From the NCBI GenBank assembly GCA_005223185.1, contig NJBN01000011.1:1-64000 (forward strand): a stretch of DNA of 64,000 nt, in the 5' to 3' direction. Of the stretch, positions 1 through 64,000 are shown piece after piece (the stretch's first letter is position 1; each line of letters opens with the position of its first letter). The DNA is from a candidate division LCP-89 bacterium B3_LCP. Its GTDB lineage: Bacteria > Electryoneota > B3-LCP. A program made the position numbers and the translations under genes. Below the pieces are notes generated by a model, which saw nothing but the letters and a program-made list of their open reading frames with translations, searched no databases and was not told the origin of the DNA.

Positions 1-1
1 T

Positions 2-85
2 CATCTGGGATATCGAAATAACGGCAAAACACCATTATTATCGTTTAACGAATTCAAAGAACAAAACGAGAAAAAGGTCGCTTAA
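2..85 (+). CDS. C-terminal end of a probable integrase-core (IS481/IS3-like) transposase, cut by window edge
   Basis: An open frame enters from the left edge and stops with TAA at 83-85. The visible 27 residues begin HLGYRNNGKTPLLSFNEFK. The HxGYR...TP pattern is typical of the C-terminal end of integrase-core transposases, where a short 'rPHlGYr..tP' segment follows the catalytic DDE domain. The rest of the gene lies outside the window, so the catalytic residues cannot be checked. The other two forward frames are less convincing: one closes within 21 bases, and the other runs to about 115 without a recognisable pattern. The bases just downstream (around 97-120) could hold the right end of the element, but no matching left end is available. 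The family is inferred from a very short piece. Confidence 0.4.
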   Translation, partial: HLGYRNNGKTPLLSFNEFKEQNEKKVA

Positions 86-457
86 TCTGATAAAAAACTG
101 TCCGGTAAGCTATTGACTTTTACAGTCAGACACCATCGTCTGACACATAGCAGCTGTCACACGGGGGCGTGCGACAGCACAGGTGATGGGGGTATATATA
201 TAATATACAACAATGGGTGCGGTAATGCAAGGGATATGTTGGATAATTACATAGTCGCTAGTCGTCAGTCTTTAGTCGTTAGTAAAAATGGGGATTGGGG
301 GAGGGTGATGAGTTACCTCCTGCGGGGGATTTAGTGCAAAACACTTTTTGAAAAATAAGGCTTGATTTTGTTTTGGGAAGGTGTTAGATTTGGGGGGAAC
401 AACTGGAAGATGCGTACCATTGGTATTTTTCGCAAAAGAGATCTGTTAGATAAGAAA
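86..457. other. Non-coding stretch with two stacked palindromes
   Basis: I see no convincing gene here. Two adjacent inverted repeats are clear. One has arms GTCAGAC (125-131) and GTCTGAC (138-144). The other has arms GCTGTC (153-158) and GACAGC (173-178), with further pairing inside (CACG/CGTG). From about 250 to 285 there is a degenerate tandem run of AGTCGTTAGT-like units. The palindromes resemble the intergenic palindromic repeats found elsewhere in the window. The 73-codon open frame that could be read through the area is not supported by a ribosome site or by any recognisable protein. Confidence 0.5.
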
Positions 458-476
458 CCCACCCCAGAGGGGTGGG
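458..476 (-). terminator. Probable rho-independent terminator of the glycosyltransferase/DUF2335 operon
   Basis: Arms CCCACCCC (458-465) and GGGGTGGG (469-476) form an 8-bp stem with a 3-base loop. Read on the minus strand the stem is followed by TTTCTTAT, a weak T-rich tail. It lies about 105 bases past the stop of the minus-strand gene ending at 581. The T tail is imperfect, so it could instead be a member of the palindromic repeat family. Confidence 0.45.
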
Positions 477-580
477 GCACCAGGCGTATGCGTAAAGTAC
501 GACTGGGACCTGTGAATCTATGAGTATCCGGAAAGAGTATTCGGATGAGCGGAGAGTGACGGAGGGCGAAAAGGAGCGTT

Positions 581-1024
581 TTAAGCTTTATTATCTTTGG
601 CTGGTTCTGCCGTAGGAACCTTTGTTCGCCGTGTAAAAACATACGCACCAAGGACTATTGCTACAACCGTGGTGAACAGTGAGGCAGCAACCCAAGGATG
701 GCCTAACAGGACCATAGTTGTACCGAGTGCAAGAATAGTGTAACATAGCCAGGTTACTATTCTCTGTCCACTCTTCTCCAATTCACGAATCACCTTTGCA
801 TCTGCAATAATGGCTTCAAGATGCGTTTGATCAATCATGTGAAGGTGCTGTTGCTCTTTTTCAACCAAATTAAACAGTCTTTCACAAGCACCTGGATGAA
901 GATCTTCTAGCTTCGCAATCGTTTCAGGATTGAAATAGGACGAATACATCTCGGTTGAGGGTGGTAATCGTCTTTTATCTCTATTCCATCCTGGAAATTC
1001 TTCTGCTTTGTAAGAACCTTCCAA
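581..1024 (-). CDS. DUF2335-type small membrane protein
   Basis: The protein has about 147 residues. Its middle part (near residues 30-75) carries the DUF2335 pattern: a LEDLHPGACERLFNLVEKEQ segment followed by a histidine-rich helix, then two hydrophobic segments at about residues 88-105 and 110-130 and a short charged tail. DUF2335 proteins are predicted inner-membrane proteins of unknown function. The longest frame begins at a TTG that overlaps the end of the upstream glycosyltransferase by 44 bases. An ATG at 949 (residue 26) is the alternative, and neither has a clear Shine-Dalgarno sequence, so the start is uncertain. The overlap suggests translational coupling to the glycosyltransferase. 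No role is claimed beyond membrane location. Confidence 0.65.
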   Translation of the reverse strand: MEGSYKAEEFPGWNRDKRRLPPSTEMYSSYFNPETIAKLEDLHPGACERLFNLVEKEQQHLHMIDQTHLEAIIADAKVIRELEKSGQRIVTWLCYTILALGTTMVLLGHPWVAASLFTTVVAIVLGAYVFTRRTKVPTAEPAKDNKA

Positions 1025-2147
1025 TTTGCCGGACCTTTCTTGGTGTCTCAGTGGAGTGTCTTAGGTGGATTGGAACGCTATCGAAAATACCTATGCCAAC
1101 CAGGAAGAGGAAATTCAGATTGGTAATCAGGTAGCGCTTCCACATACGCCCGGGTTCCTGCAAGAAGCGGTAGAACCACTCCAATCCCCAGTTCTGCATC
1201 CAGACCGGGGCTCGCTTGGTGACACCTGCAACGACGTCGAAGCTGCCACCAACTCCATGAACGACTGGTACACCCATCCGATACAAGTAATTTCCGACGA
1301 ACTTCTCTTTTTTGGGTGAACCAAAAGCCAGGAAAATAATATCGGCTCCGCTTTCGCGAATTTCGTCAGCTACCTGGTCTTCTTCATCGGGTTTGAAATA
1401 GCCGTCACGGAAGCCAGCAACATTCAGGTTGGGATATTTATCTGTGAAAACATCGACGACTTTACGAACGACATCTGGTTTGGCGCCCAGGAAATAGATC
1501 GAATGGCCTTTTTCTGCAGCCATCCTGACCAACTCAATCATCAAATCGGTACTATTGACGCGACCGGCAATCGGTTGCATCATATACTTGGAAAGCCAGA
1601 CCAGCGGCATTCCATCAGCACCAACAAGGTCGGCATCATTGATGATACGGCGCAAATTCAAGTCCTGGCGCGCTTTAACCAACTTTGCCACATTGACAAT
1701 TACGATCTGATGGGGGACTCTACTGCGAATGAAGTTTTCGCAGTGACTCAGCGTATCTTGCAGATTTATATCGTCAATACGTACTTTGAAGAAAAATTTC
1801 TTTGCAACTTTCTTGCATCCTCTCACACTTGGTTCCCATTCAGGTCTCTCATCCAATTTTGAGTTACTCAAGAATCCCATATCAACTTCACTTATATCTA
1901 AAATTTTTAGATCCTCAATATTTTCAGAGTAAGGGTTATAATTATCAGTGCGAAATGATTCTATGAAAAGTATATCTAAATTTTTCCAATCCAGGAGTAA
2001 GTTTGAGATATCATTGTATCTGTAGTAGAAATCTGAGGATGGCTGTCCAGAAAGTGAGGAACCGAGTAAAGTCGATTCAGTACTCATGGGCCGGAAGCAA
2101 CCGGCTAAGGATCCAATCCCAGCTTTTATTTCGGAGAATATTTTCAC
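981..2147 (-). CDS. WecG/TagA/CpsF-family glycosyltransferase with an extra N-terminal region
   Basis: Residues about 120-350 form a GT26 domain, the family that adds N-acetylmannosaminuronic acid or related sugars to lipid-linked intermediates of surface polysaccharides. Diagnostic segments are NDADLVGADGMPLVW (170-184), FGSPKKEKF (275-283), the HGVGGSFDVVAGV stretch (297-309) and GLEWFYRFLQEPGR (321-334). The translation starts at a GTG preceded by AGGG at a 6-base distance. The first 120 residues match no part of the usual GT26 enzyme (about 240 residues) and are not a signal peptide. They may be a separate docking region or an artefact of start choice. A promoter (TTGACT-N17-TATATT) lies 40-70 bases upstream, and the DUF2335 gene follows with an overlap. 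The acceptor lipid and sugar donor cannot be told from sequence. Confidence 0.85.
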   Translation of the reverse strand: MKIFSEIKAGIGSLAGCFRPMSTESTLLGSSLSGQPSSDFYYRYNDISNLLLDWKNLDILFIESFRTDNYNPYSENIEDLKILDISEVDMGFLSNSKLDERPEWEPSVRGCKKVAKKFFFKVRIDDINLQDTLSHCENFIRSRVPHQIVIVNVAKLVKARQDLNLRRIINDADLVGADGMPLVWLSKYMMQPIAGRVNSTDLMIELVRMAAEKGHSIYFLGAKPDVVRKVVDVFTDKYPNLNVAGFRDGYFKPDEEDQVADEIRESGADIIFLAFGSPKKEKFVGNYLYRMGVPVVHGVGGSFDVVAGVTKRAPVWMQNWGLEWFYRFLQEPGRMWKRYLITNLNFLFLVGIGIFDSVPIHLRHSTETPRKVRQIGRFLQSRRISRME

Positions 2148-2163
2148 CTGATCCCTTTGCCCT

Positions 2164-2182
2164 CGATTAGTTTTTCTAATCG
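2164..2182 (-). promoter_or_regulatory. Stem-loop in the leader of the glycosyltransferase operon
   Basis: Perfect 7-bp inverted repeat CGATTAG/CTAATCG with a 5-base T-rich loop. It sits between the predicted -10 box and the start codon, so it would lie at the very 5' end of the transcript, or could serve as an operator. Confidence 0.4.
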
Positions 2183-2185
2183 CGC

Positions 2186-2214
2186 AATATAAAGAGAAAA
2201 TTTCTTGGAGTCAA
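2186..2214 (-). promoter_or_regulatory. Sigma-70-type promoter of the glycosyltransferase operon
   Basis: On the minus strand, -35 TTGACT (2209-2214) and -10 TATATT (2186-2191) are separated by exactly 17 bases. The start codon is at 2147. The same TATATT box and 17-base spacing recur before several surface-protein genes in this window. Confidence 0.6.
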
Positions 2215-2671
2215 GAGTTAGTTCAGCAATCTCATCGTTTGATACATTGGTTTGAAATGAAGAAATTAGCTGCTTCTTCCTATTGATACATATTAAACTA
2301 AGTTTCCTTTGTGATCAAGAACACAGCGGATAATGTAAATAATAGATTATCGAAAAAAAGCTTGACTTTGGGATAAAAACCCTCTATTGTCCGAGATAGA
2401 GGGATTTTTTGCCTCTATATGCAAGCCGCTAACTCTGACGGGACCGGCGGCAGAACGATAACGACACAGGGATTTCTCTGTGAAAACGGGATTCGGGATC
2501 CCCATCAGGAGCCGGGCGCAAGCGCAAGGTTCAGGGTTCAGGAAAACTCATAACAGCCGCAATTTTTGTATGGTGAAGTCATGGCGACCGTGGTAAAACT
2601 GCCTGAAGAAGACCAGGGTAGCAAGAACAAGGGGGGGGAGGCGCTGCAAATACCGGCCTGAATTCGCGGAT
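2215..2671. other. Gene-free stretch between the glycosyltransferase operon and a gene fragment
   Basis: No recognisable coding sequence. It holds a strong hairpin at 2380-2403 (listed separately) and a TTGACT-17-TATTGT combination on the plus strand (2362-2390) whose -10 half lies inside that hairpin. Bases about 2455-2670 may be eroded remains of the gene whose 3' end survives at 2672-3196, but no frame was recognisable. Confidence 0.4.
2380..2403. terminator. Bidirectional rho-independent terminator-like hairpin
   Basis: Arms CCCTCTAT (2380-2387) and ATAGAGGG (2396-2403) form a perfect 8-bp stem with an 8-base loop. It is followed by ATTTTTT on the plus strand and by TTTTTA on the minus strand, so it could act in both directions. 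No complete gene abuts it on either side. Confidence 0.55.
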
Positions 2672-2866
2672 ATGGCCAGGGCTGGAAGATGTCGTAACTG
2701 CACACAGACCATACCCGCAGCAGCACCGATGGGCGTGTATCATTACAACGCCTACGCAGTCGTGGATCAGGATACCTCCAAAGACAGCTTTATGTTCGGG
2801 AAATTGGGGACGGTTCCTGGCGGATCGGATGGCTGGGGAAATGCGGGAGACCCGTTGATAACCATT

Positions 2867-2891
2867 GGCGGGGGAGACACCCCCGCCCTAC
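2867..2891. repeat. In-frame GC-rich palindrome inside the gene fragment
   Basis: Arms GGCGGGGG (2867-2874) and CCCCCGCC (2880-2887) followed by CTAC, i.e. GTAG at the 5' side on the minus strand. It encodes the GGGDTPALQ linker. The paralogue has a different palindrome at the equivalent place (59004-59022). Confidence 0.6.
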
Positions 2892-3013
2892 AGGAGACGC
2901 ATGTGGTAGTGGAGAACTACCCTAACCCCTTCAATCCCACCACCGTTATCAGTTTCTCTCTGCCGGTCGCGAGTATGGTGAAGTTGGAAGTGTTTGATAT
3001 CAATGGGCGTAAT

Positions 3014-3038
3014 GTCGGATTCGGGGAATCCGACCTAC
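3014..3038. repeat. In-frame palindrome inside the gene fragment (GTCGGATTC core)
   Basis: Perfect 9-bp arms GTCGGATTC (3014-3022) and GAATCCGAC (3026-3034) with a GGG loop, followed by CTAC. It falls within the sorting domain, replacing the loop that reads ELVNGWRDAG in other family members. Confidence 0.6.
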
Positions 3039-3321
3039 GGGGTCATTATCCCCCCGGCACCCACCAGATCACCTTCGATGGATCGGGGTTGGCGTCTGGA
3101 ATATATATTTACAGGCTGGAGACCTCAGGGTCAGAGGCCCCATTGGGGCAGGCAACCACGACTATGAAAACGGGTAAGATGGTACTTATGAAGTAGGGAG
3201 TAAAGTGCTTGAAACAGGAAGTTTAGTCGTGGGTGATGAAGTGGAAATCAACCATGAAGTTGAATCAATAAAGAAGTGATATGACCCCCCCGTAATCGAA
3301 AGCAAATTAGGCTTAAATCCC

Positions 3322-3350
3322 TTGATTTGTGCTTAATAATATGTTAAATT
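3322..3350 (+). promoter_or_regulatory. Promoter of the initiator tRNA
   Basis: -35 TTGATT (3322-3327) and -10 TAAATT (3345-3350) with a 17-base spacer. The mature tRNA begins 12 bases after the -10 box. Confidence 0.55.
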
Positions 3351-3361
3351 TCGGTTCACAT

Positions 3362-3435
<74 letters not shown>

Positions 3436-3442
3436 CAAATTA

Positions 3443-3466
3443 AAACCCGCCTTTTCAGGTGGGTTT
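3443..3466 (+). terminator. Terminator of the initiator tRNA
   Basis: Arms AAACCCGCC (3443-3451) and GGTGGGTTT (3458-3466), 9 pairs with one G-T, loop TTTTCA. The T-rich tail is part of the descending arm. It starts 8 bases after the tRNA. Confidence 0.7.
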
Positions 3467-3472
3467 ATTCAT

Positions 3473-3585
3473 TGGGCTCATATCCGTCGGCTGACGGACG
3501 AAGGTTCTTCCGAAGCTCCATAGGAGCAGGGAATCCTCCATGGGAGTCCTTTGGACCTATGGGAAAATCCTTCCCCCGCTACAAC
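3473..3585 (+). repeat. Broken copy of the tRNA 3' half with two hairpin inserts
   Basis: The stretch repeats parts of the adjacent initiator tRNA in order. TTGGGCTCATA matches the anticodon stem and loop, CGAAGGTTC matches the T stem and start of the T loop, and AAATCCTTCCCCCGCTACAA matches the rest through the 3' end. In place of the variable region is a hairpin CCGTC-GGCT-GACGG. Between TTC and AAAT of the T loop is an insert of about 57 bases rich in short inverted repeats, such as GCTCC-ATA-GGAGC. It cannot fold as a normal tRNA. A second, shorter copy is at 31206-31272. Confidence 0.7.
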
Positions 3586-3589
3586 AATA

Positions 3590-3850
3590 ATAATAGGGGC
3601 TTGCCTTCTCATTTGTTATTCCTCTCTTCACCAGCACCATCTCCTTATCAGCCTTGAAATCTCAATCCTTAACTCGTACAACCACAGGAACTCTCCTTCA
3701 GCTTCTCAGCAAAGCTGTCCGAAAGACTTTGACGACGTACAGATAGTCTCATTATTATTGATAGCGGTGTTGTTTCCTATGGGATTTCTATTTTCGACTA
3801 AGCACGGGCTATCCTGCGGATAGTCAGTTTTACAATGCGCTAATTCTTTA
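3590..3850. other. Gene-free stretch downstream of the glycan operon
   Basis: No supported gene. A small inverted repeat CTATCC-TGC-GGATAG (3809-3823) lies just past the stop of the GH20 gene and could help end the glycan operon transcript. It has no T tract on the minus strand, so a terminator call is not justified. Confidence 0.4.
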
Positions 3851-6145
3851 TTATTCAACCACGATTTCATCGATAAATACCCAGGATTTACCTCCGGCGC
3901 CGGGATGCCAATCCGGGCAGGTTCCCCGGTTTGTAGCGTGGATTTTGACATACCTGCCTTCAATTTTGTCAAATTCTGCTGATAAAGGTATAATGAGGCT
4001 TCTTTCATCTTTAGGAGAAATCAGGCTTTCAGCTGATCCCTCAAGGGTATATTCTACTCCGTCTGATGAGATGTAGAAATTAATTTGCCGGGGCAGAAAA
4101 ATCCAGGAGCTAGCATTTTGCAGGAAATTCGTAGTAATCTTTTCAATACCAATAACATTTCCGAGATCGACAACAGCTTCAAAATCCACGCCTTCAAATC
4201 CCAGCCATTGGCCGTCACGGAAATTATGAGTGCCGAAAATTCCGTTTGTCAGGGTGAGATTTCCGATTCCAGAATATTTACTACTGAATGGATGGACAAT
4301 TTCAACCTTTTTCCCAAAGGCTTTATGCATATTAACTACGCATTCTGCTGCTTCCCCCGTCATCTTACCATCGCGGAACGAGGCGGCTTTAATTACTGCC
4401 GGCTTATCAATCGATAAAGGTTTAAAGTATTTGGGCGAGGATTCCGAGGGAATACAGCTGTCTTCATAAAACCTGCTCACAGTATAATGGACTGCCATAT
4501 CCGCTTCGCCCGAAGTGATGGTAACTTCCACTACTCTCTTTCCAAAATCCGCAGCGGCATGTATAGCAGTTGGTTTAGATTCTGGCCCGTACTCCACACC
4601 AAGGTAATCCAACCGCTCGTAGTGTTTCCTTATCCGGCCGTGAAAGTCATCGAAATCACGGTTATTTTTTTTCGTCCATAGTACTTCGGACATAGCCAAT
4701 ATCCTGGGGAACACTTTGCTGTCAACTTTTTCCTGCGGGGCTCTTTCCGACCACATGTTGCATTCACCGCCGAGGATGTGGTCTTTTTCTTCCTCGTTGA
4801 GAGTTTCCGGAGCCGGTTCAAATGTATATACCTGTCGTAAATCGGTTACATCTGTAGGATAATCAAAATAAGCATGACTGGTGGGTGAAGCGATGACGTC
4901 ATGACCCGCCTTTGCCGCTTCGGCTGCGAAATCCATATCACGCCAGACTTGAACTGTCGCTTCCGGCGCCAGGCCGCCTTCCATAATCTCATCCCACCCG
5001 ATCAAACGTTTATTCTTAGAGTTAAGATATTTTTCCATGCGCCTGATGAAATAACTCTGGAGTTCGTGTTCGTTTTTCAGACCTTCATCTTTGATTCGCT
5101 TTTGACAGAGGTCATGGTTTTGCCAGCGGTCCTTGGGGCATTCGTCACCGCCGATGTGAATGTATTTGCCGGGGAACAGTTCAATGACTTCGCCCAAGAT
5201 GTCTTCCAGGAATTCGAAAGTTTTTTCATTGCCCGGACAGTACACGTCTTTATAAACGCCCCACACTGTCCCGACTTCAAAAGGCCCTCCGGTGCAGGAA
5301 TATTGGGGATAAGCAGCCAGAGCAGCGGTCGCATGTCCGGGAAATTCGATTTCAGGGACGATGTTGACGAAGCGGGATTCAGCATATGCTACGATCTCCC
5401 GGATATCGTCTTGACTATAATAACCGCCGTAGGGTTCGCCGTTCTCGCCTCTTCGCCAAGCCCCGATTTCTGTCAGCCGGGGATATTTTTTGATCTCAAT
5501 ACGCCAGCCTTGGTCTTCGGTCAGATGCCAGTGAAGAGTATTCATTTTATGATATGCCAGGAGGTCGATATATCGCTTGACGAATTCTTTAGTCATGAAA
5601 TGACGGCAGCAATCCAAGAGTAAACCACGCCATTTATAGCGGGGTGTATCTTCAATTTGGAGGCAGGGGATTTGCCAGTCAATGTTAGTTACCCGGGCAG
5701 GACTTTCAATTTCAGGCGGTAATAATTGGCGCAGGGTTTGGACGCCATAAAATATTCCTGCGGGGCTATAGGCTTCGATTGTTATCAAGTCCGGCGAGAC
5801 CGATAAGTTATACCCTTCGGTTCCCAGATACTGTAATTCATTATCTAATCGTAACCAGATCGCGTTGTCAGGTTTATCTGAATCAGTTACAGAAGCAAGT
5901 TTTAAGGAGAAACCCATCGCTGTTTCGAACTGGTCTGAAATGTAGCCGGCAATTTCAGTCAGCGATTTGGGATCGTCTGAAGTGACGATCATTGTTTGTT
6001 CATTCACGGCGAAGCTGGATGAAGAGGTTTCCAGCCGATTAGGCTGAGGAATCACAGATATCTCCTGATGTTGGATGCAGGATGAGGTTGTTAATAATGC
6101 GATTGCGAGTAGTAGAAACGCGATTATTTTGGTACCTTTAATCAT
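3851..6145 (-). CDS. GH20 beta-N-acetylhexosaminidase lipoprotein with C-terminal F5/8-type domain
   Basis: The enzyme should release terminal GlcNAc or GalNAc from glycans. The start chosen is an ATG at 6145, 13 bases after AGGA, because it opens a lipoprotein signal (hydrophobic run, then TTSSC with Cys23). A longer frame upstream has no such signal. Residues about 30-165 are the GH20 N-terminal domain. Residues 170-520 form the catalytic barrel with the family motif HIGGDE (330-335), where D334 polarises the substrate N-acetyl group and E335 is the acid. The last 140 residues form a discoidin-like domain that strongly resembles the C-terminus of the DUF4838 protein at 12806, sharing CPxWHxG and SWxFxDEIV. 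This is the last gene of the glycan operon. The lipid anchor suggests an outer-membrane or periplasmic location. Confidence 0.93.
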   Translation of the reverse strand: MIKGTKIIAFLLLAIALLTTSSCIQHQEISVIPQPNRLETSSSSFAVNEQTMIVTSDDPKSLTEIAGYISDQFETAMGFSLKLASVTDSDKPDNAIWLRLDNELQYLGTEGYNLSVSPDLITIEAYSPAGIFYGVQTLRQLLPPEIESPARVTNIDWQIPCLQIEDTPRYKWRGLLLDCCRHFMTKEFVKRYIDLLAYHKMNTLHWHLTEDQGWRIEIKKYPRLTEIGAWRRGENGEPYGGYYSQDDIREIVAYAESRFVNIVPEIEFPGHATAALAAYPQYSCTGGPFEVGTVWGVYKDVYCPGNEKTFEFLEDILGEVIELFPGKYIHIGGDECPKDRWQNHDLCQKRIKDEGLKNEHELQSYFIRRMEKYLNSKNKRLIGWDEIMEGGLAPEATVQVWRDMDFAAEAAKAGHDVIASPTSHAYFDYPTDVTDLRQVYTFEPAPETLNEEEKDHILGGECNMWSERAPQEKVDSKVFPRILAMSEVLWTKKNNRDFDDFHGRIRKHYERLDYLGVEYGPESKPTAIHAAADFGKRVVEVTITSGEADMAVHYTVSRFYEDSCIPSESSPKYFKPLSIDKPAVIKAASFRDGKMTGEAAECVVNMHKAFGKKVEIVHPFSSKYSGIGNLTLTNGIFGTHNFRDGQWLGFEGVDFEAVVDLGNVIGIEKITTNFLQNASSWIFLPRQINFYISSDGVEYTLEGSAESLISPKDERSLIIPLSAEFDKIEGRYVKIHATNRGTCPDWHPGAGGKSWVFIDEIVVE

Positions 6146-6248
6146 GATAAATCCTAATATTTCACCTTCTAAACAGTCATAATGGATAGTTTTCTCGCGG
6201 CCGTTTACTGCGAAGGATGGCCGGATCGAATATTTTAGAGTGCTGGAA

Positions 6249-7187
6249 TCATCCGTACGGATGATAGGCTTCGGCATCAATGACAGCAACACGGATTTCG
6301 TTCGTATTGTTGGGGCGAGCGGCTTCAAAGTATATATACAATTTGTCTCTGAACCGAATCCAGTCTGAATATCGCCAGGTGTCATAGTCTCCCGGTGTAG
6401 TGCTCCTGAAAAGAGGTTCACGCGGCGTCAGATCGATAAACTTCTCCAGGTCCGGAGAATACGCCAGACCGGTGGCGATATTGTAGTTGGGATCTCGCCA
6501 GTTCACGTTCGACCCCTCATAGATAAATAGGTAGCCCACGGGCAGCGGCACTAAACTCGCCGGACGAGTGTAGAAGTTATGCCATCCGGAGTTTTCCATA
6601 ACCGGAGTTGCCTTGACCGATTGCCATGATTCTCCATCGTCACTGGTGAAATGTCGAATGCGCTCGACCGTGTCGAGGGCAATGACGAACATATGCCATC
6701 GGAGGTCATCCCATAGAAGCACAGGATCCTTGTATCCGGTAACGTTCACAAAGCCGTCCTTGGGATGCTCTGCAACTAAGATGGTCCTTGCCGTTCCGGC
6801 GTCGAAGTCTTCAGGGTGATCAACGTCCTGGAATTTCAGAATAGCCCATCCCCTCTCGAGCTCGGTGCATCCGTAGAGCTTGTATTTGCCTGTACCCGGG
6901 TCTCTCCGTAACGAGGGGCGCTCGAAACCCGAAACGCCTGCGTCCTCGCGCCGGATACTGTGTATTGCGGTGAAGTTACGACCATCCATGCTCTTCAGAA
7001 TTCTAATTTCGTACCCGCGCTTACCCTGCGGTGATTTCCCCTCGCGCATCCGCGCAGCCAGATAAAATGTTCCGTCATCAGACACGGTGACAGATGGCGC
7101 TCCAGCCCACCATTCTGGTGTATTCTCATCGGGTTCTAAAACCACCTCATAGTCCGATAACGCTACGGCGATATCCTGCAATCTCAC
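6249..7187 (-). CDS. GH43/GH32/GH130-like five-bladed beta-propeller hydrolase, cytoplasmic
   Basis: A 312-residue protein without signal peptide. It has the repeating bladed pattern of furanosidase-type propellers: an early WWAGAPSVTVSDDGTFYLAA strand pair, GYKDPVLLWDDLRWHMFV (about 150-167) with an aspartate in the usual transition-state position, and a closing YSDWIRFRDKLYIYFEAA blade. Family-level specificity is not clear. It may hydrolyse an oligosaccharide imported by the symporter, or be a non-canonical propeller. The start ATG follows AAGGA at a good distance. It stands 103 bases before the GH20 gene in the same direction. The closest well-known group is uncertain among GH43, GH32 and GH130. 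Confidence 0.65.
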   Translation of the reverse strand: MRLQDIAVALSDYEVVLEPDENTPEWWAGAPSVTVSDDGTFYLAARMREGKSPQGKRGYEIRILKSMDGRNFTAIHSIRREDAGVSGFERPSLRRDPGTGKYKLYGCTELERGWAILKFQDVDHPEDFDAGTARTILVAEHPKDGFVNVTGYKDPVLLWDDLRWHMFVIALDTVERIRHFTSDDGESWQSVKATPVMENSGWHNFYTRPASLVPLPVGYLFIYEGSNVNWRDPNYNIATGLAYSPDLEKFIDLTPREPLFRSTTPGDYDTWRYSDWIRFRDKLYIYFEAARPNNTNEIRVAVIDAEAYHPYG

Positions 7188-7304
7188 ATCTTCATCCTTC
7201 CGGTAGGTATATTAATTGTGTAAATTTGTGTACTGCACCTCTCAAAACAAATGTTACTCTGAAAAAGTTATTTCTAAACTGATGCATACTAATTCAGCCA
7301 AATT

Positions 7305-9083
7305 TTAATGCCTTGCAGGGATAAGCTGCACATCCTTAAAAACGATAGACTGTTTCTTTCGAAGCGTATCAGCTTGTATATAAAGGCTGTGTTTTCCTGA
7401 TTTCATGAATATTTCACCAATGTTATATGGTTCATACAAAAGTTTGTTTGTAGCTGTCCAGCGCGGTTTCTCAATAATTATGAACTTAATTTTCGAGGTG
7501 TCAATAGCTACAATTGCATCAATTTCACCTCGAAGCTTTTTTTCACTTGCGCAATGAACCATTATTTCATATCTACCATCATATTCTATCTCAAAATCCC
7601 ACTTCAACTGCACATCAGAATTATCCTCATTCCAGTTTTTAATCAGGATTTTATCGTAATATTGGATATTCTCGATTGTGTGACGTTGAGGTGAAATAAT
7701 TTCTGCTGCAGTGCCATCGAATATCATAGTTTCCTTTTTTCCAAACCTTGGTGTATAAGTTATTACAGACGGTTTGCCATCCAATTCAAGTTTCACCACA
7801 AAAGCATTTTCATCAATGGATATATTGGGAAGTTGAACCTGTATTTGATTGTTTTTAATTACGTAATCCAGTTCAGTATTTCCTTCAAGCAAAGAGGCTG
7901 AAATTATCTCATTCTCCAACAGAGGAATTCGCAGAATATTATCTTTGGGAGGCATGAATACATGCAGAAATACTATGTTTCCTTTAGTGGTACTCTTCCC
8001 GTAGAATGGGAGTCTTTCAAAAACGCTGGGTCGGGAACCGAATATGGATTCACCGTTCTTATCCAGCCATTTTCCTATATCTTCCATTCGTTTCCTGTGT
8101 TCTGAACGAATCTCGCCTTGGGGAGTCGGACCTACATTCAGTAGCAAATTGCCCCCCTTTGAACAAACATCTATCAGCATTCTGATCAGATCGCGACTGC
8201 TGTAAAAGTAGTTTGCGAAAGGATCATACCCCCAACCTTCCCCCATTGTACTGCAGGTTTCCCAAACCTCCGGTGTACCGTCATCTTTGAATAATCCAGT
8301 CGGTGGAACTTCGTTTTCAGGCGTTTTGAAATCCCCATATCCGTGCCTTGACAGCCGGTTATTGAATATCAGAGAAGGATTTTTCCTGAACATCATATCT
8401 ACCAGTTCAACGGTCTCCAAACTATCATGAGTGTTTTCCCATTCGCCATCGAACCACATTATCGCTGGATTATACTTATCGAGCAATTCACCAACCTGAT
8501 TTTTGAAGAAAGCTTTGTATTCACCTGAATCAGCACTCGCAGCCGATCTTTCATCGAAATAGCGACGGGGCAGATAATCCTCATGATGCCAATCCATAAT
8601 CGAATAATATATGCCGAATTTTAGTCCTCTTTTTGTGCATTCACCATTCAGTATTCCCAGGACGTCTTTACTATATGGTGAGTTCATGATGTTGTAATTC
8701 GAAAATTCTGTATCATACATAGAGAAGCCTTCATGATGTTTCGATGTCATTACAACGTATTTAGCACCCGAATTTTTGAATAATTCAGCCCATTCATCCG
8801 GTTTATAATCTACTGGATTGAAAGTGGACATCAAGTTGCTATATTCCTCAGCCTGCATTTCGAAATGATTTTGGCACCATTCGGTATATCCAACTTGAGA
8901 ATACAATCCCCAGTGGATAAAGATGCCAAATTTTACGTCTTTAAACCATTCTATTCGTTCTTCATATTTATAATAATTATCCAGTCCACTTCTGTCCGCG
9001 GCGATAATAGAATCAGCCGCTAAAACTGATAATAAAAAAGACAAAAGGAGGGATGACAATAAGATTCTTTGAGGATTCATCAT
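7305..9083 (-). CDS. GH29 alpha-L-fucosidase, exported (first copy)
   Basis: Predicted to remove alpha-linked L-fucose by retention. A signal peptide covers about residues 1-29. The catalytic barrel starts with KFGIFIHWGLYS (51-62), carries KHHEGF (115-120), and has the nucleophile Asp212 in the MWFDGEW segment. The LLLNVGPTPQGEI stretch near residue 320 is a strong GH29 marker. Residues 350-470 form the beta-sandwich. About 120 further residues at the end look like an extra sandwich domain with a possible binding role. A second, shorter GH29 is encoded at 16176; the two are only distantly alike, so different linkages are likely. The start is one of two consecutive ATGs without a strong ribosome site. 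Confidence 0.93.
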   Translation of the reverse strand: MMNPQRILLSSLLLSFLLSVLAADSIIAADRSGLDNYYKYEERIEWFKDVKFGIFIHWGLYSQVGYTEWCQNHFEMQAEEYSNLMSTFNPVDYKPDEWAELFKNSGAKYVVMTSKHHEGFSMYDTEFSNYNIMNSPYSKDVLGILNGECTKRGLKFGIYYSIMDWHHEDYLPRRYFDERSAASADSGEYKAFFKNQVGELLDKYNPAIMWFDGEWENTHDSLETVELVDMMFRKNPSLIFNNRLSRHGYGDFKTPENEVPPTGLFKDDGTPEVWETCSTMGEGWGYDPFANYFYSSRDLIRMLIDVCSKGGNLLLNVGPTPQGEIRSEHRKRMEDIGKWLDKNGESIFGSRPSVFERLPFYGKSTTKGNIVFLHVFMPPKDNILRIPLLENEIISASLLEGNTELDYVIKNNQIQVQLPNISIDENAFVVKLELDGKPSVITYTPRFGKKETMIFDGTAAEIISPQRHTIENIQYYDKILIKNWNEDNSDVQLKWDFEIEYDGRYEIMVHCASEKKLRGEIDAIVAIDTSKIKFIIIEKPRWTATNKLLYEPYNIGEIFMKSGKHSLYIQADTLRKKQSIVFKDVQLIPARH

Positions 9084-9216
9084 ATTGAACTGTTAGTGTT
9101 TAGGTCGATAACTTTATTTACAATATCTATGTCAATTATTTCAGTTAAATCGGGCTGTTCCTCTTCAGAACTATCTGTTCTTCGGCATCTCTCGATCTCG
9201 GAAAACCCATTGGCAG

Positions 9217-10590
9217 TCAGTCCGCTGCTGTGTGTGCCGTTTCGAATGAGCCCTGCAAACCTTTTATGGAACGATTCTCCACGGCGTACACCACCCCAAA
9301 CTTGGCGGCAAGTTTCTCGGCGATGTCGCGATGCTCTGTGATCACATTATGCTGTTCCCTTGGATCCGTGTCGAGGTCGTAGAGTTCATCCGGCTCGTCA
9401 TCGGGTCGTAAAATCAAACTCCACCGCTCATTGCGAATGCAACGGTCGCCGCCGTCATGAAATCCGGAAATCGTTGCCTCACGGAGTCTCTCTGTTTCGC
9501 CGCGGACAAGCGGCAAGAGAGAATGTCCCTGCATGTCCAATGTGCAGTTCCCCATTCCTGCCGCCTCCAGAAGCGTGGGAAGTACGTCAGGAAATTGAGC
9601 CAGCTTCTGAATCATCTGTCCACCAGCTTCCTGGTCAGGCAGCTTGAACGCGAACGGTACCTTCAATAGTTCTGAGTACATTCTGTCCGGCCCTTTTAGA
9701 AATTTCCCGTGGTCGGCGAGCGGATGGCCGTGATCGGAGAGGAAAAACACCAATGCCCCATCGTAACGGCCTACATCTTTCAGAACCTTCAAGAAGTCTC
9801 CGACCATGGCATCTACATAAGCAACCTCGCCTGCGTACAATGAACGGATACGCTTAATCTCCTCAGCAGAAAAGTACTGCGAAGCGTCGCCGCCAGGCGG
9901 CAATATGTAATCCTTTCCTCGATATTCAGGATCTCCGTAAACATCGAACTCTGCCGGTGGCGTCCAAGGTTCATGAGGATCAAAGGTCTCTACCCAGAGA
10001 AATAGCGGCTTGCTGCAAGCGCTATTTCGCTGAATCCAATCGGCCGCGCGCGCAAAGGTTTTGTAACAGGGGAAATCCTTCGTCTCGTTGGCCTTATCCA
10101 AGTTCTGACACACAATCTGCAACAAGTTGCGCCATCTTTCCGGAAACGAGTCCTTCCAGTAATCCTGGACACGACGACGCTCGGGTTGCGCAGTGCAACA
10201 ACCGTCAAATTCCTGTCCTCTAATCCAATGCCACTCATCGTATCCCCGGTGGAAATTCTGGTCGGGCTTAAAATAGTGATAGACATCCGTGATCAACGCC
10301 GTCACATAGCCTTCACGACGAAGAATCTCTGAACATGTTACGTCCGTTGCAGCTAAAGGCTGCCATGAACGTCCTGGCAAGGTACCGTTTCCAGTCACCC
10401 ACTCCGTTCGAACCGGGATAGTAGGCAGACCCTCGGGATACATGTTGTGGAATGCGATTGAGTCTCGCATCAGGGCATCTATGTTTGGCGTCTTCAACGG
10501 ACATGCTTCCCCAGCGTAGTAACTGACATGATCCTGTCGCAGCGAGTCCGAGACGATGACGATGATGTCAGGCTTCGGTTTTTGAATCAT
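9217..10590 (-). CDS. Sulfatase-fold (alkaline phosphatase superfamily) hydrolase lacking the usual Cys/Ser
   Basis: The start at 10590 is chosen because AGGGAG lies 7 bases upstream; this removes 16 residues of a longer frame. The fold is that of type I sulfatases: VSDSLRQDH (13-21) with metal-binding Asp, and a SDHGHPLADHGKFLKGPDR block with the metal-binding Asp-His pair. The formylglycine motif C/S-x-P-x-R is present only as T57-I-P-V-R61. Known sulfatases need Cys or Ser there for conversion to formylglycine, whereas threonine is used as nucleophile by alkaline-phosphatase-superfamily phosphodiesterases such as nucleotide pyrophosphatases. The enzyme may therefore act on a phospho-sugar or phosphonate substrate instead of a sulfate ester. 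No signal peptide is seen, so it is probably cytoplasmic. Confidence 0.85.
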   Translation of the reverse strand: MIQKPKPDIIVIVSDSLRQDHVSYYAGEACPLKTPNIDALMRDSIAFHNMYPEGLPTIPVRTEWVTGNGTLPGRSWQPLAATDVTCSEILRREGYVTALITDVYHYFKPDQNFHRGYDEWHWIRGQEFDGCCTAQPERRRVQDYWKDSFPERWRNLLQIVCQNLDKANETKDFPCYKTFARAADWIQRNSACSKPLFLWVETFDPHEPWTPPAEFDVYGDPEYRGKDYILPPGGDASQYFSAEEIKRIRSLYAGEVAYVDAMVGDFLKVLKDVGRYDGALVFFLSDHGHPLADHGKFLKGPDRMYSELLKVPFAFKLPDQEAGGQMIQKLAQFPDVLPTLLEAAGMGNCTLDMQGHSLLPLVRGETERLREATISGFHDGGDRCIRNERWSLILRPDDEPDELYDLDTDPREQHNVITEHRDIAEKLAAKFGVVYAVENRSIKGLQGSFETAHTAAD

Positions 10591-10646
10591 CAATGTTCTC
10601 CCTTTCGTCCATTGCCTAAAACTATTGAAACTTGTCAAATAATCAC

Positions 10647-12710
10647 TTAAAATTCCGCGATTATCGTATACTGATCTTCCATTCTTTCACCATCTTTCAG
10701 GGCATAACTTTTAATGATGTTTTCTCCCCGCCGTAGGGGCACATCTTCCCAAATATAGTGCACAGAAGTTCCGCCTTGTTTTCTACCTTCTACTACAACT
10801 CCATTCAATTCTAATACAGGGTCAGCAAAGTTGCAGTAAACTGTAAATTTGCTTTTATCAACTTTGCGTTCATTAAAACGCCTGCCGCTGATATAAAGGA
10901 CCGGATCCTCCGACCAGTTTGCTTTATACCAGTAAAAAGCATCTTTTTGGGTTTTTCTGTCGTAGGTTACCAGCCCCTTATGGTTTCTCCCTTTAATTCC
11001 TCCCCTATTCCATTCCGGCACTGAAAAATCGAACATATTCCATACATAAGACGCCCAAATAAATGGCGAATTTTTTATTGCCGACCAGGTGACCTCATGA
11101 TAATGCGTATGATATGCTTCGGGGAAAAATTGACTTTTCGGAGGGGGGGGAATAGAAACATCATTGGCTTGATGAGCAATATTGCCTCCGGCGCCGTATT
11201 CGGATACTGATATTCTTACATCCGGTTTTGCAGCATGGTAATTTTCAATCCAATTATTTAATTCATGCGGTTGACCGCCATACCAACCCGTATATTGGTT
11301 AAAGCCCTGCAAATCTGCTAATTCATTAATGGGATAATCAAAATGCCACCATTGATTACTAACAGCTACAGTATGTCTGGAAGGATCTAAATCTTTTGCC
11401 AGGTTATGAAGCTTTTTGGTTAAATTCACAGGTCGAGTAATATTATGTCCTTTAACAACTTCGTTATGGAGCCCCCATACAAAAATAGACGGGTGATTAA
11501 AATTTTGTTTTATTAATTCAGTGAGTTGCTGCAAGGCATTATCATCTGCATTATCCTTATAACCATTAACAAACGGTATTTCAGCCCAAATCAGAATACC
11601 CATTGAATCAGCAAGGGAGTACATATAATCAGCTTGTTGATAATGTGCCAGGCGAATAGATGTAGCTCCTGTCTCATTAATCAGATCCATATCTTTTTTG
11701 TGATGCTCAGGCAGTAGTGCGTTCCCCAAATCTTCCCAATCCTGATGCCTGCATACCCCGTAAAGCCTGTATGGCTCACCATTAAGTATAAAGCCTTTTT
11801 CTGTATCAATCGAATGGGAGCGTATTCCTATTGTCTGGGTTATTTTATCAACGACATTGCCGTTATGCAAAAGCTCCGTTTCCAAACTGTACAAATAAGG
11901 ATCATTTTTACCATTCCATAATCGGGGTTTTTTAACATAGAGATAAGATGTAACAGGAAACATGCTTCCTGGGTAAAGTGTCTTTTCTTCAGTATGATCG
12001 GCGACTACTTTAAGATTATTTGCCAACAACCTGTTTCTCACCGTGATTTGTTTTATTATTGATGTTTCGTTTTTTAACAGAGTCACAATATTTAATGTGG
12101 CTTTCTTATTACTCACTTCTTTCTGATGAACATAAACACCGGAAGAAGCATAATCTGTTAGGCTTAAGTGCAGTTCATTGGTTACCGTTAAAGAAACGCC
12201 TCTATAAATTCCCCCATAAATTCCAAAAAGCCAATTGTCTTTAGGATAAGAATCGTTAAGCTCATTATTTACTCTTACCAGTATAGTATTTTCACTACCC
12301 TCTTTATTTAGAAAGCGGGTAATATTGAAAACAAAAGCTGAATAACTGCCCAAGTGCTCGCCAACATATTGATTGTTGATATAAACTTCAGCGTATTGCC
12401 CCACACCGTCAAATCGAAGAAAATATTGCTTGTTGGAATTATCTCTTTCGATTATTAAGTCCCTTCGATACCATCCCGTTCCATAATGCGGCTTACTTCC
12501 CGATTGAATATCTTTGTTATTCCAGGTGTGAGGAATGGTCACTTTTTGCCAGGAATGATCAGGATTATCAAAATCTCTGTGGAAATCGGTTTTAATGAAT
12601 TCCCAATTATCATTGATTGGTTTTACTACCCTGGCTGTTGCGTCTGAAACGGTTAAGAGAATAACCAGCGCTATCAAACAGGATGTAAACGATAAGATTC
12701 TGTAATTCAT
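10647..12710 (-). CDS. GH2 family beta-glycosidase, exported
   Basis: About 687 residues. The ATG at 12710 is preferred because AAAGGA lies 8 bases upstream and a signal peptide follows at once (ending about TARV). The order is an N-terminal jelly-roll sugar-binding domain (FDGVGQYAEVYIN), an Ig-like middle, then the TIM barrel. The barrel has YGVCRHQD, a RLAHYQQADY strand, the acid/base Glu in FVWGLHNEV and the nucleophile Glu in SVSEYGAGG. GH2 members include beta-galactosidases, beta-mannosidases and beta-glucuronidases; the sequence does not decide among them. In this locus a beta-galactosidase or beta-mannosidase would fit. It lies 56 bases upstream of the sulfatase-like gene. Confidence 0.9.
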   Translation of the reverse strand: MNYRILSFTSCLIALVILLTVSDATARVVKPINDNWEFIKTDFHRDFDNPDHSWQKVTIPHTWNNKDIQSGSKPHYGTGWYRRDLIIERDNSNKQYFLRFDGVGQYAEVYINNQYVGEHLGSYSAFVFNITRFLNKEGSENTILVRVNNELNDSYPKDNWLFGIYGGIYRGVSLTVTNELHLSLTDYASSGVYVHQKEVSNKKATLNIVTLLKNETSIIKQITVRNRLLANNLKVVADHTEEKTLYPGSMFPVTSYLYVKKPRLWNGKNDPYLYSLETELLHNGNVVDKITQTIGIRSHSIDTEKGFILNGEPYRLYGVCRHQDWEDLGNALLPEHHKKDMDLINETGATSIRLAHYQQADYMYSLADSMGILIWAEIPFVNGYKDNADDNALQQLTELIKQNFNHPSIFVWGLHNEVVKGHNITRPVNLTKKLHNLAKDLDPSRHTVAVSNQWWHFDYPINELADLQGFNQYTGWYGGQPHELNNWIENYHAAKPDVRISVSEYGAGGNIAHQANDVSIPPPPKSQFFPEAYHTHYHEVTWSAIKNSPFIWASYVWNMFDFSVPEWNRGGIKGRNHKGLVTYDRKTQKDAFYWYKANWSEDPVLYISGRRFNERKVDKSKFTVYCNFADPVLELNGVVVEGRKQGGTSVHYIWEDVPLRRGENIIKSYALKDGERMEDQYTIIAEF

Positions 12711-12805
12711 TCTATATTCCTTTCTCTGTGTCTTAATTTTGATCATAAATTTATGAGTTTAATCTAAATCACCAATTGCCTGCTCTATTGAAATGATCTT
12801 TTCAT

Positions 12806-15055
12806 TTATTCCAGAACAATCTCATCGGTAAATATCCATGATGGTTTTCCATACCCACGATGCCACTCCGGACATGTTCTCATAGATATAGCTGTAATTT
12901 TTATATACCTTGCACTTGTCTTATCGAACGTGAGCAAAAAAGGAATGGATTTGACCAGAAATGACCGATCTGAATTATCCCCTTCCATGCTTGCTAATTC
13001 ATGGAAAACTTCCCCATCATTGGAAACCTCGATTTTCACATTTAACGGTAGAAATACCCACGAATCAAATGCTTTAAGAAAATTCATTTGAACACGGCTG
13101 AATTCTTTTTGCTCCTTCAAATCAACGAGAACAATCATGTCTTCATCTTCGAATCCCAACCAATTAAATTGAAATTCCAAACCTCCGATTAGTCTATCAT
13201 TGAGCGCTTGTGCACCACCAACGGGATATTTAGGACTGTCTTTGGTCAGTAAGGTTATCTCTGCATCCTGCAATTTATTTTTCTTTGTCTGCCAGTCCAG
13301 TTTTCTTAGTACAAAATTTCGATACTCTTCTGGTTTCAGTCCGCGTTCATTGACCTTTCTAATTCCGGTGCGTTCACATAATTCGACAAACCTATCCAGT
13401 TTAGCAATCATTAGTGGATCAATTTCAACCTTGCCATTTTTTTCGATGGTCCATTTGATCAGATCATTATTAGTATTATGACCAATATCCAAATAGGCAA
13501 AATCAGCCGGGATGCGTGCTCGTAATACTCGTTCATAGCAAACGTTGTCTTCTTGAACAACCGACTCGGCTCTATCCATGATCTGTTGATATTGGATGAG
13601 CAATTGGGGGGTTAGATGCGCATCAGTATAGAAAACAGGAAAACCATAAATGTTCAGGTCCTGTTTCTGCTGCTTATCAATGAGAGATTGGTGTGTCAGA
13701 TCATAGTATTGCCTGATATATGGCGCTGCCTCACCGTAATATTTATTAATAAATCTAGTAACAACAGAATCGACATTTACCTCGGGATCCCAAAGTAATT
13801 TAGCTATCAAATATTGCTTGATATCCGACAGATCTGACCAGGAAGCACCATTGCCCTGCTGAAACATCATGTTCACATTATGATCTCTAAAGAAACGTAT
13901 GTTCGGCTGCAGAACATGAAAATTAGGAAAAGGAGTAAGGTAATTTTTAAACTGAACCACATAGTCCCAGGCAAAGATATTGTTCGTTAGCTGGCTCCAG
14001 TCTTTCATATCTTTTACAAAATCTGTACTGCGCGGATCATCTGCCAGCGACATAGAACGATTACATTCAATGGAGCAGAACATAATATTCACATTGTCAA
14101 GCGGCACTATATTTACAGGTGCAGTGCGGGTAAACTGATAAGCTAAAGTTGATATCTGTTTATCTGGAAAAGTACGGGCAATTTCGTTGGCCATTTGTAT
14201 ATAAGCGCCTGAAATGGTCCCATATTTTTCATAAAGTTTTTGGCAATTTTCGCACTCACAATAATTTATACAATCATTTGTAGAAACTGACCAGTAAATC
14301 TTATCAGGTTGTTCTTCAATCCTTTTGCCCAGATTGTCAATTAATACCCTCATTAGATCCCTATTTGATAAGCAGAGTTGACCGTCCTGCAATCTTCTGT
14401 TTCCAACCAAAGCAAAATACTCCGGATGCTCTTTGAAATATTCTCCAGGAGGCACCAGATGTTGAAATGTATGTACAAACATACCCCAATCATCAAGAGT
14501 GCTGATCCTGTGCCATTCTCTGAAATCAGGATCATAGCGCCCCGGAAAGTGGGGGACACGAAAGGGAAATGCAGGTGAAAAAACTTTATCGATCTCTGGA
14601 AAGCTAACTTCATCCGATGATGGGATATATTTCTCATCGACTGTGAATTTCATGCACCCCATGTATTCTTCAAGCAAAGCATAAACTGCATATATATCAC
14701 CCATAGGTTTTTTGCCGGCAAGATAAAAATTATTATTCTTAGAGCATAAAATAAAAGCATCATCGTACTCTTCGACGCTGAGTTTTATCTCTTCTTCAGT
14801 TGCAAGAAAGCTATTACCAATAAAGATATGATACATATCTGCAGTCGTGGTATCCTGAATGTTCAAATGAACACCAGTAATTTTGAATAAATAGCTTTGC
14901 AGTATTTTAGCGGCTTTTAAGCTCAAACTGTCAGAGGAGCCATCTACAACAATTTCCGCGAATATTTCATCGTTTTTTATAACTTTCACTTGAGCATTCA
15001 GGGAAAAGCCAAATAAATTCAACAAAATGAATAAATTGACAAATACAGTTTTCAT
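12806..15055 (-). CDS. DUF4838 glycosidase-like protein with alpha-glucuronidase-type N-domain and F5/8-type C-domain, exported
   Basis: Residues 1-21 are a signal peptide. Residues 25-140 resemble the N-terminal sandwich of GH67 alpha-glucuronidases, with IFIGNSFLATEEE and LAGKKPMGDIYAVYALLEEY. The central 200-480 region is a DUF4838 barrel with KIYWSVSTNDCINYCECENC and several Trp/Tyr-rich strands. This group is widespread in glycan-degradation loci but its activity is not well established. The last 140 residues form a discoidin-like domain closely matching that of the GH20 gene, with RTCPEWHRGYGKPSW near the end. The shared tail suggests that both proteins bind the same ligand or site. The ribosome site GAGG lies upstream of the ATG. 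Confidence 0.8.
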   Translation of the reverse strand: MKTVFVNLFILLNLFGFSLNAQVKVIKNDEIFAEIVVDGSSDSLSLKAAKILQSYLFKITGVHLNIQDTTTADMYHIFIGNSFLATEEEIKLSVEEYDDAFILCSKNNNFYLAGKKPMGDIYAVYALLEEYMGCMKFTVDEKYIPSSDEVSFPEIDKVFSPAFPFRVPHFPGRYDPDFREWHRISTLDDWGMFVHTFQHLVPPGEYFKEHPEYFALVGNRRLQDGQLCLSNRDLMRVLIDNLGKRIEEQPDKIYWSVSTNDCINYCECENCQKLYEKYGTISGAYIQMANEIARTFPDKQISTLAYQFTRTAPVNIVPLDNVNIMFCSIECNRSMSLADDPRSTDFVKDMKDWSQLTNNIFAWDYVVQFKNYLTPFPNFHVLQPNIRFFRDHNVNMMFQQGNGASWSDLSDIKQYLIAKLLWDPEVNVDSVVTRFINKYYGEAAPYIRQYYDLTHQSLIDKQQKQDLNIYGFPVFYTDAHLTPQLLIQYQQIMDRAESVVQEDNVCYERVLRARIPADFAYLDIGHNTNNDLIKWTIEKNGKVEIDPLMIAKLDRFVELCERTGIRKVNERGLKPEEYRNFVLRKLDWQTKKNKLQDAEITLLTKDSPKYPVGGAQALNDRLIGGLEFQFNWLGFEDEDMIVLVDLKEQKEFSRVQMNFLKAFDSWVFLPLNVKIEVSNDGEVFHELASMEGDNSDRSFLVKSIPFLLTFDKTSARYIKITAISMRTCPEWHRGYGKPSWIFTDEIVLE

Positions 15056-15145
15056 TAGCCATAACCTCTTTTTAATATTGAAGCAAAGGATTTACAATCC
15101 CACTTGCAAAGTGACCACTAAGTGGCGGGATTTTTGGTATAGGTT

Positions 15146-16114
15146 TTAATCCGGATAATTTCCTTCTTTACGCCAAACATCCAGAATTAATTCATAACGT
15201 TTAAGCTGCATTCCGGTATAAACACAATTACTGGTGGAAAAAATGTACCCGCCACCGGGCATTCCACGCTTTAAGGCGTATCGGGCGGATTCAATCACTT
15301 CTTCATCGGTTCCGGTATCCATTAACCCGCAGTTCACATTCCCGATTAAACAGACCTTATCTCCAACAAGCTCTTTTACTTCAGCTATATCCACACCACC
15401 CTGAGGATCCAGACTGTGAATCGCATGTGGAGATGCCGATACAAGTCGGTCAAGAATGGGCATGATATTGCCATCGGAGTGTTTAATAACATAAAAACCC
15501 TGTTCCCGGTACCCTGAAACCAATTGTATAAGGTAAGGCAATACAAATTCATCAAACATTTCCGGCGAGAGAAAAGTGCCGGTATTAAAACAATAATCGC
15601 TACACAGGGCAAAACAATCCAGAGCACCATGTTTTTTAAAAGTTACCGCCTTTTCCAATGCTCCGTCTATCATTTCCTGTGCCTCGTCTTTCAGCTGCTG
15701 CGGTTTCTCGGTTATTTTCGTGACAAATTCCATCATCTCGTTACCTTCGGGCAAGCCCCAGGTACGGTCGCCGTGGATCATCAGTAAATATTCATCCTCT
15801 GAAATTTCCCGGATTTTATCCATAATTTTCAGGCTGTCATCATTTACCCTTTCCTGCCAGATATCAGCGCATTGAAAAAAAATAGCCGAATGTTCGTAAT
15901 GACGGGCGATTTGAACGTAGATTTCCGCAGTATCTACCCGGTGCAGTTCTTTTTCTGTCTCTGACATTTGTCCCCACTGTTCAAAGTGGCGGTGCGATGG
16001 ATGGATTTTTCCGAAAGCTTCCATGGTAAGAAAAAATACCAATTCGAAATGTGGTACTCTTCCGGGAGGTTGCTTGCCCTCCAGAGCCATAATAAATTTT
16101 TCTTTTGGTGTCAT
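15146..16114 (-). CDS. Uroporphyrinogen-decarboxylase-fold methyltransferase (MtaA/CmuA-like) inside the glycan operon
   Basis: A 322-residue URO-D-superfamily protein. It opens with MTPKEKFIMALEGKQPPGRV, the usual start of this group, and carries CALCSDYCFNTG, a VIKHSDGNIMPIL strand with the expected His, and CLIGNVNCGLM near the end. True heme-pathway decarboxylases differ in the first helix and substrate loop. The closest described relatives are corrinoid-dependent methyltransferases. Two further URO-D proteins and a corrinoid protein are encoded at 28048-30901, so this one may work with them, for example in removing methyl groups. It is unusual to find it between a GH29 and a DUF4838 gene. 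No signal peptide is present, so it is cytoplasmic. Confidence 0.8.
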   Translation of the reverse strand: MTPKEKFIMALEGKQPPGRVPHFELVFFLTMEAFGKIHPSHRHFEQWGQMSETEKELHRVDTAEIYVQIARHYEHSAIFFQCADIWQERVNDDSLKIMDKIREISEDEYLLMIHGDRTWGLPEGNEMMEFVTKITEKPQQLKDEAQEMIDGALEKAVTFKKHGALDCFALCSDYCFNTGTFLSPEMFDEFVLPYLIQLVSGYREQGFYVIKHSDGNIMPILDRLVSASPHAIHSLDPQGGVDIAEVKELVGDKVCLIGNVNCGLMDTGTDEEVIESARYALKRGMPGGGYIFSTSNCVYTGMQLKRYELILDVWRKEGNYPD

Positions 16115-16150
16115 AAATCTTTTAGTCGTTTTCCTTTCCCAGGATAGAGC

Positions 16151-16173
16151 TTACATGGTTTAAAACCATGTAA
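16151..16173. promoter_or_regulatory. Perfect 11-bp inverted repeat between GH29 and the URO-D gene
   Basis: Arms TTACATGGTTT and AAACCATGTAA flank a single A. It starts 2 bases past the GH29 stop and ends 36 bases before the URO-D start codon. It could be an operator dividing the operon or an RNA hairpin; there is no T tail to make it a terminator. Confidence 0.5.
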
Positions 16174-16175
16174 AA

Positions 16176-17654
16176 CTATTTTAACTCTGAAACCCTGATG
16201 ACCCATACATAGTTGGATGGCGGACTATTTCTTATTTCTTCGGGGACATTTACTTTAAATCCACTCCCTTGCAATTCCCATTTCAGAACTTCTTTGATAC
16301 CCAGAAGCGTAACGGTAGCTTCAGGTACAGGTTGGTGAGATTTAATGATAATTTCAGAAGGCATTTTAACTTCATTTTCTTCACATAAATAGAAAAAATA
16401 TGCATTCCCATTGTCCTGTTGAGTCATGCAAATATTATCTTCTTTATATGGTTCAAGTATTCTGCTATTATAGATCCCTTCACTGTTTATCGCCATCCAG
16501 TCACCAAACTCTTGTAATAATTCGTAAGCTCCTTGTTGCCATTCGCCCTCCGGAGTAGGTGCAACATTTAATAATAAATTTCCGCCTTTCGCGACAATAT
16601 CCACCAGCATTTGTACACCTTCTCTACCGCTGATGTATTTTGCATTTTTCGTATGTGCCCATCCGCCTCCCGAAATGATACAGGACTCCCAGGGATAGGG
16701 TAATGCTTTTTCAGGAACCCGATTTTCCGGGGTGAGATAATTTTGATTTTTACCATGTACTGCACGGTCAACAATAATAAGGTCAGGCTGCTTTTCTCGT
16801 GCTTTTATTACGAGTTCATCCATCTTAATATCTTGATTGATGATTCTATGCGCTAAATAACCATTCTCTTTGTTTTTCAGTTTCCGATTGTACCAATCCA
16901 TTATTTCGCTTTTTGGGGTTCTGGCAACCCAGCCACCATCTAACCATAAGATGTCAATTTTACCATAGTCGGTTAGTAATTCTAGTATTTGATTATGTGT
17001 AAAATCAATGAATTTATTCCATTTCTCAGGATTTGCCTCTGGCTCGTAATTTACATTTCTATCACGCGGAGGATATTTGGGGTCCCAATAATAGGGGGAA
17101 TTCCAGTCTGGCTTAGAAAAATAGACTCCAGTCCAAAGACCTTCTTTTCTGAAAGCTTCAAAAATCTCTTTACTTATATTTTTTCGAACATTAATGGAGA
17201 AGGGACAATCAGGATCAGTTACCTTATAATTAGTATATTTTGAATCGAACATACAAAAGCCATCGTGGTGTTTGGTAGTGAAAATCACATATCTCATTCC
17301 TGCATTTTTGGCGGCACTTGCCCATTTGTCTGGATTGAATGTCACTGGATTGAATGTGTTTTTCAGTCCTTCATATTCCTTTTTATAAGCAAAATAATTC
17401 TCTGGATTCGAACCTGCTTTCCGTTCACACCACCCATACTCTTCTGGACACAGTGACCATGACTCTACAATTCCCCACTGACTATATGAACCCCAATGCA
17501 TGAGTAATCCAAATTTGATATCTTGCCATTGGCTTATCTTTTCAATAACCGCAGGATTTGTTTCGGGAACATATCGTTCATCTTCGTAAACCCCTTGTGA
17601 GAAGGAATTCATTTGAACTCCAAGTAATATTGTTAGTAAGATTATTATTTTCAT
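16176..17654 (-). CDS. GH29 alpha-L-fucosidase, exported (second copy)
   Basis: About 492 residues. The fifth codon of the longest frame (17654) is preferred as start because it directly opens the signal peptide (KIIILLTILLGV) and has GGGA 7 bases upstream. The catalytic region holds KFGLLMHWGSYSQWG, TTKHHDGFCMF, a VYFSKPDWNSPYYW segment and the nucleophile Asp239 in LWLDGGW. The GNLLLNVAPTPEGEW stretch is the second GH29 hallmark. It ends in a short beta-sandwich and lacks the extra C-terminal domain of the copy at 7305. It is predicted to remove L-fucose from glycan termini in the periplasm or outside. It lies 27 bases after the GH38 gene. Confidence 0.92.
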   Translation of the reverse strand: MKIIILLTILLGVQMNSFSQGVYEDERYVPETNPAVIEKISQWQDIKFGLLMHWGSYSQWGIVESWSLCPEEYGWCERKAGSNPENYFAYKKEYEGLKNTFNPVTFNPDKWASAAKNAGMRYVIFTTKHHDGFCMFDSKYTNYKVTDPDCPFSINVRKNISKEIFEAFRKEGLWTGVYFSKPDWNSPYYWDPKYPPRDRNVNYEPEANPEKWNKFIDFTHNQILELLTDYGKIDILWLDGGWVARTPKSEIMDWYNRKLKNKENGYLAHRIINQDIKMDELVIKAREKQPDLIIVDRAVHGKNQNYLTPENRVPEKALPYPWESCIISGGGWAHTKNAKYISGREGVQMLVDIVAKGGNLLLNVAPTPEGEWQQGAYELLQEFGDWMAINSEGIYNSRILEPYKEDNICMTQQDNGNAYFFYLCEENEVKMPSEIIIKSHQPVPEATVTLLGIKEVLKWELQGSGFKVNVPEEIRNSPPSNYVWVIRVSELK

Positions 17655-17681
17655 TTTAGATCCCATTTAAGTGTTTTAATT

Positions 17682-20600
17682 TTATGTGCCTTGCCTTTGT
17701 GATATTCCGTGCCTCACTTTGTAAGTTCTTATCTCAAACGGTTTCAGGTTCAATTCAACCGTCTTGTCACAGGTAATCACTTCGTCGTCTTCCCACTCCA
17801 TCAGGCTGGTTTCGACCAGCATCGCCTGCTTGTCAGCGACACTCAGCTTTCCTGATGAGTGACACCCTTTCGTTTCTACTATGCGCAGAATCAGACAATC
17901 TTCCTTTTCCGCCTTCTTTACAGCTTCCAGGGACAAGCCATCGCCTTCGAGTTTCCACGGAGCAGTCGTCGATTTTGCTTTGTATCCACTGAATATAATC
18001 AAAGGATGATTCAGTTGCGCCGCCTGCTGAATAACGTCCGCATGGATCAGGTCTCCGTCGTGTGGCAGTAAACTGTAGGTGAATTCATGCGATCCCTGGT
18101 CGGCGTCGGGATCGGGATAAGTGGGTGCGCGCAACAGGTTCAGATCTATTATGTTATCGTGCACTTTGTATCCGTATTTACAATCGTTTAAGAGTGCTAC
18201 TCCGTAATTGTTGTCAGACAGGTCTGCATAACGATGAGCTGCTACCTCGAATTTAGCCTGGTCCCAGGAGGTGTTGCGGTGAGTATTCCGTTTGACATAG
18301 CCGTACTGGATGTCGAATGACGCCTGCTCAGCTCGGATATTGACCGGAAAAGCCACCCGCAGCATCTTGTGCTTTTCATTCCAGTCAACCTTTGTTCTGA
18401 AATCGAGACGGCAGGAATTCGCCGGGAGGACAATCTTCTGCATTATATTGGATTGCCCGATTTTCATTGTGAACTGGAGTACTTGGCATACGTCGCCTCT
18501 GGTGTGTTTGCAGACCTCCACGGATTTCGCCCGGTCAATGATGTGTTTCTCATAGAAACAGGCGATATCCCACGCATCCCAGTCGTTGGGATGATCATCA
18601 TAGAGAGTCAGGACGTTACCCGCTTTACCGGCAGCCAGGATTTCACGTTCTGAGCGCTTATCATAAGCTTTGATCAGTTTCCCGTCTGAATCAAATTCAT
18701 ACTGCACCAGATCGTTTTCTAATACCAGGTCATGCTGTATCTGGGAATCTATCGACTGCCCCTCATACTTCGTCAATGTCCTGAATCCGTAAGGGGGGAT
18801 ACTTACCAGTGCCAGCAGTTTCTCATCCTCAAGCTGAACCGGAATATGGTTTCCTGAATCATCTCTGACCAGGCAATCCTTCCAATCCGGTGGCAGCGAA
18901 ACCACCCCACTCCATTCGTTATGCAGGCAGTTGAACAGCACCAGAGAATCTGAATCGGTATCGAACAGCCGTTCGGCTGCTTTATCAAGCAGGGTATCAC
19001 AATGTCTCAGAGCTTCTCGTTGTTCTTTTTTTGTGACGGCATATACTTTGGTGATGGATGAACCCGGCAGGATGTCGTGGAACTGGTTGATCAGAACCTT
19101 CTTCCAGATGGCGTCCAACTGATCAGCGGGGTATTCATCCAGTGATAGACAGGACCACAGGAATTCAACTGCTCGAAGTCTGCTTTCAAGCTGGCGGTTA
19201 GCAGTTTTTGTGCGTGTTTGTGAAGTCAATGTTCCGCGGTGCAATTCAAAGTAGAGTTCTCCAACCCAGGTTTCCAGACCATCCTTATACTCCTCCAAAC
19301 GGTGAAAGAATACATCAGCTTTGCCAAAGTTGACCTTCGGTGAGCCTTCTATATTGTGCTGACGCAATCCCATTTCGATATTCTCAGCTTTTGGACCTCC
19401 ACCTCCATCACCAACCCCAAATAGTGAAAGAAATTCATCCAGGAAACCCTTCTCTTTAAAACGCTCCTGAGCGGGAACCAGAAAGTCAGGACCAAGCTGA
19501 CTGTTGTAATTGTTCTCAGGAGGAAAATGTGCAATTACTTCGCTGCCATCTATTCCTCGCCATTTGAAGGTATGATGCGGGAACTCGTTTACCTGGTTCC
19601 AGGACAACTTCTGTGTCAGGAAGAAGTCGATACCGGACTTCCTCAGGATCTGCGGTAGTGATGCAGAAAAACCGAATACGTCCGGCAACCAGCAGTTATC
19701 CACATTTACGCCGAATTCATCCTTGAAGAAGTTCTTGCCGTGCAGTATCTGACGGATCAGAGATTCGCCGCTGGTGATATTGCAGTCCGCCTCTACCCAC
19801 ATGCCACCTTGCGGTTCCCAGCGTCCTTGCTTAACGTATTCCTTAATCTTTTCATACAGGTCAGGGTAGTGCTGCTTTACGAAGGCGTAATGCTGCGGCT
19901 GCGATGCTCCGAAGACGTAATCCGGGTATTTGTCCAGAAGTGCGATTTGATTGGAGAAGGTTCGCGCACACTTGCGGATGGTTTCCTGGACAGGCCAGAG
20001 CCAGGCTGTATCAATATGTGCATGCCCGATCGCAGTAACCGATAGATCGGAAGAAGTGGCAGGAATATCTAATATCTGTTTCAGCACCTCTCTACATTCA
20101 TCAACCGATTCCCTGCTGTCGTTGTAAATGTCAATAGCTTCATTGACTGTACGGATAATGCGCGCGCGTCTGACGCTCTTTTCCGGCAGATTATTAACCA
20201 GTTCATTCAGTACTTTTAGATCAAGCCAGAGAGCCCAGATAGCATCATCGAAGGTGCAGAGCTTTATGCTGTTGACCTTCGCCTCGAAGTGTCCGTAGCG
20301 GTTCGCTGAATCTGATGCTGGATCAGGTTCGGTGAACAGACCAAATAGACCGTTTGCGGCTGTTTCGATCCACAGTCCGACCTTTTCCCCGCCTTTGCAT
20401 GTATCGAGCAGATGGACGATATCCCGGGCGAAATCTTCCTTGAAGACCGAACCGTTGGTGATGCCATGGATGATTCGCCCATCACCAGAATACACCAGCC
20501 CTTCTCCAGAAAAATCCAGCCTGGCGACGATCTTCTGCCCTTTCCAGCTATCCGGTACCTTCCCCTTAAGATGAAACCAGGCACTTTCCCAAGCCTGACC

Positions 20601-20783
20601 CCAGACGTCACCTTCTTTGATAGGTTGAAACTTCAACCCGCTAATGTCGGAGAAGGGGACAGGAGTTTTGCACCAGGCGAAGTCGGCACTGAATGGGATA
20701 GTTTCTTTAATGATCTGATTGACAATCCGATCTATGAAACGGGGGATTCGAGTGATTCTAATTTTCGCTTCGTTTGGGTTCAT
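17682..20783 (-). CDS. GH38 alpha-mannosidase, cytoplasmic
   Basis: A 1033-residue enzyme of the usual bacterial GH38 length without signal peptide. The N-terminal 240 residues are the ancillary sandwich. The catalytic domain starts at HAHIDTAWLWP, where His and Asp bind zinc, and carries the nucleophile Asp in CWLPDVFGFSASLPQ. GGMWVEADCN and FHDILPGSS are further family markers. The C-terminal half is the standard super-sandwich. It should release alpha-linked mannose, hydrolysing 1,2-, 1,3- or 1,6-bonds; the linkage cannot be read from sequence. It lies 13 bases after the symporter gene, suggesting that the symporter brings in mannosylated oligosaccharides that this enzyme then trims. Confidence 0.94.
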   Translation of the reverse strand: MNPNEAKIRITRIPRFIDRIVNQIIKETIPFSADFAWCKTPVPFSDISGLKFQPIKEGDVWGQAWESAWFHLKGKVPDSWKGQKIVARLDFSGEGLVYSGDGRIIHGITNGSVFKEDFARDIVHLLDTCKGGEKVGLWIETAANGLFGLFTEPDPASDSANRYGHFEAKVNSIKLCTFDDAIWALWLDLKVLNELVNNLPEKSVRRARIIRTVNEAIDIYNDSRESVDECREVLKQILDIPATSSDLSVTAIGHAHIDTAWLWPVQETIRKCARTFSNQIALLDKYPDYVFGASQPQHYAFVKQHYPDLYEKIKEYVKQGRWEPQGGMWVEADCNITSGESLIRQILHGKNFFKDEFGVNVDNCWLPDVFGFSASLPQILRKSGIDFFLTQKLSWNQVNEFPHHTFKWRGIDGSEVIAHFPPENNYNSQLGPDFLVPAQERFKEKGFLDEFLSLFGVGDGGGGPKAENIEMGLRQHNIEGSPKVNFGKADVFFHRLEEYKDGLETWVGELYFELHRGTLTSQTRTKTANRQLESRLRAVEFLWSCLSLDEYPADQLDAIWKKVLINQFHDILPGSSITKVYAVTKKEQREALRHCDTLLDKAAERLFDTDSDSLVLFNCLHNEWSGVVSLPPDWKDCLVRDDSGNHIPVQLEDEKLLALVSIPPYGFRTLTKYEGQSIDSQIQHDLVLENDLVQYEFDSDGKLIKAYDKRSEREILAAGKAGNVLTLYDDHPNDWDAWDIACFYEKHIIDRAKSVEVCKHTRGDVCQVLQFTMKIGQSNIMQKIVLPANSCRLDFRTKVDWNEKHKMLRVAFPVNIRAEQASFDIQYGYVKRNTHRNTSWDQAKFEVAAHRYADLSDNNYGVALLNDCKYGYKVHDNIIDLNLLRAPTYPDPDADQGSHEFTYSLLPHDGDLIHADVIQQAAQLNHPLIIFSGYKAKSTTAPWKLEGDGLSLEAVKKAEKEDCLILRIVETKGCHSSGKLSVADKQAMLVETSLMEWEDDEVITCDKTVELNLKPFEIRTYKVRHGISQRQGT

Positions 20784-20796
20784 TTTTATTGGTTAT

Positions 20797-22725
20797 TTAT
20801 TCTTGATTTCGAATAAAACCATCGTCGCTGTCATCGCGTTCCATCGTTTTTAACCGGAGGATCATGGCGCGCAGGTCCTTAATGCCGCCGATGATGAACC
20901 AGAAGATAACGATCACGGCGATGAATACGTGAATCTTAATGAAAATGGCCCAGAAGGCCATCCAGCTATCGTTGCTGACTTCATGGGTCAGGTTATAGAT
21001 GGTCCCAAAGATGAAGATCGCCGTCCAGCCAAAGCTCCAGACGTAATTCAGGATGTAGATGAATTTGTCGCCGCGGGTGAATTCCTTGCCCATGCCCAGG
21101 ATTTTCCAGCCTTTTTCCGGCACTTCACTGACGACCTTAAGTTCGTCAGTGCGGGCATACTTACCGCGGTTCAGAATCTTATCCAGATCACAGATGGATC
21201 GCTTCCCCAGCAGCGAGAAAAGTATGTACATACCGATTGCTCCACCCATGCTGATGGCGTAGAAGACCTGCCCGTTGATGAAGAAATCGGGATTGATCTG
21301 GTGGATGACGATCCCTGCAATGGCGATGGTCGAACCTGTGATCATGGCTGCCCAGGCTCCGGCTTTGGTGCCCCGCTTCCAGTACAGCCCGCCGATAATG
21401 ACCGCTCCAGACCCCCCCAGAAAGATCGCTCCGGTGATGGCGAAGAAGAGGAAGATGTATTCACTCTGGGTGAACAACATACTGAAAGTGAAAATAAAGA
21501 TGGCGACTGAAATTATCGAGACTCGCAGGACACGCAGATGCTGCTTTTTGGAAAAAGGTTTCTTGCGGAAAGGCATCACCACGTCCTGGATGAAGATGCT
21601 GCCCCAGGAATGCAGGTAGGTGTCGTGGGTACTTATGAAGGCCGCCAGCATCACCGCCACGAAGGCGCCGATTAGGCCCTTGGGGAGCACCATAGAGAGG
21701 AACATCGGTACTTTCAATTGGTTTTGTATCGCTTCTCCTTCGATACCCTGTATGGAGGCTTCCACGCCTGAGGCGATATGCGAAAAATCGGGATGGTGCA
21801 GCGCACAGTATGCAACGACCGGGATGAACAGGAACATCAACACCTGCGGTAGTCCGCGCCAGCCGTCTAAAACTCCCGCCATCTTGGCTTCGTGGGCGCT
21901 CCTGGCGGATGCGTTGTACCCCTGCGTCCCCTGCCAGGACAGCGGGCCGTAGATGTTGCCGACCACCGCGATCAGGAAGAACCAGAAGTTGAAGTCCTCC
22001 ACGTGGCTGGTTTTGAAGGGATTGATCAGTGAGGCGTTTTCGGGCGCAGTTGACAGCGCGGCCTGGATCTGCCCCCAATCCAGCGTGAAGAAAAAATACA
22101 GGATCGTGATCACGAAGACGATATTGACAAAGGCTCCCTGGAAGAAATCGGCGATGATGACTGCGATCTGCCCGCCGGAAAAGACGAAATAGAGAGAGAT
22201 GGATAAGAGGACGATCATGGTCAGGGCGTAGGTCGATACGTCTATTCCGAAGACGTCGACCGTCAGGGGAATGCCGCAGAAATGCAGGAAAAAGCGTGCT
22301 CCCACTGCGGGGAAGATGCCGAAATTGATCAGTCCGGCGATAAAAGCGACGATGCCGGTGAAGATGCGGAACTTGCGGCTATAACGCATTTCGAAGAACT
22401 GCGCCATGGTCAAACAGCGGGTTTGACGGAAACGGTAAACGACCCAGCCGGATACCTTGATGATCAGGATCACCAGCCCCATGGTCATCCCCCACCAGGC
22501 CATGGAGAAACCGGCTACCAGGTTCATCTCGAGATTGGCGACTATGGTTATAGCGCCCAGACCCGCCACTCCCGTCGCCATAGTGAGGACATACCTCCCC
22601 GCTGAACGCCCGGCTGCTAAAAAATCCGCCACGCTGCGCATTAAGGATTTACTGGCCATGACGGAAAATACCATCAAGCCGAGAACGATGACGACGATGC
22701 TCCAATCAAGGAAGGAAAGGTTCAT
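20797..22725 (-). CDS. Sodium/solute symporter (SSS family)
   Basis: A 642-residue protein with about 14 hydrophobic segments in the SSS arrangement: WSIVVIVLGLMVFSVMASK at the start, DFLAAGRSAGRYVLTMATG near residue 40, and RQTRCLTMAQFFEMRYSRKF (about 100-120). Members take up sugars, amino acids or vitamins with Na+. Members of this subgroup often occur in glycan loci. It most likely imports the mono- or oligosaccharides released by the exported hydrolases. It sits between GH99 and GH38 with a 13-base spacing to the latter. No SusC/SusD-type importer exists in the window, so outer-membrane passage is unexplained. No clear Shine-Dalgarno precedes the ATG. Confidence 0.92.
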   Translation of the reverse strand: MNLSFLDWSIVVIVLGLMVFSVMASKSLMRSVADFLAAGRSAGRYVLTMATGVAGLGAITIVANLEMNLVAGFSMAWWGMTMGLVILIIKVSGWVVYRFRQTRCLTMAQFFEMRYSRKFRIFTGIVAFIAGLINFGIFPAVGARFFLHFCGIPLTVDVFGIDVSTYALTMIVLLSISLYFVFSGGQIAVIIADFFQGAFVNIVFVITILYFFFTLDWGQIQAALSTAPENASLINPFKTSHVEDFNFWFFLIAVVGNIYGPLSWQGTQGYNASARSAHEAKMAGVLDGWRGLPQVLMFLFIPVVAYCALHHPDFSHIASGVEASIQGIEGEAIQNQLKVPMFLSMVLPKGLIGAFVAVMLAAFISTHDTYLHSWGSIFIQDVVMPFRKKPFSKKQHLRVLRVSIISVAIFIFTFSMLFTQSEYIFLFFAITGAIFLGGSGAVIIGGLYWKRGTKAGAWAAMITGSTIAIAGIVIHQINPDFFINGQVFYAISMGGAIGMYILFSLLGKRSICDLDKILNRGKYARTDELKVVSEVPEKGWKILGMGKEFTRGDKFIYILNYVWSFGWTAIFIFGTIYNLTHEVSNDSWMAFWAIFIKIHVFIAVIVIFWFIIGGIKDLRAMILRLKTMERDDSDDGFIRNQE

Positions 22726-22789
22726 TTGAGGCAGTTAGCTGTTGGCGGTTGGCTGTTAGTATAATTATTTATAATTCGTGTTGTCAGTG

Positions 22790-23899
22790 TCATTTTTGAT
22801 TATTTGCAAACTTCCCAATCCAAAATCTAGCTCGATTAAGATAGAAATCCGGCTGCAAAGGTGCGTAATCCTCGTATTTAAAACCGTTTATAGCCTTCGG
22901 TATAGCCGGTTCAATCTGAGTTCCTTCATGCCATTCATTAAAGGAAGTTACACCGATAAAATGCGGTTTTACCGCAATGGCGGCTTCGAACATTCGATCA
23001 AAGTAAGCTCCGCGTTCCCTCGATCGCTCATTTACAGCATTCCACGGTCGAATTCTCGTATCCACATAACCGGGCCCCACGCAAGGAATGAAAATTTTAT
23101 CATTCTCCAATGCCCAATTTGCTTGTTTTCTCCAGTTGGCAGTTGTAGATCCGTAAGTAAATCCATCAGTGGCAAAATAGGTGTAGAAACCGTCGAAGTG
23201 TCCGTTGGATATGAAATCCTGCTCATGTTCCTTCACCCAGAGACCTATTACCAGAGCATCATATTTAGTACCACGAATTGTCTTATCCCCTTCAGACCCC
23301 AGAATCGTTGCCCATTCATCGGCGCTGGTAAGGTACGAGTCGTATATATAAAAAAGAGGGAGGTTGTCCCGTTCAGGATAGTAATAAAAAGCAGAATGCG
23401 AACTGTAGCGATCAATCAGGTACATAATCGTTTCACGCGTTGTTTCCGCATTTCGTCCATTGAAAGGTTCGATGTGAAAACAAATTTTAATTCCATTTTG
23501 TGCACCAATGTCCATTAAGAGCGGTACAGCCTTCGCCTCGAAAGTGTCCACGCCCCACCATGATACACTGATAACCCCGATGCCAGCTTTCTTTAGTTGT
23601 TTCATATGAAGTCTTACGACTTTTTCATCATTCGAGCTGTAGCACCCCAATCGGGGATAAAAATTAGCTCCGATGTCATCTCCACCAGGATAGGTATGCG
23701 GTTCATCCACATGGCCCATGACCGAATGATTCCAATGAAAATATCCACCATCGATTTCGATATTTCCATACCAGGGATAATAGAATGCATGGACATTCTC
23801 CGAAACAATACTCAAATCGGTTGTACTCTGATCGCTGCATCCTGAAAAAATTAGAAGTGAAATTTGGACAAAGCAAATTGTCCGGAATAAATTCTTCAT
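22790..23899 (-). CDS. GH99 endo-alpha-mannosidase/mannanase-like lipoprotein
   Basis: About 369 residues. The ATG at 23899 follows AAGGA at 4 bases and opens a lipoprotein signal ending SGCSD. A longer upstream frame overlaps the preceding gene and is rejected. GH99 features are FYYPWYGN near the N-terminus, ISVSWWGVDT, CFHIEPFNGR with the catalytic-region Glu, and SFNEWHEGTQIEP with the second Glu. GH99 cleaves internal alpha-1,2-mannosidic bonds in Glc-Man or Man-Man contexts of N-glycans and fungal mannan. The protein is probably anchored in the outer membrane or periplasm. The CBM9-like lipoprotein gene ends 13 bases upstream, so the two are likely made together. Confidence 0.9.
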   Translation of the reverse strand: MKNLFRTICFVQISLLIFSGCSDQSTTDLSIVSENVHAFYYPWYGNIEIDGGYFHWNHSVMGHVDEPHTYPGGDDIGANFYPRLGCYSSNDEKVVRLHMKQLKKAGIGVISVSWWGVDTFEAKAVPLLMDIGAQNGIKICFHIEPFNGRNAETTRETIMYLIDRYSSHSAFYYYPERDNLPLFYIYDSYLTSADEWATILGSEGDKTIRGTKYDALVIGLWVKEHEQDFISNGHFDGFYTYFATDGFTYGSTTANWRKQANWALENDKIFIPCVGPGYVDTRIRPWNAVNERSRERGAYFDRMFEAAIAVKPHFIGVTSFNEWHEGTQIEPAIPKAINGFKYEDYAPLQPDFYLNRARFWIGKFANNQK

Positions 23900-23912
23900 A
23901 TCTTCCTTGAAT

Positions 23913-25061
23913 CTAATCATGGCTGCACCAAATATGTCCATCCTGGGAAATATGTAACGTGGCACTATCGGGTAGAATGGTAATCTGCGCTTCATACAAA
24001 TTAGGAGTTCTTTTTATTGACGGAGGCCAGGTGAACCATTCGGTTTTCTCGAGATGTAAGTTTAATCGAAAGACATTCGCGGAGTAATAACCATATTGGG
24101 TATAATGTTTTTTCTGAGCATAGTAGAGTTGGCGTAAAGCCCATTTCGCATCTTCTTTATGATTCCATTTGAAAGTAACGCTATCACTCTCTACGAATTT
24201 TTCACTAAATTGGACAAATCCCCACATTTCAGGGTAGTGCATATTTATCAATCCCTGAGGTGACCAGACCCAATTGTTTTCAGGAAGCGGTTTGTTGGTT
24301 TCGAGATCAATAATCTTCTCGTAGTGGTCACCAACGACGCGGGTTTCCCATTCGACGCGGGAGAAATTCAAGCGCCACTGGTCACCCTCTTTCGGCGGAG
24401 AGGGTTTGTGTGCACACTCACTCAGCACTTCCCATGGAATGGCGATTTCAACCGACCAACCAGTGTCCTGGTCACCGGGGTTGTTGATAGTGCCATCAAC
24501 CGCAACCGCGGACTGGATTCCCTGAACATCCCAGGAATCAACCGCTGGTCCACCATCACGGTAAGGCTTAATCAACAGCAGGTCCCATTGAGTATTCAGC
24601 GCGTTGATCTCCAGTTCGTAATATTCATGACTGTCACCATCCGGATCGATGAAGACTTCGAAATCGTTGTCGTAGTAAATGACCGCATCGCGCTGGGTTA
24701 GTGTACCCCAGACGTGAGGTTCCTCCATTTCTGCGGCAATAAAGAGATAGTCCTGATCCCAGAGCATCTTCGCACGCGTCTTCAGTTTGGGTTTCGGTTT
24801 CAAGCTGCCCTCGATATCCACGAAGTCCTCTGTCCAGGCCGCAGCTATCCAGGTAGTATCGTTAAGCATTCCATCGACTATGATAGGGTTATCTGTCCGG
24901 TAGCAGATGTATTGTCGGGGATCGAAATCGATCTGCGGGGTGGGGAATTTGGTAGCACTATCCGAGGTTGTTGTTGCCCGGTCTGCTTGTTTTTGGCAGC
25001 CTCCGACAATCAAGGCGATACATAAAAGAAGTAATATGGTAGTAGTTGAATTACTTACCAT
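23913..25061 (-). CDS. CBM9-like carbohydrate-binding lipoprotein
   Basis: A 382-residue protein with a lipoprotein signal (LIVGGCQK, Cys22). Residues about 50-290 match the CBM9-like sandwich found in many sugar-active proteins. The segments are IIVDGMLNDTTWIAAAWTED, AKMLWDQDYLFIAAEMEEP, DNDFEVFIDPDGDSHEYYEL and WSVEIAIPWEVL. The last 90 residues are not recognised. It probably binds glycan chains at the cell surface for the neighbouring GH99 lipoprotein. No catalytic residues are evident. Confidence 0.82.
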   Translation of the reverse strand: MVSNSTTTILLLLCIALIVGGCQKQADRATTTSDSATKFPTPQIDFDPRQYICYRTDNPIIVDGMLNDTTWIAAAWTEDFVDIEGSLKPKPKLKTRAKMLWDQDYLFIAAEMEEPHVWGTLTQRDAVIYYDNDFEVFIDPDGDSHEYYELEINALNTQWDLLLIKPYRDGGPAVDSWDVQGIQSAVAVDGTINNPGDQDTGWSVEIAIPWEVLSECAHKPSPPKEGDQWRLNFSRVEWETRVVGDHYEKIIDLETNKPLPENNWVWSPQGLINMHYPEMWGFVQFSEKFVESDSVTFKWNHKEDAKWALRQLYYAQKKHYTQYGYYSANVFRLNLHLEKTEWFTWPPSIKRTPNLYEAQITILPDSATLHISQDGHIWCSHD

Positions 25062-25104
25062 TTGTCGCTACCTCAATATTTATCTTCAGTAAACATTCTT
25101 TACA

Positions 25105-25944
25105 TCACTGGTTGGAAATGACAACTGCAAATTCAGATGAATCCGGATTGAGAGGATTGCCAGCAACATCTCCATAGATCTCACTGACCATCAAGCCTGC
25201 AGCCTCAACCTCAGTTGTAAGCGACTCCCTGGTGAAGTATTGCAGCCAGTTGCAGACGGTTCGCGTCTGCTCTTCTTCAACGATAGTGTATTTATCGAGA
25301 ATTACCTTCTCATCTTCGTACTTAAACGTATTCAGGAATCCATAATACTTCTCACGTGACCAGAATCCACCGAGCAGATCATATTCGTATTTTGCCGCCT
25401 CTTCTCTTTGGTTGTAGCCGTTTAAGGAATAGACATCCAGCAGGATAGAGCCACCGGGTTTTAGCAGAGAGTTGAACTTGCGTAGCATTAGTTTTCTCTG
25501 TTCCGGGCTAAGAACGCAGAAATCACACATGATCATGATTATCAGGTCAAACCTCTTAGAGGACTCAAACTCAAGATAATTCTGGGGATGGTAACTGATG
25601 TTCAGCCTTTTCTGCGCCGCTACCGTCTCGGCATATTGAATAGATCTTTTTGAGAAATCTATCCCTGTAACAATTGCACCCCTTTGGGCAAGGCGTGTGG
25701 TATATAGACCAGGGCCACAACCGAAATCAGCGATATGTGTATCACCTTTTGCACTGAAATGCGAAACAATCCATTCAACCGATTTATCGATGAAATCTAT
25801 TCTCCTGGATGCGACATCAATAGACTCATTCAGGTGACATTCAAGCATTCGCTCGGAGATATACTCATCTGTCCAAAGCCTATCCGCGAAGTAGAATTGA
25901 AAGGGCAGAGGGCGGGAGTTTATTTTCTCCAGTTCATTGAACAT
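25105..25944 (-). CDS. Class I SAM-dependent methyltransferase
   Basis: A 279-residue cytosolic protein with a Rossmann-type methyltransferase domain. Motif I is IADFGCGPG (71-79), followed by VTGIDFSKRSIQYAE and a LIIMIMCDFCVLSP stretch at the motif IV position. It is most like small-molecule methyltransferases, but the substrate cannot be told. It lies 18 bases after the GH130 gene and before a CBM9-like lipoprotein, which is an odd place. With three URO-D-type methyltransferases and a corrinoid protein nearby, a link to methylated sugars or cofactors is possible, though unproven. Confidence 0.85.
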   Translation of the reverse strand: MFNELEKINSRPLPFQFYFADRLWTDEYISERMLECHLNESIDVASRRIDFIDKSVEWIVSHFSAKGDTHIADFGCGPGLYTTRLAQRGAIVTGIDFSKRSIQYAETVAAQKRLNISYHPQNYLEFESSKRFDLIIMIMCDFCVLSPEQRKLMLRKFNSLLKPGGSILLDVYSLNGYNQREEAAKYEYDLLGGFWSREKYYGFLNTFKYEDEKVILDKYTIVEEEQTRTVCNWLQYFTRESLTTEVEAAGLMVSEIYGDVAGNPLNPDSSEFAVVISNQ

Positions 25945-25962
25945 GAATTTCCCCAGTGTAAA

Positions 25963-26931
25963 CTATACATATTGACATGATTCTATCAATTCCCTGATGG
26001 TTGTCGTCGCCAGACACACGGAACTGTCTGCCGCGCCGTAATAGAGCAGGACTTCGCTGTCAGGCAGCGCGAATCCGTTGGGATCGAAATTCTCGACAAT
26101 CATGCCGGATGGAAAAACTACGTTGGGCACCTGCCCGACCATTTCGTACATTTTGCGGGGTTCCAGGATGTTGTAGCGGCTGCGTGCTTTGACGATTGAA
26201 GGGTCATCAAGATCAAGCAGCATGGCGCCTGCCTGGTAGATATTCGAACTGGCGAAATGCATGGCGACACCGTGGTAGATGTGCAGCCAGCCCTGTTTCG
26301 TCTTAACTGGCGGCGGCCCCGATCCAATCCGTTCATCCCAGTAGTGCAGCCGTCCGGAAGCCATTGGCTTCTCTTCTCCCCAGTTTAACAGGTCATCTGA
26401 TGTTGACAGGACGATGGTATCACCTGAAATAACTCCTCCCACCAACCTTACCTCGTTGGGGCGTAACAGCATGCAGTACTTTCCACCGACTTTCTCTGGA
26501 AAAAGGACGCCGTTGCGGCTGTCTTTTTTGGATAGAACTCCCATGAAATCGAACTGCTCGAAATTCGTTGTCCTGGCTAATCCCAGGTGACAGCCGTCAT
26601 CCATGTCCATGGCGCAAACGATGTAATATTTGCCATCAATCTGTGTGATGCGGGGATCATAGATATGGTAAATTGTTTCCTCTACCGATTCAATGCCGTC
26701 GAAATGGACGGTTTTATTCGACATAGTAAATGAGACCCCATCGAGACTCTCAGCCATCATCAGATATGTCTCTCGGCCGCGGTTCTGGACACGCAGCATC
26801 AGCAAGTATTTATCTTTAAACTTAACCGCTCCTGGATTGAAGACGGAAGATACATCGCTCAAGTGAGGGGGAATATTGGGGATATCATGGCGGGCGACGA
26901 TGGGGTTGTCAGAGTTTCTTGATAGAGTCAT
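25963..26931 (-). CDS. GH130 beta-mannoside phosphorylase, first gene of the glycan operon
   Basis: A 322-residue five-bladed propeller without signal peptide. It contains SSVFNPGAVKFKDKYLLMLR, the catalytic-region Asp92 in YHIYDPRIT, the GVLFPEKVGGKY segment and DERIGSGPPPVKTKQGWLHI. GH130 enzymes cleave beta-mannosides with phosphate to give mannose 1-phosphate. One well-known activity is on mannosyl-beta-1,4-GlcNAc from the N-glycan core, which would fit here. The usual HRP phosphate-binding triad after the FPEK segment appears as LLRP, so hydrolysis instead of phosphorolysis cannot be excluded. It is preceded by a predicted promoter at 26979-27007. Confidence 0.88.
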   Translation of the reverse strand: MTLSRNSDNPIVARHDIPNIPPHLSDVSSVFNPGAVKFKDKYLLMLRVQNRGRETYLMMAESLDGVSFTMSNKTVHFDGIESVEETIYHIYDPRITQIDGKYYIVCAMDMDDGCHLGLARTTNFEQFDFMGVLSKKDSRNGVLFPEKVGGKYCMLLRPNEVRLVGGVISGDTIVLSTSDDLLNWGEEKPMASGRLHYWDERIGSGPPPVKTKQGWLHIYHGVAMHFASSNIYQAGAMLLDLDDPSIVKARSRYNILEPRKMYEMVGQVPNVVFPSGMIVENFDPNGFALPDSEVLLYYGAADSSVCLATTTIRELIESCQYV

Positions 26932-26978
26932 GGCAGAAATTGAAAGCTACTACTACATGCAGTAAAGAAAGTATCCTC

Positions 26979-27007
26979 AAGATAATGACTTGACCTCTAA
27001 AATTCAA
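26979..27007 (-). promoter_or_regulatory. Predicted promoter of the glycan operon
   Basis: Minus-strand -35 TTGAAT (27002-27007) and -10 TATCTT (26979-26984) separated by 17 bases, about 50 bases before the GH130 start. The two hexamers and the spacing are identical to those before the corrinoid operon (30952-30980). Confidence 0.5.
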
Positions 27008-27149
27008 GTAAAATCTACAATGACACCCTTCGCATTATTAATGAAATTGACTATCTTCTAAATGTCTATTTCCTTAATTTATAGCAGATTGGTAGACGGC
27101 GCATGAGCATTAAGATATGCAGCGGTTGAGTTGGAATGAACGTATAAAA

Positions 27150-27195
27150 AATATACAACATATTATTTTGTTTTCATAATAATATTTTGTATATT
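27150..27195. promoter_or_regulatory. Large inverted repeat before the XRE regulator gene
   Basis: Arms 27150-27167 and 27178-27195 pair at 17 of 18 positions with a 10-base spacer. Each arm contains ATACAA or TTGTAT ends and an ATTATT core. The right arm ends 6 bases before the regulator's ATG. This is the expected place and shape for an autoregulatory operator, though a hairpin over the ribosome site is also possible. Confidence 0.6.
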
Positions 27196-27201
27196 ATTAA
27201 T

Positions 27202-27462
27202 ATGAAGACGCGAATTCTATATAACCGAATCGCTGTACTCCGGGGCGAAAGGAATATTTCCCGTAAAGAACTGGCGGAGAAAATAGGAGTAAACTTCCAA
27301 ACAGTTGGATTCCTGGAAAGGGGCGAATATAATCCCAGTCTAGATCTGGCCTTCAGGATAAGCGAATTGTTCGAACTGCCAGTAGAGGTTATTTTTTCGG
27401 CGGAACCGTTGAAACCGCTTAGCCAGGAATTGATGGAGTACAAGAAGAAGGTGGGAGAATAA
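27202..27462 (+). CDS. XRE-family helix-turn-helix regulator
   Basis: An 86-residue regulator. The ATG at 27202 gives MKTRILYNRIAVLRGERNIS, the normal start of this group. A TTG 15 bases upstream lies in the inverted repeat and is not preferred. The helix-turn-helix covers about residues 20-45, with RKELAEKIGVNFQTVGFLER containing the recognition helix. The remainder (YNPSLDLAFRISELFELPVE) is typical of the small YozG-like class that pairs with a DUF2178-like membrane protein, as here with a 1-base gap. It is divergent from the glycan operon and may repress itself and possibly that operon. The target is not shown by sequence beyond the large inverted repeat. Confidence 0.92.
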   Translation: MKTRILYNRIAVLRGERNISRKELAEKIGVNFQTVGFLERGEYNPSLDLAFRISELFELPVEVIFSAEPLKPLSQELMEYKKKVGE

Positions 27463-27463
27463 A

Positions 27464-27886
27464 ATGGATAGTGTTTTATCGCAGAGCAGCAGAAGGATTG
27501 GCATAATTATAAACTATATCGGTCTTCTACTGCTATTGGCGCTTCACTACAGCGGTAAGCAGATCGGCTGGAATCACATGTTTACTGCGGGCATTGCCGT
27601 CATGTTAGCGTTGAGTCTGATAACGTTCTTCATGATTCACATGAAAACAGGACTATGGAAACTGGTGCATACTAAATCTGAAAACCTGGATGAACGACAG
27701 ATGCAGGTTACTCGCGAGGCATTGGAATTTTCCTATAAGGTACTTGCGATAACAACGGTATCAATCATCTATTACATGGCGATTTTTAGCGGAGGTGGAG
27801 TGGATATGGTCACGGTTGTCAGTTTATTATATCTCGCGCATACCCTGCCATCATCGGTGATCGGATGGAAGCAGAAGGAAGTGTGA
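27464..27886 (+). CDS. DUF2178-like four-helix membrane protein
   Basis: A 140-residue protein with about four membrane segments (near 13-30, 38-58, 92-109, 114-130). Between the second and third is the conserved cytoplasmic motif ENLDERQMQVTREALEFSYK, characteristic of DUF2178-type proteins that are co-transcribed with small XRE regulators. The function of the pair is not established. It may sense or sequester the regulator at the membrane. It follows the regulator gene directly, so the two form an operon. Confidence 0.75.
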   Translation: MDSVLSQSSRRIGIIINYIGLLLLLALHYSGKQIGWNHMFTAGIAVMLALSLITFFMIHMKTGLWKLVHTKSENLDERQMQVTREALEFSYKVLAITTVSIIYYMAIFSGGGVDMVTVVSLLYLAHTLPSSVIGWKQKEV

Positions 27887-28047
27887 CGTCAGACGGTTGC
27901 GATTTTTTAAGGATGTGCACAGCGCCTAAGGAAAATCTCTGGCACTTTATTATATAATCCCGGAAGTCTGGTTTTGTTCAATGCATTTGGAAGAAAATTG
28001 TCCTGGATCGTGGATTGAATAGATGGAACGGACGAAATGGATTACAT

Positions 28048-29100
28048 TTAATCAGTGCCATCAGCATCAATCCCATATCCCTGGCTTAACCATTCCCTCG
28101 TTACTGCCAAAGCAGTGTCGGGCTTAGCCCCTGGACCGAATTCAAACTGAGCGATTAAGCCGCCAGATGGATCGTACAGATGGCGGATAACCTGGTGTAC
28201 GGCCTTACGTCCAACTTCCGGATCGGGGGATGGTAGGACATGCTGCCGGTCGATCTCACCCCAGAATGTGATCCTACCTTTAAACCGCCTGCCAAGCTCG
28301 GCAATGTCCATGCAGAAAAGCTGTGAATTAATAGCATCTACTCCGATCTCAATTAGATCTTCGAAAATATCGGTGATGTAGCCATCCGAATGCATGAAGA
28401 CGAACTTCCCCTCAGCATGCGCCAGGTCGCAGTATTCACGGTAGAGCGGTTTAAACTGTTCCCGCCAGATATCCGGGTGGATCAACAACTGATTCTGCGA
28501 TCCCCAGTCGTCCATGAAGAGCAGGGCATCCACTTCAGACTTTGCCCAGAATTCCATCTCCTTCAGGTAAAAATCGTGAATTGCGCCGATCAGGTCTTTG
28601 AATCCCTCATCCGGTATCATTACGTCCATAAGCGCGGATTCAGTGCCGCGTAAGAACTGATATCTTTCCCACGGGCGGGGACAGCAGTTGGACATGACGA
28701 ATTTATCCGTGCTGTCGTAGAATCGCTTTATTTTATCATAAGCTGCCGAAGTTGATTCTGGCAACTGCTCGTATGGTGGTGTGACCGATTTCCAGTCCGA
28801 TATATCTTTGATAATCGGGTCGCGTACCTCGCCGATAATACCATCCTGAATGTTGCGAAAAACACAGCCCCACTCATCCGTGAACTGCCCTGCCTTATAG
28901 GGATCACCCTTAACGCGTTTTGATGGAGGATAAAAATAGTCCGAGGTGGCAAAGTCCGATGAGAACTCTTTCCGCAATAATCTGACTGTCTCAGGTTCGT
29001 GAATTTCTGCCCAGGGGAGCAACCAGAGATCGCGTGGTATTCGCTCCGGACAGTCGAACTTCAAACAACGGGTTACGATCTCTCGAGAAGATTGAGGCAT
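28048..29100 (-). CDS. URO-D-fold corrinoid-type methyltransferase (third gene of the corrinoid operon)
   Basis: A 350-residue URO-D-superfamily protein starting with PQSSREIVTRCLKFDCPERI. It has a TDEWGCVFRNI strand, a FMDDWGSQNQLLIHPDIW segment and the metal-site-like KFVFMHSDGYI with His. It ends with a GRITFWGEIDRQHVLPSP and a GGLIAQFEFGPG stretch. These features fit methyl-transferring relatives and not the heme enzyme. It lies 14 bases after the corrinoid protein gene, which is the normal partner arrangement. Substrate unknown. Confidence 0.82.
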   Translation of the reverse strand: MPQSSREIVTRCLKFDCPERIPRDLWLLPWAEIHEPETVRLLRKEFSSDFATSDYFYPPSKRVKGDPYKAGQFTDEWGCVFRNIQDGIIGEVRDPIIKDISDWKSVTPPYEQLPESTSAAYDKIKRFYDSTDKFVMSNCCPRPWERYQFLRGTESALMDVMIPDEGFKDLIGAIHDFYLKEMEFWAKSEVDALLFMDDWGSQNQLLIHPDIWREQFKPLYREYCDLAHAEGKFVFMHSDGYITDIFEDLIEIGVDAINSQLFCMDIAELGRRFKGRITFWGEIDRQHVLPSPDPEVGRKAVHQVIRHLYDPSGGLIAQFEFGPGAKPDTALAVTREWLSQGYGIDADGTD

Positions 29101-29114
29101 ATTTATGTCAACAC

Positions 29115-29780
29115 CTAAGTCTGCGCTGCCAGGTGCTTGGCGAAACTGTGTGGATCGGGAAAGAAGCCGTCTGCACCGATTTTATCGCTGAATTCCTGCG
29201 TCAGTGGAGCGCCTCCGACGTAGATTTGAGTTTGGGGCGATTGCTGTTTAATCTGATTGACCGATTGCTCCATGGTGCCCATCGTTGTGGTGAGCAGTGC
29301 GCTCATACCAATGATGCTATCTGGATTATCGCGCAATGTTTCTGAGAACCTTTCAACGGTGACGTCCACACCTAAGTCAAGCACTTTCCAGCCATCACCT
29401 TCCAAAACCATGCGCACAACGTTTTTGCCGATTTCGTGCAGGTCACCAGCTACTGTACCCAGAATTAGTGTACCGCGATGTTGGATGTCACCCGAATCGA
29501 AATGCGGCTGCAGATGTTCCATTGCCGCGTTCATGGCTCTTGCGGACATCAGCAGGTCAGGGATGAAAGCCTCCCCCTTACTGAAACGTTCACCAATGCG
29601 GTTCATACCTGGCATCAAACCTTGTTTCAGAATCTGATCAGCAGAGATGCCACTGTCGATTGCTTCTTTGGTCAGTTCAGATGCACCGTTTTCACCTTTC
29701 AGAACCGGAGGATAGGGCGAATTCAGGTCAGCTTTGCCTTTTTCGATGCAGAATGCGATCTGAGTCAGCAAATTGTTCAT
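29115..29780 (-). CDS. Corrinoid (B12-binding) methyltransferase shuttle protein
   Basis: A 221-residue protein in the MtaC/MtbC/MttC family. Residues about 30-100 are the helical cap domain (LMPGMNRIGERFSKGEAFIP). Residues 101-215 form the cobalamin-binding Rossmann domain with the DxHxxG motif D113-L-H115-E-I-G118, where His115 is the lower cobalt ligand, and later GMSALLTTTMG and VGGAPL. Such proteins carry a methyl group on cobalt between two URO-D-type methyltransferases, and here both neighbours are of that type. No reductive activase (RamA-like) gene is seen in the window, so it must come from elsewhere. Confidence 0.94.
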   Translation of the reverse strand: MNNLLTQIAFCIEKGKADLNSPYPPVLKGENGASELTKEAIDSGISADQILKQGLMPGMNRIGERFSKGEAFIPDLLMSARAMNAAMEHLQPHFDSGDIQHRGTLILGTVAGDLHEIGKNVVRMVLEGDGWKVLDLGVDVTVERFSETLRDNPDSIIGMSALLTTTMGTMEQSVNQIKQQSPQTQIYVGGAPLTQEFSDKIGADGFFPDPHSFAKHLAAQT

Positions 29781-29788
29781 CTCTTTTC

Positions 29789-30901
29789 CTATTCAAACTG
29801 TCTGTTATATTTATTTACTATCTCCCCGACAATCCTGATCCGTTCGATGTCGCCTGTAGATGAAATCTCATCGGAAATGCCCAGCACCAGCTTCGGGGCA
29901 AAGAGTTCTATGAGCAGTTCGGTGCATTCGATCAACGCCTCAACCGGGTACGTATCATCGAAATACACAGCGGGGATGCCATCCAGCAGAAACATATCAT
30001 CACCTAAAGCCTCCCTGATCTCCATCAGCGTTACGTCGCCCTGCGGTTCAGGTGTGATTGCCTCGATACCATTCAGACCTGTTTCTCGGACGAAGGGCAG
30101 TAGCGCCTTTACGTCACCATCCCAGTGAGAACAGACGAATTTCCCCGCTGAATGAAGCTTTTCGCAGCGTCTCTGGCAGGCTGGCAGGTGATATTTCACA
30201 AACAGATCGGGAGATAGCGTGGAAGCGTGGATATTTTCACCGAAATTGATGATATCTACTGGTGAACTGTTGATCACATCGATTAGCCGGTCGTGGTTTT
30301 CTTCCAGCGCCTGGAAGAACGATTCAACCTGTTCGGGCATTTCATACATGGCGTAAACACCTTTCTCTACACCCATTTTTTCAATGTAGAGGCACTGCAC
30401 ATTCATGCGAGGCATGAACATAGTCGGTGCTCCCAGATGCCCGATTTTATTTTGCAGATTGTCAAACCGATCCTGATCCCATTGCCAGGTTGCATTCTCC
30501 TCGCGCCAGGTCGCGACTTTCAGTTCATCAGAAGATTCGACCTCCCATTTGAGTACAATCTGGTGAGGGCTGTTTATTGTTTTACGCGTTATAACCGTCT
30601 GATTGCCAACAGCGGTGTGGATCGTCGTTTCAGTATCTGTTTCATTTAACGGTTTGTCTGTTACATGGACCGAGGAATGCTCGATCCGCTTGAAGCAGCT
30701 ATTAAATTCATATAATCTCGCTGAGCATCCCAATTGATCGTAAACCTGCCAGATGTCCATACCAGTGTACGGCGGTGGCAGCCCTTCACCTGAAAACATC
30801 TTGTCATCATACCAGCACCCAATGCGCGGCTGCCAGATTATCTTCCCGTTCGATCTACTGAAGACGACATCGTGATGGAGTTGGTAAAAAGAGAGATTCA
30901 T
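29789..30901 (-). CDS. URO-D-fold corrinoid-type methyltransferase (first gene of the corrinoid operon)
   Basis: A 370-residue URO-D relative with an unusual N-terminal half containing HHDVVFSRSNGKIIWQPRIG and a pair of beta-rich stretches. The conserved C-terminal barrel has FGENIHASTLSPDLFVKYHL, SHWDGDVKALLPF with His in the metal position, and LDGIPAVYFDDTYP. It is distinct in sequence from the URO-D protein at 28048, so one may demethylate the substrate and the other pass the methyl group on. The gene ends 8 bases before the corrinoid protein gene. A predicted promoter lies about 50-80 bases upstream of its start. Confidence 0.8.
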   Translation of the reverse strand: MNLSFYQLHHDVVFSRSNGKIIWQPRIGCWYDDKMFSGEGLPPPYTGMDIWQVYDQLGCSARLYEFNSCFKRIEHSSVHVTDKPLNETDTETTIHTAVGNQTVITRKTINSPHQIVLKWEVESSDELKVATWREENATWQWDQDRFDNLQNKIGHLGAPTMFMPRMNVQCLYIEKMGVEKGVYAMYEMPEQVESFFQALEENHDRLIDVINSSPVDIINFGENIHASTLSPDLFVKYHLPACQRRCEKLHSAGKFVCSHWDGDVKALLPFVRETGLNGIEAITPEPQGDVTLMEIREALGDDMFLLDGIPAVYFDDTYPVEALIECTELLIELFAPKLVLGISDEISSTGDIERIRIVGEIVNKYNRQFE

Positions 30902-30951
30902 AAATTATAATCAGGACGATGAAGGATACGAACCAGGCTTTGGATTTCATA

Positions 30952-30980
30952 AAGATAAGCTGGTTAATCTACAAATTCAA
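30952..30980 (-). promoter_or_regulatory. Predicted promoter of the corrinoid operon
   Basis: Minus-strand -35 TTGAAT (30975-30980), 17-base spacer, -10 TATCTT (30952-30957). Both hexamers are identical to those of the glycan-operon promoter at 26979-27007, and the base pair before the -35 (AC) is shared too. Confidence 0.5.
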
Positions 30981-31205
30981 GTGCAATATCGGTCAAATGG
31001 AGATTCAGTCGTACCCTGGCAAAATAACCAACCAATTATAAAACGATTCGAGAATCAATGTGCTATTAGGTTCTAACATTTGTCGGATAGATTTTTGCAA
31101 TTATTTTGTAATGTCGAAAACCCAAAATCCCCACATTCTTCCATATAAAGCCACATGGTCGAATACATGGAAATGTCGTTTTCACAGTATGTTACACTGT
31201 GGGCG

Positions 31206-31272
31206 AGACGAAGGTTCTTCAGAAGCTCTATAGGAGTAGTGAATCCTCCTGGGAAAATCTTCTCCCCGCTAT
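31206..31272 (+). repeat. Second tRNA-derived repeat with T-loop insert
   Basis: Begins with GACGAAGGTTCTTC and closes with CTTCTCCCCGCTA, matching the T arm and 3' acceptor of the initiator tRNA. The T loop is split by an insert of about 41 bases that closely follows the first part of the insert in the copy at 3473-3585, but without that copy's extra hairpin segment. There is no anticodon arm. Confidence 0.65.
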
Positions 31273-31280
31273 TATATAAG

Positions 31281-31316
31281 AAACAACTGTATAGAGGAGA
31301 TTCTAAGCAGTTGTTT
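31281..31316 (+). terminator. Terminator-like inverted repeat after the tRNA-derived repeat
   Basis: Arms AAACAACTG (31281-31289) and CAGTTGTTT (31308-31316) followed by TTCTCTC. The loop is 18 bases. It begins 8 bases after the repeat, as the terminator does after the real tRNA. Confidence 0.4.
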
Positions 31317-31589
31317 TTCTCTCTAATAGTGCCCCCATCAATCAAAGGAAATTGAAGAGAAAACAATTGAGAATACCAAGGAGCACGGCTATATTTATAA
31401 TAATATAATAAGCCAAACAACTTCTATGATTTTATATCTCACGGAATATCCAAATATCCAAGCCAGTACTGGAATTAACCCAAAGCAGAACTCACATAAA
31501 ATAGTTGACATTGCTGGCTTTATGCCTCCCCAGATGTTTACATCTGCAGAGGGGATATTACTGATCGGTGTATCATTACCTACAAGATC

Positions 31590-32750
31590 ATGTCCAAGTT
31601 AAAAATCTCGGTCGAACGGATACACCTAAACAATCTCGTTGCCTTTGCGGAAAAAGCCGAGAACGATCCTCACCATTATGGTGCTCTGCCAATCACGCAG
31701 GTTCGCGCCGCCGCCCAGGAAAAAAACCCTTCCGCATCACCGGATGACATCAGCCTGATAGTCGCTTATCACGAAAACAAGTGCATCGGCTACCTGGGGA
31801 TCCTGCCCTGTCAACTGGAATGTCATGGTGATCTGCAGAAAATCTATGCTCTTACCACGTTCTATGTAGTGGAGGAATATAGAAAAACTTGCGCGGCGTT
31901 GGCTATTATGCAGGATGCCATCGCGCTCAACTACGATTTCCTGCTGGCTGGATTTACCCCTTCCGCCGAAAGGTTTTATCGCCGTCATGATGAATGGTTT
32001 GACTATATTGGCGTTTTACCTTACAACAGAATTCATCTCTATCCGACCGTATCGCTATTGTGGATGCTAAAAGAACGCTTACCTTTCCTCTCGATAATAA
32101 CAAACGCTCTACAGATTTTGAATTCACTCGCAGGTTCCTTGGGGTTTCGCTTTTTGACATATTACATGATCCGGCCTTCACAAAGAAATAGATGCGCTGA
32201 TTTGGATTTCCGCAAGATCGAAAGAATAGAAGAGGTAGCAGGAGTAGCACAACGGTCGAAAAGCGAAAACCGGCCGAAGTTTTATCGGGGTGAGAGTATC
32301 ATCAACTGGATGATCCAGCACCCCTGGATCAACGAACGCAGTGGGGAACCTTCAAGCTATGAATTTTCGCATTATCGCGACCTCTTTCGCTTTCTCGCGT
32401 ACGAAATTTTCAATAATGCGACGGAAAAACAGGTAGGGTATATGATTCTTTCCGTCAGCCGCAAAAATGAGCTGACCGTGATGAAGATCCTCGATTTCGA
32501 GTTCGAGGACGACGTACATCTGGAGTGCATCTTGAATCTGACCCTTCGGGAAGCGTACCGGTGGAAGGTCGATATTATTGATGGACCCGCCGATTTCTGG
32601 GGTATAATAAATTCACATAAACTGTTAAAACTCATTGCACAACGAAAGCAGCGCGGCTATTTCATCCACCGTAGTTCGAATAGTGCCTTCAGCGACGATC
32701 CGCAGGATCTGATACTCAACTTCTGCGATGGTGACACAGCGTTCACCTAA
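31590..32750 (+). CDS. GNAT-fold acyltransferase-like protein, possibly a tandem GNAT
   Basis: A 386-residue cytosolic protein. Residues about 55-130 resemble a GNAT core: DISLIVAYHENKCIGYLGIL as strands 2-4, TTFYVVEEYRKTCAALAIMQ as strand 4 and the acetyl-CoA-binding helix, and FTPSAERFYRRH as the last helix. The second half (about 255-375) has a weaker repeat of the same pattern, with QVGYMILSVSRKNELTVMKI. The acceptor is not known. It is followed 21 bases later by a polysaccharide deacetylase gene, so it may modify a cell-surface or capsule sugar. The start ATG has no strong Shine-Dalgarno. Confidence 0.6.
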   Translation: MSKLKISVERIHLNNLVAFAEKAENDPHHYGALPITQVRAAAQEKNPSASPDDISLIVAYHENKCIGYLGILPCQLECHGDLQKIYALTTFYVVEEYRKTCAALAIMQDAIALNYDFLLAGFTPSAERFYRRHDEWFDYIGVLPYNRIHLYPTVSLLWMLKERLPFLSIITNALQILNSLAGSLGFRFLTYYMIRPSQRNRCADLDFRKIERIEEVAGVAQRSKSENRPKFYRGESIINWMIQHPWINERSGEPSSYEFSHYRDLFRFLAYEIFNNATEKQVGYMILSVSRKNELTVMKILDFEFEDDVHLECILNLTLREAYRWKVDIIDGPADFWGIINSHKLLKLIAQRKQRGYFIHRSSNSAFSDDPQDLILNFCDGDTAFT

Positions 32751-32771
32751 ACACTGAAAATCTTTTGAATT

Positions 32772-33815
32772 ATGATTCAAAGCACTGTCAGAAAGTTCCT
32801 TATGAAAGGGATCAGCCTTATTCCCCAGGCAGTGTTCTCGCGGGTAGTCCCCAGAGACAGCTTCGTGTTCGAATATCACCTCGTCGCTGACGAAGACCTG
32901 CCTCACATTCAGTCGCTATATTCCTATAAATCCCGGCGCGCCTTTATAGACGATCTGGACTTTCTGGAGAAGGAATTCGATTTACTCGGATACGAGGATT
33001 TCATTGACCGAACTACAGGGAGACAAAAGAAGGGAAGACCCGCCGCTCTGATAACTTTCGATGATGGTTTATCAGAATGTTATCAAGTCGTGCGTCCCCT
33101 ATTGCTTGAGCGGGGCATCCGGGCGATTTTTTTCTTAGCGACGGATTTCATCGACAACCGGGCTCTGTTTCATCGCCACGCCGAATCTCTCTGCATCGAA
33201 CGACTGAAAGAGATGGCGCCCAACCGGCAGCAGGAGTACTATACTCAGCTCAATGAGCAGTTCGAGTCAGAGCTATCCTGCTTTACAGAGGTTCAGGATT
33301 TTTTAAGGGACATTCACAGGCGGGACCCTGCAAGAGGTCTTGATACGGTCGGATCAATGTTGGGCATCGACTTCGATGAATTCTTGGCTGATCATAACCC
33401 CTACCTGAGCCGCGATCAGATAGTGAAGATGGCGGAGGAGGGTTTCACCATCGGTGCCCACAGCTTGGATCATGAAGATTTAAAGGAACTGGATGCTGAA
33501 TCGATAGAACAGCAGATTACTGGATCATGCGAGACGGTTGCAGAAATCACCGGACAAAAACCGGTGCCCTTTGCGTTTCCATACGGAATGACTGAATTGA
33601 ATCGGGAACTCTTAGCTGAGATCGCCAAGAAACATGATTCAACCGTTGGAGTGATGTTTGGGACCCATGGGATATTACTCGAACCACCCTACCTAAACCG
33701 GATAAATGCGGACTCGCCGGATGGTGCGCTACCAGGTCATTCTAATATCCCCCAAAAAGTGCGCAGGGCGTATGTCCGTTATCCCTTGTCCCGCCTGTAC
33801 CGCTTGCTGAGTTAG
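32772..33815 (+). CDS. Polysaccharide deacetylase (CE4/NodB-type)
   Basis: A 347-residue protein. The NodB domain has motif 1 AALITFDDGL (catalytic Asp-Asp), AIFFLATDF, the zinc-binding motif IGAHSLDH, and FAFPYGM. The first His of motif 2 (H-x-x-x-H) is present as HSLDH. Between motifs 1 and 2 is an insert of about 90 residues. There is no clear signal peptide, so it may act on a cytoplasmic lipid-linked sugar, like enzymes of capsule synthesis. It follows the GNAT-like gene in the same operon. Confidence 0.88.
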   Translation: MIQSTVRKFLMKGISLIPQAVFSRVVPRDSFVFEYHLVADEDLPHIQSLYSYKSRRAFIDDLDFLEKEFDLLGYEDFIDRTTGRQKKGRPAALITFDDGLSECYQVVRPLLLERGIRAIFFLATDFIDNRALFHRHAESLCIERLKEMAPNRQQEYYTQLNEQFESELSCFTEVQDFLRDIHRRDPARGLDTVGSMLGIDFDEFLADHNPYLSRDQIVKMAEEGFTIGAHSLDHEDLKELDAESIEQQITGSCETVAEITGQKPVPFAFPYGMTELNRELLAEIAKKHDSTVGVMFGTHGILLEPPYLNRINADSPDGALPGHSNIPQKVRRAYVRYPLSRLYRLLS

Positions 33816-33894
33816 TCAACCAACAGAAAATCTCACGCTCTAATCTTCGCTCCTAAGAGTCCCAGCAACCAACCCAATTTTCTCCAGTTCTTGA

Positions 33895-36609
33895 TCAACG
33901 GTTAACGGTACGTTCCTTCCCAAACACAGGCGCCAGGAGCCCCAGCGCAGTCAAGAAACAGGTGCCCACCCCGATGAAGAGCAGTACACCCATGCTGGCC
34001 ATGCCCCGGTGCGTCATGAAGCTTAAAGATCCGAAACCGATCATAGTGGTCAGCGCTGAGAGCATTATGGCTTTACCGGTGCTGGAAAAGATAACCTTCA
34101 CCCGATCTCTGCCTTCGATACGGAAACGATGGATCAGATGTACTCCGTAGTCAATGCCGATGCCCAGGATCAGGGGGATGGCTTCGATGTTCACCACGTT
34201 TAGCTTCTGACCGGTCAGATGCAGCAGTCCCGCCATCCAGAGCGTTCCCGCCACCAGGGGAATGACTGCCATCAGGGTCAGATCGATGCGGCGGAAATCC
34301 AGGAACAACAGCACTAAGATAGTAATGAAAGCCAGGATAGTAGCCCGCTTCCCATCATTACCAATGATTTCGATCATAGCCAGGAACAAGGGCGGCGTTC
34401 CGGTAGCCCGCGGGCTGATGCTGCGTAGTTGCCGGTCGAAAGCTTCCAGGTTATCCATGTTCCAGAGATCCTGTTCCGGAAAGAGCGAAACCAGATAGGT
34501 TTCACCATCGTCACTTAAGTAGCGGCTGGTGATACTTTCCGGAAGCGTCTCCAGCGATATCGGTTCGGGAGCGGTCATGCCAAGTGCCGTTTTCCTGAAG
34601 TAGATAAAATAATCTTCCTGAAAACGGTTCAGGGCATTTAGTGCGGCGGTCGGGTCTTCTTTTAATTTTTCGATGATTCCCTGGATGTAATCAGGGCTGC
34701 CTGCAATTTCGGGATTGGCGGATAACTCATAGGTTTTACCTTCCAATCTATCCTGCCCTGCCTGGAAAGCCATGTCCGACATTTCGACCACGTTCATCCA
34801 CAAGCGGTGCAGTTCATCCAGGATGGCGTCCAGGTCACTTGTTGAGATCTCCGTTGCGGTTGGGTGCTTCTCAAGCTCGGTGCGGATCTCAGCGATGATC
34901 TCCCCCCGTTCCGCCTGATCCTGGTTCGTCGGCAGGTATTCGGTAATGGCATCCACCCAGGCGATATTGGGGAAATCCTTGGCTCTGTGGGCAATGATCC
35001 TCATGCTGTCCAGTGAAGACGAAGTCACCAGTGCGTAATCAGGACTCATATCATACGCCGCCATCAGAGAATCGTACCAGATGACCGACGCCATGTCTTT
35101 CGGTTCAATGTTCAGCATGTCGTAATCGAATGCCAGTTGGAAGGTGTGGTAGGCGAAAAAACCGGTCAGCAGGATCATGACCGCTAAGACAACCACTCGA
35201 CCCCGAGCAAAAGTCTCCGCTACTGCCCCGATGAACCGGAATTCTGGCGGATGATATGTTGTTGATCTGCCTCGTCTTTCCTGTCGCCTCTCGCGTATGA
35301 CCAGGAACGGCGGCAGCAGCATCAGGGCTGCCACCATGCAAATGATCACGCCTCCTCCTGCGATCAAACCGAAATCGTGCATACCGCGCGAGTCGGAGAT
35401 CATGAGGGTTAAAAAAGCGATGCCCGTGGTCAATCCTCCGGTGGTGATACCGGGCCCTGCCTTTAATAACGTTTGTTCCGCGGATTTAAGGATGTTCATA
35501 CCTTTGCCGCGATTTTCTGCAAATCCGGAGATGATGTGCACCGAAAAATCGATTCCCAACCCTACCAATATGACCGCGAACATAGCTGTCATGATGTTCA
35601 AGGTGCCCACCGTCAGCGTGGCGAAAGCCATCGTCCAGACCACGCCCACGATCAGAACGGCAACGGCAAACAGTGGAGCCACCCACATGCGGAATGAGAC
35701 TATGAATAGCACGAGGATCAGAAAAAGGGCAACGAAGCTTAGATAATTCATATCGCTCTGAACAGCCACCAGTTCATCCCTTGCCAAAGCCAGCATACCG
35801 GTCAGCCCTGTTTCAACGCCCGGATATTTCTGTCCGACGTCCGCCAGGATTGCTTCTATTGAATCACAAGCAATCTTTCCTCTTTCCGCATCCGTAACCG
35901 GAAAAGAAGGCTGAGCCAGCATCATCAGCATGGAGTGATCATAGGAGATAAAGTGGAGATCCCCGATTAACAGCCGGTCTGCAGCCGAAAGAACTCGATC
36001 TCGTGAAACCTCGGTATCTTCCGTGTAGCTTTCCATGGTCTGCAGCCAGTACTTCAGACCGTCTAAATAGTGAATGGCGTTGTCGCTCTTCTCTCGGTTG
36101 GATAGCTTCTCCTCGTCATCGCTGTAGATGTAAGTTCTTTCTAAGTTGTCATTGATGTGGGTCATCAGAGGCAGTAAACTGACGTCGGAGAACATATCTT
36201 TGGAATTCTCCAGATCCTTGGTTTTGGTCAGCATCAGACCGTTTCGACGGAGAAAATCCTCATCTTCCTTGTAAGTTACACGCTTGATCAGCTCTTCCTC
36301 TTCGCCGTTGAAAGATGCTGAAATCTCAGTAATGGATAGCGCTGCTTCTTCGGCGAATGCCTTGATATGCTGTTCGTCTCCTTTCAGGACAATCATGATC
36401 GAGGAGGCTGATTTATATTTTTCCAGCACCCGGTTGAACTCGATGGAGCGGGGATCGTTTTCGGGCATCAAATCCGACCAGCGCATGCTGAGTTCCAGGT
36501 TCTGGCTAATCAGGATTGAGAGAATGGTGACGATGCCCGCTATCCCCAGAATCCACCAGGGATATCGGTAAGCCAGTCTTGCTAAGTTGCGGAGTAGTTT
36601 CTCTCTCAT
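33895..36609 (-). CDS. RND-superfamily exporter with two MMPL domains
   Basis: A 904-residue inner-membrane protein. There is one N-terminal membrane helix, then a periplasmic domain of about 200 residues, a block of five to six helices (about 280-450), a second periplasmic domain and a last block of helices. MMPL signatures are TAMFAVILVGLGIDFSVHII in the first block and VNIEAIPLILGIGIDYGVHL in the second, each with the GIDxxVH motif. This is the hydrophobe/amphiphile efflux-3 type, often for lipids or hopanoids. With the LolA-like protein and the barrel it forms a likely lipid or lipoprotein transport system under TetR control. The barrel gene ends 12 bases upstream of its start, in the same operon. 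Confidence 0.9.
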   Translation of the reverse strand: MREKLLRNLARLAYRYPWWILGIAGIVTILSILISQNLELSMRWSDLMPENDPRSIEFNRVLEKYKSASSIMIVLKGDEQHIKAFAEEAALSITEISASFNGEEEELIKRVTYKEDEDFLRRNGLMLTKTKDLENSKDMFSDVSLLPLMTHINDNLERTYIYSDDEEKLSNREKSDNAIHYLDGLKYWLQTMESYTEDTEVSRDRVLSAADRLLIGDLHFISYDHSMLMMLAQPSFPVTDAERGKIACDSIEAILADVGQKYPGVETGLTGMLALARDELVAVQSDMNYLSFVALFLILVLFIVSFRMWVAPLFAVAVLIVGVVWTMAFATLTVGTLNIMTAMFAVILVGLGIDFSVHIISGFAENRGKGMNILKSAEQTLLKAGPGITTGGLTTGIAFLTLMISDSRGMHDFGLIAGGGVIICMVAALMLLPPFLVIRERRQERRGRSTTYHPPEFRFIGAVAETFARGRVVVLAVMILLTGFFAYHTFQLAFDYDMLNIEPKDMASVIWYDSLMAAYDMSPDYALVTSSSLDSMRIIAHRAKDFPNIAWVDAITEYLPTNQDQAERGEIIAEIRTELEKHPTATEISTSDLDAILDELHRLWMNVVEMSDMAFQAGQDRLEGKTYELSANPEIAGSPDYIQGIIEKLKEDPTAALNALNRFQEDYFIYFRKTALGMTAPEPISLETLPESITSRYLSDDGETYLVSLFPEQDLWNMDNLEAFDRQLRSISPRATGTPPLFLAMIEIIGNDGKRATILAFITILVLLFLDFRRIDLTLMAVIPLVAGTLWMAGLLHLTGQKLNVVNIEAIPLILGIGIDYGVHLIHRFRIEGRDRVKVIFSSTGKAIMLSALTTMIGFGSLSFMTHRGMASMGVLLFIGVGTCFLTALGLLAPVFGKERTVNR

Positions 36610-36621
36610 GTTGATATTCCT

Positions 36622-37788
36622 TTAAAAATAAACCCGTAAGCGGATCTGACCTCCGTTACCCAAATCCTTTGAATACATCGTGCCTTCGTTACCCATGTAG
36701 AGGTTACCAAAAACGGTTAGTTCCACGTCTTGGAACAGGCTGTAATTCAGTTGTGGCACCAGGGCAACGCTCTCGTCATTAATGCAGCCGATGATAGAAC
36801 TACTAATATGGATCAGGTCAGTGATGGGGTATTGGATAAAAACGTAAGCTTGTGATTGACCGATGGTCCTAGTTAGCCCGGAGAAATAAGACATCCAGTC
36901 GTTCAAGGTGTAGTCATCGGAAGAGGAAGATGCCTCGCTGTGATAGTAGATTTCACCCAGTATGTACAACTCATTTCTTAACGTGTAATCTAAGCCAGCT
37001 GTCATTTCCCAGAAATCTTCTGTAAGTTGCATGTGGTTATACGCACCTTCAATCCATACTCCCAATCCCATTAGCTGCCCGACGAGGTCGCCACCGACCA
37101 AAATACGCTCCTCTTCACGATATCCCAGGACTGGATAGAAGGTCTGTTTCCAAGGGGTTGTCGTTCCGCAAAACGAGAAGTCGAAGCGCCCCAGTCGAGC
37201 TTTCAGCCTCAACAGTGCCGTCGGTACATTCCAGTTATCACCAGGCGCATAGATCACCATCATGCTGACGTTACGATTTAATGGTACGTCAAACCTTACT
37301 GCATTGTGTCCCGGTTGTTCATAGGTCGGATCAAGAACGTCCTTGCGATTGAAGATGTCCGTGGGATTCCAGGCGTAGCCGGTACCGTAGGATATCTGCT
37401 GTATCCCAACGGTGACATCGGCATACTGGAATGACATTCTCAGATAAACATTATCCAGCTCGATGCTGTCCTTGTAGGCAAATTCGTAGTACTGTTCATG
37501 AGGTTGAGCTATTGCCGTAATCTCGGGAGAAAGATAATCCAGGAGATTGTAAGCAGTTGTCCCGTAGTAATTGTAAAAATTTACATTCGCTCCAAATTTG
37601 ACCTTCTTACCGGGTTTCACTTCAATGTCAAGGCGTAGTTTATTCGAATTTAGAAGAGCCCAGTCATCGGACTTATGCGAATAAAAAGTCATCAACTGCG
37701 GTTCAAAGTAACCGAAGAAATCGGGTTCTTTGCAGTTTCCCAGCGCAACAAGTACTAAGATCAGGGATAGAAAGATCATATTTCTCAT
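36622..37788 (-). CDS. Outer-membrane beta-barrel protein of the exporter operon
   Basis: A 388-residue protein with an N-terminal signal (LILVLVALGNCKE). The rest alternates aromatic and polar residues in about 16 beta strands, and it ends in a strand with a final Phe (GGQIRLRVYF), the usual signal for barrel assembly. It has no recognisable enzyme domain. The Cys near the signal could be a lipobox, but the C-terminal Phe strand argues for an integral barrel. Its ATG overlaps the stop of the LolA-like gene by 4 bases, so the two are coupled. Confidence 0.75.
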   Translation of the reverse strand: MRNMIFLSLILVLVALGNCKEPDFFGYFEPQLMTFYSHKSDDWALLNSNKLRLDIEVKPGKKVKFGANVNFYNYYGTTAYNLLDYLSPEITAIAQPHEQYYEFAYKDSIELDNVYLRMSFQYADVTVGIQQISYGTGYAWNPTDIFNRKDVLDPTYEQPGHNAVRFDVPLNRNVSMMVIYAPGDNWNVPTALLRLKARLGRFDFSFCGTTTPWKQTFYPVLGYREEERILVGGDLVGQLMGLGVWIEGAYNHMQLTEDFWEMTAGLDYTLRNELYILGEIYYHSEASSSSDDYTLNDWMSYFSGLTRTIGQSQAYVFIQYPITDLIHISSSIIGCINDESVALVPQLNYSLFQDVELTVFGNLYMGNEGTMYSKDLGNGGQIRLRVYF

Positions 37789-38546
37789 TCTCGCAACCCC
37801 CTTTCGGTGAACAGGTTGTCGTCCAGATCGACTTCGTAGTTGACAGAATTGATCTCCATCATAGTCTGTGAATTGTCGAGAGTGTTGGTCATGACCATTC
37901 TCTTAGGCGTGGGGATACCTTGAATGACTTCGACATCACTCATGGTTAGATACTTCAGCTTCAATTCCGCATCTTTCAGGTCGTAATAATCCAGCATTAG
38001 CGGCACAAAGTTGGACTTATCCACCCACATAATCAACCGCGAATATCCAGCGTCGCTGTTCTCTTTGCGGGTCAGTTCGACCACGTAACAATCAATGCCT
38101 TCAACCTTCTCATCTTCCAGCCGTTCTGCGGCATAATCCATCACGAAGGCGTTTCCTGAACCCATGTCCTCGTAGGAAAAATCCGATCCCTCCATCTTCT
38201 GGCGCTTGGCGTGCTCCGCCAACTTCCGCACCCGCTTGGTCTTGTGGAAATACGCCCAGATGTCGTCGGAATAATTCAGCATCAAAGTGCCGTTGCCCCG
38301 CAACTTCGACGGTTTCAGGTAGCGCATCAGGTTCTTCTCACCGTGGTTCTTGCTGTAGGATTGATAGACGAATTCCCGCAACTCTCCCGATGAGGTCTCT
38401 ATGATCATGGTCATCTCCGCCTGCATCTGCTGCGGGTTCATGATCTCATCGACTCTTTCTATAATCTGATCCCCCGTCAGTTCCTGTGCCAGGGTGGGGG
38501 ATAACGCCCACAGGGTGAAAAAAATGATTGCTGTTTTTTGTCTCAT
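37785..38546 (-). CDS. LolA-like outer-membrane lipoprotein-sorting protein
   Basis: About 253 residues. The ATG at 38546, preceded by GGAG at 7 bases, is chosen over one 4 codons upstream because it opens the signal peptide directly (IIFFTLWALSPTLA). Residues 25-250 match the LolA-like family found beside RND/MMPL exporters, with GDQIIERVDEIMNP, MRYLKPSKLRGNGTLML, and a GSDFSYEDMGSG loop. Such proteins may hand a lipid or lipoprotein across the periplasm. It lies between TetR and the barrel in one operon. Confidence 0.88.
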   Translation of the reverse strand: MRQKTAIIFFTLWALSPTLAQELTGDQIIERVDEIMNPQQMQAEMTMIIETSSGELREFVYQSYSKNHGEKNLMRYLKPSKLRGNGTLMLNYSDDIWAYFHKTKRVRKLAEHAKRQKMEGSDFSYEDMGSGNAFVMDYAAERLEDEKVEGIDCYVVELTRKENSDAGYSRLIMWVDKSNFVPLMLDYYDLKDAELKLKYLTMSDVEVIQGIPTPKRMVMTNTLDNSQTMMEINSVNYEVDLDDNLFTERGLRE

Positions 38547-38561
38547 GATTAACTCCAAAGA

Positions 38562-39152
38562 TTAAGGCTCTTTCGTCCCGCAGTATTTATCAATAATGGT
38601 TTGCTTTACGTTTTCTATAGGGTAATCTTTCCCCACTATCCAGTAGTGCAGCAGTGCGCCGTCCAGAATTGCAGCCAGGATTCTCGCTTCAGCCTGGGGG
38701 TTGCTGTATCCAAGCTGGCTGAAAAGATCTTCGAATAGATTGAGTGTATTCTGGAGGAAATCGCTGAAGATGCGCTGCACATCACCGGGCAGGTCTGGCT
38801 GCATGAGTACGCTGAAGTAAAGCGACCAGAACTTTATGTCCCGTTCAGCGATTTGAAAAGTCATCTCGACCATTGTGGTGATCCTGTCCCGGGGATCATC
38901 GACCTGCAATACATCACCCAGTAGTGATTCGATGATGGACATGCCCTGGCGGACGATAGCTTCCAGCAGCTCTACCTTGCTCTGGAAGTAATTATACATC
39001 AATCCCGTGGAAACACCTGCCTGGTTGGCGATCATACTGACCGAGGTGCCGTGATAACCCCGGTGAGTAAACAGTTCCAGAGCCGCTTCCATAATTGTCT
39101 GGCGGCTTTGAGCTCGTATCTGATCGAATTGTTCCTTGCTTTTAGGTGACAT
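38562..39152 (-). CDS. TetR-family transcriptional regulator of the exporter operon
   Basis: About 196 residues. The start chosen is the ATG at 39152 with GAGG 4-5 bases upstream, because an earlier ATG lies inside the operator. The N-terminal HTH is MEAALELFTHRGYHGTSVSM IANQAGVSTGLMYNYFQSK in two adjoining helices groups; GVSTGLMYNYF is the recognition helix region. The C-terminal part is an all-helical ligand domain with no clear family. A perfect 18-bp palindrome at the promoter is the likely operator. It is the first gene of the exporter operon, so it should repress itself and the three genes that follow until its ligand binds. Confidence 0.9.
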   Translation of the reverse strand: MSPKSKEQFDQIRAQSRQTIMEAALELFTHRGYHGTSVSMIANQAGVSTGLMYNYFQSKVELLEAIVRQGMSIIESLLGDVLQVDDPRDRITTMVEMTFQIAERDIKFWSLYFSVLMQPDLPGDVQRIFSDFLQNTLNLFEDLFSQLGYSNPQAEARILAAILDGALLHYWIVGKDYPIENVKQTIIDKYCGTKEP

Positions 39153-39169
39153 AGTCCTCATATTTTTAT

Positions 39170-39187
39170 TGAATGAACGTTCATTCA
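39170..39187. promoter_or_regulatory. TetR operator palindrome
   Basis: Perfect 18-bp palindrome TGAATGAACGTTCATTCA. It begins directly downstream of the -10 box and lies before the chosen TetR start codon, so bound regulator would block transcription initiation. Confidence 0.75.
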
Positions 39188-39188
39188 T

Positions 39189-39217
39189 AAAATAAGCACA
39201 AAAATCCCCCTTATCAA
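39189..39217 (-). promoter_or_regulatory. Promoter of the TetR/exporter operon
   Basis: Minus-strand -35 TTGATA (39212-39217), 17-base spacer, -10 TATTTT (39189-39194). The operator palindrome begins one base beyond the -10 box. Confidence 0.55.
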
Positions 39218-39356
39218 CTCTTTTTTTATTTTTTTTGTAAATTTTCGGGGGGAATATGTGTTGTGTAGTTGAGAGCAGGGGAATTGAAAAAAACAGCAGT
39301 GCTCAGCGGGGAAGTGTCAATCTGGGTTATGTATCTTGGAGGTGTAATAACCTTTA

Positions 39357-41738
39357 CTACGCAGCAATACGCCATATTACATAGTCGCACTCTTGTTTAA
39401 TAAGTTCATCGTTACTCAATGATGCAAGATCTGGATCAACAAGATACCGTCCCGTTACCTCAAGGTACAGATTAAACAGGCTGCTAGGGCAATATTGTTT
39501 TAGATATTCGTGTGCTGTGCGGATAATTCCTTCGAATTCAGAAAGTCTTCCCTCGCCGTAAATGTGCATTCTGAGGATATTATTTATCGGTGTCTGATCG
39601 TCACCTAAGCACTCGGCTGCTTCCGCAAACTCATTCGCCTGCAATTTTGCCACGGCAAGAGCAGATCTATAATATTTCTTATCAGATGGAAATGGAGATG
39701 AGTTTAAACCGAAATCAAAATGTTCCGAAGCCTCCTGCACTTTTCCCGTTTTCAAGAGGATCATCCCGCGTATGTGATGTGCGATCCATTCACTTTTTGT
39801 CTGCGGTTCTTTCACCGGCAAGGAAACTTCGGCTTCGTGATAACGCCCCATCAGAACAAGAAGAGCCGATCTTGCATTAGGTGCAACTTTATTTGTGGGG
39901 AATTGAATGATCGTTTCGTCATAAAACTTTAGCGCCTCTTCATGCATACCCATCTCCTTCAATACACCCGCACGACCTGTGTATGAATAAGCATCAGGTG
40001 GTAAGTCCCTAATGGTAGTATCGTATGCTATCAGCGCCTCCTCCAGCTTACCCATCTCCTTCAATACCTCTGCACGACCGCTATGTGAAACTACATTAGG
40101 CGGGAAGTCACTGATAGCGGTATCATATGCTTTCAGCGCCTCCTCCAGCTTACCCATCTCCTTAAACACTTCCGCACGACCGTTATGAGAATATACGTTA
40201 AGCGGGAAGTCACGGATGGCAGTATCGTATGCTCTCAGTGCTTCCTCCAGCCTGCCCATCTCTTTCAATATACTGGCTCGACCTGTGTGTGAAACTACAT
40301 CAGGCTGGAAATCACGGATGGCAGTATCGTATGCTTTCAGTGCCTCCTCCAGCCTACCCATCTCCTTCAACACTTCCGCACGACCGCTGTGTGAAACGAT
40401 GTCAGGCGGGAAGTCACGGATAGTAGTATCGTATGCTTTCAGCGCCTCCTCCAGCTTACCCATCTCCTTTAATACCTCCGCACGACCGTTGTGAGAAACT
40501 ACGTCTGGTAGGAGATCACAGATGGCAGCATCATATGCTTTCAGCGCCTCCTCCAGCTTACCCATCTCCTTCAATACCTCTGCACGACCGCTATGTGAAA
40601 CTACGTTAGGCGGGAAGTCACGGATGGCAGTATCGTATGCTTTCAACGCTTCATCGTTTCTCTTTAGACAGAAAAAAGCATCGCCTAATTGTATATGTGT
40701 TCTGACGTCAGATGGTGCTATTCTATTTGCCCACTGCGCAAGTTCCAGTTGAAATGAATGGTTTTTAATTTCCTTGGCATATTGGGCGAGATCGCAGAGT
40801 GATTTGGCTATCTGTTCCTGAGTGCTTGTTTTCTCACCTTCAGTAACAAGCTGCTGAGTGAATCTTCGGGCTTTGACTATCTCACCTTTTTGCATGGCGG
40901 ATTTAATAAAATCCTTTGTCTTAATAACGTCGGCAAGTGCTTCGTCAGCCTTCTTTGGCTTGACTTTACGTCCCCGTTTCTCCTTCGGCGGTTTTTGACG
41001 TTCCGGTTCCTCTTCAATCATTTGTGAGAAGTCCTGCTCTGAGTCAACAGGCTTCAAGGATGCAGTCCATGCCGAGAGGATTTTACCAGCATTGGGTTCT
41101 CTACCGAATTTTTTATGGAAGTCGAATTCGACAAGGCTGAATTTCTTTGCATCCTTTGCTGTCAAAACAAAATCTCTGAAGATCCCCTCTTCAACGATTC
41201 TATGGAATAACTCGCTCTTTACATCTTCATCATCATCAAACAAATCCGGGCTCAGGTTATCCCATTCCTGTCGGTATAAGTCAATTTCGATCTGATTTTT
41301 AGATAACTCGTCAAGGAGGCGGATTACAGGTTCGGCTTGCGCGCCGCATTTATAAGCTATTTCAAGGTTTGTATCATCTGGAAACGGTGCAGAGAACATG
41401 CGATTTGAAAGAAATTCGAAGACCTGTTTATCAGATAATAATTCGGTCAGGCATTCAGCAGCCTCTCTTTTGGTTTCAATATCGTCTTCGTCATCGATAA
41501 GAATCAGCATCAACTGCAATGCGCGGTCCTTGCGCCATTCCAGTTCCAATGTTTCTAGCGCTTTCTTGCGTTTGACTGACTTCAATAATTTCACGTCAGA
41601 AGCACCGTTGAATACGTAAGGAATAGAGGTTTTCGGCAGCGATCTCTCCTGATCCGGAGAGTCTATGTCAACAACAAATGCTCCGGTTGTCTCAACAAAT
41701 ATAGCGATTCCCGCCTGTCCTGAAATTAGTGCATTCAT
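39357..41738 (-). CDS. Tetratricopeptide repeat protein with near-identical repeats; partner of the zinc-ribbon protein
   Basis: A 793-residue cytosolic protein. The first 230 residues form an unrecognised alpha-helical domain. A basic linker follows (RQKPPKEKRGRKVKPKK, about 248-264). Two diverged TPR-like helix pairs come next, then about eight TPR units of 34 residues built on EALKAYDTAIRDFPP, VVSHSGRAEVLKEMGKL. Seven of the units are nearly identical, also at DNA level (39945-40655). The C-terminal 130 residues hold diverged TPRs and end with a short helical cap. TPR arrays bind protein partners; here the obvious one is the zinc-ribbon protein whose stop overlaps this start by 4 bases (ATGA). 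No enzymatic motif is seen. Confidence 0.8.
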   Translation of the reverse strand: MNALISGQAGIAIFVETTGAFVVDIDSPDQERSLPKTSIPYVFNGASDVKLLKSVKRKKALETLELEWRKDRALQLMLILIDDEDDIETKREAAECLTELLSDKQVFEFLSNRMFSAPFPDDTNLEIAYKCGAQAEPVIRLLDELSKNQIEIDLYRQEWDNLSPDLFDDDEDVKSELFHRIVEEGIFRDFVLTAKDAKKFSLVEFDFHKKFGREPNAGKILSAWTASLKPVDSEQDFSQMIEEEPERQKPPKEKRGRKVKPKKADEALADVIKTKDFIKSAMQKGEIVKARRFTQQLVTEGEKTSTQEQIAKSLCDLAQYAKEIKNHSFQLELAQWANRIAPSDVRTHIQLGDAFFCLKRNDEALKAYDTAIRDFPPNVVSHSGRAEVLKEMGKLEEALKAYDAAICDLLPDVVSHNGRAEVLKEMGKLEEALKAYDTTIRDFPPDIVSHSGRAEVLKEMGRLEEALKAYDTAIRDFQPDVVSHTGRASILKEMGRLEEALRAYDTAIRDFPLNVYSHNGRAEVFKEMGKLEEALKAYDTAISDFPPNVVSHSGRAEVLKEMGKLEEALIAYDTTIRDLPPDAYSYTGRAGVLKEMGMHEEALKFYDETIIQFPTNKVAPNARSALLVLMGRYHEAEVSLPVKEPQTKSEWIAHHIRGMILLKTGKVQEASEHFDFGLNSSPFPSDKKYYRSALAVAKLQANEFAEAAECLGDDQTPINNILRMHIYGEGRLSEFEGIIRTAHEYLKQYCPSSLFNLYLEVTGRYLVDPDLASLSNDELIKQECDYVIWRIAA
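39945..40655. repeat. 102-bp tandem DNA repeats encoding TPR units
   Basis: About seven consecutive copies of a 102-base unit with short differences, each holding a TCCTCCAGC (or near) block and a TACCCATCTCCTT-like block on the plus strand. The unit codes for one 34-residue TPR. The high identity suggests recent expansion or homogenisation. Confidence 0.8.
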
Positions 41739-42583
41739 GAGATTTCTGAAAAAATAACACCTATTTCCGCAAGGTTTTTTCGTACTCTTTTCAATATGAC
41801 GCGATCTGCTGAGCGTCTCGATTTGCTCCTCGTAGTAACCTGTTCTATAGTTCTACGATTCAACTGACCATAAATGTGTGCTTCAATAAACTCATCGTCC
41901 TTCCCTGTCTGTCCCTGTTTAATTAGAATACCAGGATAATCTGAAGGAGTCGTCCCTGGTTCAATTTTTGAGGATAGTTTGGCCTGAGCTAATTTACTCC
42001 TTGTTTCCCATGTTGCCTTATATCCATTAGGAAATTTGGTTCCTGCAATGACTTTATGTTTCAGGCAAAAAATCAGGGAATTTTCTTCGAAGAAAGAAGT
42101 ACGCTTGCGAATTGTTTCTTCTCTGAGAGTGATATGGTAGTCGCCATAGTATTCAACACCGACATTGTCTATGGTTAAGGCTGCAAAATTTATCTTTCTA
42201 TGGTAATGTGTGAATAGGAGACTATCAACAGATTCTCTGCCCAGATCAAATTCATTGTCCTCTGGAATTCTGGCACCTGAATCTCTCTGATAGTAAAAGG
42301 ATATATACTGCAGTTTATCATTTGCTACCAAAGCAGAAAGTACACCAATATTTAGCGCTAACACAACTTTGGAATCTTCGATTGCCGTGCCAAAGTCGTC
42401 AAGTTCTCGCTTACAGCCACGGACATCTACGGAGACGTATGCATCTCTAATACGTATATCCAGAGCGTCGCGTTCCTCTTTAGTCTGTGCAGCACGAACG
42501 TTGGGAAATCCCACATCTTCATTGCAAGTAGGGCAATTCCGTACATGTTGCGGTATAAAGTTATGGCAATTTGAGCATTCCAT
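41735..42583 (-). CDS. Zinc-ribbon protein with a possible ADP-ribosyltransferase-like core
   Basis: A 282-residue protein. Residues 3-20 form a zinc ribbon with C3-x2-C6 and C17-x2-C20. The following 240 residues are not a domain I can name with certainty. The middle reads VEYYGDYHITLREETIRK-RTSFFEENS (143-169), and the end has EFIEAHIYGQLN (231-242). The order 'YG-x-hydrophobic-L-x...-R-x-o-F-x-x-x-(D/N)S ... E-A-x-I-x-G' resembles, from memory, DUF3626-like and other mono-ADP-ribosyltransferase domains, but catalytic residues cannot be fixed. The last 30 residues are very basic. It is translationally coupled to the TPR protein at 39357. Possible roles are a toxin, a defence effector or a regulator; none is shown by the sequence. 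Confidence 0.6.
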   Translation of the reverse strand: MECSNCHNFIPQHVRNCPTCNEDVGFPNVRAAQTKEERDALDIRIRDAYVSVDVRGCKRELDDFGTAIEDSKVVLALNIGVLSALVANDKLQYISFYYQRDSGARIPEDNEFDLGRESVDSLLFTHYHRKINFAALTIDNVGVEYYGDYHITLREETIRKRTSFFEENSLIFCLKHKVIAGTKFPNGYKATWETRSKLAQAKLSSKIEPGTTPSDYPGILIKQGQTGKDDEFIEAHIYGQLNRRTIEQVTTRSKSRRSADRVILKRVRKNLAEIGVIFSEIS

Positions 42584-42707
42584 AAATACGCAAAGAGTTC
42601 ATCATTAGCATTTCTAAACTTAAAACATAAGAAAAAATTTAAGGTTATCCAATTTATTCTTTTATTTTCTCGGATGGGGAGTCAATAATGAATTTATCTT
42701 GTGATTA

Positions 42708-45700
42708 CTACTTCACCAGCATCATCTTCTTCACGTCGGTGAAATCACCCGCCTGGATGCGGTAAATATACATCCCGGAAGCCAGGTTTTGGGCTTCGAA
42801 GATGACTTCATGGTAACCCATATCCCGCCAGCCGTTGACAAGCTCAGTCACTAACCGTCCTTGCAGGTTGTAGATGTTAAGCTGAACGCGGGACGCTTGC
42901 GGGAGAGCATAGGTCACGGTGGTAGTGGGATTGAAGGGGTTGGGGTAAGCAGGCTGGAGGGCATAACTATCCGGTATCCTGATGGTTTCGTGCAGATCTC
43001 CTGCAATTACACTCTGATCGAAATAGAAGGCGCCCATATCCGCGATGGTGCTGTCGGGATCAAAAGGACTCAATGGATCTCCGGCGTCTATGCAGGGGGA
43101 GGTGGATTGCAGGTTGAAATTACCTGTATCTGGATGGACGAACTGCGGATCCATGAAGATGTTGTAGTACATATCGCAGGAGTCGTTGTTGGCGTTGGTG
43201 GTGGAGATAACACCAATATTTGGTGGGAGATTTCCTGCAAATGGTCCTTGTTCGTTATTGTGAAAATCGGAGTAGTTAATAGAAACTGTAGCACCGTTTA
43301 GACTTGTGATGCCTGTAAGCTGATTTCCTTCAATAATGCAATTGATGACCTCGTAATAACCGGTGTAATCGAAACGAATGCCACCGCCTGTGGGGTAAGC
43401 ACCTGAGATAGAATTTCTAGCAATCGTGCAATTATTGAAACTAGCCCCCCAAGAACCACAGTAGGCACCTCCACCCATTGGATACGGGGCTGGTCCAGCT
43501 ACATTATCATTGATGAGGCAGTAATTAAAAACGGGTCCACTAAATCCAGACCAAATTGCACCACCGGATCCAAATGCAAGATTATCATAGAAGTTACAAT
43601 AATTGAAAATTGGATTGCCGTCATAATGACACATTAATCCACCACCACACTTCCCCTCGTTGGTACAAATATCACAATAATTGAATATCGGGTTGGAACT
43701 CGAACAATAAACACCCCCCCCTCCTATGAGTTGACCAAAGATATCAGGGCTAGAATTTCCATTAATTTTACAATGGCTAAATATCGGGCTAGAATTAATA
43801 CATCGAATACCACTTGAATCACTACCACTAATGTTACAATATTCCATTAATGAGGAATCGGCACTAGAACCAGTAAAACGGATTCCCTGCCAAGCAAAGG
43901 TACTTGTATCTTGTACAAGCCATATAGAGTCTTGATTGCTTCCGACAGCATGGAGATAACCCAGAACATCGAATTTATAATGTCCCATAAATAGCAACAT
44001 CGTACCCTCTTCGATAATAAGAGAATCGCCGTATTCCACACAGATATCAGATGTGACGTTATATGTATCAGTTGATAGAACGCCACTTAAAGAACCAGAT
44101 ATTGGATTGTGATATACTACACTAAGCGTGACATCAATTATCTGTGGACTGCCGATCACACCTGGTGCAGTAACAGTTATTGTGGTAAAATAATCATAAG
44201 CCGGTAATCCCATGATGTCAACTGAAACTGTTTCTGTGATCGTTGGCGGCACCGGCCCTCCTCCACCCGGTGAAACCGAAAGCCACCCCGCATTTTCAGT
44301 TATTTCATAATTAAATGAACCCATAGAACTATTTATCACCTCAAAAGTTTGGTCATCTGGATTCGGGCCATAAATTTCCGCAGAGAAAAACATGCTATTA
44401 GCGGAAACTGACAGTACGGGTAATCCAGAAAAAATATGATGATGATATCCCATATCTACTATTAATGAATCCTGCACTCCGTCAGTACGTGTAGTGCCTA
44501 CTAAGACGGTAGAATCGGGATCACCAGCATCCACGCAGAGTGATTGAACTGCTTGACCGGCTGCAGTCTGCGAAAGGTGATAAAGACCTGCAAACAGCGG
44601 ATCTTCACCAATGTTTCCTGCTCCAGAGTATCCCCCCTGAACGCACGAATACGTAACCTGAGGAGAACCGTTGAATATTTCACCAGTGTTATCCCATAGG
44701 ATCGAGTTCGCCAGGATTGGGGTGCTGCTACTGCTATAGACTATGTATTGGCCATCGAAACCTGATCCAGTTCCCCCCGTCCCTCCGCTGGCATAGCCAC
44801 CCCAGCCGCCTACGCCACCGTCTCCTCCCGTACCATCTCCGCACTCATGATCACAGACAGTATTGTTGTTTATAGCCGGATTACTGTTTTCGTAGTAAAA
44901 CGCACCCCCATCGCCACCGTAGCCGTCACCGCCGTTACCACCGTTGCCGCCCCAGCCGATATAGATATAACCGTTCCATGTCCAACCATCGCCACCGTTG
45001 CCGCCGATTCCACCTGAACCGATACCACTAGAATTTTCATAAAGAAGGTTGTTAGAAATATCCACATCAGACTCAAGCAAATATACACTGCCACCGCTAC
45101 CACCGCGACCAATACCGCCATCCCCGCCATTGCCGCCGTTAGCATCACCATTCCAATGGTCGTTGTCAACATTACCGCCACCACCACCGGCTCCTCCAAT
45201 GCCTTGTCCGGCACTGTTTCCGTAAATCATATTTCCATAAAGGATCGGTTGCGAATGAGCGTAATATAGTGCTCCACCCGAGCCTGATAGTCCTTCCCCG
45301 CCTGTACCACCATCTCCGCCAATAATATAATATGGAAGTGAACCATTAAAATTCTCACCGTGTCCACCGGTACCCCCTGTTGCATTGCCGGTGCGATTGA
45401 AACAGATCGTGTTATCCAATATCGAAGGATTCGAGTTGGAAAGATAGACCGCTCCACCGTGTCCTGAGGTTACGTTCTCACCCCGACCGCCGGGATTACC
45501 ATACGATCCTTGAGCACCTACAACATCACCAGTCTGATTGTTAGTTATCAGGCAGTTTTTAATCAGGAGTTTCGATGAATTGGTGCAGTAAAGGGCACCT
45601 CCGTGCTTGTTTTCGCCGGCGTTGTTATTAACGGACGACTTACCGTGCTCTAATCTGCAATAGACCAGACGGGTACTATCGGCTTGAGTATCCAATTCGT

Positions 45701-46004
45701 GTATGCGTAAGCCATGCCACCCTCTGTTGGGATTTTCCGCTGTGAATAAAATTGAATCGGTTTGGGTTCCCACGGCAGATAGTTGACCATAGACCAGGAA
45801 CTTATAGTGACCCTGGAAGATCACTTCAACGCCCGGTTCGATTGTGAGGGATTCGTAACGACGGATACCGATGTGGCCTTCGATCAGGTAAGGGGAACCA
45901 GCAAGCGTCCAGGTGCCGCTGACCGGTCCGCGAGGGATGTGGGTTTCGGCGAAAGCTACGCCGAAAAGAATAAGGATATTCGAGAACAACAGGAGCTTTT
46001 TCAT
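42708..46004 (-). CDS. Right-handed beta-helix surface protein with glycine-rich region and sorting tail
   Basis: A 1098-residue exported protein; a signal peptide (LLLFSNILILFGVAFA) is followed by HIPRGPVSGTW. Two arrays of parallel beta-helix coils are visible, about 60-480 and 640-990, with the usual NNTI, NCLI and FNYC ladders. The first array carries long glycine-rich insertions (GGDGGTGGEG type, about 200-410). A separate region of about 110 residues lies between the arrays. The last 85 residues are the sorting module (YPNPFNPTTTVTYALPQASR, then GMYIYRIQAGDFTDVKKMML). Such helices often bind or cleave polysaccharides, but no catalytic site is visible. Its promoter (46034-46062) is listed separately. 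Its tail DNA is almost identical to that of the gene at 49308. Confidence 0.85.
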   Translation of the reverse strand: MKKLLLFSNILILFGVAFAETHIPRGPVSGTWTLAGSPYLIEGHIGIRRYESLTIEPGVEVIFQGHYKFLVYGQLSAVGTQTDSILFTAENPNRGWHGLRIHELDTQADSTRLVYCRLEHGKSSVNNNAGENKHGGALYCTNSSKLLIKNCLITNNQTGDVVGAQGSYGNPGGRGENVTSGHGGAVYLSNSNPSILDNTICFNRTGNATGGTGGHGENFNGSLPYYIIGGDGGTGGEGLSGSGGALYYAHSQPILYGNMIYGNSAGQGIGGAGGGGGNVDNDHWNGDANGGNGGDGGIGRGGSGGSVYLLESDVDISNNLLYENSSGIGSGGIGGNGGDGWTWNGYIYIGWGGNGGNGGDGYGGDGGAFYYENSNPAINNNTVCDHECGDGTGGDGGVGGWGGYASGGTGGTGSGFDGQYIVYSSSSTPILANSILWDNTGEIFNGSPQVTYSCVQGGYSGAGNIGEDPLFAGLYHLSQTAAGQAVQSLCVDAGDPDSTVLVGTTRTDGVQDSLIVDMGYHHHIFSGLPVLSVSANSMFFSAEIYGPNPDDQTFEVINSSMGSFNYEITENAGWLSVSPGGGGPVPPTITETVSVDIMGLPAYDYFTTITVTAPGVIGSPQIIDVTLSVVYHNPISGSLSGVLSTDTYNVTSDICVEYGDSLIIEEGTMLLFMGHYKFDVLGYLHAVGSNQDSIWLVQDTSTFAWQGIRFTGSSADSSLMEYCNISGSDSSGIRCINSSPIFSHCKINGNSSPDIFGQLIGGGGVYCSSSNPIFNYCDICTNEGKCGGGLMCHYDGNPIFNYCNFYDNLAFGSGGAIWSGFSGPVFNYCLINDNVAGPAPYPMGGGAYCGSWGASFNNCTIARNSISGAYPTGGGIRFDYTGYYEVINCIIEGNQLTGITSLNGATVSINYSDFHNNEQGPFAGNLPPNIGVISTTNANNDSCDMYYNIFMDPQFVHPDTGNFNLQSTSPCIDAGDPLSPFDPDSTIADMGAFYFDQSVIAGDLHETIRIPDSYALQPAYPNPFNPTTTVTYALPQASRVQLNIYNLQGRLVTELVNGWRDMGYHEVIFEAQNLASGMYIYRIQAGDFTDVKKMMLVK

Positions 46005-46033
46005 CTTAGTTCTCCTTTACTACAGACTTTTTT

Positions 46034-46062
46034 AATATACAGGATAAAATTCTGAAATGCAA
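46034..46062 (-). promoter_or_regulatory. Promoter of the glycine-rich beta-helix gene
   Basis: Minus-strand -35 TTGCAT (46057-46062), 17-base spacer, -10 TATATT (46034-46039) with TG just upstream of the -10. The start codon follows about 30 bases further on. Confidence 0.55.
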
Positions 46063-46144
46063 GTATTTTTTAAAATTCGGGTAAATATTTTATTATTGCC
46101 AAAATGTTAATAATTAGGCGGGGGTAAACCCCTATATTAATAAT

Positions 46145-47650
46145 TTACTTCATCAACACCATCTTTCCTGAAGCGGAGAAGTCACCGGCAGAGAGGCGGT
46201 AGATGTATATTCCGGATACCAATCCCGACCCATCGAAAGTGATTTGGTGGGTGCCGGGGGGGTAGAACCCCTCCGCGTAGGGGTCGGTCTTGTACCGACC
46301 CAAGAGCGTGGCATGCCTCGCTCCTATAATATTCCCCCGCACATCAAACACATCCAGTTTTACCATGCTTGCGACCGGTAACTGGAAACTGATGGTGGTT
46401 GTGGGGTTAAAGGGGTTGGGAAAAGCGCTGGAAAAGACGTAATCATCTATGGTATTTACTTTTTCAATAAATACCACTTCAAAAGGATTTGGGACGCCTT
46501 CTGTTGGTCGTAAAACAAGTTCATTCCCAAGGGTGTTACCGGATTTAACAAATTCAAAGAAGTCGTAGCTCCATGTTACCTGACCTTCAATGCCCACGCA
46601 GCAGTAGAACAGGTAATAACCCGAAGGCCATGTCCTTGGGACTGGATACCACATATCCTGTCTTTCGATAATGCCTCCCGGTGGGAAATCCTCCAAAGAG
46701 CGCGTTATGAGTGTAATGGGATCTTGCCCCTCATAAGAAACCGCCAGCCAGGCATCGAAATCGGCAGGTATATTCCCCTGGTTTTCAATGAAAATGTCAA
46801 AGTACAGATTACCGCCGCTATTAGGCACAGGTGAACCGGACACGTAATCTATATCGACAAAAATGTCATACTGGATGATATTGGGGTACATTTCCAGGAT
46901 ATATATCCCATCTCCGGGAGTTCCCTGTACGTTACCTCCCACCACATAATAGTCCGGGTTCCATTCATCCGTGAAGAAAAGGCCCCCTGCTGTCTGTGAC
47001 GTTAAACCGGGAAGTAGAGGCAAGGTGTAAGTTAATCCTGTAAAAACGTGACTCCTGGGATCAAATTGATAGAAAGTGAGCCCACCAACCTGATCGACCA
47101 TCCACAGCCAGGGACCATCGGGATCACCATCATCCCAGGCGATTCCATAGAGCCCCGATAAACCGTGGTTTCCTGATGAAATAACATTGCCATTACGATC
47201 AATTTCGTATAGCTGATCACTCCATGATGTGACCCAGAAATGATCAAATTCCGGATCATAAGCCAAAGCTCCGCAGGGATTAATAGGTCCCGGGATATTC
47301 ATAGAAGGAACCAGGTTACCATTCAGATCCATCGCTTCGATGGTGGTGTTGCCAGAACCGTAAATGTAGCTGCCATCATAGGTCAGGTCGCGCCAACCCC
47401 AGCCAGTCGTACTCTGATTGAAGATACCAATGAGGTTCCCATCTCTATCGAACTTGATGATGACAGGCGTCATGGTGCCTTGTTCTGTAGCGGCGACGAA
47501 GAACCAATCTTGTGCGAATTCAACGCCCAAAATCTGGTAGCCGCTGAAACTACCCGGTCCCGACCAAAACAGCAAAGACCACGGCTGGGCAATCACTGGT
47601 AACGCGAATGCTAATCCTAAGATTAACACTAGGGTAGATAAGCGTTTCAC
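46145..47650 (-). CDS. Secreted propeller-like protein with sorting tail
   Basis: A 501-residue protein. It starts with GTG at 47650, with GGAG 6 bases upstream, and has a signal peptide (LVLILGLAFALPVIAQ). Residues about 40-270 repeat a propeller-type pattern, such as IIKFDRDGNLIGIFNQ, IEAMDLNGNLVPS and LYEIDRNGNVISSG, consistent with a six-bladed NHL-like propeller. Residues 275-385 are an Ig-like domain. The C-terminal 90 residues are the sorting module, into which two adjacent palindromic repeats (46272-46327) are inserted in frame. No active site is seen; it is likely a surface adhesin or scaffold. The gene upstream (47703) ends 52 bases before its start. Confidence 0.8.
   Translation of the reverse strand: MKRLSTLVLILGLAFALPVIAQPWSLLFWSGPGSFSGYQILGVEFAQDWFFVAATEQGTMTPVIIKFDRDGNLIGIFNQSTTGWGWRDLTYDGSYIYGSGNTTIEAMDLNGNLVPSMNIPGPINPCGALAYDPEFDHFWVTSWSDQLYEIDRNGNVISSGNHGLSGLYGIAWDDGDPDGPWLWMVDQVGGLTFYQFDPRSHVFTGLTYTLPLLPGLTSQTAGGLFFTDEWNPDYYVVGGNVQGTPGDGIYILEMYPNIIQYDIFVDIDYVSGSPVPNSGGNLYFDIFIENQGNIPADFDAWLAVSYEGQDPITLITRSLEDFPPGGIIERQDMWYPVPRTWPSGYYLFYCCVGIEGQVTWSYDFFEFVKSGNTLGNELVLRPTEGVPNPFEVVFIEKVNTIDDYVFSSAFPNPFNPTTTISFQLPVASMVKLDVFDVRGNIIGARHATLLGRYKTDPYAEGFYPPGTHQITFDGSGLVSGIYIYRLSAGDFSASGKMVLMK
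46272..46327. repeat. Two adjacent in-frame palindromes in a sorting domain
   Basis: Arms GGGTCGGT (46281-46288) and ACCGACCC (46294-46301), then GAGCG...CGCTC around a GGCATGCC core (46304-46323). They are flanked by GTAG-like ends and encode the GARHATLLGRYKTDPYAEGF stretch of the protein. Confidence 0.65.
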
Positions 47651-47702
47651 GATTTCTCCATTATTGATATTAGGAGCGATTCGCTACCCGTTCTATCGAT
47701 GT

Positions 47703-49049
47703 TCATTTGATCAGTACCATTTTCCCTGCTCCCGTAAAATTCCCCGCAGTCAAACAGTAGATGTAGATACCGGATGGCAGACCGGTGCCGTTGAAGGTGA
47801 TTCTGTGACTTCCAGCAGTGTAGAAATCCGTAGTCGGGGTCGCCCCTGACCCCGACAAGGGCGAGACAGGCCTCGCCCCTACAATATTCCCCCGCACATC
47901 AAACACCTCCAGTTTCACCAGGCTCGCAACTCGCAACTCGAAACTTATGACTGTTGTGGCGTTGAACGGATTAGGAAATGCACTGAACAATGCAAGCTCG
48001 GTTGGAGTGTAAGATTTTACACTTTCGTTAATTCGATATGGAGAACCGGAAGTCGTCGGACACAATGAAACGTCCCCACTGGCAGCATCAGCGCCTATAG
48101 CATAGGTATCTGTGAATGCGAGCCAGGAGATGTCGTAGTACGTCAACCCATCAGTTTCCAAAACAATGTTGTCGTTGCAGACCACCGATTTAGTCGCACA
48201 ATAGGAAGCCATTGTGCCCGTATGATAAAGCGTGTCAAACCTGGCCATCCCCTCCAACCTGTTCATAACTGATTGGCTACCTTGCAGTGAACCTCCTGAA
48301 ACAACAGCGGTTTCCGGTGACAGATTAGTCAACCAATTCCGGTTTGTCGAAGAGCCTCCTCCGTGGTGGTTCACCTGAAAGGTATTGATTTCTCCAATCG
48401 CTTGAGAACAGGGAGTTTCCATATCATAGTTGAGTCCGCCTACCCATTGTCCTATCAAGTCGCCGGCAACCACATAACGGAAATTGTTATATTCCAGTAG
48501 CAGGCAGATACTGCGGACATTTTCGTAAACACCGCCAGTGACAGGAAGATTAGTCGGATAAGTTCCGTTGTATAAAGTGCCGTTAACGCACACCACCCAG
48601 ACGGCAACTCCCAGCCCTAAATCTATAACGTAATTTGGGGTAATGGTCGTTCTCGCAGCACCTGCGGCGTTGATATAATCGGCATAGGTCTGGCTATGAT
48701 ATCCCGGATTTGATCCTCGATCGAATGCAGTATCAGGTAGGTAGCCATAGAGATTGAATAAATCGATAAACCCACCGATGTGATCGTCATGATAATGCGT
48801 AGCCAGAGTATAATCTAAGTCATAGATCTCAAGTGAATCTTCGAGATAAGTTGCAATTGCGGTCACCACAGAACTCCTATCCTTACCGGAATCCACCAAC
48901 AGAGTTTCACCGGAGGGTGACAAGATCAAAGTAGCATCGCCGTCACCTACGTTGAAATGAATGATTTTCAGGGTCTGGGATAGGGTAAAATTGGGGAAGG
49001 ATAAGGTAAGTAAGATTACCATTGTGGAGAACTGAACTAAGCGTTTCAT
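47703..49049 (-). CDS. Secreted ComEC-like metallo-beta-lactamase-fold hydrolase with sorting tail
   Basis: A 448-residue protein. It has a signal peptide (STMVILLTLSFPNFTLS). Residues 25-300 form a metallo-beta-lactamase fold of the ComEC/Rec2 kind: IIHFNVGDGDATLILSPSG, the metal motif THYHDDHIGG, VAGDLIGQ and NTFQVNHHGGGSSTN. This is the part that in ComEC acts in DNA uptake, but here it stands alone, is exported, and ends with the type IX-style sorting module. It could be an extracellular nuclease or phosphodiesterase. An in-frame double palindrome lies at 47833-47882. It has the TTGACA-TATATT promoter at 49194-49222. Confidence 0.85.
   Translation of the reverse strand: MKRLVQFSTMVILLTLSFPNFTLSQTLKIIHFNVGDGDATLILSPSGETLLVDSGKDRSSVVTAIATYLEDSLEIYDLDYTLATHYHDDHIGGFIDLFNLYGYLPDTAFDRGSNPGYHSQTYADYINAAGAARTTITPNYVIDLGLGVAVWVVCVNGTLYNGTYPTNLPVTGGVYENVRSICLLLEYNNFRYVVAGDLIGQWVGGLNYDMETPCSQAIGEINTFQVNHHGGGSSTNRNWLTNLSPETAVVSGGSLQGSQSVMNRLEGMARFDTLYHTGTMASYCATKSVVCNDNIVLETDGLTYYDISWLAFTDTYAIGADAASGDVSLCPTTSGSPYRINESVKSYTPTELALFSAFPNPFNATTVISFELRVASLVKLEVFDVRGNIVGARPVSPLSGSGATPTTDFYTAGSHRITFNGTGLPSGIYIYCLTAGNFTGAGKMVLIK
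47833..47882. repeat. In-frame double palindrome in the sorting domain of the ComEC-like gene
   Basis: First palindrome arms GTCGGGGTC (47833-47841) and GACCCCGAC (47848-47856). The second has arms GGGCGAG (47859-47865) and CTCGCCC (47872-47878), then CTAC. It encodes GARPVSPLSGSGATPTTDFY. The first palindrome also occurs at 58831-58849 (8-bp arms there) and 61055-61078. Confidence 0.7.
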
Positions 49050-49193
49050 TTTCGCCTCCTTAAGTCAAACTCACACTTATAACGAAAATCCTTTCTGGTA
49101 TGTTTATAGCTACATCACCGACAGTATTTTTCGTATCGTCAAGCTATTACCGGCAAGAGATTGCTTACGCCTGTTGTTGACCCTGTTACTTCT

Positions 49194-49222
49194 AATATAC
49201 ACAATCTATTCAGTCTTGTCAA
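49194..49222 (-). promoter_or_regulatory. Promoter of the ComEC-like gene
   Basis: Minus-strand -35 TTGACA (49217-49222), 17-base spacer, -10 TATATT (49194-49199). It is one of three nearly identical promoter copies and is preceded by ACAAATCAC on the 5' side of the -35. Confidence 0.7.
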
Positions 49223-49259
49223 GTGATTTGTTTTTTTGGGGGGAAATGTAATAGAAAAA

Positions 49260-49281
49260 GGGCGGACACACAGGTCCGCCC
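49260..49281 (-). terminator. Terminator hairpin after the beta-helix gene at 49308
   Basis: Arms GGGCGGAC (49260-49267) and GTCCGCCC (49274-49281), followed on the minus strand by TTTTTCTATT. It belongs to the GTAGGGGCG...CGCCC palindrome family; the promoter of the next gene lies 38 bases further on. Confidence 0.75.
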
Positions 49282-49307
49282 CTACAACCACAGATAGTTT
49301 TATTCTG

Positions 49308-51185
49308 TCACTTCACCAGCATCATCTTCTTCACGTCGGTGAAATCACCTGCCTGGATACGGTAAATATACATTCCGGAAGCCAGGTTTTGGGCTTCGAA
49401 GATGACTTCATGGTAACCCACATCCCGCCAGCCGTTGACAAGCTCAGTTACTAATCGTCCTTGCAGGTTGTAGATGTTAAGCTGAACGCGGGATGCCTGC
49501 GGGAGAGCATAGGTCACGGTGGTGGTAGGATTGAAGGGATTAGGATGAGCGTTCAGTACGGCGAATTCTGTTGCACCCATGGACAGGATTCGTTCACTAC
49601 CAGTACCGGACGGTTGACTGTTATTGAGCCAATCAGTAAACTCCTCCGTTCCGTTCCCACCCTGCTTGATGAAATTGAAATCGTCAAATGAAGTATCCAT
49701 TCCAACAACGGCATATGCGTTAAAATGGTACAATCCTTCAGGTGCATTTACTGGTACATTCTGCATACGTTCACGTCTGAATGTTAATCCTGAGTCAAGC
49801 TGTGCAGTTACCGGTTGTAGTACAGGTCCGAATATGGTTCCATCTGGTAGAGTTATGTCAAGCCAGAAATCAAACTGTGGATTTGTCGCTTCTATGTTAG
49901 TTAACCACAGGGTGTATTCGAAACTACCTCCCATTGCTGGAATCTGGATAGCTGCATCGTGTGGAGTTAACAGAATTCTCACGGGCGTGCTCTGATCGTA
50001 ATAGAATACACCCATGTCGGCAACGGTATCGTCCGGGTCATTGTACTGTGGATCTGGATCACCTGCGTCTATGCAGGGCGAATCCCAGTGAAGGCGATAG
50101 TCGTTTTGTCCGGGGTATACTAATTCGGGATCAAGGAAAACATTGTAATATACATCACAGGAATCACCGTTGGCGTTGACACCGATGATTTCACCTAATC
50201 CTGCAGGTCCGATTCCTGTAAAATTCCCGTTCTCATTGTCGTAGAAATCACTATACGAAACCGTAGCATTGGAGGAATTACCGAAACAAATACCATAGTT
50301 CCCGCGGTTTCCCTCTACGATAGTATTGATGATATCTGGACTACCCATATCCATCCAGATAGCACCACCCTCTTCATCTGCCAAATTCCCCCTGATAGTG
50401 CAATTTGTTATAGCTGGGCTGCTTTTTGACATCAATACTCCACCACCGTCCCAGCCAGCGTAATTGCCGCTAATGGTGCAGTTGGAAATGCAGGGATTGC
50501 CTTTGTAGATAAAAATACCGCCGCCAATTTCAGTAGCTGAATTTTCACTGATAACACAGTTAGAGAAAGTGGGATTGCTCTGATCTGTGGCAACACCTCC
50601 ACCGCTTCTGGCTAAATTGTCGCTTATGATGCAATTTAAGATATCCGTTACAGTGTCACAAACTTCAATACCCCCTCCGCTCCCAGCGGCCGAATTGTTG
50701 CTGATAACGCAGTTGGAAATGGTTGCTCCACAACCCCAGTATCCGACATAAATCCCTCCACCACCATAAGGTGTCGAGTTATTTACAATTGTACATTTGA
50801 AGATAGTGGGCCCTGAATGGAAGAGGTAAATACCGTGAGAATTACTTCCGGTGACGAAGCAATACTCCAACGTGCAGGCATTGTCGGCATTGTCGAAATC
50901 CAACCCTGACCAGGTTGTACCAGGATTGTTCTGCATAAAACGGATGCTGTCGGTCACGGTGCCCATAGCGTACAGGTATCCATTTATCTCGAAACTGTAA
51001 TTACCTGTGAAAAGGAACGTTGTATTTGGTTCGATTCTAAGAGAACTGCCTTCCTCGACGAGTATATCACCGACGACTTGGAAAGTTCCCGGACCAATCG
51101 TACCGCTTAATGGTCCTTGAAGTTGAGCGTTTGCTGTTACTATATATACAGACAAAGCTGCACTTGCCAATAACAGTTTTCGCAT
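49308..51185 (-). CDS. Right-handed beta-helix surface protein with sorting tail
   Basis: About 625 residues. The ATG at 51185 is used because GGAGGT lies 7 bases upstream and a signal peptide follows (LLLASAALSVYIVTANA). Residues about 60-300 contain about ten beta-helix coils of the form PTFSNCVISENSATEIGGGI. Then comes the conserved PCIDAGDPDPQYNDPDDTVADMG segment, a shared Ig-like domain (about 385-500), and the sorting module. Function is unknown; beta-helix proteins of this kind are often adhesins or polysaccharide-binding proteins. It follows the preceding beta-helix gene by 31 bases, so they may be co-transcribed. Confidence 0.85.
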   Translation of the reverse strand: MRKLLLASAALSVYIVTANAQLQGPLSGTIGPGTFQVVGDILVEEGSSLRIEPNTTFLFTGNYSFEINGYLYAMGTVTDSIRFMQNNPGTTWSGLDFDNADNACTLEYCFVTGSNSHGIYLFHSGPTIFKCTIVNNSTPYGGGGIYVGYWGCGATISNCVISNNSAAGSGGGIEVCDTVTDILNCIISDNLARSGGGVATDQSNPTFSNCVISENSATEIGGGIFIYKGNPCISNCTISGNYAGWDGGGVLMSKSSPAITNCTIRGNLADEEGGAIWMDMGSPDIINTIVEGNRGNYGICFGNSSNATVSYSDFYDNENGNFTGIGPAGLGEIIGVNANGDSCDVYYNVFLDPELVYPGQNDYRLHWDSPCIDAGDPDPQYNDPDDTVADMGVFYYDQSTPVRILLTPHDAAIQIPAMGGSFEYTLWLTNIEATNPQFDFWLDITLPDGTIFGPVLQPVTAQLDSGLTFRRERMQNVPVNAPEGLYHFNAYAVVGMDTSFDDFNFIKQGGNGTEEFTDWLNNSQPSGTGSERILSMGATEFAVLNAHPNPFNPTTTVTYALPQASRVQLNIYNLQGRLVTELVNGWRDVGYHEVIFEAQNLASGMYIYRIQAGDFTDVKKMMLVK

Positions 51186-51216
51186 AGCAAACACCTCCAT
51201 ATTTTAGATGCTTCAA

Positions 51217-54200
51217 TTATTTAAGTAGTAACATCTTACCGGTATCGGCAAACTCATCAGTATTCAATCTGTACAAGTACACTCCCGAAGACAGATCAGA
51301 TCCATCAAACATCACCTCATACACCCCCACATCCCGCCAGCCGTTGACAAGTTCTGTTACCAGTCGTCCGGAAATATCGTAAACAGACAGATTCACTTTA
51401 CTTGCATCTTGCAGCTTGTAACTGAGAACTGTGGTTGGATTAAACGGATTGGGATAGTTCTGTTCCAGTGAATAGGTCTCAGGCATTAATGGATCATCTA
51501 CCGTAGTCAACCACTCATCGAAAGATTCCCCGCTGTTGGACCAGTCTTCAACCCAGGTGCCGTCTCCGGTGGTAAGTTTCTCGAAAGTAAAGCTGTCCAT
51601 ATCCCAGATAGTGTCAGGGTGAAGCCCTATGAAAGCCTGATAGGTGTAAGTCCCTTCCGGAGCACTGCCGGGCACTATCTGAGAGCGGTCGCGATCCAGC
51701 TGAAAACCGCCAGGCAGCGTTAAGTTGACGGGACCCAATAAAGGTCCATAGAGATTTCCGTTGGGGAGTATGACATTGCACCAGACGTCGCCAACAACCT
51801 GATTAATTCCTAAATTTGCTATGGCAATATTGAAGTCGAACGATCCACCAGTGACCGGAATCTGAATTGGTGTGCCGTACGGCGTTAGGGCAACAGTAGC
51901 ATAGGCCGCCCCCTGATCGAAATAGTTAGCTCCCATGTCATCCCTCGTCCCATCCGGATCATTATATATCGGATCGGGGTCACCGGCGTCTATGCAGGGC
52001 GAATTCGGGTCTAAGAACCAGGTGCTGATTAAGAGGGGATCCTCTTCGATTGTACCCACACCCGCAGTGGCTCCGTTGGCATAGGGAGTAGTGCAGTTGT
52101 AGACACAGCTATACTGGACATCAAATGGACCGTAAAAACCATAATCACAATCGTGTATGATGTTATTTCTGACAGGATCTATAGGATCTTCCGAATATAT
52201 ACCATTGTTTGCGTTGATTATTGTGTTGTTGTAAATATCACCCGAACATCTTGAAATCCCAGTTGTAATGGCATCCGCACAATTGTGTCTTATAGTTCCA
52301 ATACATTCTCTTATTCCGTAGCTGCTATATGATCCGGCGTAAGCACCAGCATAAATAGTATTGTGAGCGAATTCCCCAGTACAATTACGGAATCCGTAAC
52401 TTGAAGCCTGCCAATAGGGTTCCTCGCCAGAAGCTCGTGCATAGACATCAATGTAGTTATTAATGAAGGTGCCATTCGCTGAATATGTTGCATACGCGGA
52501 TGCTGAAGGCACTTCAGAACCTCCTCGATAAATATCGAATTCGTTGTCTGTCACTGTCCAGTTCGCTCCGCCGATAATTTGGGCATCGAGTACGCAGTAA
52601 GAAATGACATTATCTAATGAACCGTCAGCGAAGATTTCCCCGTTAATTGTGGAATGTTCAATCATAGTACCGGTAGGTCCCATGTGAATGAAGATATCAT
52701 TCAAGTAAGCATTAGCCAGAGTACTAGCTCCTACCTGAGAATTGAAATAGAAATCGACCATTTCAGAATAGGTAGGATCAGCACCGATAATCATGACTGA
52801 ATCATCCTCCGTCCCCTCGATGAGTAATACACCATAAATATCGAGATTGTAGATATCCAGCCATTCCATTACTGTTCCTGGCAATATTCGTAGCGTGTCA
52901 TTTTCTGGTATCCAGGTATCTCCGCTTATTTGATAAGGATTATTCTCTGCTGTCCATATCCCGGAGATAGCACCGGAAATAGGTCCTCCACCTTCCCAGC
53001 AGTATGCACCCATATCGGTACGCGTACTATCGGGATCCAGGGGAAATGTGGGATCGCCAGCGTCAATGCAGGGCGAAGAGGATGTTAAATAACATTCTGG
53101 AGTAATCAATGGATCGCCGACTAGATTACCTGTTCCTGGCCATATTTCCGGAGCGATTGAATAGGTCATGGTGATGTTTGTAGTCCCAGATGGTTCAAAC
53201 AACTCATCCACATCGTATATTATTGAATTGGTGATAGTTATTTCCGAATTGTCATCCAGAACTGTGATAGCATATCCATTATAACAGTTATTGAAACATA
53301 TATCGCTATGGTCAAAAGCAACTGTCGATCCCTGGTCTAGAGCTAACACGCTTCTAGTTGGAATAGGGGAAGAGCAGTTCTTGAACACCGTACGAGTTAC
53401 ATCAACATTAGAGTTATGCGAAAAAAGACCTATACCATCATAACCACCATAGCCCACAGACGCATGATATATCACACAAGAATCTATTTCACAAATTGAG
53501 TTTTTAATATAGATACCTCCTCCACTCGTATAGGTGTTACAATAACTAATCTCCGAAGTATTAATGTTCAAACCAGTACAGTTTTCAGCATAAATACCGC
53601 CACCATATAAAGAGGCATAGCACGTGTAAAAAGTGGAATTATCAATCGTAACGCCATCGCAATTCTTCAGATAAAGTCCGCCGCCATTATTTATGTATTC
53701 ATACGATGCAGGATTCTGACTGTTTAAGAGGCAGTGGTTTATATATAGAAGGGAATTCTCAGCAGATATACACCCGCCATTTCTTTCGTTCAGTCCTGAT
53801 CCGGTGACATATTTTATTTTTACATATTCGAGAATATTATTTCCGTCTGCAGAATCAAAGATCAATCCCCCCCATTTGTCGTTTGAACTCAGATTGGATA
53901 ATCTTATAGTATCACCCTCTATACCCTGTGCTACGAGGTTCCCCTCAATTTTCAGCACGTGAGAGCTGTCCATATAAACGACCACCCCCGGCTCAATAAT
54001 TAATTGCTGGCCATCTTCAACTATCAGACTCTCGTTATAATAATACGGCGAATTTTCAACTGTCCAGATGCCAGAAACGGTTGTAAACTCTCTCGCTAAC
54101 CCGGTTAGATGAATTGAAGCGGTGTCGCCGGCTGTAAATCCCTCTGAATTGATCACCATATCAGCCGAGCATTCATATCCTGAACCGGTATATGTTATGG

Positions 54201-54678
54201 TGTATTTTGCCTTTTCGTAGGGCGACAGAATCGCCTCTGTAGAATCAAGAAAAAATGAGAAGTTGTCTGGATAGGTGAAATATGTGTCCAGGATTTCTAT
54301 GTTATAACTGTTCAGATTAAACAAATCAAAGAAAGCATCCATCTGTTCACCAGGCCAGAGTGGGGGAAAATCGATAGTGGTCGGGTAAGGCACAAATCCA
54401 CTGCCGCCGGTTATCCCCATGTCCGCCCTGCTACTATCATGGTCGTACCAGAATCCGCCAGGATTGCCTGTATCTATACATGGTGAGGCTGGATCTAATG
54501 TGAAATTACCAGTTCCGGGATCAACAAACAAAGGATCTTCACTGATGTTTCCTAAACCTGGGTAAGGATTCTCTAAATCGCTGTATTGGATCTTTGTGTA
54601 ATCCGGTTGATTTGCGATCGAGTCACAATCCCACATAATGCAGTTATGCACCTCACTGACAAATCCAGAACCACTCAT
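51217..54678 (-). CDS. C-terminal part of a frameshifted right-handed beta-helix surface protein
   Basis: 1153 codons without signal peptide or ribosome site. It begins MSGSGFVSEVHNC in the middle of a beta-helix coil and continues with coils to about residue 890. It has several PCIDAGDP/PCIDTGNP separators, a pair of internal sandwich-like regions with NSPYYYNESLIVEDGQ, the shared Ig-like domain (about 940-1040) and the sorting module (YPNPFNPTTVLSYKLQDASK). The N-terminal portion is encoded in another frame at 54675-55442. Joining the two by a one-base correction between 54675 and 54741 gives one protein of about 1400 residues. The break may be a true mutation or a base error in a homopolymer. 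Confidence 0.8.
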   Translation of the reverse strand: MSGSGFVSEVHNCIMWDCDSIANQPDYTKIQYSDLENPYPGLGNISEDPLFVDPGTGNFTLDPASPCIDTGNPGGFWYDHDSSRADMGITGGSGFVPYPTTIDFPPLWPGEQMDAFFDLFNLNSYNIEILDTYFTYPDNFSFFLDSTEAILSPYEKAKYTITYTGSGYECSADMVINSEGFTAGDTASIHLTGLAREFTTVSGIWTVENSPYYYNESLIVEDGQQLIIEPGVVVYMDSSHVLKIEGNLVAQGIEGDTIRLSNLSSNDKWGGLIFDSADGNNILEYVKIKYVTGSGLNERNGGCISAENSLLYINHCLLNSQNPASYEYINNGGGLYLKNCDGVTIDNSTFYTCYASLYGGGIYAENCTGLNINTSEISYCNTYTSGGGIYIKNSICEIDSCVIYHASVGYGGYDGIGLFSHNSNVDVTRTVFKNCSSPIPTRSVLALDQGSTVAFDHSDICFNNCYNGYAITVLDDNSEITITNSIIYDVDELFEPSGTTNITMTYSIAPEIWPGTGNLVGDPLITPECYLTSSSPCIDAGDPTFPLDPDSTRTDMGAYCWEGGGPISGAISGIWTAENNPYQISGDTWIPENDTLRILPGTVMEWLDIYNLDIYGVLLIEGTEDDSVMIIGADPTYSEMVDFYFNSQVGASTLANAYLNDIFIHMGPTGTMIEHSTINGEIFADGSLDNVISYCVLDAQIIGGANWTVTDNEFDIYRGGSEVPSASAYATYSANGTFINNYIDVYARASGEEPYWQASSYGFRNCTGEFAHNTIYAGAYAGSYSSYGIRECIGTIRHNCADAITTGISRCSGDIYNNTIINANNGIYSEDPIDPVRNNIIHDCDYGFYGPFDVQYSCVYNCTTPYANGATAGVGTIEEDPLLISTWFLDPNSPCIDAGDPDPIYNDPDGTRDDMGANYFDQGAAYATVALTPYGTPIQIPVTGGSFDFNIAIANLGINQVVGDVWCNVILPNGNLYGPLLGPVNLTLPGGFQLDRDRSQIVPGSAPEGTYTYQAFIGLHPDTIWDMDSFTFEKLTTGDGTWVEDWSNSGESFDEWLTTVDDPLMPETYSLEQNYPNPFNPTTVLSYKLQDASKVNLSVYDISGRLVTELVNGWRDVGVYEVMFDGSDLSSGVYLYRLNTDEFADTGKMLLLK

Positions 54679-55442
54679 GTGGAAAAGGTAATTACCGGGG
54701 GAGACTGTATTATAAAAACCGAAAATGCTACCACACCTCTACTGAAAGTCATCCCTGAATAAACAGTACTGTTATTGTAAAGAGTGCATCCATACATTAG
54801 ATAACCACAGGCACTCTGTGCATAACTATAATAATCAAAATGAATTACTTTAAGAGTTGTATTATTGAAGAAATGGCTGTCTTTTATTATCGCATAATCA
54901 TGGTATCGAGAGTACAATACATAATCAGCCGTATTGTCATAGAAACAGCAATTATCAATCATTAACTTGCTTTCAGTAACGAATCCTTCACCGTGGTACT
55001 TCAACACATACTCAGCATCATTATTTCGGAAGGTACAATGTCTTAATGACAGGTTTCCGTCACCACCGTTTAGCACTCCTAAATCGCAACGTCCAGCGCC
55101 CTCAAAATTGGCGTAGGTTATACGAGATATAGAAGCTGGTCCTGAAGTCAGATCGATAGATTGCCAACAGGTATCACCTGCGGTGAAATAGACCGAATCG
55201 GATTCCGTCCCATTAACAATCAGACTAAAGTCAACCTCCAGCACACAAAATTCGTCAAATTGAACTGTTACACCCGCATCGATGGTTAAATCCATGGCGT
55301 ACGTATTACCTATAACAATATACGGGCTCCCCGCTGCCGTCCAGGTTGCATTACCTATACCCCCTGAGACATACGTCTGCCCTTGTACCAAAACCGGAAA
55401 GAGGATAAGAAGGATTATGGGGATAAATCTATAACCACGCAT
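54675..55442 (-). CDS. N-terminal part of the frameshifted beta-helix surface protein
   Basis: About 255 residues. The ATG at 55442 follows GGAGG by 5 bases and opens a signal peptide (FIPIILLILFPVLVQG). The first beta-helix coils follow, with DNCCFYDNTADYVLYSRY and DSHFFNNTTLKVIHF. The reading frame then loses its pattern after MTFSRG and stops at 54675-54677, overlapping the ATG of the next frame. Coil-like sequence continues in the other frame (GFYNTVSPGNYLFHM...). The promoter is the TTGACA-TATATT copy at 55517-55545. Confidence 0.8.
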   Translation of the reverse strand: MRGYRFIPIILLILFPVLVQGQTYVSGGIGNATWTAAGSPYIVIGNTYAMDLTIDAGVTVQFDEFCVLEVDFSLIVNGTESDSVYFTAGDTCWQSIDLTSGPASISRITYANFEGAGRCDLGVLNGGDGNLSLRHCTFRNNDAEYVLKYHGEGFVTESKLMIDNCCFYDNTADYVLYSRYHDYAIIKDSHFFNNTTLKVIHFDYYSYAQSACGYLMYGCTLYNNSTVYSGMTFSRGVVAFSVFIIQSPPVITFST

Positions 55443-55516
55443 TTCAACCTCCATTATTAGATAAACCAACTACTTAGAGTATGATTTTCAGAAATAGTAG
55501 AGTCTTCTAGTATATT

Positions 55517-55545
55517 AATATACACAATATTTCCGGTTTTGTCAA
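55517..55545 (-). promoter_or_regulatory. Promoter of the frameshifted beta-helix gene
   Basis: Minus-strand -35 TTGACA (55540-55545), 17-base spacer, -10 TATATT (55517-55522). The sequence around it is almost the same as the copies at 49194 and 61095. Confidence 0.7.
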
Positions 55546-55582
55546 GTGATTTGTTTTTTTCGGGGGAAATGTAATAGAAAAA

Positions 55583-55604
55583 GGGCGGACACACAGGTCC
55601 GCCC
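55583..55604 (-). terminator. Terminator hairpin after the Asp-box propeller gene
   Basis: Arms GGGCGGAC (55583-55590) and GTCCGCCC (55597-55604), with TTTTTCTATT following on the minus strand. It is an exact relative of the hairpin at 49260-49281, with the same 6-base loop. Confidence 0.75.
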
Positions 55605-55631
55605 CTACATTTTATTCGAAGTTTTTCCTCT

Positions 55632-58628
55632 TTACTTGATAAGCACCATCTTCCCACTGGAAATGAGTTCACCTGCGTTAAGGATGTATATGTATATTCC
55701 GGAAGCCAAACCTGCACCATCAAGCTTCACCTCATGCGTACCCGCATCCCGCCAACCGTTAACTAATTCCACCACTTTCCGTCCTGAAATATCGTAAATC
55801 GAGAGGGTTACAAGGCTCGCAACTCGCAACTCGAAACTGATAACGGTGGTGGGGTTGAAGGGATTGGGATAGGCGCCTATCAGAACGAGATCATCTGGTT
55901 GTGAGGAAGATGCGAAAATGGCTTCATCCTCAAAAGATTCACCGGAGTTGTGCCAATTTTCGATGAGTATGCCGTCACCACCGGTGCTCAGTTTGGTGAA
56001 GGGGAAACTATCATCATCCCAGATGGTGTTGGGATATACCCCAACGTAGGCGTTGTACTGGTATAATCCCGCCGGAGCGCCGGCAGGAACGTCCTGTTGG
56101 CGGTCGCGGTCGATGGTTACTCCCGATCCCATCGTAACAGTAACCGGTCCCAAAACCGGACCGAAACTGCTGCCATTGGGAAGAGTTACGTCGCACCATA
56201 CGGTTACATCTTGTGAGAGGGGCTCGTTGTTGGTCGCGGCGATATTATAGTAGAAAGTTCCTCCAGTGGCAGGAATCCGAATGGGTGGATTTTCCGGCGT
56301 AAGCTCTATCGACACATCGATCGATCCCGATAGAGAATCCAGACTGGTTTCATACATGGAACGACCGTGCGTTCCCGCTACTAAGGTGCGAGTTGGGTTG
56401 TGTATCTTCATGTCATTTACTGAGCACAGGGGCAGGTCTGTTCCCATTGGTTGCCAGTTAGTGCCCAGGTCTTCAGTATAAAAGACACCCATATCGGTGC
56501 CTATGAAAAGGCGCTGGGGATTTTGGGGGTCTTCTGAAATGACGTTGACCGGAGCTTCGGGGAGATTGCCGGAAATATCCTGCCAGTCGGATCCGAAATT
56601 TGTGGATCGGAAAACATGAGGTAGGTATTCATTGAAGCGATAACCGGAGATGGTCACATAAACTATGCTTTCGTCCTGAGGTGATGCGGCGACACGCGTA
56701 ACCCAGCGATCGGGAAGACCGCTGCTGATTGAAGTCCAGTCGCCTCCGCCATTTTGGGATACCCAGACGTTACCGTCGTCGGTGCCGACGTAAACTACCT
56801 GATTGTCTGTCGGAGCGACCGCAATGGTGGTGATGGTGTTCCAGGTGAGGGTTCCTCCGGACGGACCATCAGTCAGGTCGCTGCTGACGACTGTCCAGTT
56901 GTCAGCTAAGTTGGTAGTCTTATAAACCCGATATGTGCCGTAGTACAGCACGTTATGATTGACCGGATCCATGGCGAAGGGCGTATTCCAGTTGCGGCGG
57001 TCTGATCCTGTTACGCCGTTTAAGCAGGAGTAGAAACTGTTGCCTCCGTTAGTGGATTTCGCCATTTCTCCCCACTGGTATTCAGCGAAGATGGTGTTGG
57101 AATTGGTATAATCCACCACGCAGTAGAAACCGTCGCCGCCGTAGATCATTTCCCAGTCGTCAAGTGCTCCCGTCCAGGTGCGCAAGGTGCCGTTATCCTG
57201 AGTGCCTCCGTAGAGGCGGTAGGGATTCAGATAGTCGATTTCCATTGCGTAAAACTGGGATATGTGCAGGTCGTAGCTCTTGATCCAGGAATTGGAACTA
57301 CCACCGGAGGTGGAATAATAGACGCCGCCATCGTTGCCATCGTAAATCAGGTTGGGGTTGTCCGGATTTATCCATAAAGCATGGTGGTCAACGTGCATAA
57401 AACCATTGACACTGGACCAGGAATTTCCGCCGTTGGTAGTGCGGTAGAGATATATCCCCAGCGCGAAGACTTTGTCCGGGTTGACCGGATCGACGTAGAT
57501 GTTGCCGAAATACCAACCGAAGGAACTGTACAGGTAAGATCCGGGAGATCCGCTGGTTTGAGACCAGGAATTGCCTCCATCAGTCGTCTTCCAGATTCCC
57601 ATCTGGTATCCGGGATGATCGGCATAGAGGGCATAGAGGACGTTCGGTTGTGAATTACAAATGGTGATACCTATACGTCCTACATCAGGGGCAGAAGGAG
57701 GCAGACCGTTGGTCAAAAGTGTCCAGTTGTCCCCACCATCACTGCTGCGCCAGATACCGGAAGTTATCCCTCCGACGCTGCGTGAATCCGGGTGGCGGAT
57801 GCGTTCCCACATGGCAGCATATACAATTTGGGGGGTTTGTGGATTAATCACCACGTCTATAGCCGCAGTTGAATCGGTAAGATAGAGAACTCTTTCCCAT
57901 GTGGCCCCGCCGTTTTCGGTGCGGTAAACTCCGCGTTCTGGATTAGTGCCGAATTGCGCTCCACAGGCTGCGGCGAAGATTTTCTGAGAATTGGAGGGAT
58001 CGATAGCGATACGGCCGATATGATAGGAATCATCCAAACCCATGTGATCCCAGGAAGCGCCACCATTGATTGAACGGTAAATGCCATCACCAGGATAGTT
58101 ATCTCCGGCAGCGTTAGCTTCACCGGTTCCTACCCAGATGGTGTTGGGATCGTTGGGATCCATGGTGATAGCTCCGATGGACATCGTACCGGTCTCATCG
58201 AAGACGGGAAACCAGGATGAGCCTCCGTCAATAGATTTGAGTACGCCGCCGTCGGCTGCACCGGCATAGATGACGTCCGGATTGGAGGGGTGAATGCCCA
58301 GCGCGGTTACGCGTCCCCCGATGTTATTGGGACCCGCTTCTTCCCAGACTACATCATCTGTTTGAGGATATTGAGCGCGCAGTTGCCGAGCCTGACCCAA
58401 TGCGCGGCGATAGGCATCTATATCGATCGTAGAACTCGGGTAAGCGCGCTGCCGGACAAACCAGTCCGCCGGTCTCCCGCTCTTCTCCTTCTTAACGGGT
58501 TTGCTCTCAGAAAGGCTGTCAGTCGCCGGTTCGGAAGTTTCGGTAACATTCTGTATTACTTTCGGCAGTATGAAAACCGCTATCAACAGCAGGCTTATAA
58601 CTGCTATGGGCAGGTAGTATTTCTTCAT
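55632..58628 (-). CDS. Secreted Asp-box (BNR/sortilin-like) propeller protein with sorting tail
   Basis: A 998-residue protein with an N-terminal hydrophobic anchor or signal (IAVISLLLIAVFILP). After a charged linker comes WFVRQRAYPS and then a very large double propeller, about 95-770. It shows repeated Asp-boxes of the S/T-x-D/N-G-G-x-x-W kind, such as SIDGGSSWFPV, SINGGASWDHM, TENGGATWERV and SSDGGDNWTLL. Such proteins are found in sortilin-like and photosystem-assembly-type families and are often scaffolds or glycosidases. The final regions are the shared Ig-like domain (about 780-890) and the sorting module. No catalytic residues of sialidases were seen. Confidence 0.85.
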   Translation of the reverse strand: MKKYYLPIAVISLLLIAVFILPKVIQNVTETSEPATDSLSESKPVKKEKSGRPADWFVRQRAYPSSTIDIDAYRRALGQARQLRAQYPQTDDVVWEEAGPNNIGGRVTALGIHPSNPDVIYAGAADGGVLKSIDGGSSWFPVFDETGTMSIGAITMDPNDPNTIWVGTGEANAAGDNYPGDGIYRSINGGASWDHMGLDDSYHIGRIAIDPSNSQKIFAAACGAQFGTNPERGVYRTENGGATWERVLYLTDSTAAIDVVINPQTPQIVYAAMWERIRHPDSRSVGGITSGIWRSSDGGDNWTLLTNGLPPSAPDVGRIGITICNSQPNVLYALYADHPGYQMGIWKTTDGGNSWSQTSGSPGSYLYSSFGWYFGNIYVDPVNPDKVFALGIYLYRTTNGGNSWSSVNGFMHVDHHALWINPDNPNLIYDGNDGGVYYSTSGGSSNSWIKSYDLHISQFYAMEIDYLNPYRLYGGTQDNGTLRTWTGALDDWEMIYGGDGFYCVVDYTNSNTIFAEYQWGEMAKSTNGGNSFYSCLNGVTGSDRRNWNTPFAMDPVNHNVLYYGTYRVYKTTNLADNWTVVSSDLTDGPSGGTLTWNTITTIAVAPTDNQVVYVGTDDGNVWVSQNGGGDWTSISSGLPDRWVTRVAASPQDESIVYVTISGYRFNEYLPHVFRSTNFGSDWQDISGNLPEAPVNVISEDPQNPQRLFIGTDMGVFYTEDLGTNWQPMGTDLPLCSVNDMKIHNPTRTLVAGTHGRSMYETSLDSLSGSIDVSIELTPENPPIRIPATGGTFYYNIAATNNEPLSQDVTVWCDVTLPNGSSFGPVLGPVTVTMGSGVTIDRDRQQDVPAGAPAGLYQYNAYVGVYPNTIWDDDSFPFTKLSTGGDGILIENWHNSGESFEDEAIFASSSQPDDLVLIGAYPNPFNPTTVISFELRVASLVTLSIYDISGRKVVELVNGWRDAGTHEVKLDGAGLASGIYIYILNAGELISSGKMVLIK

Positions 58629-58696
58629 TTTTATTCACCGTTTATCACATAAGTAGTACGTTAAGATCAGGTAGTGGTTGAAAGGGGCTGTCACTC

Positions 58697-60925
58697 TTAT
58701 TTCATTAGAATCATCTTGCCCGATGTTGTAAAATCTCCCGCCGTCAATCGGTAGATGTAAATACCGGAAGCCAACCCCGATCCATCGAAGGTAATCTGGT
58801 GGGTGCCAGCAGAGTACAACCCCGTAGGCGGGGTCGCCCCTGACCCCGACAAGGATGAGGCATGCCTCGCCCCTACAATGCGCCCATTGATATCAAAGAC
58901 TTCCAGTTCCACCATACTCGCAATCGGTAGGGAGAAACTAATAACTGTCGTTGGGTTGAAGGGGTTGGGGTAGTTCTCCACAATCACTTGCCCGGTAGGT
59001 AGCGCGGGGGCTTGTCCCCCGCCAATGGTTATTAACGGATCTCCCGCATTCCCCCAACTATCGGAACCGCCCGCTATGGTACCCAACTTACCAAACATAA
59101 AGCTGTCCTTGGATGTATCCTGATCAACTACGGCGTAGGCGTTGTAGTGATACACGCCCATTGGTGCCGATTCCGGAACAGTCTGCGTGCGGATGCGTTC
59201 GACTGTCTGTCCAGGTTCGATGGTGATGGTGACCGGACCCAGGACCGGTCCGTATATCGTGCTATCCGGCAGTTCCACATCGCACCAGATGGTTACATCA
59301 TACGGACCCGGGAAGATATTAGTGCCCTGGATGGTGTAATCCATCGTCCCGCCTTCTTCCGGGATCAGGTAGGGGATTTCATGCGGTGAGAGTAGAATAC
59401 GCACCGGCACACTCTGGTCGAAGTAGAAGGCGCCCATGTCGGCTCTCGTGCTGTCAGGGTCGTTGTACTGTGGGTCGGGATCACCAGTATCTATGCAAGG
59501 TGAACCCCACTGGAGGCGATAATCATTCAGTTCAGGATTCACGAACAGAGGATCATCGCTGATGTTGCCGGTTCCGGGCCATAGAGTGTCTTGGATGTCG
59601 GAGTAAGTAACAGTTAAGAATTCATGATTTGCTTCAATTTGACTAGGTTCATTTTCCCAAAATATGGAAGCCATAAATGTTGGAGTTGTTTCAGGTTCAA
59701 AGCACCCACCACCACCAAGATCGGTTGCACGATTTTCGATTACTGTATTTTTTAAAAGGAAAGCACCATTATTATATCCATCGCAATAAATACCTGCACC
59801 CACAACTGCAGTATTATTGCATATTAAATTCTTTTCAATAATATAATCCCATACACTGTAACTAAATAATCCACCTCCTCCATAACCTAAATTTCCTATT
59901 ATCTTATTATTATACACATAGGGATTAAAGCATTCGTACAAATAAAGTCCACTTGCGCCATCACTTGAATTTGCTACGATGAGATTTCCAATGATACTAC
60001 ACTCTGTACTATGACAACTAATCCCGCCAGCTACATGGTAGCTCCCCCAGTTGTATCGTGTTTTATTTCCGAAGATAATGTTGTTCTTTATAATTAAGTT
60101 GGAACCATTAATTTCCATAGCTCCACCCCCCCCTTTATTAGAATAGTTCTCAGCGACTATGTTACCACAGAAAGTGAGATTTTCACAATAATCAATACCA
60201 ATCCCGCCACAGGTACTTCGTATCGTACTACCTCTTATGATAACATTATTGATGATAGTGGAATTATATGATTCATATAGTCGCATTCCAGCATTGCCAT
60301 AAACAGCAGCATTTTCATTGATGAAGTTATTGTAAATTTTCGGGCTTCGACAATAATAGCAGCATATTCCAACGGCTCCTGCAGCAACACAGCTATGAAT
60401 AACACAATCTTGAATAATTGGATTTGAATGGTAACAGTATATTCCTGCGCCTTCTTCACTAGCTGAACAATTTACAATTAGGCATCTACTTATGCTTAAT
60501 GCTGAATTCTGACAATAAATAGCTCCTCCACATCTTTCAAAATAATTTGTTATATATTCAGCCTTACCATGAGTAAAAGTGCAGTATCTCAATTGTGATA
60601 GGTCAGATGAATTAAGAAATCTAATTCCATGCCATCCCATACTCGTATCCGCTGCCGTGAACAGTATCGAATCCTGTTCGGTCCCAACTGCCAGCAGTGT
60701 GGCCAGTGTATCCACTATCAGCTTATAATGTCCCTGAAATAAGACCTTCACTCCCGGCTCAATGGTCAATGTCTGTTCCACTGGCACGCGCACTTCCCCC
60801 ACTACCAGCACAGTATCCGCTGACCAGGTGCCGGAAACGTCCCCGGAGACGGTTATGGTTTCGGCAAAGGTATTGCTGCAACCAAGTAGAATTATCAATG
60901 CGAGAATCGAAAATGAACGTTTCAT
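58697..60925 (-). CDS. Right-handed beta-helix surface protein, parent of the stranded fragment
   Basis: About 742 residues. The ATG at 60925 has GGAGG 6 bases upstream and opens a signal peptide (FSILALIILLGCSNTFA). The beta-helix has about fifteen coils (about 90-430) rich in NNVI, NCSA and GNLI ladders, then the PCIDTGDPDPQYNDPDSTRADMG separator, the shared Ig-like domain (about 510-620), and the sorting module. Two in-frame palindrome insertions are present (58824-58874 and 59004-59022). The C-terminal 165 residues are nearly the same as the stranded fragment at 2672-3196. Upstream is an unusually structured leader. Confidence 0.85.
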   Translation of the reverse strand: MKRSFSILALIILLGCSNTFAETITVSGDVSGTWSADTVLVVGEVRVPVEQTLTIEPGVKVLFQGHYKLIVDTLATLLAVGTEQDSILFTAADTSMGWHGIRFLNSSDLSQLRYCTFTHGKAEYITNYFERCGGAIYCQNSALSISRCLIVNCSASEEGAGIYCYHSNPIIQDCVIHSCVAAGAVGICCYYCRSPKIYNNFINENAAVYGNAGMRLYESYNSTIINNVIIRGSTIRSTCGGIGIDYCENLTFCGNIVAENYSNKGGGGAMEINGSNLIIKNNIIFGNKTRYNWGSYHVAGGISCHSTECSIIGNLIVANSSDGASGLYLYECFNPYVYNNKIIGNLGYGGGGLFSYSVWDYIIEKNLICNNTAVVGAGIYCDGYNNGAFLLKNTVIENRATDLGGGGCFEPETTPTFMASIFWENEPSQIEANHEFLTVTYSDIQDTLWPGTGNISDDPLFVNPELNDYRLQWGSPCIDTGDPDPQYNDPDSTRADMGAFYFDQSVPVRILLSPHEIPYLIPEEGGTMDYTIQGTNIFPGPYDVTIWCDVELPDSTIYGPVLGPVTITIEPGQTVERIRTQTVPESAPMGVYHYNAYAVVDQDTSKDSFMFGKLGTIAGGSDSWGNAGDPLITIGGGQAPALPTGQVIVENYPNPFNPTTVISFSLPIASMVELEVFDINGRIVGARHASSLSGSGATPPTGLYSAGTHQITFDGSGLASGIYIYRLTAGDFTTSGKMILMK
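58824..58874. repeat. In-frame double palindrome in the sorting domain
   Basis: GGGGTC/GACCCC arms around a GCCCCT loop, then GATGAGGCATGCCTCGCCC followed by CTAC. It encodes GARHASSLSGSGATPPTGLY, almost the same peptide as the insertion at 47833-47882. Confidence 0.7.
59004..59022. repeat. In-frame GC palindrome in the linker before the sorting domain
   Basis: Arms GCGGGGG (59004-59010) and CCCCCGC (59016-59022) with a 5-base loop. It encodes the GGGQAPALP linker. The stranded copy has a related palindrome at the same place (2867-2887). Confidence 0.6.
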
Positions 60926-60957
60926 GATGTCCTCCAATAAATCTCTACTATGTCTCT

Positions 60958-61037
60958 GTCACTCCCGTGAAAACGGGAGTCCAGTGAAGGTCTTAAGGCC
61001 ATTAGTCACTGGATTCCCGATCGGGGTCGGGAATGAC
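60958..61037. repeat. Triple-hairpin repeat in the leader of the beta-helix gene
   Basis: Three inverted repeats in a row: ACTCCCGT/ACGGGAGT (60961-60980), CCAGTGA/TCACTGG (60981-61012), ATTCCCGA/TCGGGAAT (61013-61034), enclosed by GTCA/TGAC ends. It resembles the dispersed intergenic repeats known in many bacteria. It lies between the promoter at 61095 and the start codon at 60925, so it would be transcribed. Confidence 0.7.
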
Positions 61038-61054
61038 AATACCCTTTACCCGTA

Positions 61055-61078
61055 GTCGGGGTCGCCCCTGACCCCGAC
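61055..61078. repeat. Leader copy of the GTCGGGGTC palindrome
   Basis: Arms GTCGGGGTC (61055-61063) and GACCCCGAC (61070-61078), the same as in the coding copy at 47833-47856. It lies in the transcribed leader. Confidence 0.65.
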
Positions 61079-61094
61079 AACAACAGTTATAATT

Positions 61095-61123
61095 AATATA
61101 CACAATATTTTCGGTTTTGTCAA
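61095..61123 (-). promoter_or_regulatory. Promoter of the beta-helix gene at 58697
   Basis: Minus-strand -35 TTGACA (61118-61123), 17-base spacer, -10 TATATT (61095-61100). Third copy of the conserved promoter block. Confidence 0.7.
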
Positions 61124-61160
61124 GTGATTTGTTTTTTTGGGGGAACTGTGGCATGAAAAG

Positions 61161-61184
61161 GGCGTTCCGCCAAGCGAGAACGCC
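61161..61184 (-). terminator. Terminator hairpin after the beta-helix gene at 61238
   Basis: Arms GGCGTTC (61161-61167) and GAACGCC (61178-61184), with CTTTTC following on the minus strand. It is a diverged relative of the GTAGGGGCG hairpins (GTAGAGGCG start). Confidence 0.6.
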
Positions 61185-61237
61185 TCTACAATTGAACTGA
61201 GATCCTTCACTACGTTCAGGATGACACACTTCGTGCG

Positions 61238-63610
61238 TCACTTCATCAAGACCATCTTCCCAGACGCTGTAAATTCTCCCGCCGTCAAACGATAGATGTA
61301 GATGCCGGACGATAGCAACACACCATCAAACGTCACCTCATGCATCCCCGCATCCCGCCAACCGTTGATTAGCTCGGTGATCAGTCTGCCTTGTGGATCA
61401 AAGATCTTAAGATTCACTTGGGAAACAATGGGCAGAGCGAAGGTGATATTCGTTGACGGATTGAAGGGATTGGGATATGCATCCATTAAAATGAATTCTG
61501 TAGGGGCGATTCGCGAATCGCCCTGCAATTGATCAAAATCTTCTCCTCTACATAGCCAATCCGAGGACGTTCCCAGCGATCCACCCTCATCGCTACCTTC
61601 TTTCTCGAATGAGAAGTAATAATAATCATCCACCACCCAGGGATAGGTGCCCACGTAGGCCAGGTAGGTGTACGTCCCCGCCGGAGCGAATTCCGGCACC
61701 TGCTGGGTTCTATCCCGGTCTATGGTGTCGCCGATAGCGATGGAAAGTCCGGTGACGCTTAAGATCATCACCGATCCCCAGCCGGGCAGCTCGATTTCAG
61801 TCCAAAGATCGAACGCCTGCACCTCCCCGGTTCGATTGGTCACCTCGATGTTGAAGTTGAAGGTGCCGCCGTTTCCAGGGACGACAATCGGCGGATCTTC
61901 GGGTGTCAAGGTTAGCTTGACCGGCATGTCCTGGTGAAAATAGAGCGCGCCCATGTCCGAACGGGTGCCGTCAGGATCGGGAGTCAGTTGGGGGTCTCCG
62001 GTGTCGATACAAGGGGAGATTCGCTGCAAGTTCAAATCCCCGTTTTCCGGATCGACGAATTGGGGATCGAGACTGATGGAGCCCGAACCGGAGCCGAAGC
62101 CGCCGCCATAGTTTCCTGAAGCATTGTTCCAGACATCACCATATTCAGGTGATGCCCCCAGCCACCCGGTAGTATACCAGCCGTACTCGCCGCAGGACGA
62201 GATGATATTATTGACACCACAAAAGAGGATTTCCCCGGCACCACCAACGAGTAGTCGTATACCGTTACCTTCTGCTGAGTAAATGGAGTTGCTGTAGAAA
62301 TCCAGAAAGCACGACCAGTTGGCATAACCATTCAGATCAAATAGAATTCCATCTTCATCACTGAGTGTAATGATGTTATTATTGCATGTCAGGGCACCAG
62401 AATCCCTATAGGTATCAACGAAAACAATGCCATGCCCGCCGGCTCCGGATATGACATTGTTACATAAACTAACGTTATTGCCTCCTGAATCGATCCGAAT
62501 TCCATCGGCCGGCGGATTGTTAATCTGGTTACCGCTCACCGATACACTATAATACGCATCGTTAAGAGTAATTTCAATTCCTCCCACGCAGAATTGATTG
62601 TTACAGATAGAGAGGCTATAGGCCATACAGGATTGAGATCCCGATATTCCGCCTTGTACATCGTTGCCTCCAAAATTCACATTCCGGCAGCCTTCCAGGA
62701 GAATGTCACCCTCGATCGTGCAGTTTTGAATGTGGGCATATATCCAGTCCCCTATCGTGATGTCTCCATTAATTATGCTGGCGAAAAGATCGATAACTCC
62801 AGACTCATCTTCATTGGCCCAGTATACTCCGGAACCAATGTAACAGTTATCGATGTATGTCACATCAGCGCCGGATACATGACCGTCGATATGGCACTCA
62901 GTTAAATAGCTGGTGCCTTCATTGCTGATAGGGACATCACCATCTACAGTTGTATTTGTAACCGTAAAGGTCGCGGCATAATCGAGTAGACGTAAATCGT
63001 CATTGATCGTACAGCTTTGGATGGTATAATTGACGCCCGGTCCCTCTTGAAAGTATAAGTATCCACTGAAAGCGCATTGATCTAAGACGAGATAACTCGC
63101 TCCATAGAAGGTTTGATTGACATTGACGTTACACCGCAGCATGGTCAGATGGGAAGGTTCCCCGCTGAGCGGAAACTCCAAAGTGCAGTCTGTCAATTGA
63201 AATGGATCGTTATAATAGGCATTGAACAGATCTCCGAATTCAAAAGAACAGAATTTCATATCTGCACTTCCGTATTCTGAAAGCTTGAAGCCATCCCAAT
63301 CGCCATACTGTGGATTCGGGAGGTTTGACGTAAAACGGATAGTATCTCCGACTCCGGGCCCTGTGGTGCCGTCAGCTTGCAGGTAACCACCTCTGATCCA
63401 CATTAGAACGTCCGGATCGAATCGGACCTCAACTTCTGGTTCCACGATTAGGGTATCACCACTTTGTATCGAAATATCCCCTTCGATGATATAGGGAGAA
63501 CCGGCCAAATTCCATGTTCCTGACACATCCCCGCCGGGAATAATAGTACTCCCTGAAGCGACCGAGATCGCCAGCAGGAATATCGTTAATGAAGCTATTA
63601 TATTCTTCAT
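61238..63610 (-). CDS. Right-handed beta-helix surface protein with sorting tail
   Basis: About 790 residues. The ATG at 63610, with GGAGG 6 bases upstream, opens a signal peptide (ASLTIFLLAISVASG). The earlier 35 codons of the longest frame belong to the end of the upstream gene in another frame and are rejected. The beta-helix spans about 60-530, with long irregular coils such as CTIEGDILLEGCRNVNF, and the PCIDTGDPQLTPDPDGTRSDMG separator. The shared Ig-like domain and sorting module follow. The palindrome GGGCGATTCGCGAATCGCCC lies in frame at 61504-61523. It begins 13 bases after the stop of the partial gene at the right edge, so they are probably co-transcribed. Confidence 0.85.
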   Translation of the reverse strand: MKNIIASLTIFLLAISVASGSTIIPGGDVSGTWNLAGSPYIIEGDISIQSGDTLIVEPEVEVRFDPDVLMWIRGGYLQADGTTGPGVGDTIRFTSNLPNPQYGDWDGFKLSEYGSADMKFCSFEFGDLFNAYYNDPFQLTDCTLEFPLSGEPSHLTMLRCNVNVNQTFYGASYLVLDQCAFSGYLYFQEGPGVNYTIQSCTINDDLRLLDYAATFTVTNTTVDGDVPISNEGTSYLTECHIDGHVSGADVTYIDNCYIGSGVYWANEDESGVIDLFASIINGDITIGDWIYAHIQNCTIEGDILLEGCRNVNFGGNDVQGGISGSQSCMAYSLSICNNQFCVGGIEITLNDAYYSVSVSGNQINNPPADGIRIDSGGNNVSLCNNVISGAGGHGIVFVDTYRDSGALTCNNNIITLSDEDGILFDLNGYANWSCFLDFYSNSIYSAEGNGIRLLVGGAGEILFCGVNNIISSCGEYGWYTTGWLGASPEYGDVWNNASGNYGGGFGSGSGSISLDPQFVDPENGDLNLQRISPCIDTGDPQLTPDPDGTRSDMGALYFHQDMPVKLTLTPEDPPIVVPGNGGTFNFNIEVTNRTGEVQAFDLWTEIELPGWGSVMILSVTGLSIAIGDTIDRDRTQQVPEFAPAGTYTYLAYVGTYPWVVDDYYYFSFEKEGSDEGGSLGTSSDWLCRGEDFDQLQGDSRIAPTEFILMDAYPNPFNPSTNITFALPIVSQVNLKIFDPQGRLITELINGWRDAGMHEVTFDGVLLSSGIYIYRLTAGEFTASGKMVLMK
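61500..61526. repeat. In-frame perfect palindrome (GATTCGCGAATC core)
   Basis: The 20-base perfect palindrome GGGCGATTCGCGAATCGCCC at 61504-61523 has GTAG at its left side. It encodes QGDSRIAPT just before the sorting module. Confidence 0.7.
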
Positions 63611-63623
63611 TATTTGCCTCCAT

Positions 63624-64000
63624 CTATTTAAGGAGAATGATTTTTTGGGTATGATTAAAATCTCCTGCCTGCAACTTCGCGAAGTAGACTCCACTGGGCA
63701 GATCAGACCCATCAAACGTCACCTGATGCGCACCTGCATCCCTCCAGCCGTTGATCAAATCGGCGACCAGCCGTCCATTGACGTCATACACCGATAGATG
63801 TACACGGCTCGCATCTGGAAGCTTGTAACTGATAACTGTCGCTGGGTTAAAGGGATTGGGGTAGTTCTGTTCTAATGAATATGCATCGGGTATAACCTCA
63901 GCGGTGGTAGTCTGGAACCATTCCTCGAAAGGTTCACCGCTGTTGTACCATTCATCCACCGATGCACCGTCGCCTGTGATTAGCTTTTCGAAGGTGAAGT
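63624..64000 (-). CDS. C-terminal end of another sorting-domain surface protein, cut by window edge
   Basis: The frame is open to the right edge. Its visible end reads FTFEKLITGDGASVDEWYNS and then the sorting module YPNPFNPATVISYKLPDASR with GVYFAKLQAGDFNHTQKIIL. The apparent start at 63959 is an internal GTG, because coding continues upstream with the usual linker before it. It is closest to the tails of the genes at 51217 and 55632. The remaining protein lies beyond the window. Confidence 0.8.
   Translation of the reverse strand, partial: FTFEKLITGDGASVDEWYNSGEPFEEWFQTTTAEVIPDAYSLEQNYPNPFNPATVISYKLPDASRVHLSVYDVNGRLVADLINGWRDAGAHQVTFDGSDLPSGVYFAKLQAGDFNHTQKIILLK

Follow-up and report, generated by a model that had tools for sequence, protein, structure and literature searches.

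Does an enzyme with a sulfatase fold still work when threonine stands where formylglycine is made from cysteine or serine, and if it does, which bond does it cleave? The question is raised by a gene in a 64,000-nucleotide stretch of DNA (contig NJBN01000011.1, positions 1 to 64,000; here the window) from the candidate division LCP-89 bacterium B3_LCP.

Threonine at the sulfatase nucleophile position

The gene occupies positions 9217–10590 of the minus strand and encodes a 457-residue protein whose sulfatase fold was assigned from matches to the Pfam families PF00884 and SGSH_C and from comparison of an AlphaFold2 model with 7oz8. On the minus strand, positions 10408–10422 read ACT ATC CCG GTT CGA, which gives T57-I-P-V-R61 in place of C/S-x-P/A-x-R, and the threonine aligned with the cysteine or serine of 22 other rows. 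The motif is numbered as residues 57–61 from the ATG at 10590; an alternative TTG start 48 bases upstream would give a protein of 473 residues. These codons confirm the initial annotation, which had placed T57-I-P-V-R61 at the sulfatase nucleophile position, although its interval (10405–10425) took in one extra codon at either end of the motif.

The closest homologue (locus L001, 72% identical), from a metagenome-assembled genome labelled candidate division TA06, also carries threonine, encoded by ACC rather than the ACT of the window gene. Comparison of the two genes gave a pS of 0.80, which is saturated, and a pN of 0.18, with the same residue at 327 of 457 codons, indicating strong purifying selection. 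The different codon and the selection acting on this pair make a sequencing error at Thr57 unlikely and, together with the other threonine homologues, rule out both such an error and a private mutation at codon 57.

PF00884 covered residues 7–346 of the protein and model positions 1–301 of 301 (E = 3.4e-33), and SGSH_C matched the C-terminal part, with most of its model covered. All NCBIfam matches fell far below their cut-offs; the best was the PRK13759 arylsulfatase model (157.9 versus 481 bits), and the PehA model NF045661 scored 109.5 bits against a cut-off of 900. The NPP family PF01663 scored 29.9 bits against a cut-off of 23, its best stretch spanning only residues 253–289. Among relatives with solved structures, all 60 chains listed of 80 carry sulfatase or phosphonate monoester hydrolase (PMH) names (best profile E = 2.2e-55), and among these 60 we recognised no structure of the clade described below.

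We built an AlphaFold2 model on an alignment of six rows (pTM 0.81, mean pLDDT 71.7), and it aligned with the S1 sulfatase 7oz8 over 396 residues (VIA-align Z 35.0, rmsd 2.8) and with the PMH 2w8s over 384 (Z 32.5, rmsd 3.4). S1 sulfatases, such as BT1918 (S1_46, 7oz8) and EfAS (9koq), were the best structural matches, sharing both the fold and the C-terminal domain, and no LtaS or NPP entry was among the 50 structural matches listed. As predicted by this model, the S1-like fold is clear. Residues 55–60 had pLDDT values below 50, so the geometry of the active site is not readable from it.

A clade of threonine and cysteine enzymes

We searched 386 genomes and found matches at an E-value of 1e-36 or better in 16, including the window's own; extending the sample by phylum yielded three genomes each time. 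In one homologue search, the five closest, 43–72% identical, all have threonine. We aligned 73 homologues, taking only matches with at least 280 aligned columns, and built a first tree of 71 rows from which the nucleophile and G-K columns had been removed. The two rows dropped were L024_10, which has threonine and is a truncated copy of the protein at L049, and L037_2888, a 381-residue protein with a cysteine motif. Seven of the 37 match places had no locus; one of them, L118, has threonine without the RGQE motif described below and stands outside the tree, as do the threonine members L113 and L149, which were found later, and the other six were not included.

The tree resolved four groups. 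Group A (29 rows, including the window protein) has threonine with Arg61; group B (12 rows, support 98; L015, L047, L048, L074–L080, L087 and L090) has cysteine, mostly as S-[LM]-P-C-M-P-A-R-R; group C (20 rows, support 97) has threonine without the arginine; and group D (10 rows, support 90) consists of canonical cysteine or serine enzymes with G-K-x-H. Groups A and B together formed one 41-row clade with support 100. Group A was defined by threonine plus arginine and is therefore all threonine by definition; the independent result is that this clade holds 29 threonine rows, 12 cysteine rows and no serine. The initial annotation had treated the threonine as a peculiarity of a single protein; it is instead common to 29 of 41 clade rows, so that the conserved threonine clade for which that annotation had proposed to look does exist. 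Because threonine is common to scattered related enzymes, the clade's threonine members probably work without formylglycine modification.

A split with support 97, in a tree without LtaS or NPP rows, joined the A+B clade with the canonical cysteine or serine sulfatases, apart from group C. The threonine rows fell on one side of a branch with support of 40 in the first tree; that branch was absent from a second tree and occurred in 44% of its bootstraps. Group A may be one clade beside B, or the cysteine enzymes of group B may have arisen inside the threonine enzymes, by a return to formylglycine. The window's family has five further genomes, none with a match at 1e-36, and the scattered distribution of the clade fits horizontal transfer or loss.

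By eye, the window protein has no signal peptide. Judged in the same way, with start codons chosen by script, 4 of the 29 threonine rows have a twin-arginine leader and 25 have no clear signal, and most clade rows, threonine and cysteine alike, open directly with the fold's first strand. The absence that had been noted as unusual is thus real but usual within the clade, and so not informative.

Threonine in PF00884 proteins is already in print: PMC5066984 reports it in 30 of 59 seed sequences of this family, so its occurrence there as such is known. Our literature search, which was limited in subscription journals, found nothing on this clade.

Active-site residues of the clade

We counted active-site residues over the 29 threonine rows (A), 12 cysteine sister rows (B) and 10 canonical rows (D), with all coordinates taken on the minus strand from the 10590 start. 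The predicted metal ligand D15 (10546–10548) was present in every row of all three groups, as were R61, H206 and D286. The second part of the metal site and LysB lie in D286-H287-G...K299 (9694–9735), of which D286, H287 and K299 are kept in 29 of 29 threonine rows; H287 occurred in 12 of 12 B and 8 of 10 D rows, and K299 (LysB) in 12 of 12 and 9 of 10. HisA (H105) was kept in 28 of 29 A, 11 of 12 B and 10 of 10 D rows. It lies in D102-V-Y-H105 (10276–10287), where aspartate replaces the LysA of G-K-x-H: position 102 was aspartate in 29 of 29 A and 12 of 12 B rows, and lysine in 10 of 10 D rows. The names LysA and HisA follow PMC5488252, which also places tyrosine at the LysA position in PMHs. 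The rest of the metal-binding pattern, which the initial annotation had judged intact, is therefore kept at D15, D286, H287, R61, H105, H206 and K299 and departs from it at Asp102, a change that this annotation had overlooked, as it had the clade motif, the lack of recognised maturation machinery and the glycan cluster described below.

We also found a motif typical of the clade, RG[QH]E-x-D, which in the window protein is R124-G-Q-E-F-D129 (10204–10221). R124, G125 and D129 were invariant in A and B, E127 was present in 28 of 29 A and 12 of 12 B rows, and Q126 in 27 of 29 A and 9 of 12 B rows, the remaining three B rows having histidine. D129, R124 and G125 also occurred in 9, 4 and 4 of the 10 D rows, respectively, so it is the whole motif rather than any single residue that marks the clade. 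The window protein carries the full set of its threonine clade: Thr57, R61, D102, H105, RG[QH]E-x-D, HisB, DHG and K299. Judged from these alignments, the A+B enzymes form a coherent set whose cysteine and threonine members have a single charge reversal (lysine to aspartate) in common, and the change between cysteine and threonine is a step separate from that reversal.

Set against known systems, the window protein shares with S1 sulfatases the metal ligands D15, D286 and H287 together with R61, HisA, HisB and LysB, and differs in its threonine, in aspartate for LysA, in RG[QH]E-x-D and in the absence of a recognised maturase from its genome. The PMH and phosphodiesterase group (RlPMH 2vqr, BcPMH 2w8s and PehA) likewise has an S1-like fold without LysA; according to PMC5488252, however, PMHs have formylglycine made from cysteine and tyrosine at the LysA position, in contrast to Thr57 and Asp102. 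The cysteine sister enzymes share D102, RG[QH]E-x-D and, in 11 of 12 rows, HisA, and differ in a nucleophile that is presumably converted to formylglycine. Because neither its nucleophile motif nor its LysA position follows the pattern, we do not place the window protein among formylglycine sulfatases; we class it as an S1-fold hydrolase with a probably unmodified threonine nucleophile.

The loss of both the canonical nucleophile and LysA could also point to a pseudoenzyme, which would bind its ligand and leave it uncut. This is quite improbable, given that D15, R61, H206, D286, H287 and K299 are each present in all 29 threonine rows and H105 in 28, and that purifying selection is strong.

Formylglycine machinery

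The window's genome (G000) had 12 PF00884 matches, and all eight above 100 bits have threonine; the four weaker matches (20–33 bits, two of them under the cut-off) have no confident assignment. Apart from the window protein, the strong matches are seven proteins of a T-[KLPF]-P-[SG] type on contigs C9, C12, C17 and C18, six of which sit as pairs on C12, C17 and C18. These share the threonine at the nucleophile position and the DHG metal motif with the window protein, and differ in lacking Arg at position 61 and in belonging to a separate tree group (support 97).

The same genome encodes four proteins with a formylglycine-generating enzyme (FGE) domain, none of which has the C-x4-C pair present in a control FGE on L083, where the FGE gene adjoins a cysteine-type 'alkaline phosphatase family' gene. 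We take this cysteine pair to be catalytic. No radical-SAM (anaerobic) maturase in G000 passed the cut-off, the best match scoring 64.4 bits against 349.45. Among 30 FGE-domain loci of other genomes, drawn from a longer list of matches, the cysteine pair was found in one (L127, genome G286), and 8 had no readable stretch.

We surveyed the maturase in the 15 of the 16 matching genomes that have a threonine member; the sixteenth, G059, has a cysteine member only. Twelve of the 15 had a maturase above the cut-off, the exceptions being G000, G220 and G347. G220 (best match 233 bits) contains cysteine sulfatases. G347 (best match 33.7 bits) had no FGE match, and its four PF00884 proteins comprise two threonine enzymes of the clade and two that by eye lack C/S-x-P/A-x-R, one of these being cut off. 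Two of 15 genomes thus combine a threonine enzyme with neither recognised maturation machinery nor a recognised cysteine or serine sulfatase, and most have the maturase alongside. The assemblies of G000 and G347 are incomplete (95.83% and 89%, respectively), so the missing machinery is a hint and not proof.

The proline of the formylglycine motif was glutamine in 5 of 29 threonine rows and was kept in 12 of 12 cysteine sister rows, as expected if the motif in the threonine enzymes is not read by a maturase. This replacement argues against an unrecognised enzyme that would oxidise Thr57 to the ketone counterpart of formylglycine, a reading to which the retention of R61 and of the T-G parts of the formylglycine motif would lend itself. 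Such oxidation is extremely improbable: no maturase was recognised in G000 or G347, and PMC5066984 states that threonine would yield a ketone and that formylglycine from threonine has never been shown, which bears out the initial annotation on this point. The authors of that paper also hold that proteins of the T-x-N-x-E type cannot count as functional sulfatases until experiments support it.

Genomic context

The gene lies within a co-directional cluster of 14 glycan-catabolic genes on the minus strand (3851–26931), delimited from the ORF table and domain matches. From low to high coordinate the cluster runs GH20, an unassigned gene, GH29, the threonine enzyme, GH2, DUF4838, URO-D, GH29, GH38 (assigned by eye from its translation), a Na+/solute symporter, GH99, CBM9, a methyltransferase and GH130; in transcription order, from 26931 down to 3851, the threonine enzyme comes eleventh. 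Intergenic gaps in the ORF table are 13–133 bases, with two overlaps, and we infer that the cluster forms one operon. The gene set would suit an N-glycan-like substrate containing mannose, fucose and HexNAc. The threonine-enzyme gene has a G+C content of 0.524, compared with 0.383 and 0.387 for its immediate neighbours; other cluster genes have values similar to its own.

One cluster ORF, of 312 residues (6249–7187), had no Pfam match at 1e-4 and by eye resembles a beta-propeller glycosidase. Two URO-D-family genes flank a gene with a B12-binding domain at 28048–30901, a third URO-D gene lies within the cluster (15146–16114), and the methyltransferase gene is at 25105–25944. Together, these genes may allow O-methylated sugars to be demethylated in a cobalamin-dependent way. 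At L094, a URO-D gene adjoins the threonine enzyme.

At other loci, group B genes lay beside sugar ABC transporter genes on five of five alphaproteobacterial plasmids when wide flanks were examined, and a haloarchaeal group B gene (L074) adjoins a dipeptide-type ABC transporter. L092 holds two threonine enzymes together with a canonical cysteine sulfatase and an ABC transporter whose binding protein is of the SBP_bac_1 type. No sugar transporter was found within the flanks of a second haloarchaeal group B gene (L079) or of the Martelella group A gene (L073), whose product has a twin-arginine leader. Import followed by removal of a decoration in the cytosol fits the transporter-linked loci, with no such link seen at L079 or L073. 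The 72% identical relative at L001 sits among unrelated genes, and no neighbour family recurred in more than 5 of 20 loci (96 proteins, from script-called ORFs of 150–999 residues within three of the clade gene), so context beyond the window is a weak guide to substrate. On the Sinorhizobium meliloti plasmid accessoryC (L077), the genes cysD and cysN and one for a sulfotransferase lie a few kilobases from a cysteine sister gene, maybe by chance.

Proposed mechanism and substrate

We favour the reading that the window protein is a cytosolic hydrolase, probably with a single metal, that uses Thr57 as nucleophile on a putative phosphoester, and we give this whole chain a probability of about 0.5. 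Taken alone, its first part, an active enzyme with an unmodified threonine nucleophile, is quite likely. The protein would be an alkaline phosphatase superfamily hydrolase on the S1 sulfatase and PMH scaffold in which the hydroxyl of Thr57 replaces formylglycine. D15, D286 and H287 would hold a divalent metal that polarises Thr57 for attack on the ester, a conserved histidine or lysine would protonate the leaving sugar, and water would then cleave the threonine ester. The target bond, to which we attach less weight, may be a phosphodiester, or another phosphoester, carried by an imported oligosaccharide.

A phosphoester target is suggested by the superfamily threonine enzymes NPP3 and LtaS, which act on phosphoesters. 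NPP3 has a threonine nucleophile and two zinc ions (PMC6052110) and LtaS a catalytic threonine with Mn bound there (PMC4192460), in agreement with the initial annotation, which had cited threonine as the nucleophile in phosphodiesterases of the alkaline phosphatase superfamily. The window protein shares the threonine nucleophile with LtaS, EptA and NPP, its position being assigned by alignment with sulfatases, and differs from them in weak sequence similarity and, from NPP3, in its probable single metal. The lysine-to-aspartate change also points to a phosphoester, since it takes away a positive charge on which sulfatases draw close to their substrate; it is no sign of phosphate on its own, because it occurs in the cysteine (presumably formylglycine) sister group as well. 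Three findings count against the phosphoester chain: the maturase present in most threonine-member genomes, the retention of LysB, which 9 of 10 canonical rows also have, and the split that joins the clade with canonical sulfatases apart from group C.

Variants of formylglycine enzymes bear directly on this question. As described in PMC5488252, replacing formylglycine by serine in five sulfatases and four PMHs cost about tenfold in the mean, whether the ester was a phosphate, a phosphonate or a sulfate; single effects spread between a slight gain and a loss of 1,000–10,000-fold. The C61S variant of EfAS keeps 20–35% of its activity, which the authors of PMC12421950 credit to oxidation of the serine. 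Because serine variants turn over sulfate and phosphate esters alike, threonine is not proof of a phosphate substrate; with a simple rule that threonine means phosphate thus weakened, an unmodified threonine nucleophile is likely and a phosphodiester is the leading but unsecured target.

The residual activity of serine variants on sulfate esters (PMC5488252) favours a true sulfatase without formylglycine, in which Thr57 would attack sulfate and water would hydrolyse the sulfo-threonine ester, as may occur in those variants. The S1 fold, the cysteine sister group and the glycan cluster of the window are consistent with this, as is L092, where the canonical sulfatase beside the threonine enzyme could suggest a sulfated substrate. 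Our literature search, however, found no characterised threonine sulfatase, LysA is aspartate, and the loss of activity would bring no apparent benefit unless the genome lacks a maturase; we consider a sulfatase of this kind somewhat unlikely.

Thr57 could instead pass a phospho-group, for example phosphoglycerol or phosphoethanolamine, on to an acceptor sugar in the manner of LtaS and EptA. EptA, too, uses a threonine nucleophile. Both enzymes are membrane-anchored, unlike the window protein, in which the first strand of the fold starts at residue 9 and the 8 residues before it contain no membrane segment; moreover, the lipid donors of LtaS and EptA lie outside the cytosol. The use of threonine by LtaS (PMC4192460) and weak matches to the EptA, LtaS and MCR-12 models (19.3, 17.3 and 23.1 bits) favour such a transferase, but these scores are far below the cut-offs of 660, 970 and 1200, and the gene sits among degradative genes. 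We therefore regard a transferase as improbable.

Returning to the phosphoester hydrolase, a more specific version would make the threonine enzymes maturase-independent hydrolases of phosphodiester decorations on mannose/HexNAc glycans, arisen by a nucleophile swap inside the RG[QH]E-x-D clade. The decoration would perhaps be zwitterionic (phosphocholine or phosphoethanolamine), with Asp102 aiding by holding the cationic group. In this detail the proposal is improbable. The sugar phosphodiesterase of PMC10704324 was considered as a relative and rejected, since that paper assigns it to the EEP superfamily, which has a different fold.

Implications and further members

The Martelella threonine member (L073) is annotated 'sulfatase', and the Pfam model that matches threonine members bears a sulfatase name. 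Should the threonine clade be made up of phosphoesterases, these labels are in error for the group, as are counts of sulfatases drawn from environmental genomes. If its members are working sulfatases, efficient cleavage of sulfate esters is possible without formylglycine, which would be a surprise. In either case, the occurrence of cysteine and threonine inside one clade is a natural experiment on the purpose of formylglycine.

Members can be locally numerous: L093 (G083:C46) carries four threonine-type genes, L118 among them, inside about 18 kb of one contig. A protein scan for viral relatives found none, and an alignment scan found one contig, IMGVR_UViG_3300037047_000330 (L149:1-1455), which opens with a gene for a threonine-type enzyme (P-T-I-P-H-R and I-R-G-A-E-V-D). 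By eye, the ORFs that follow resemble a prohead protease and a major capsid protein, suggesting a possible phage-borne member.
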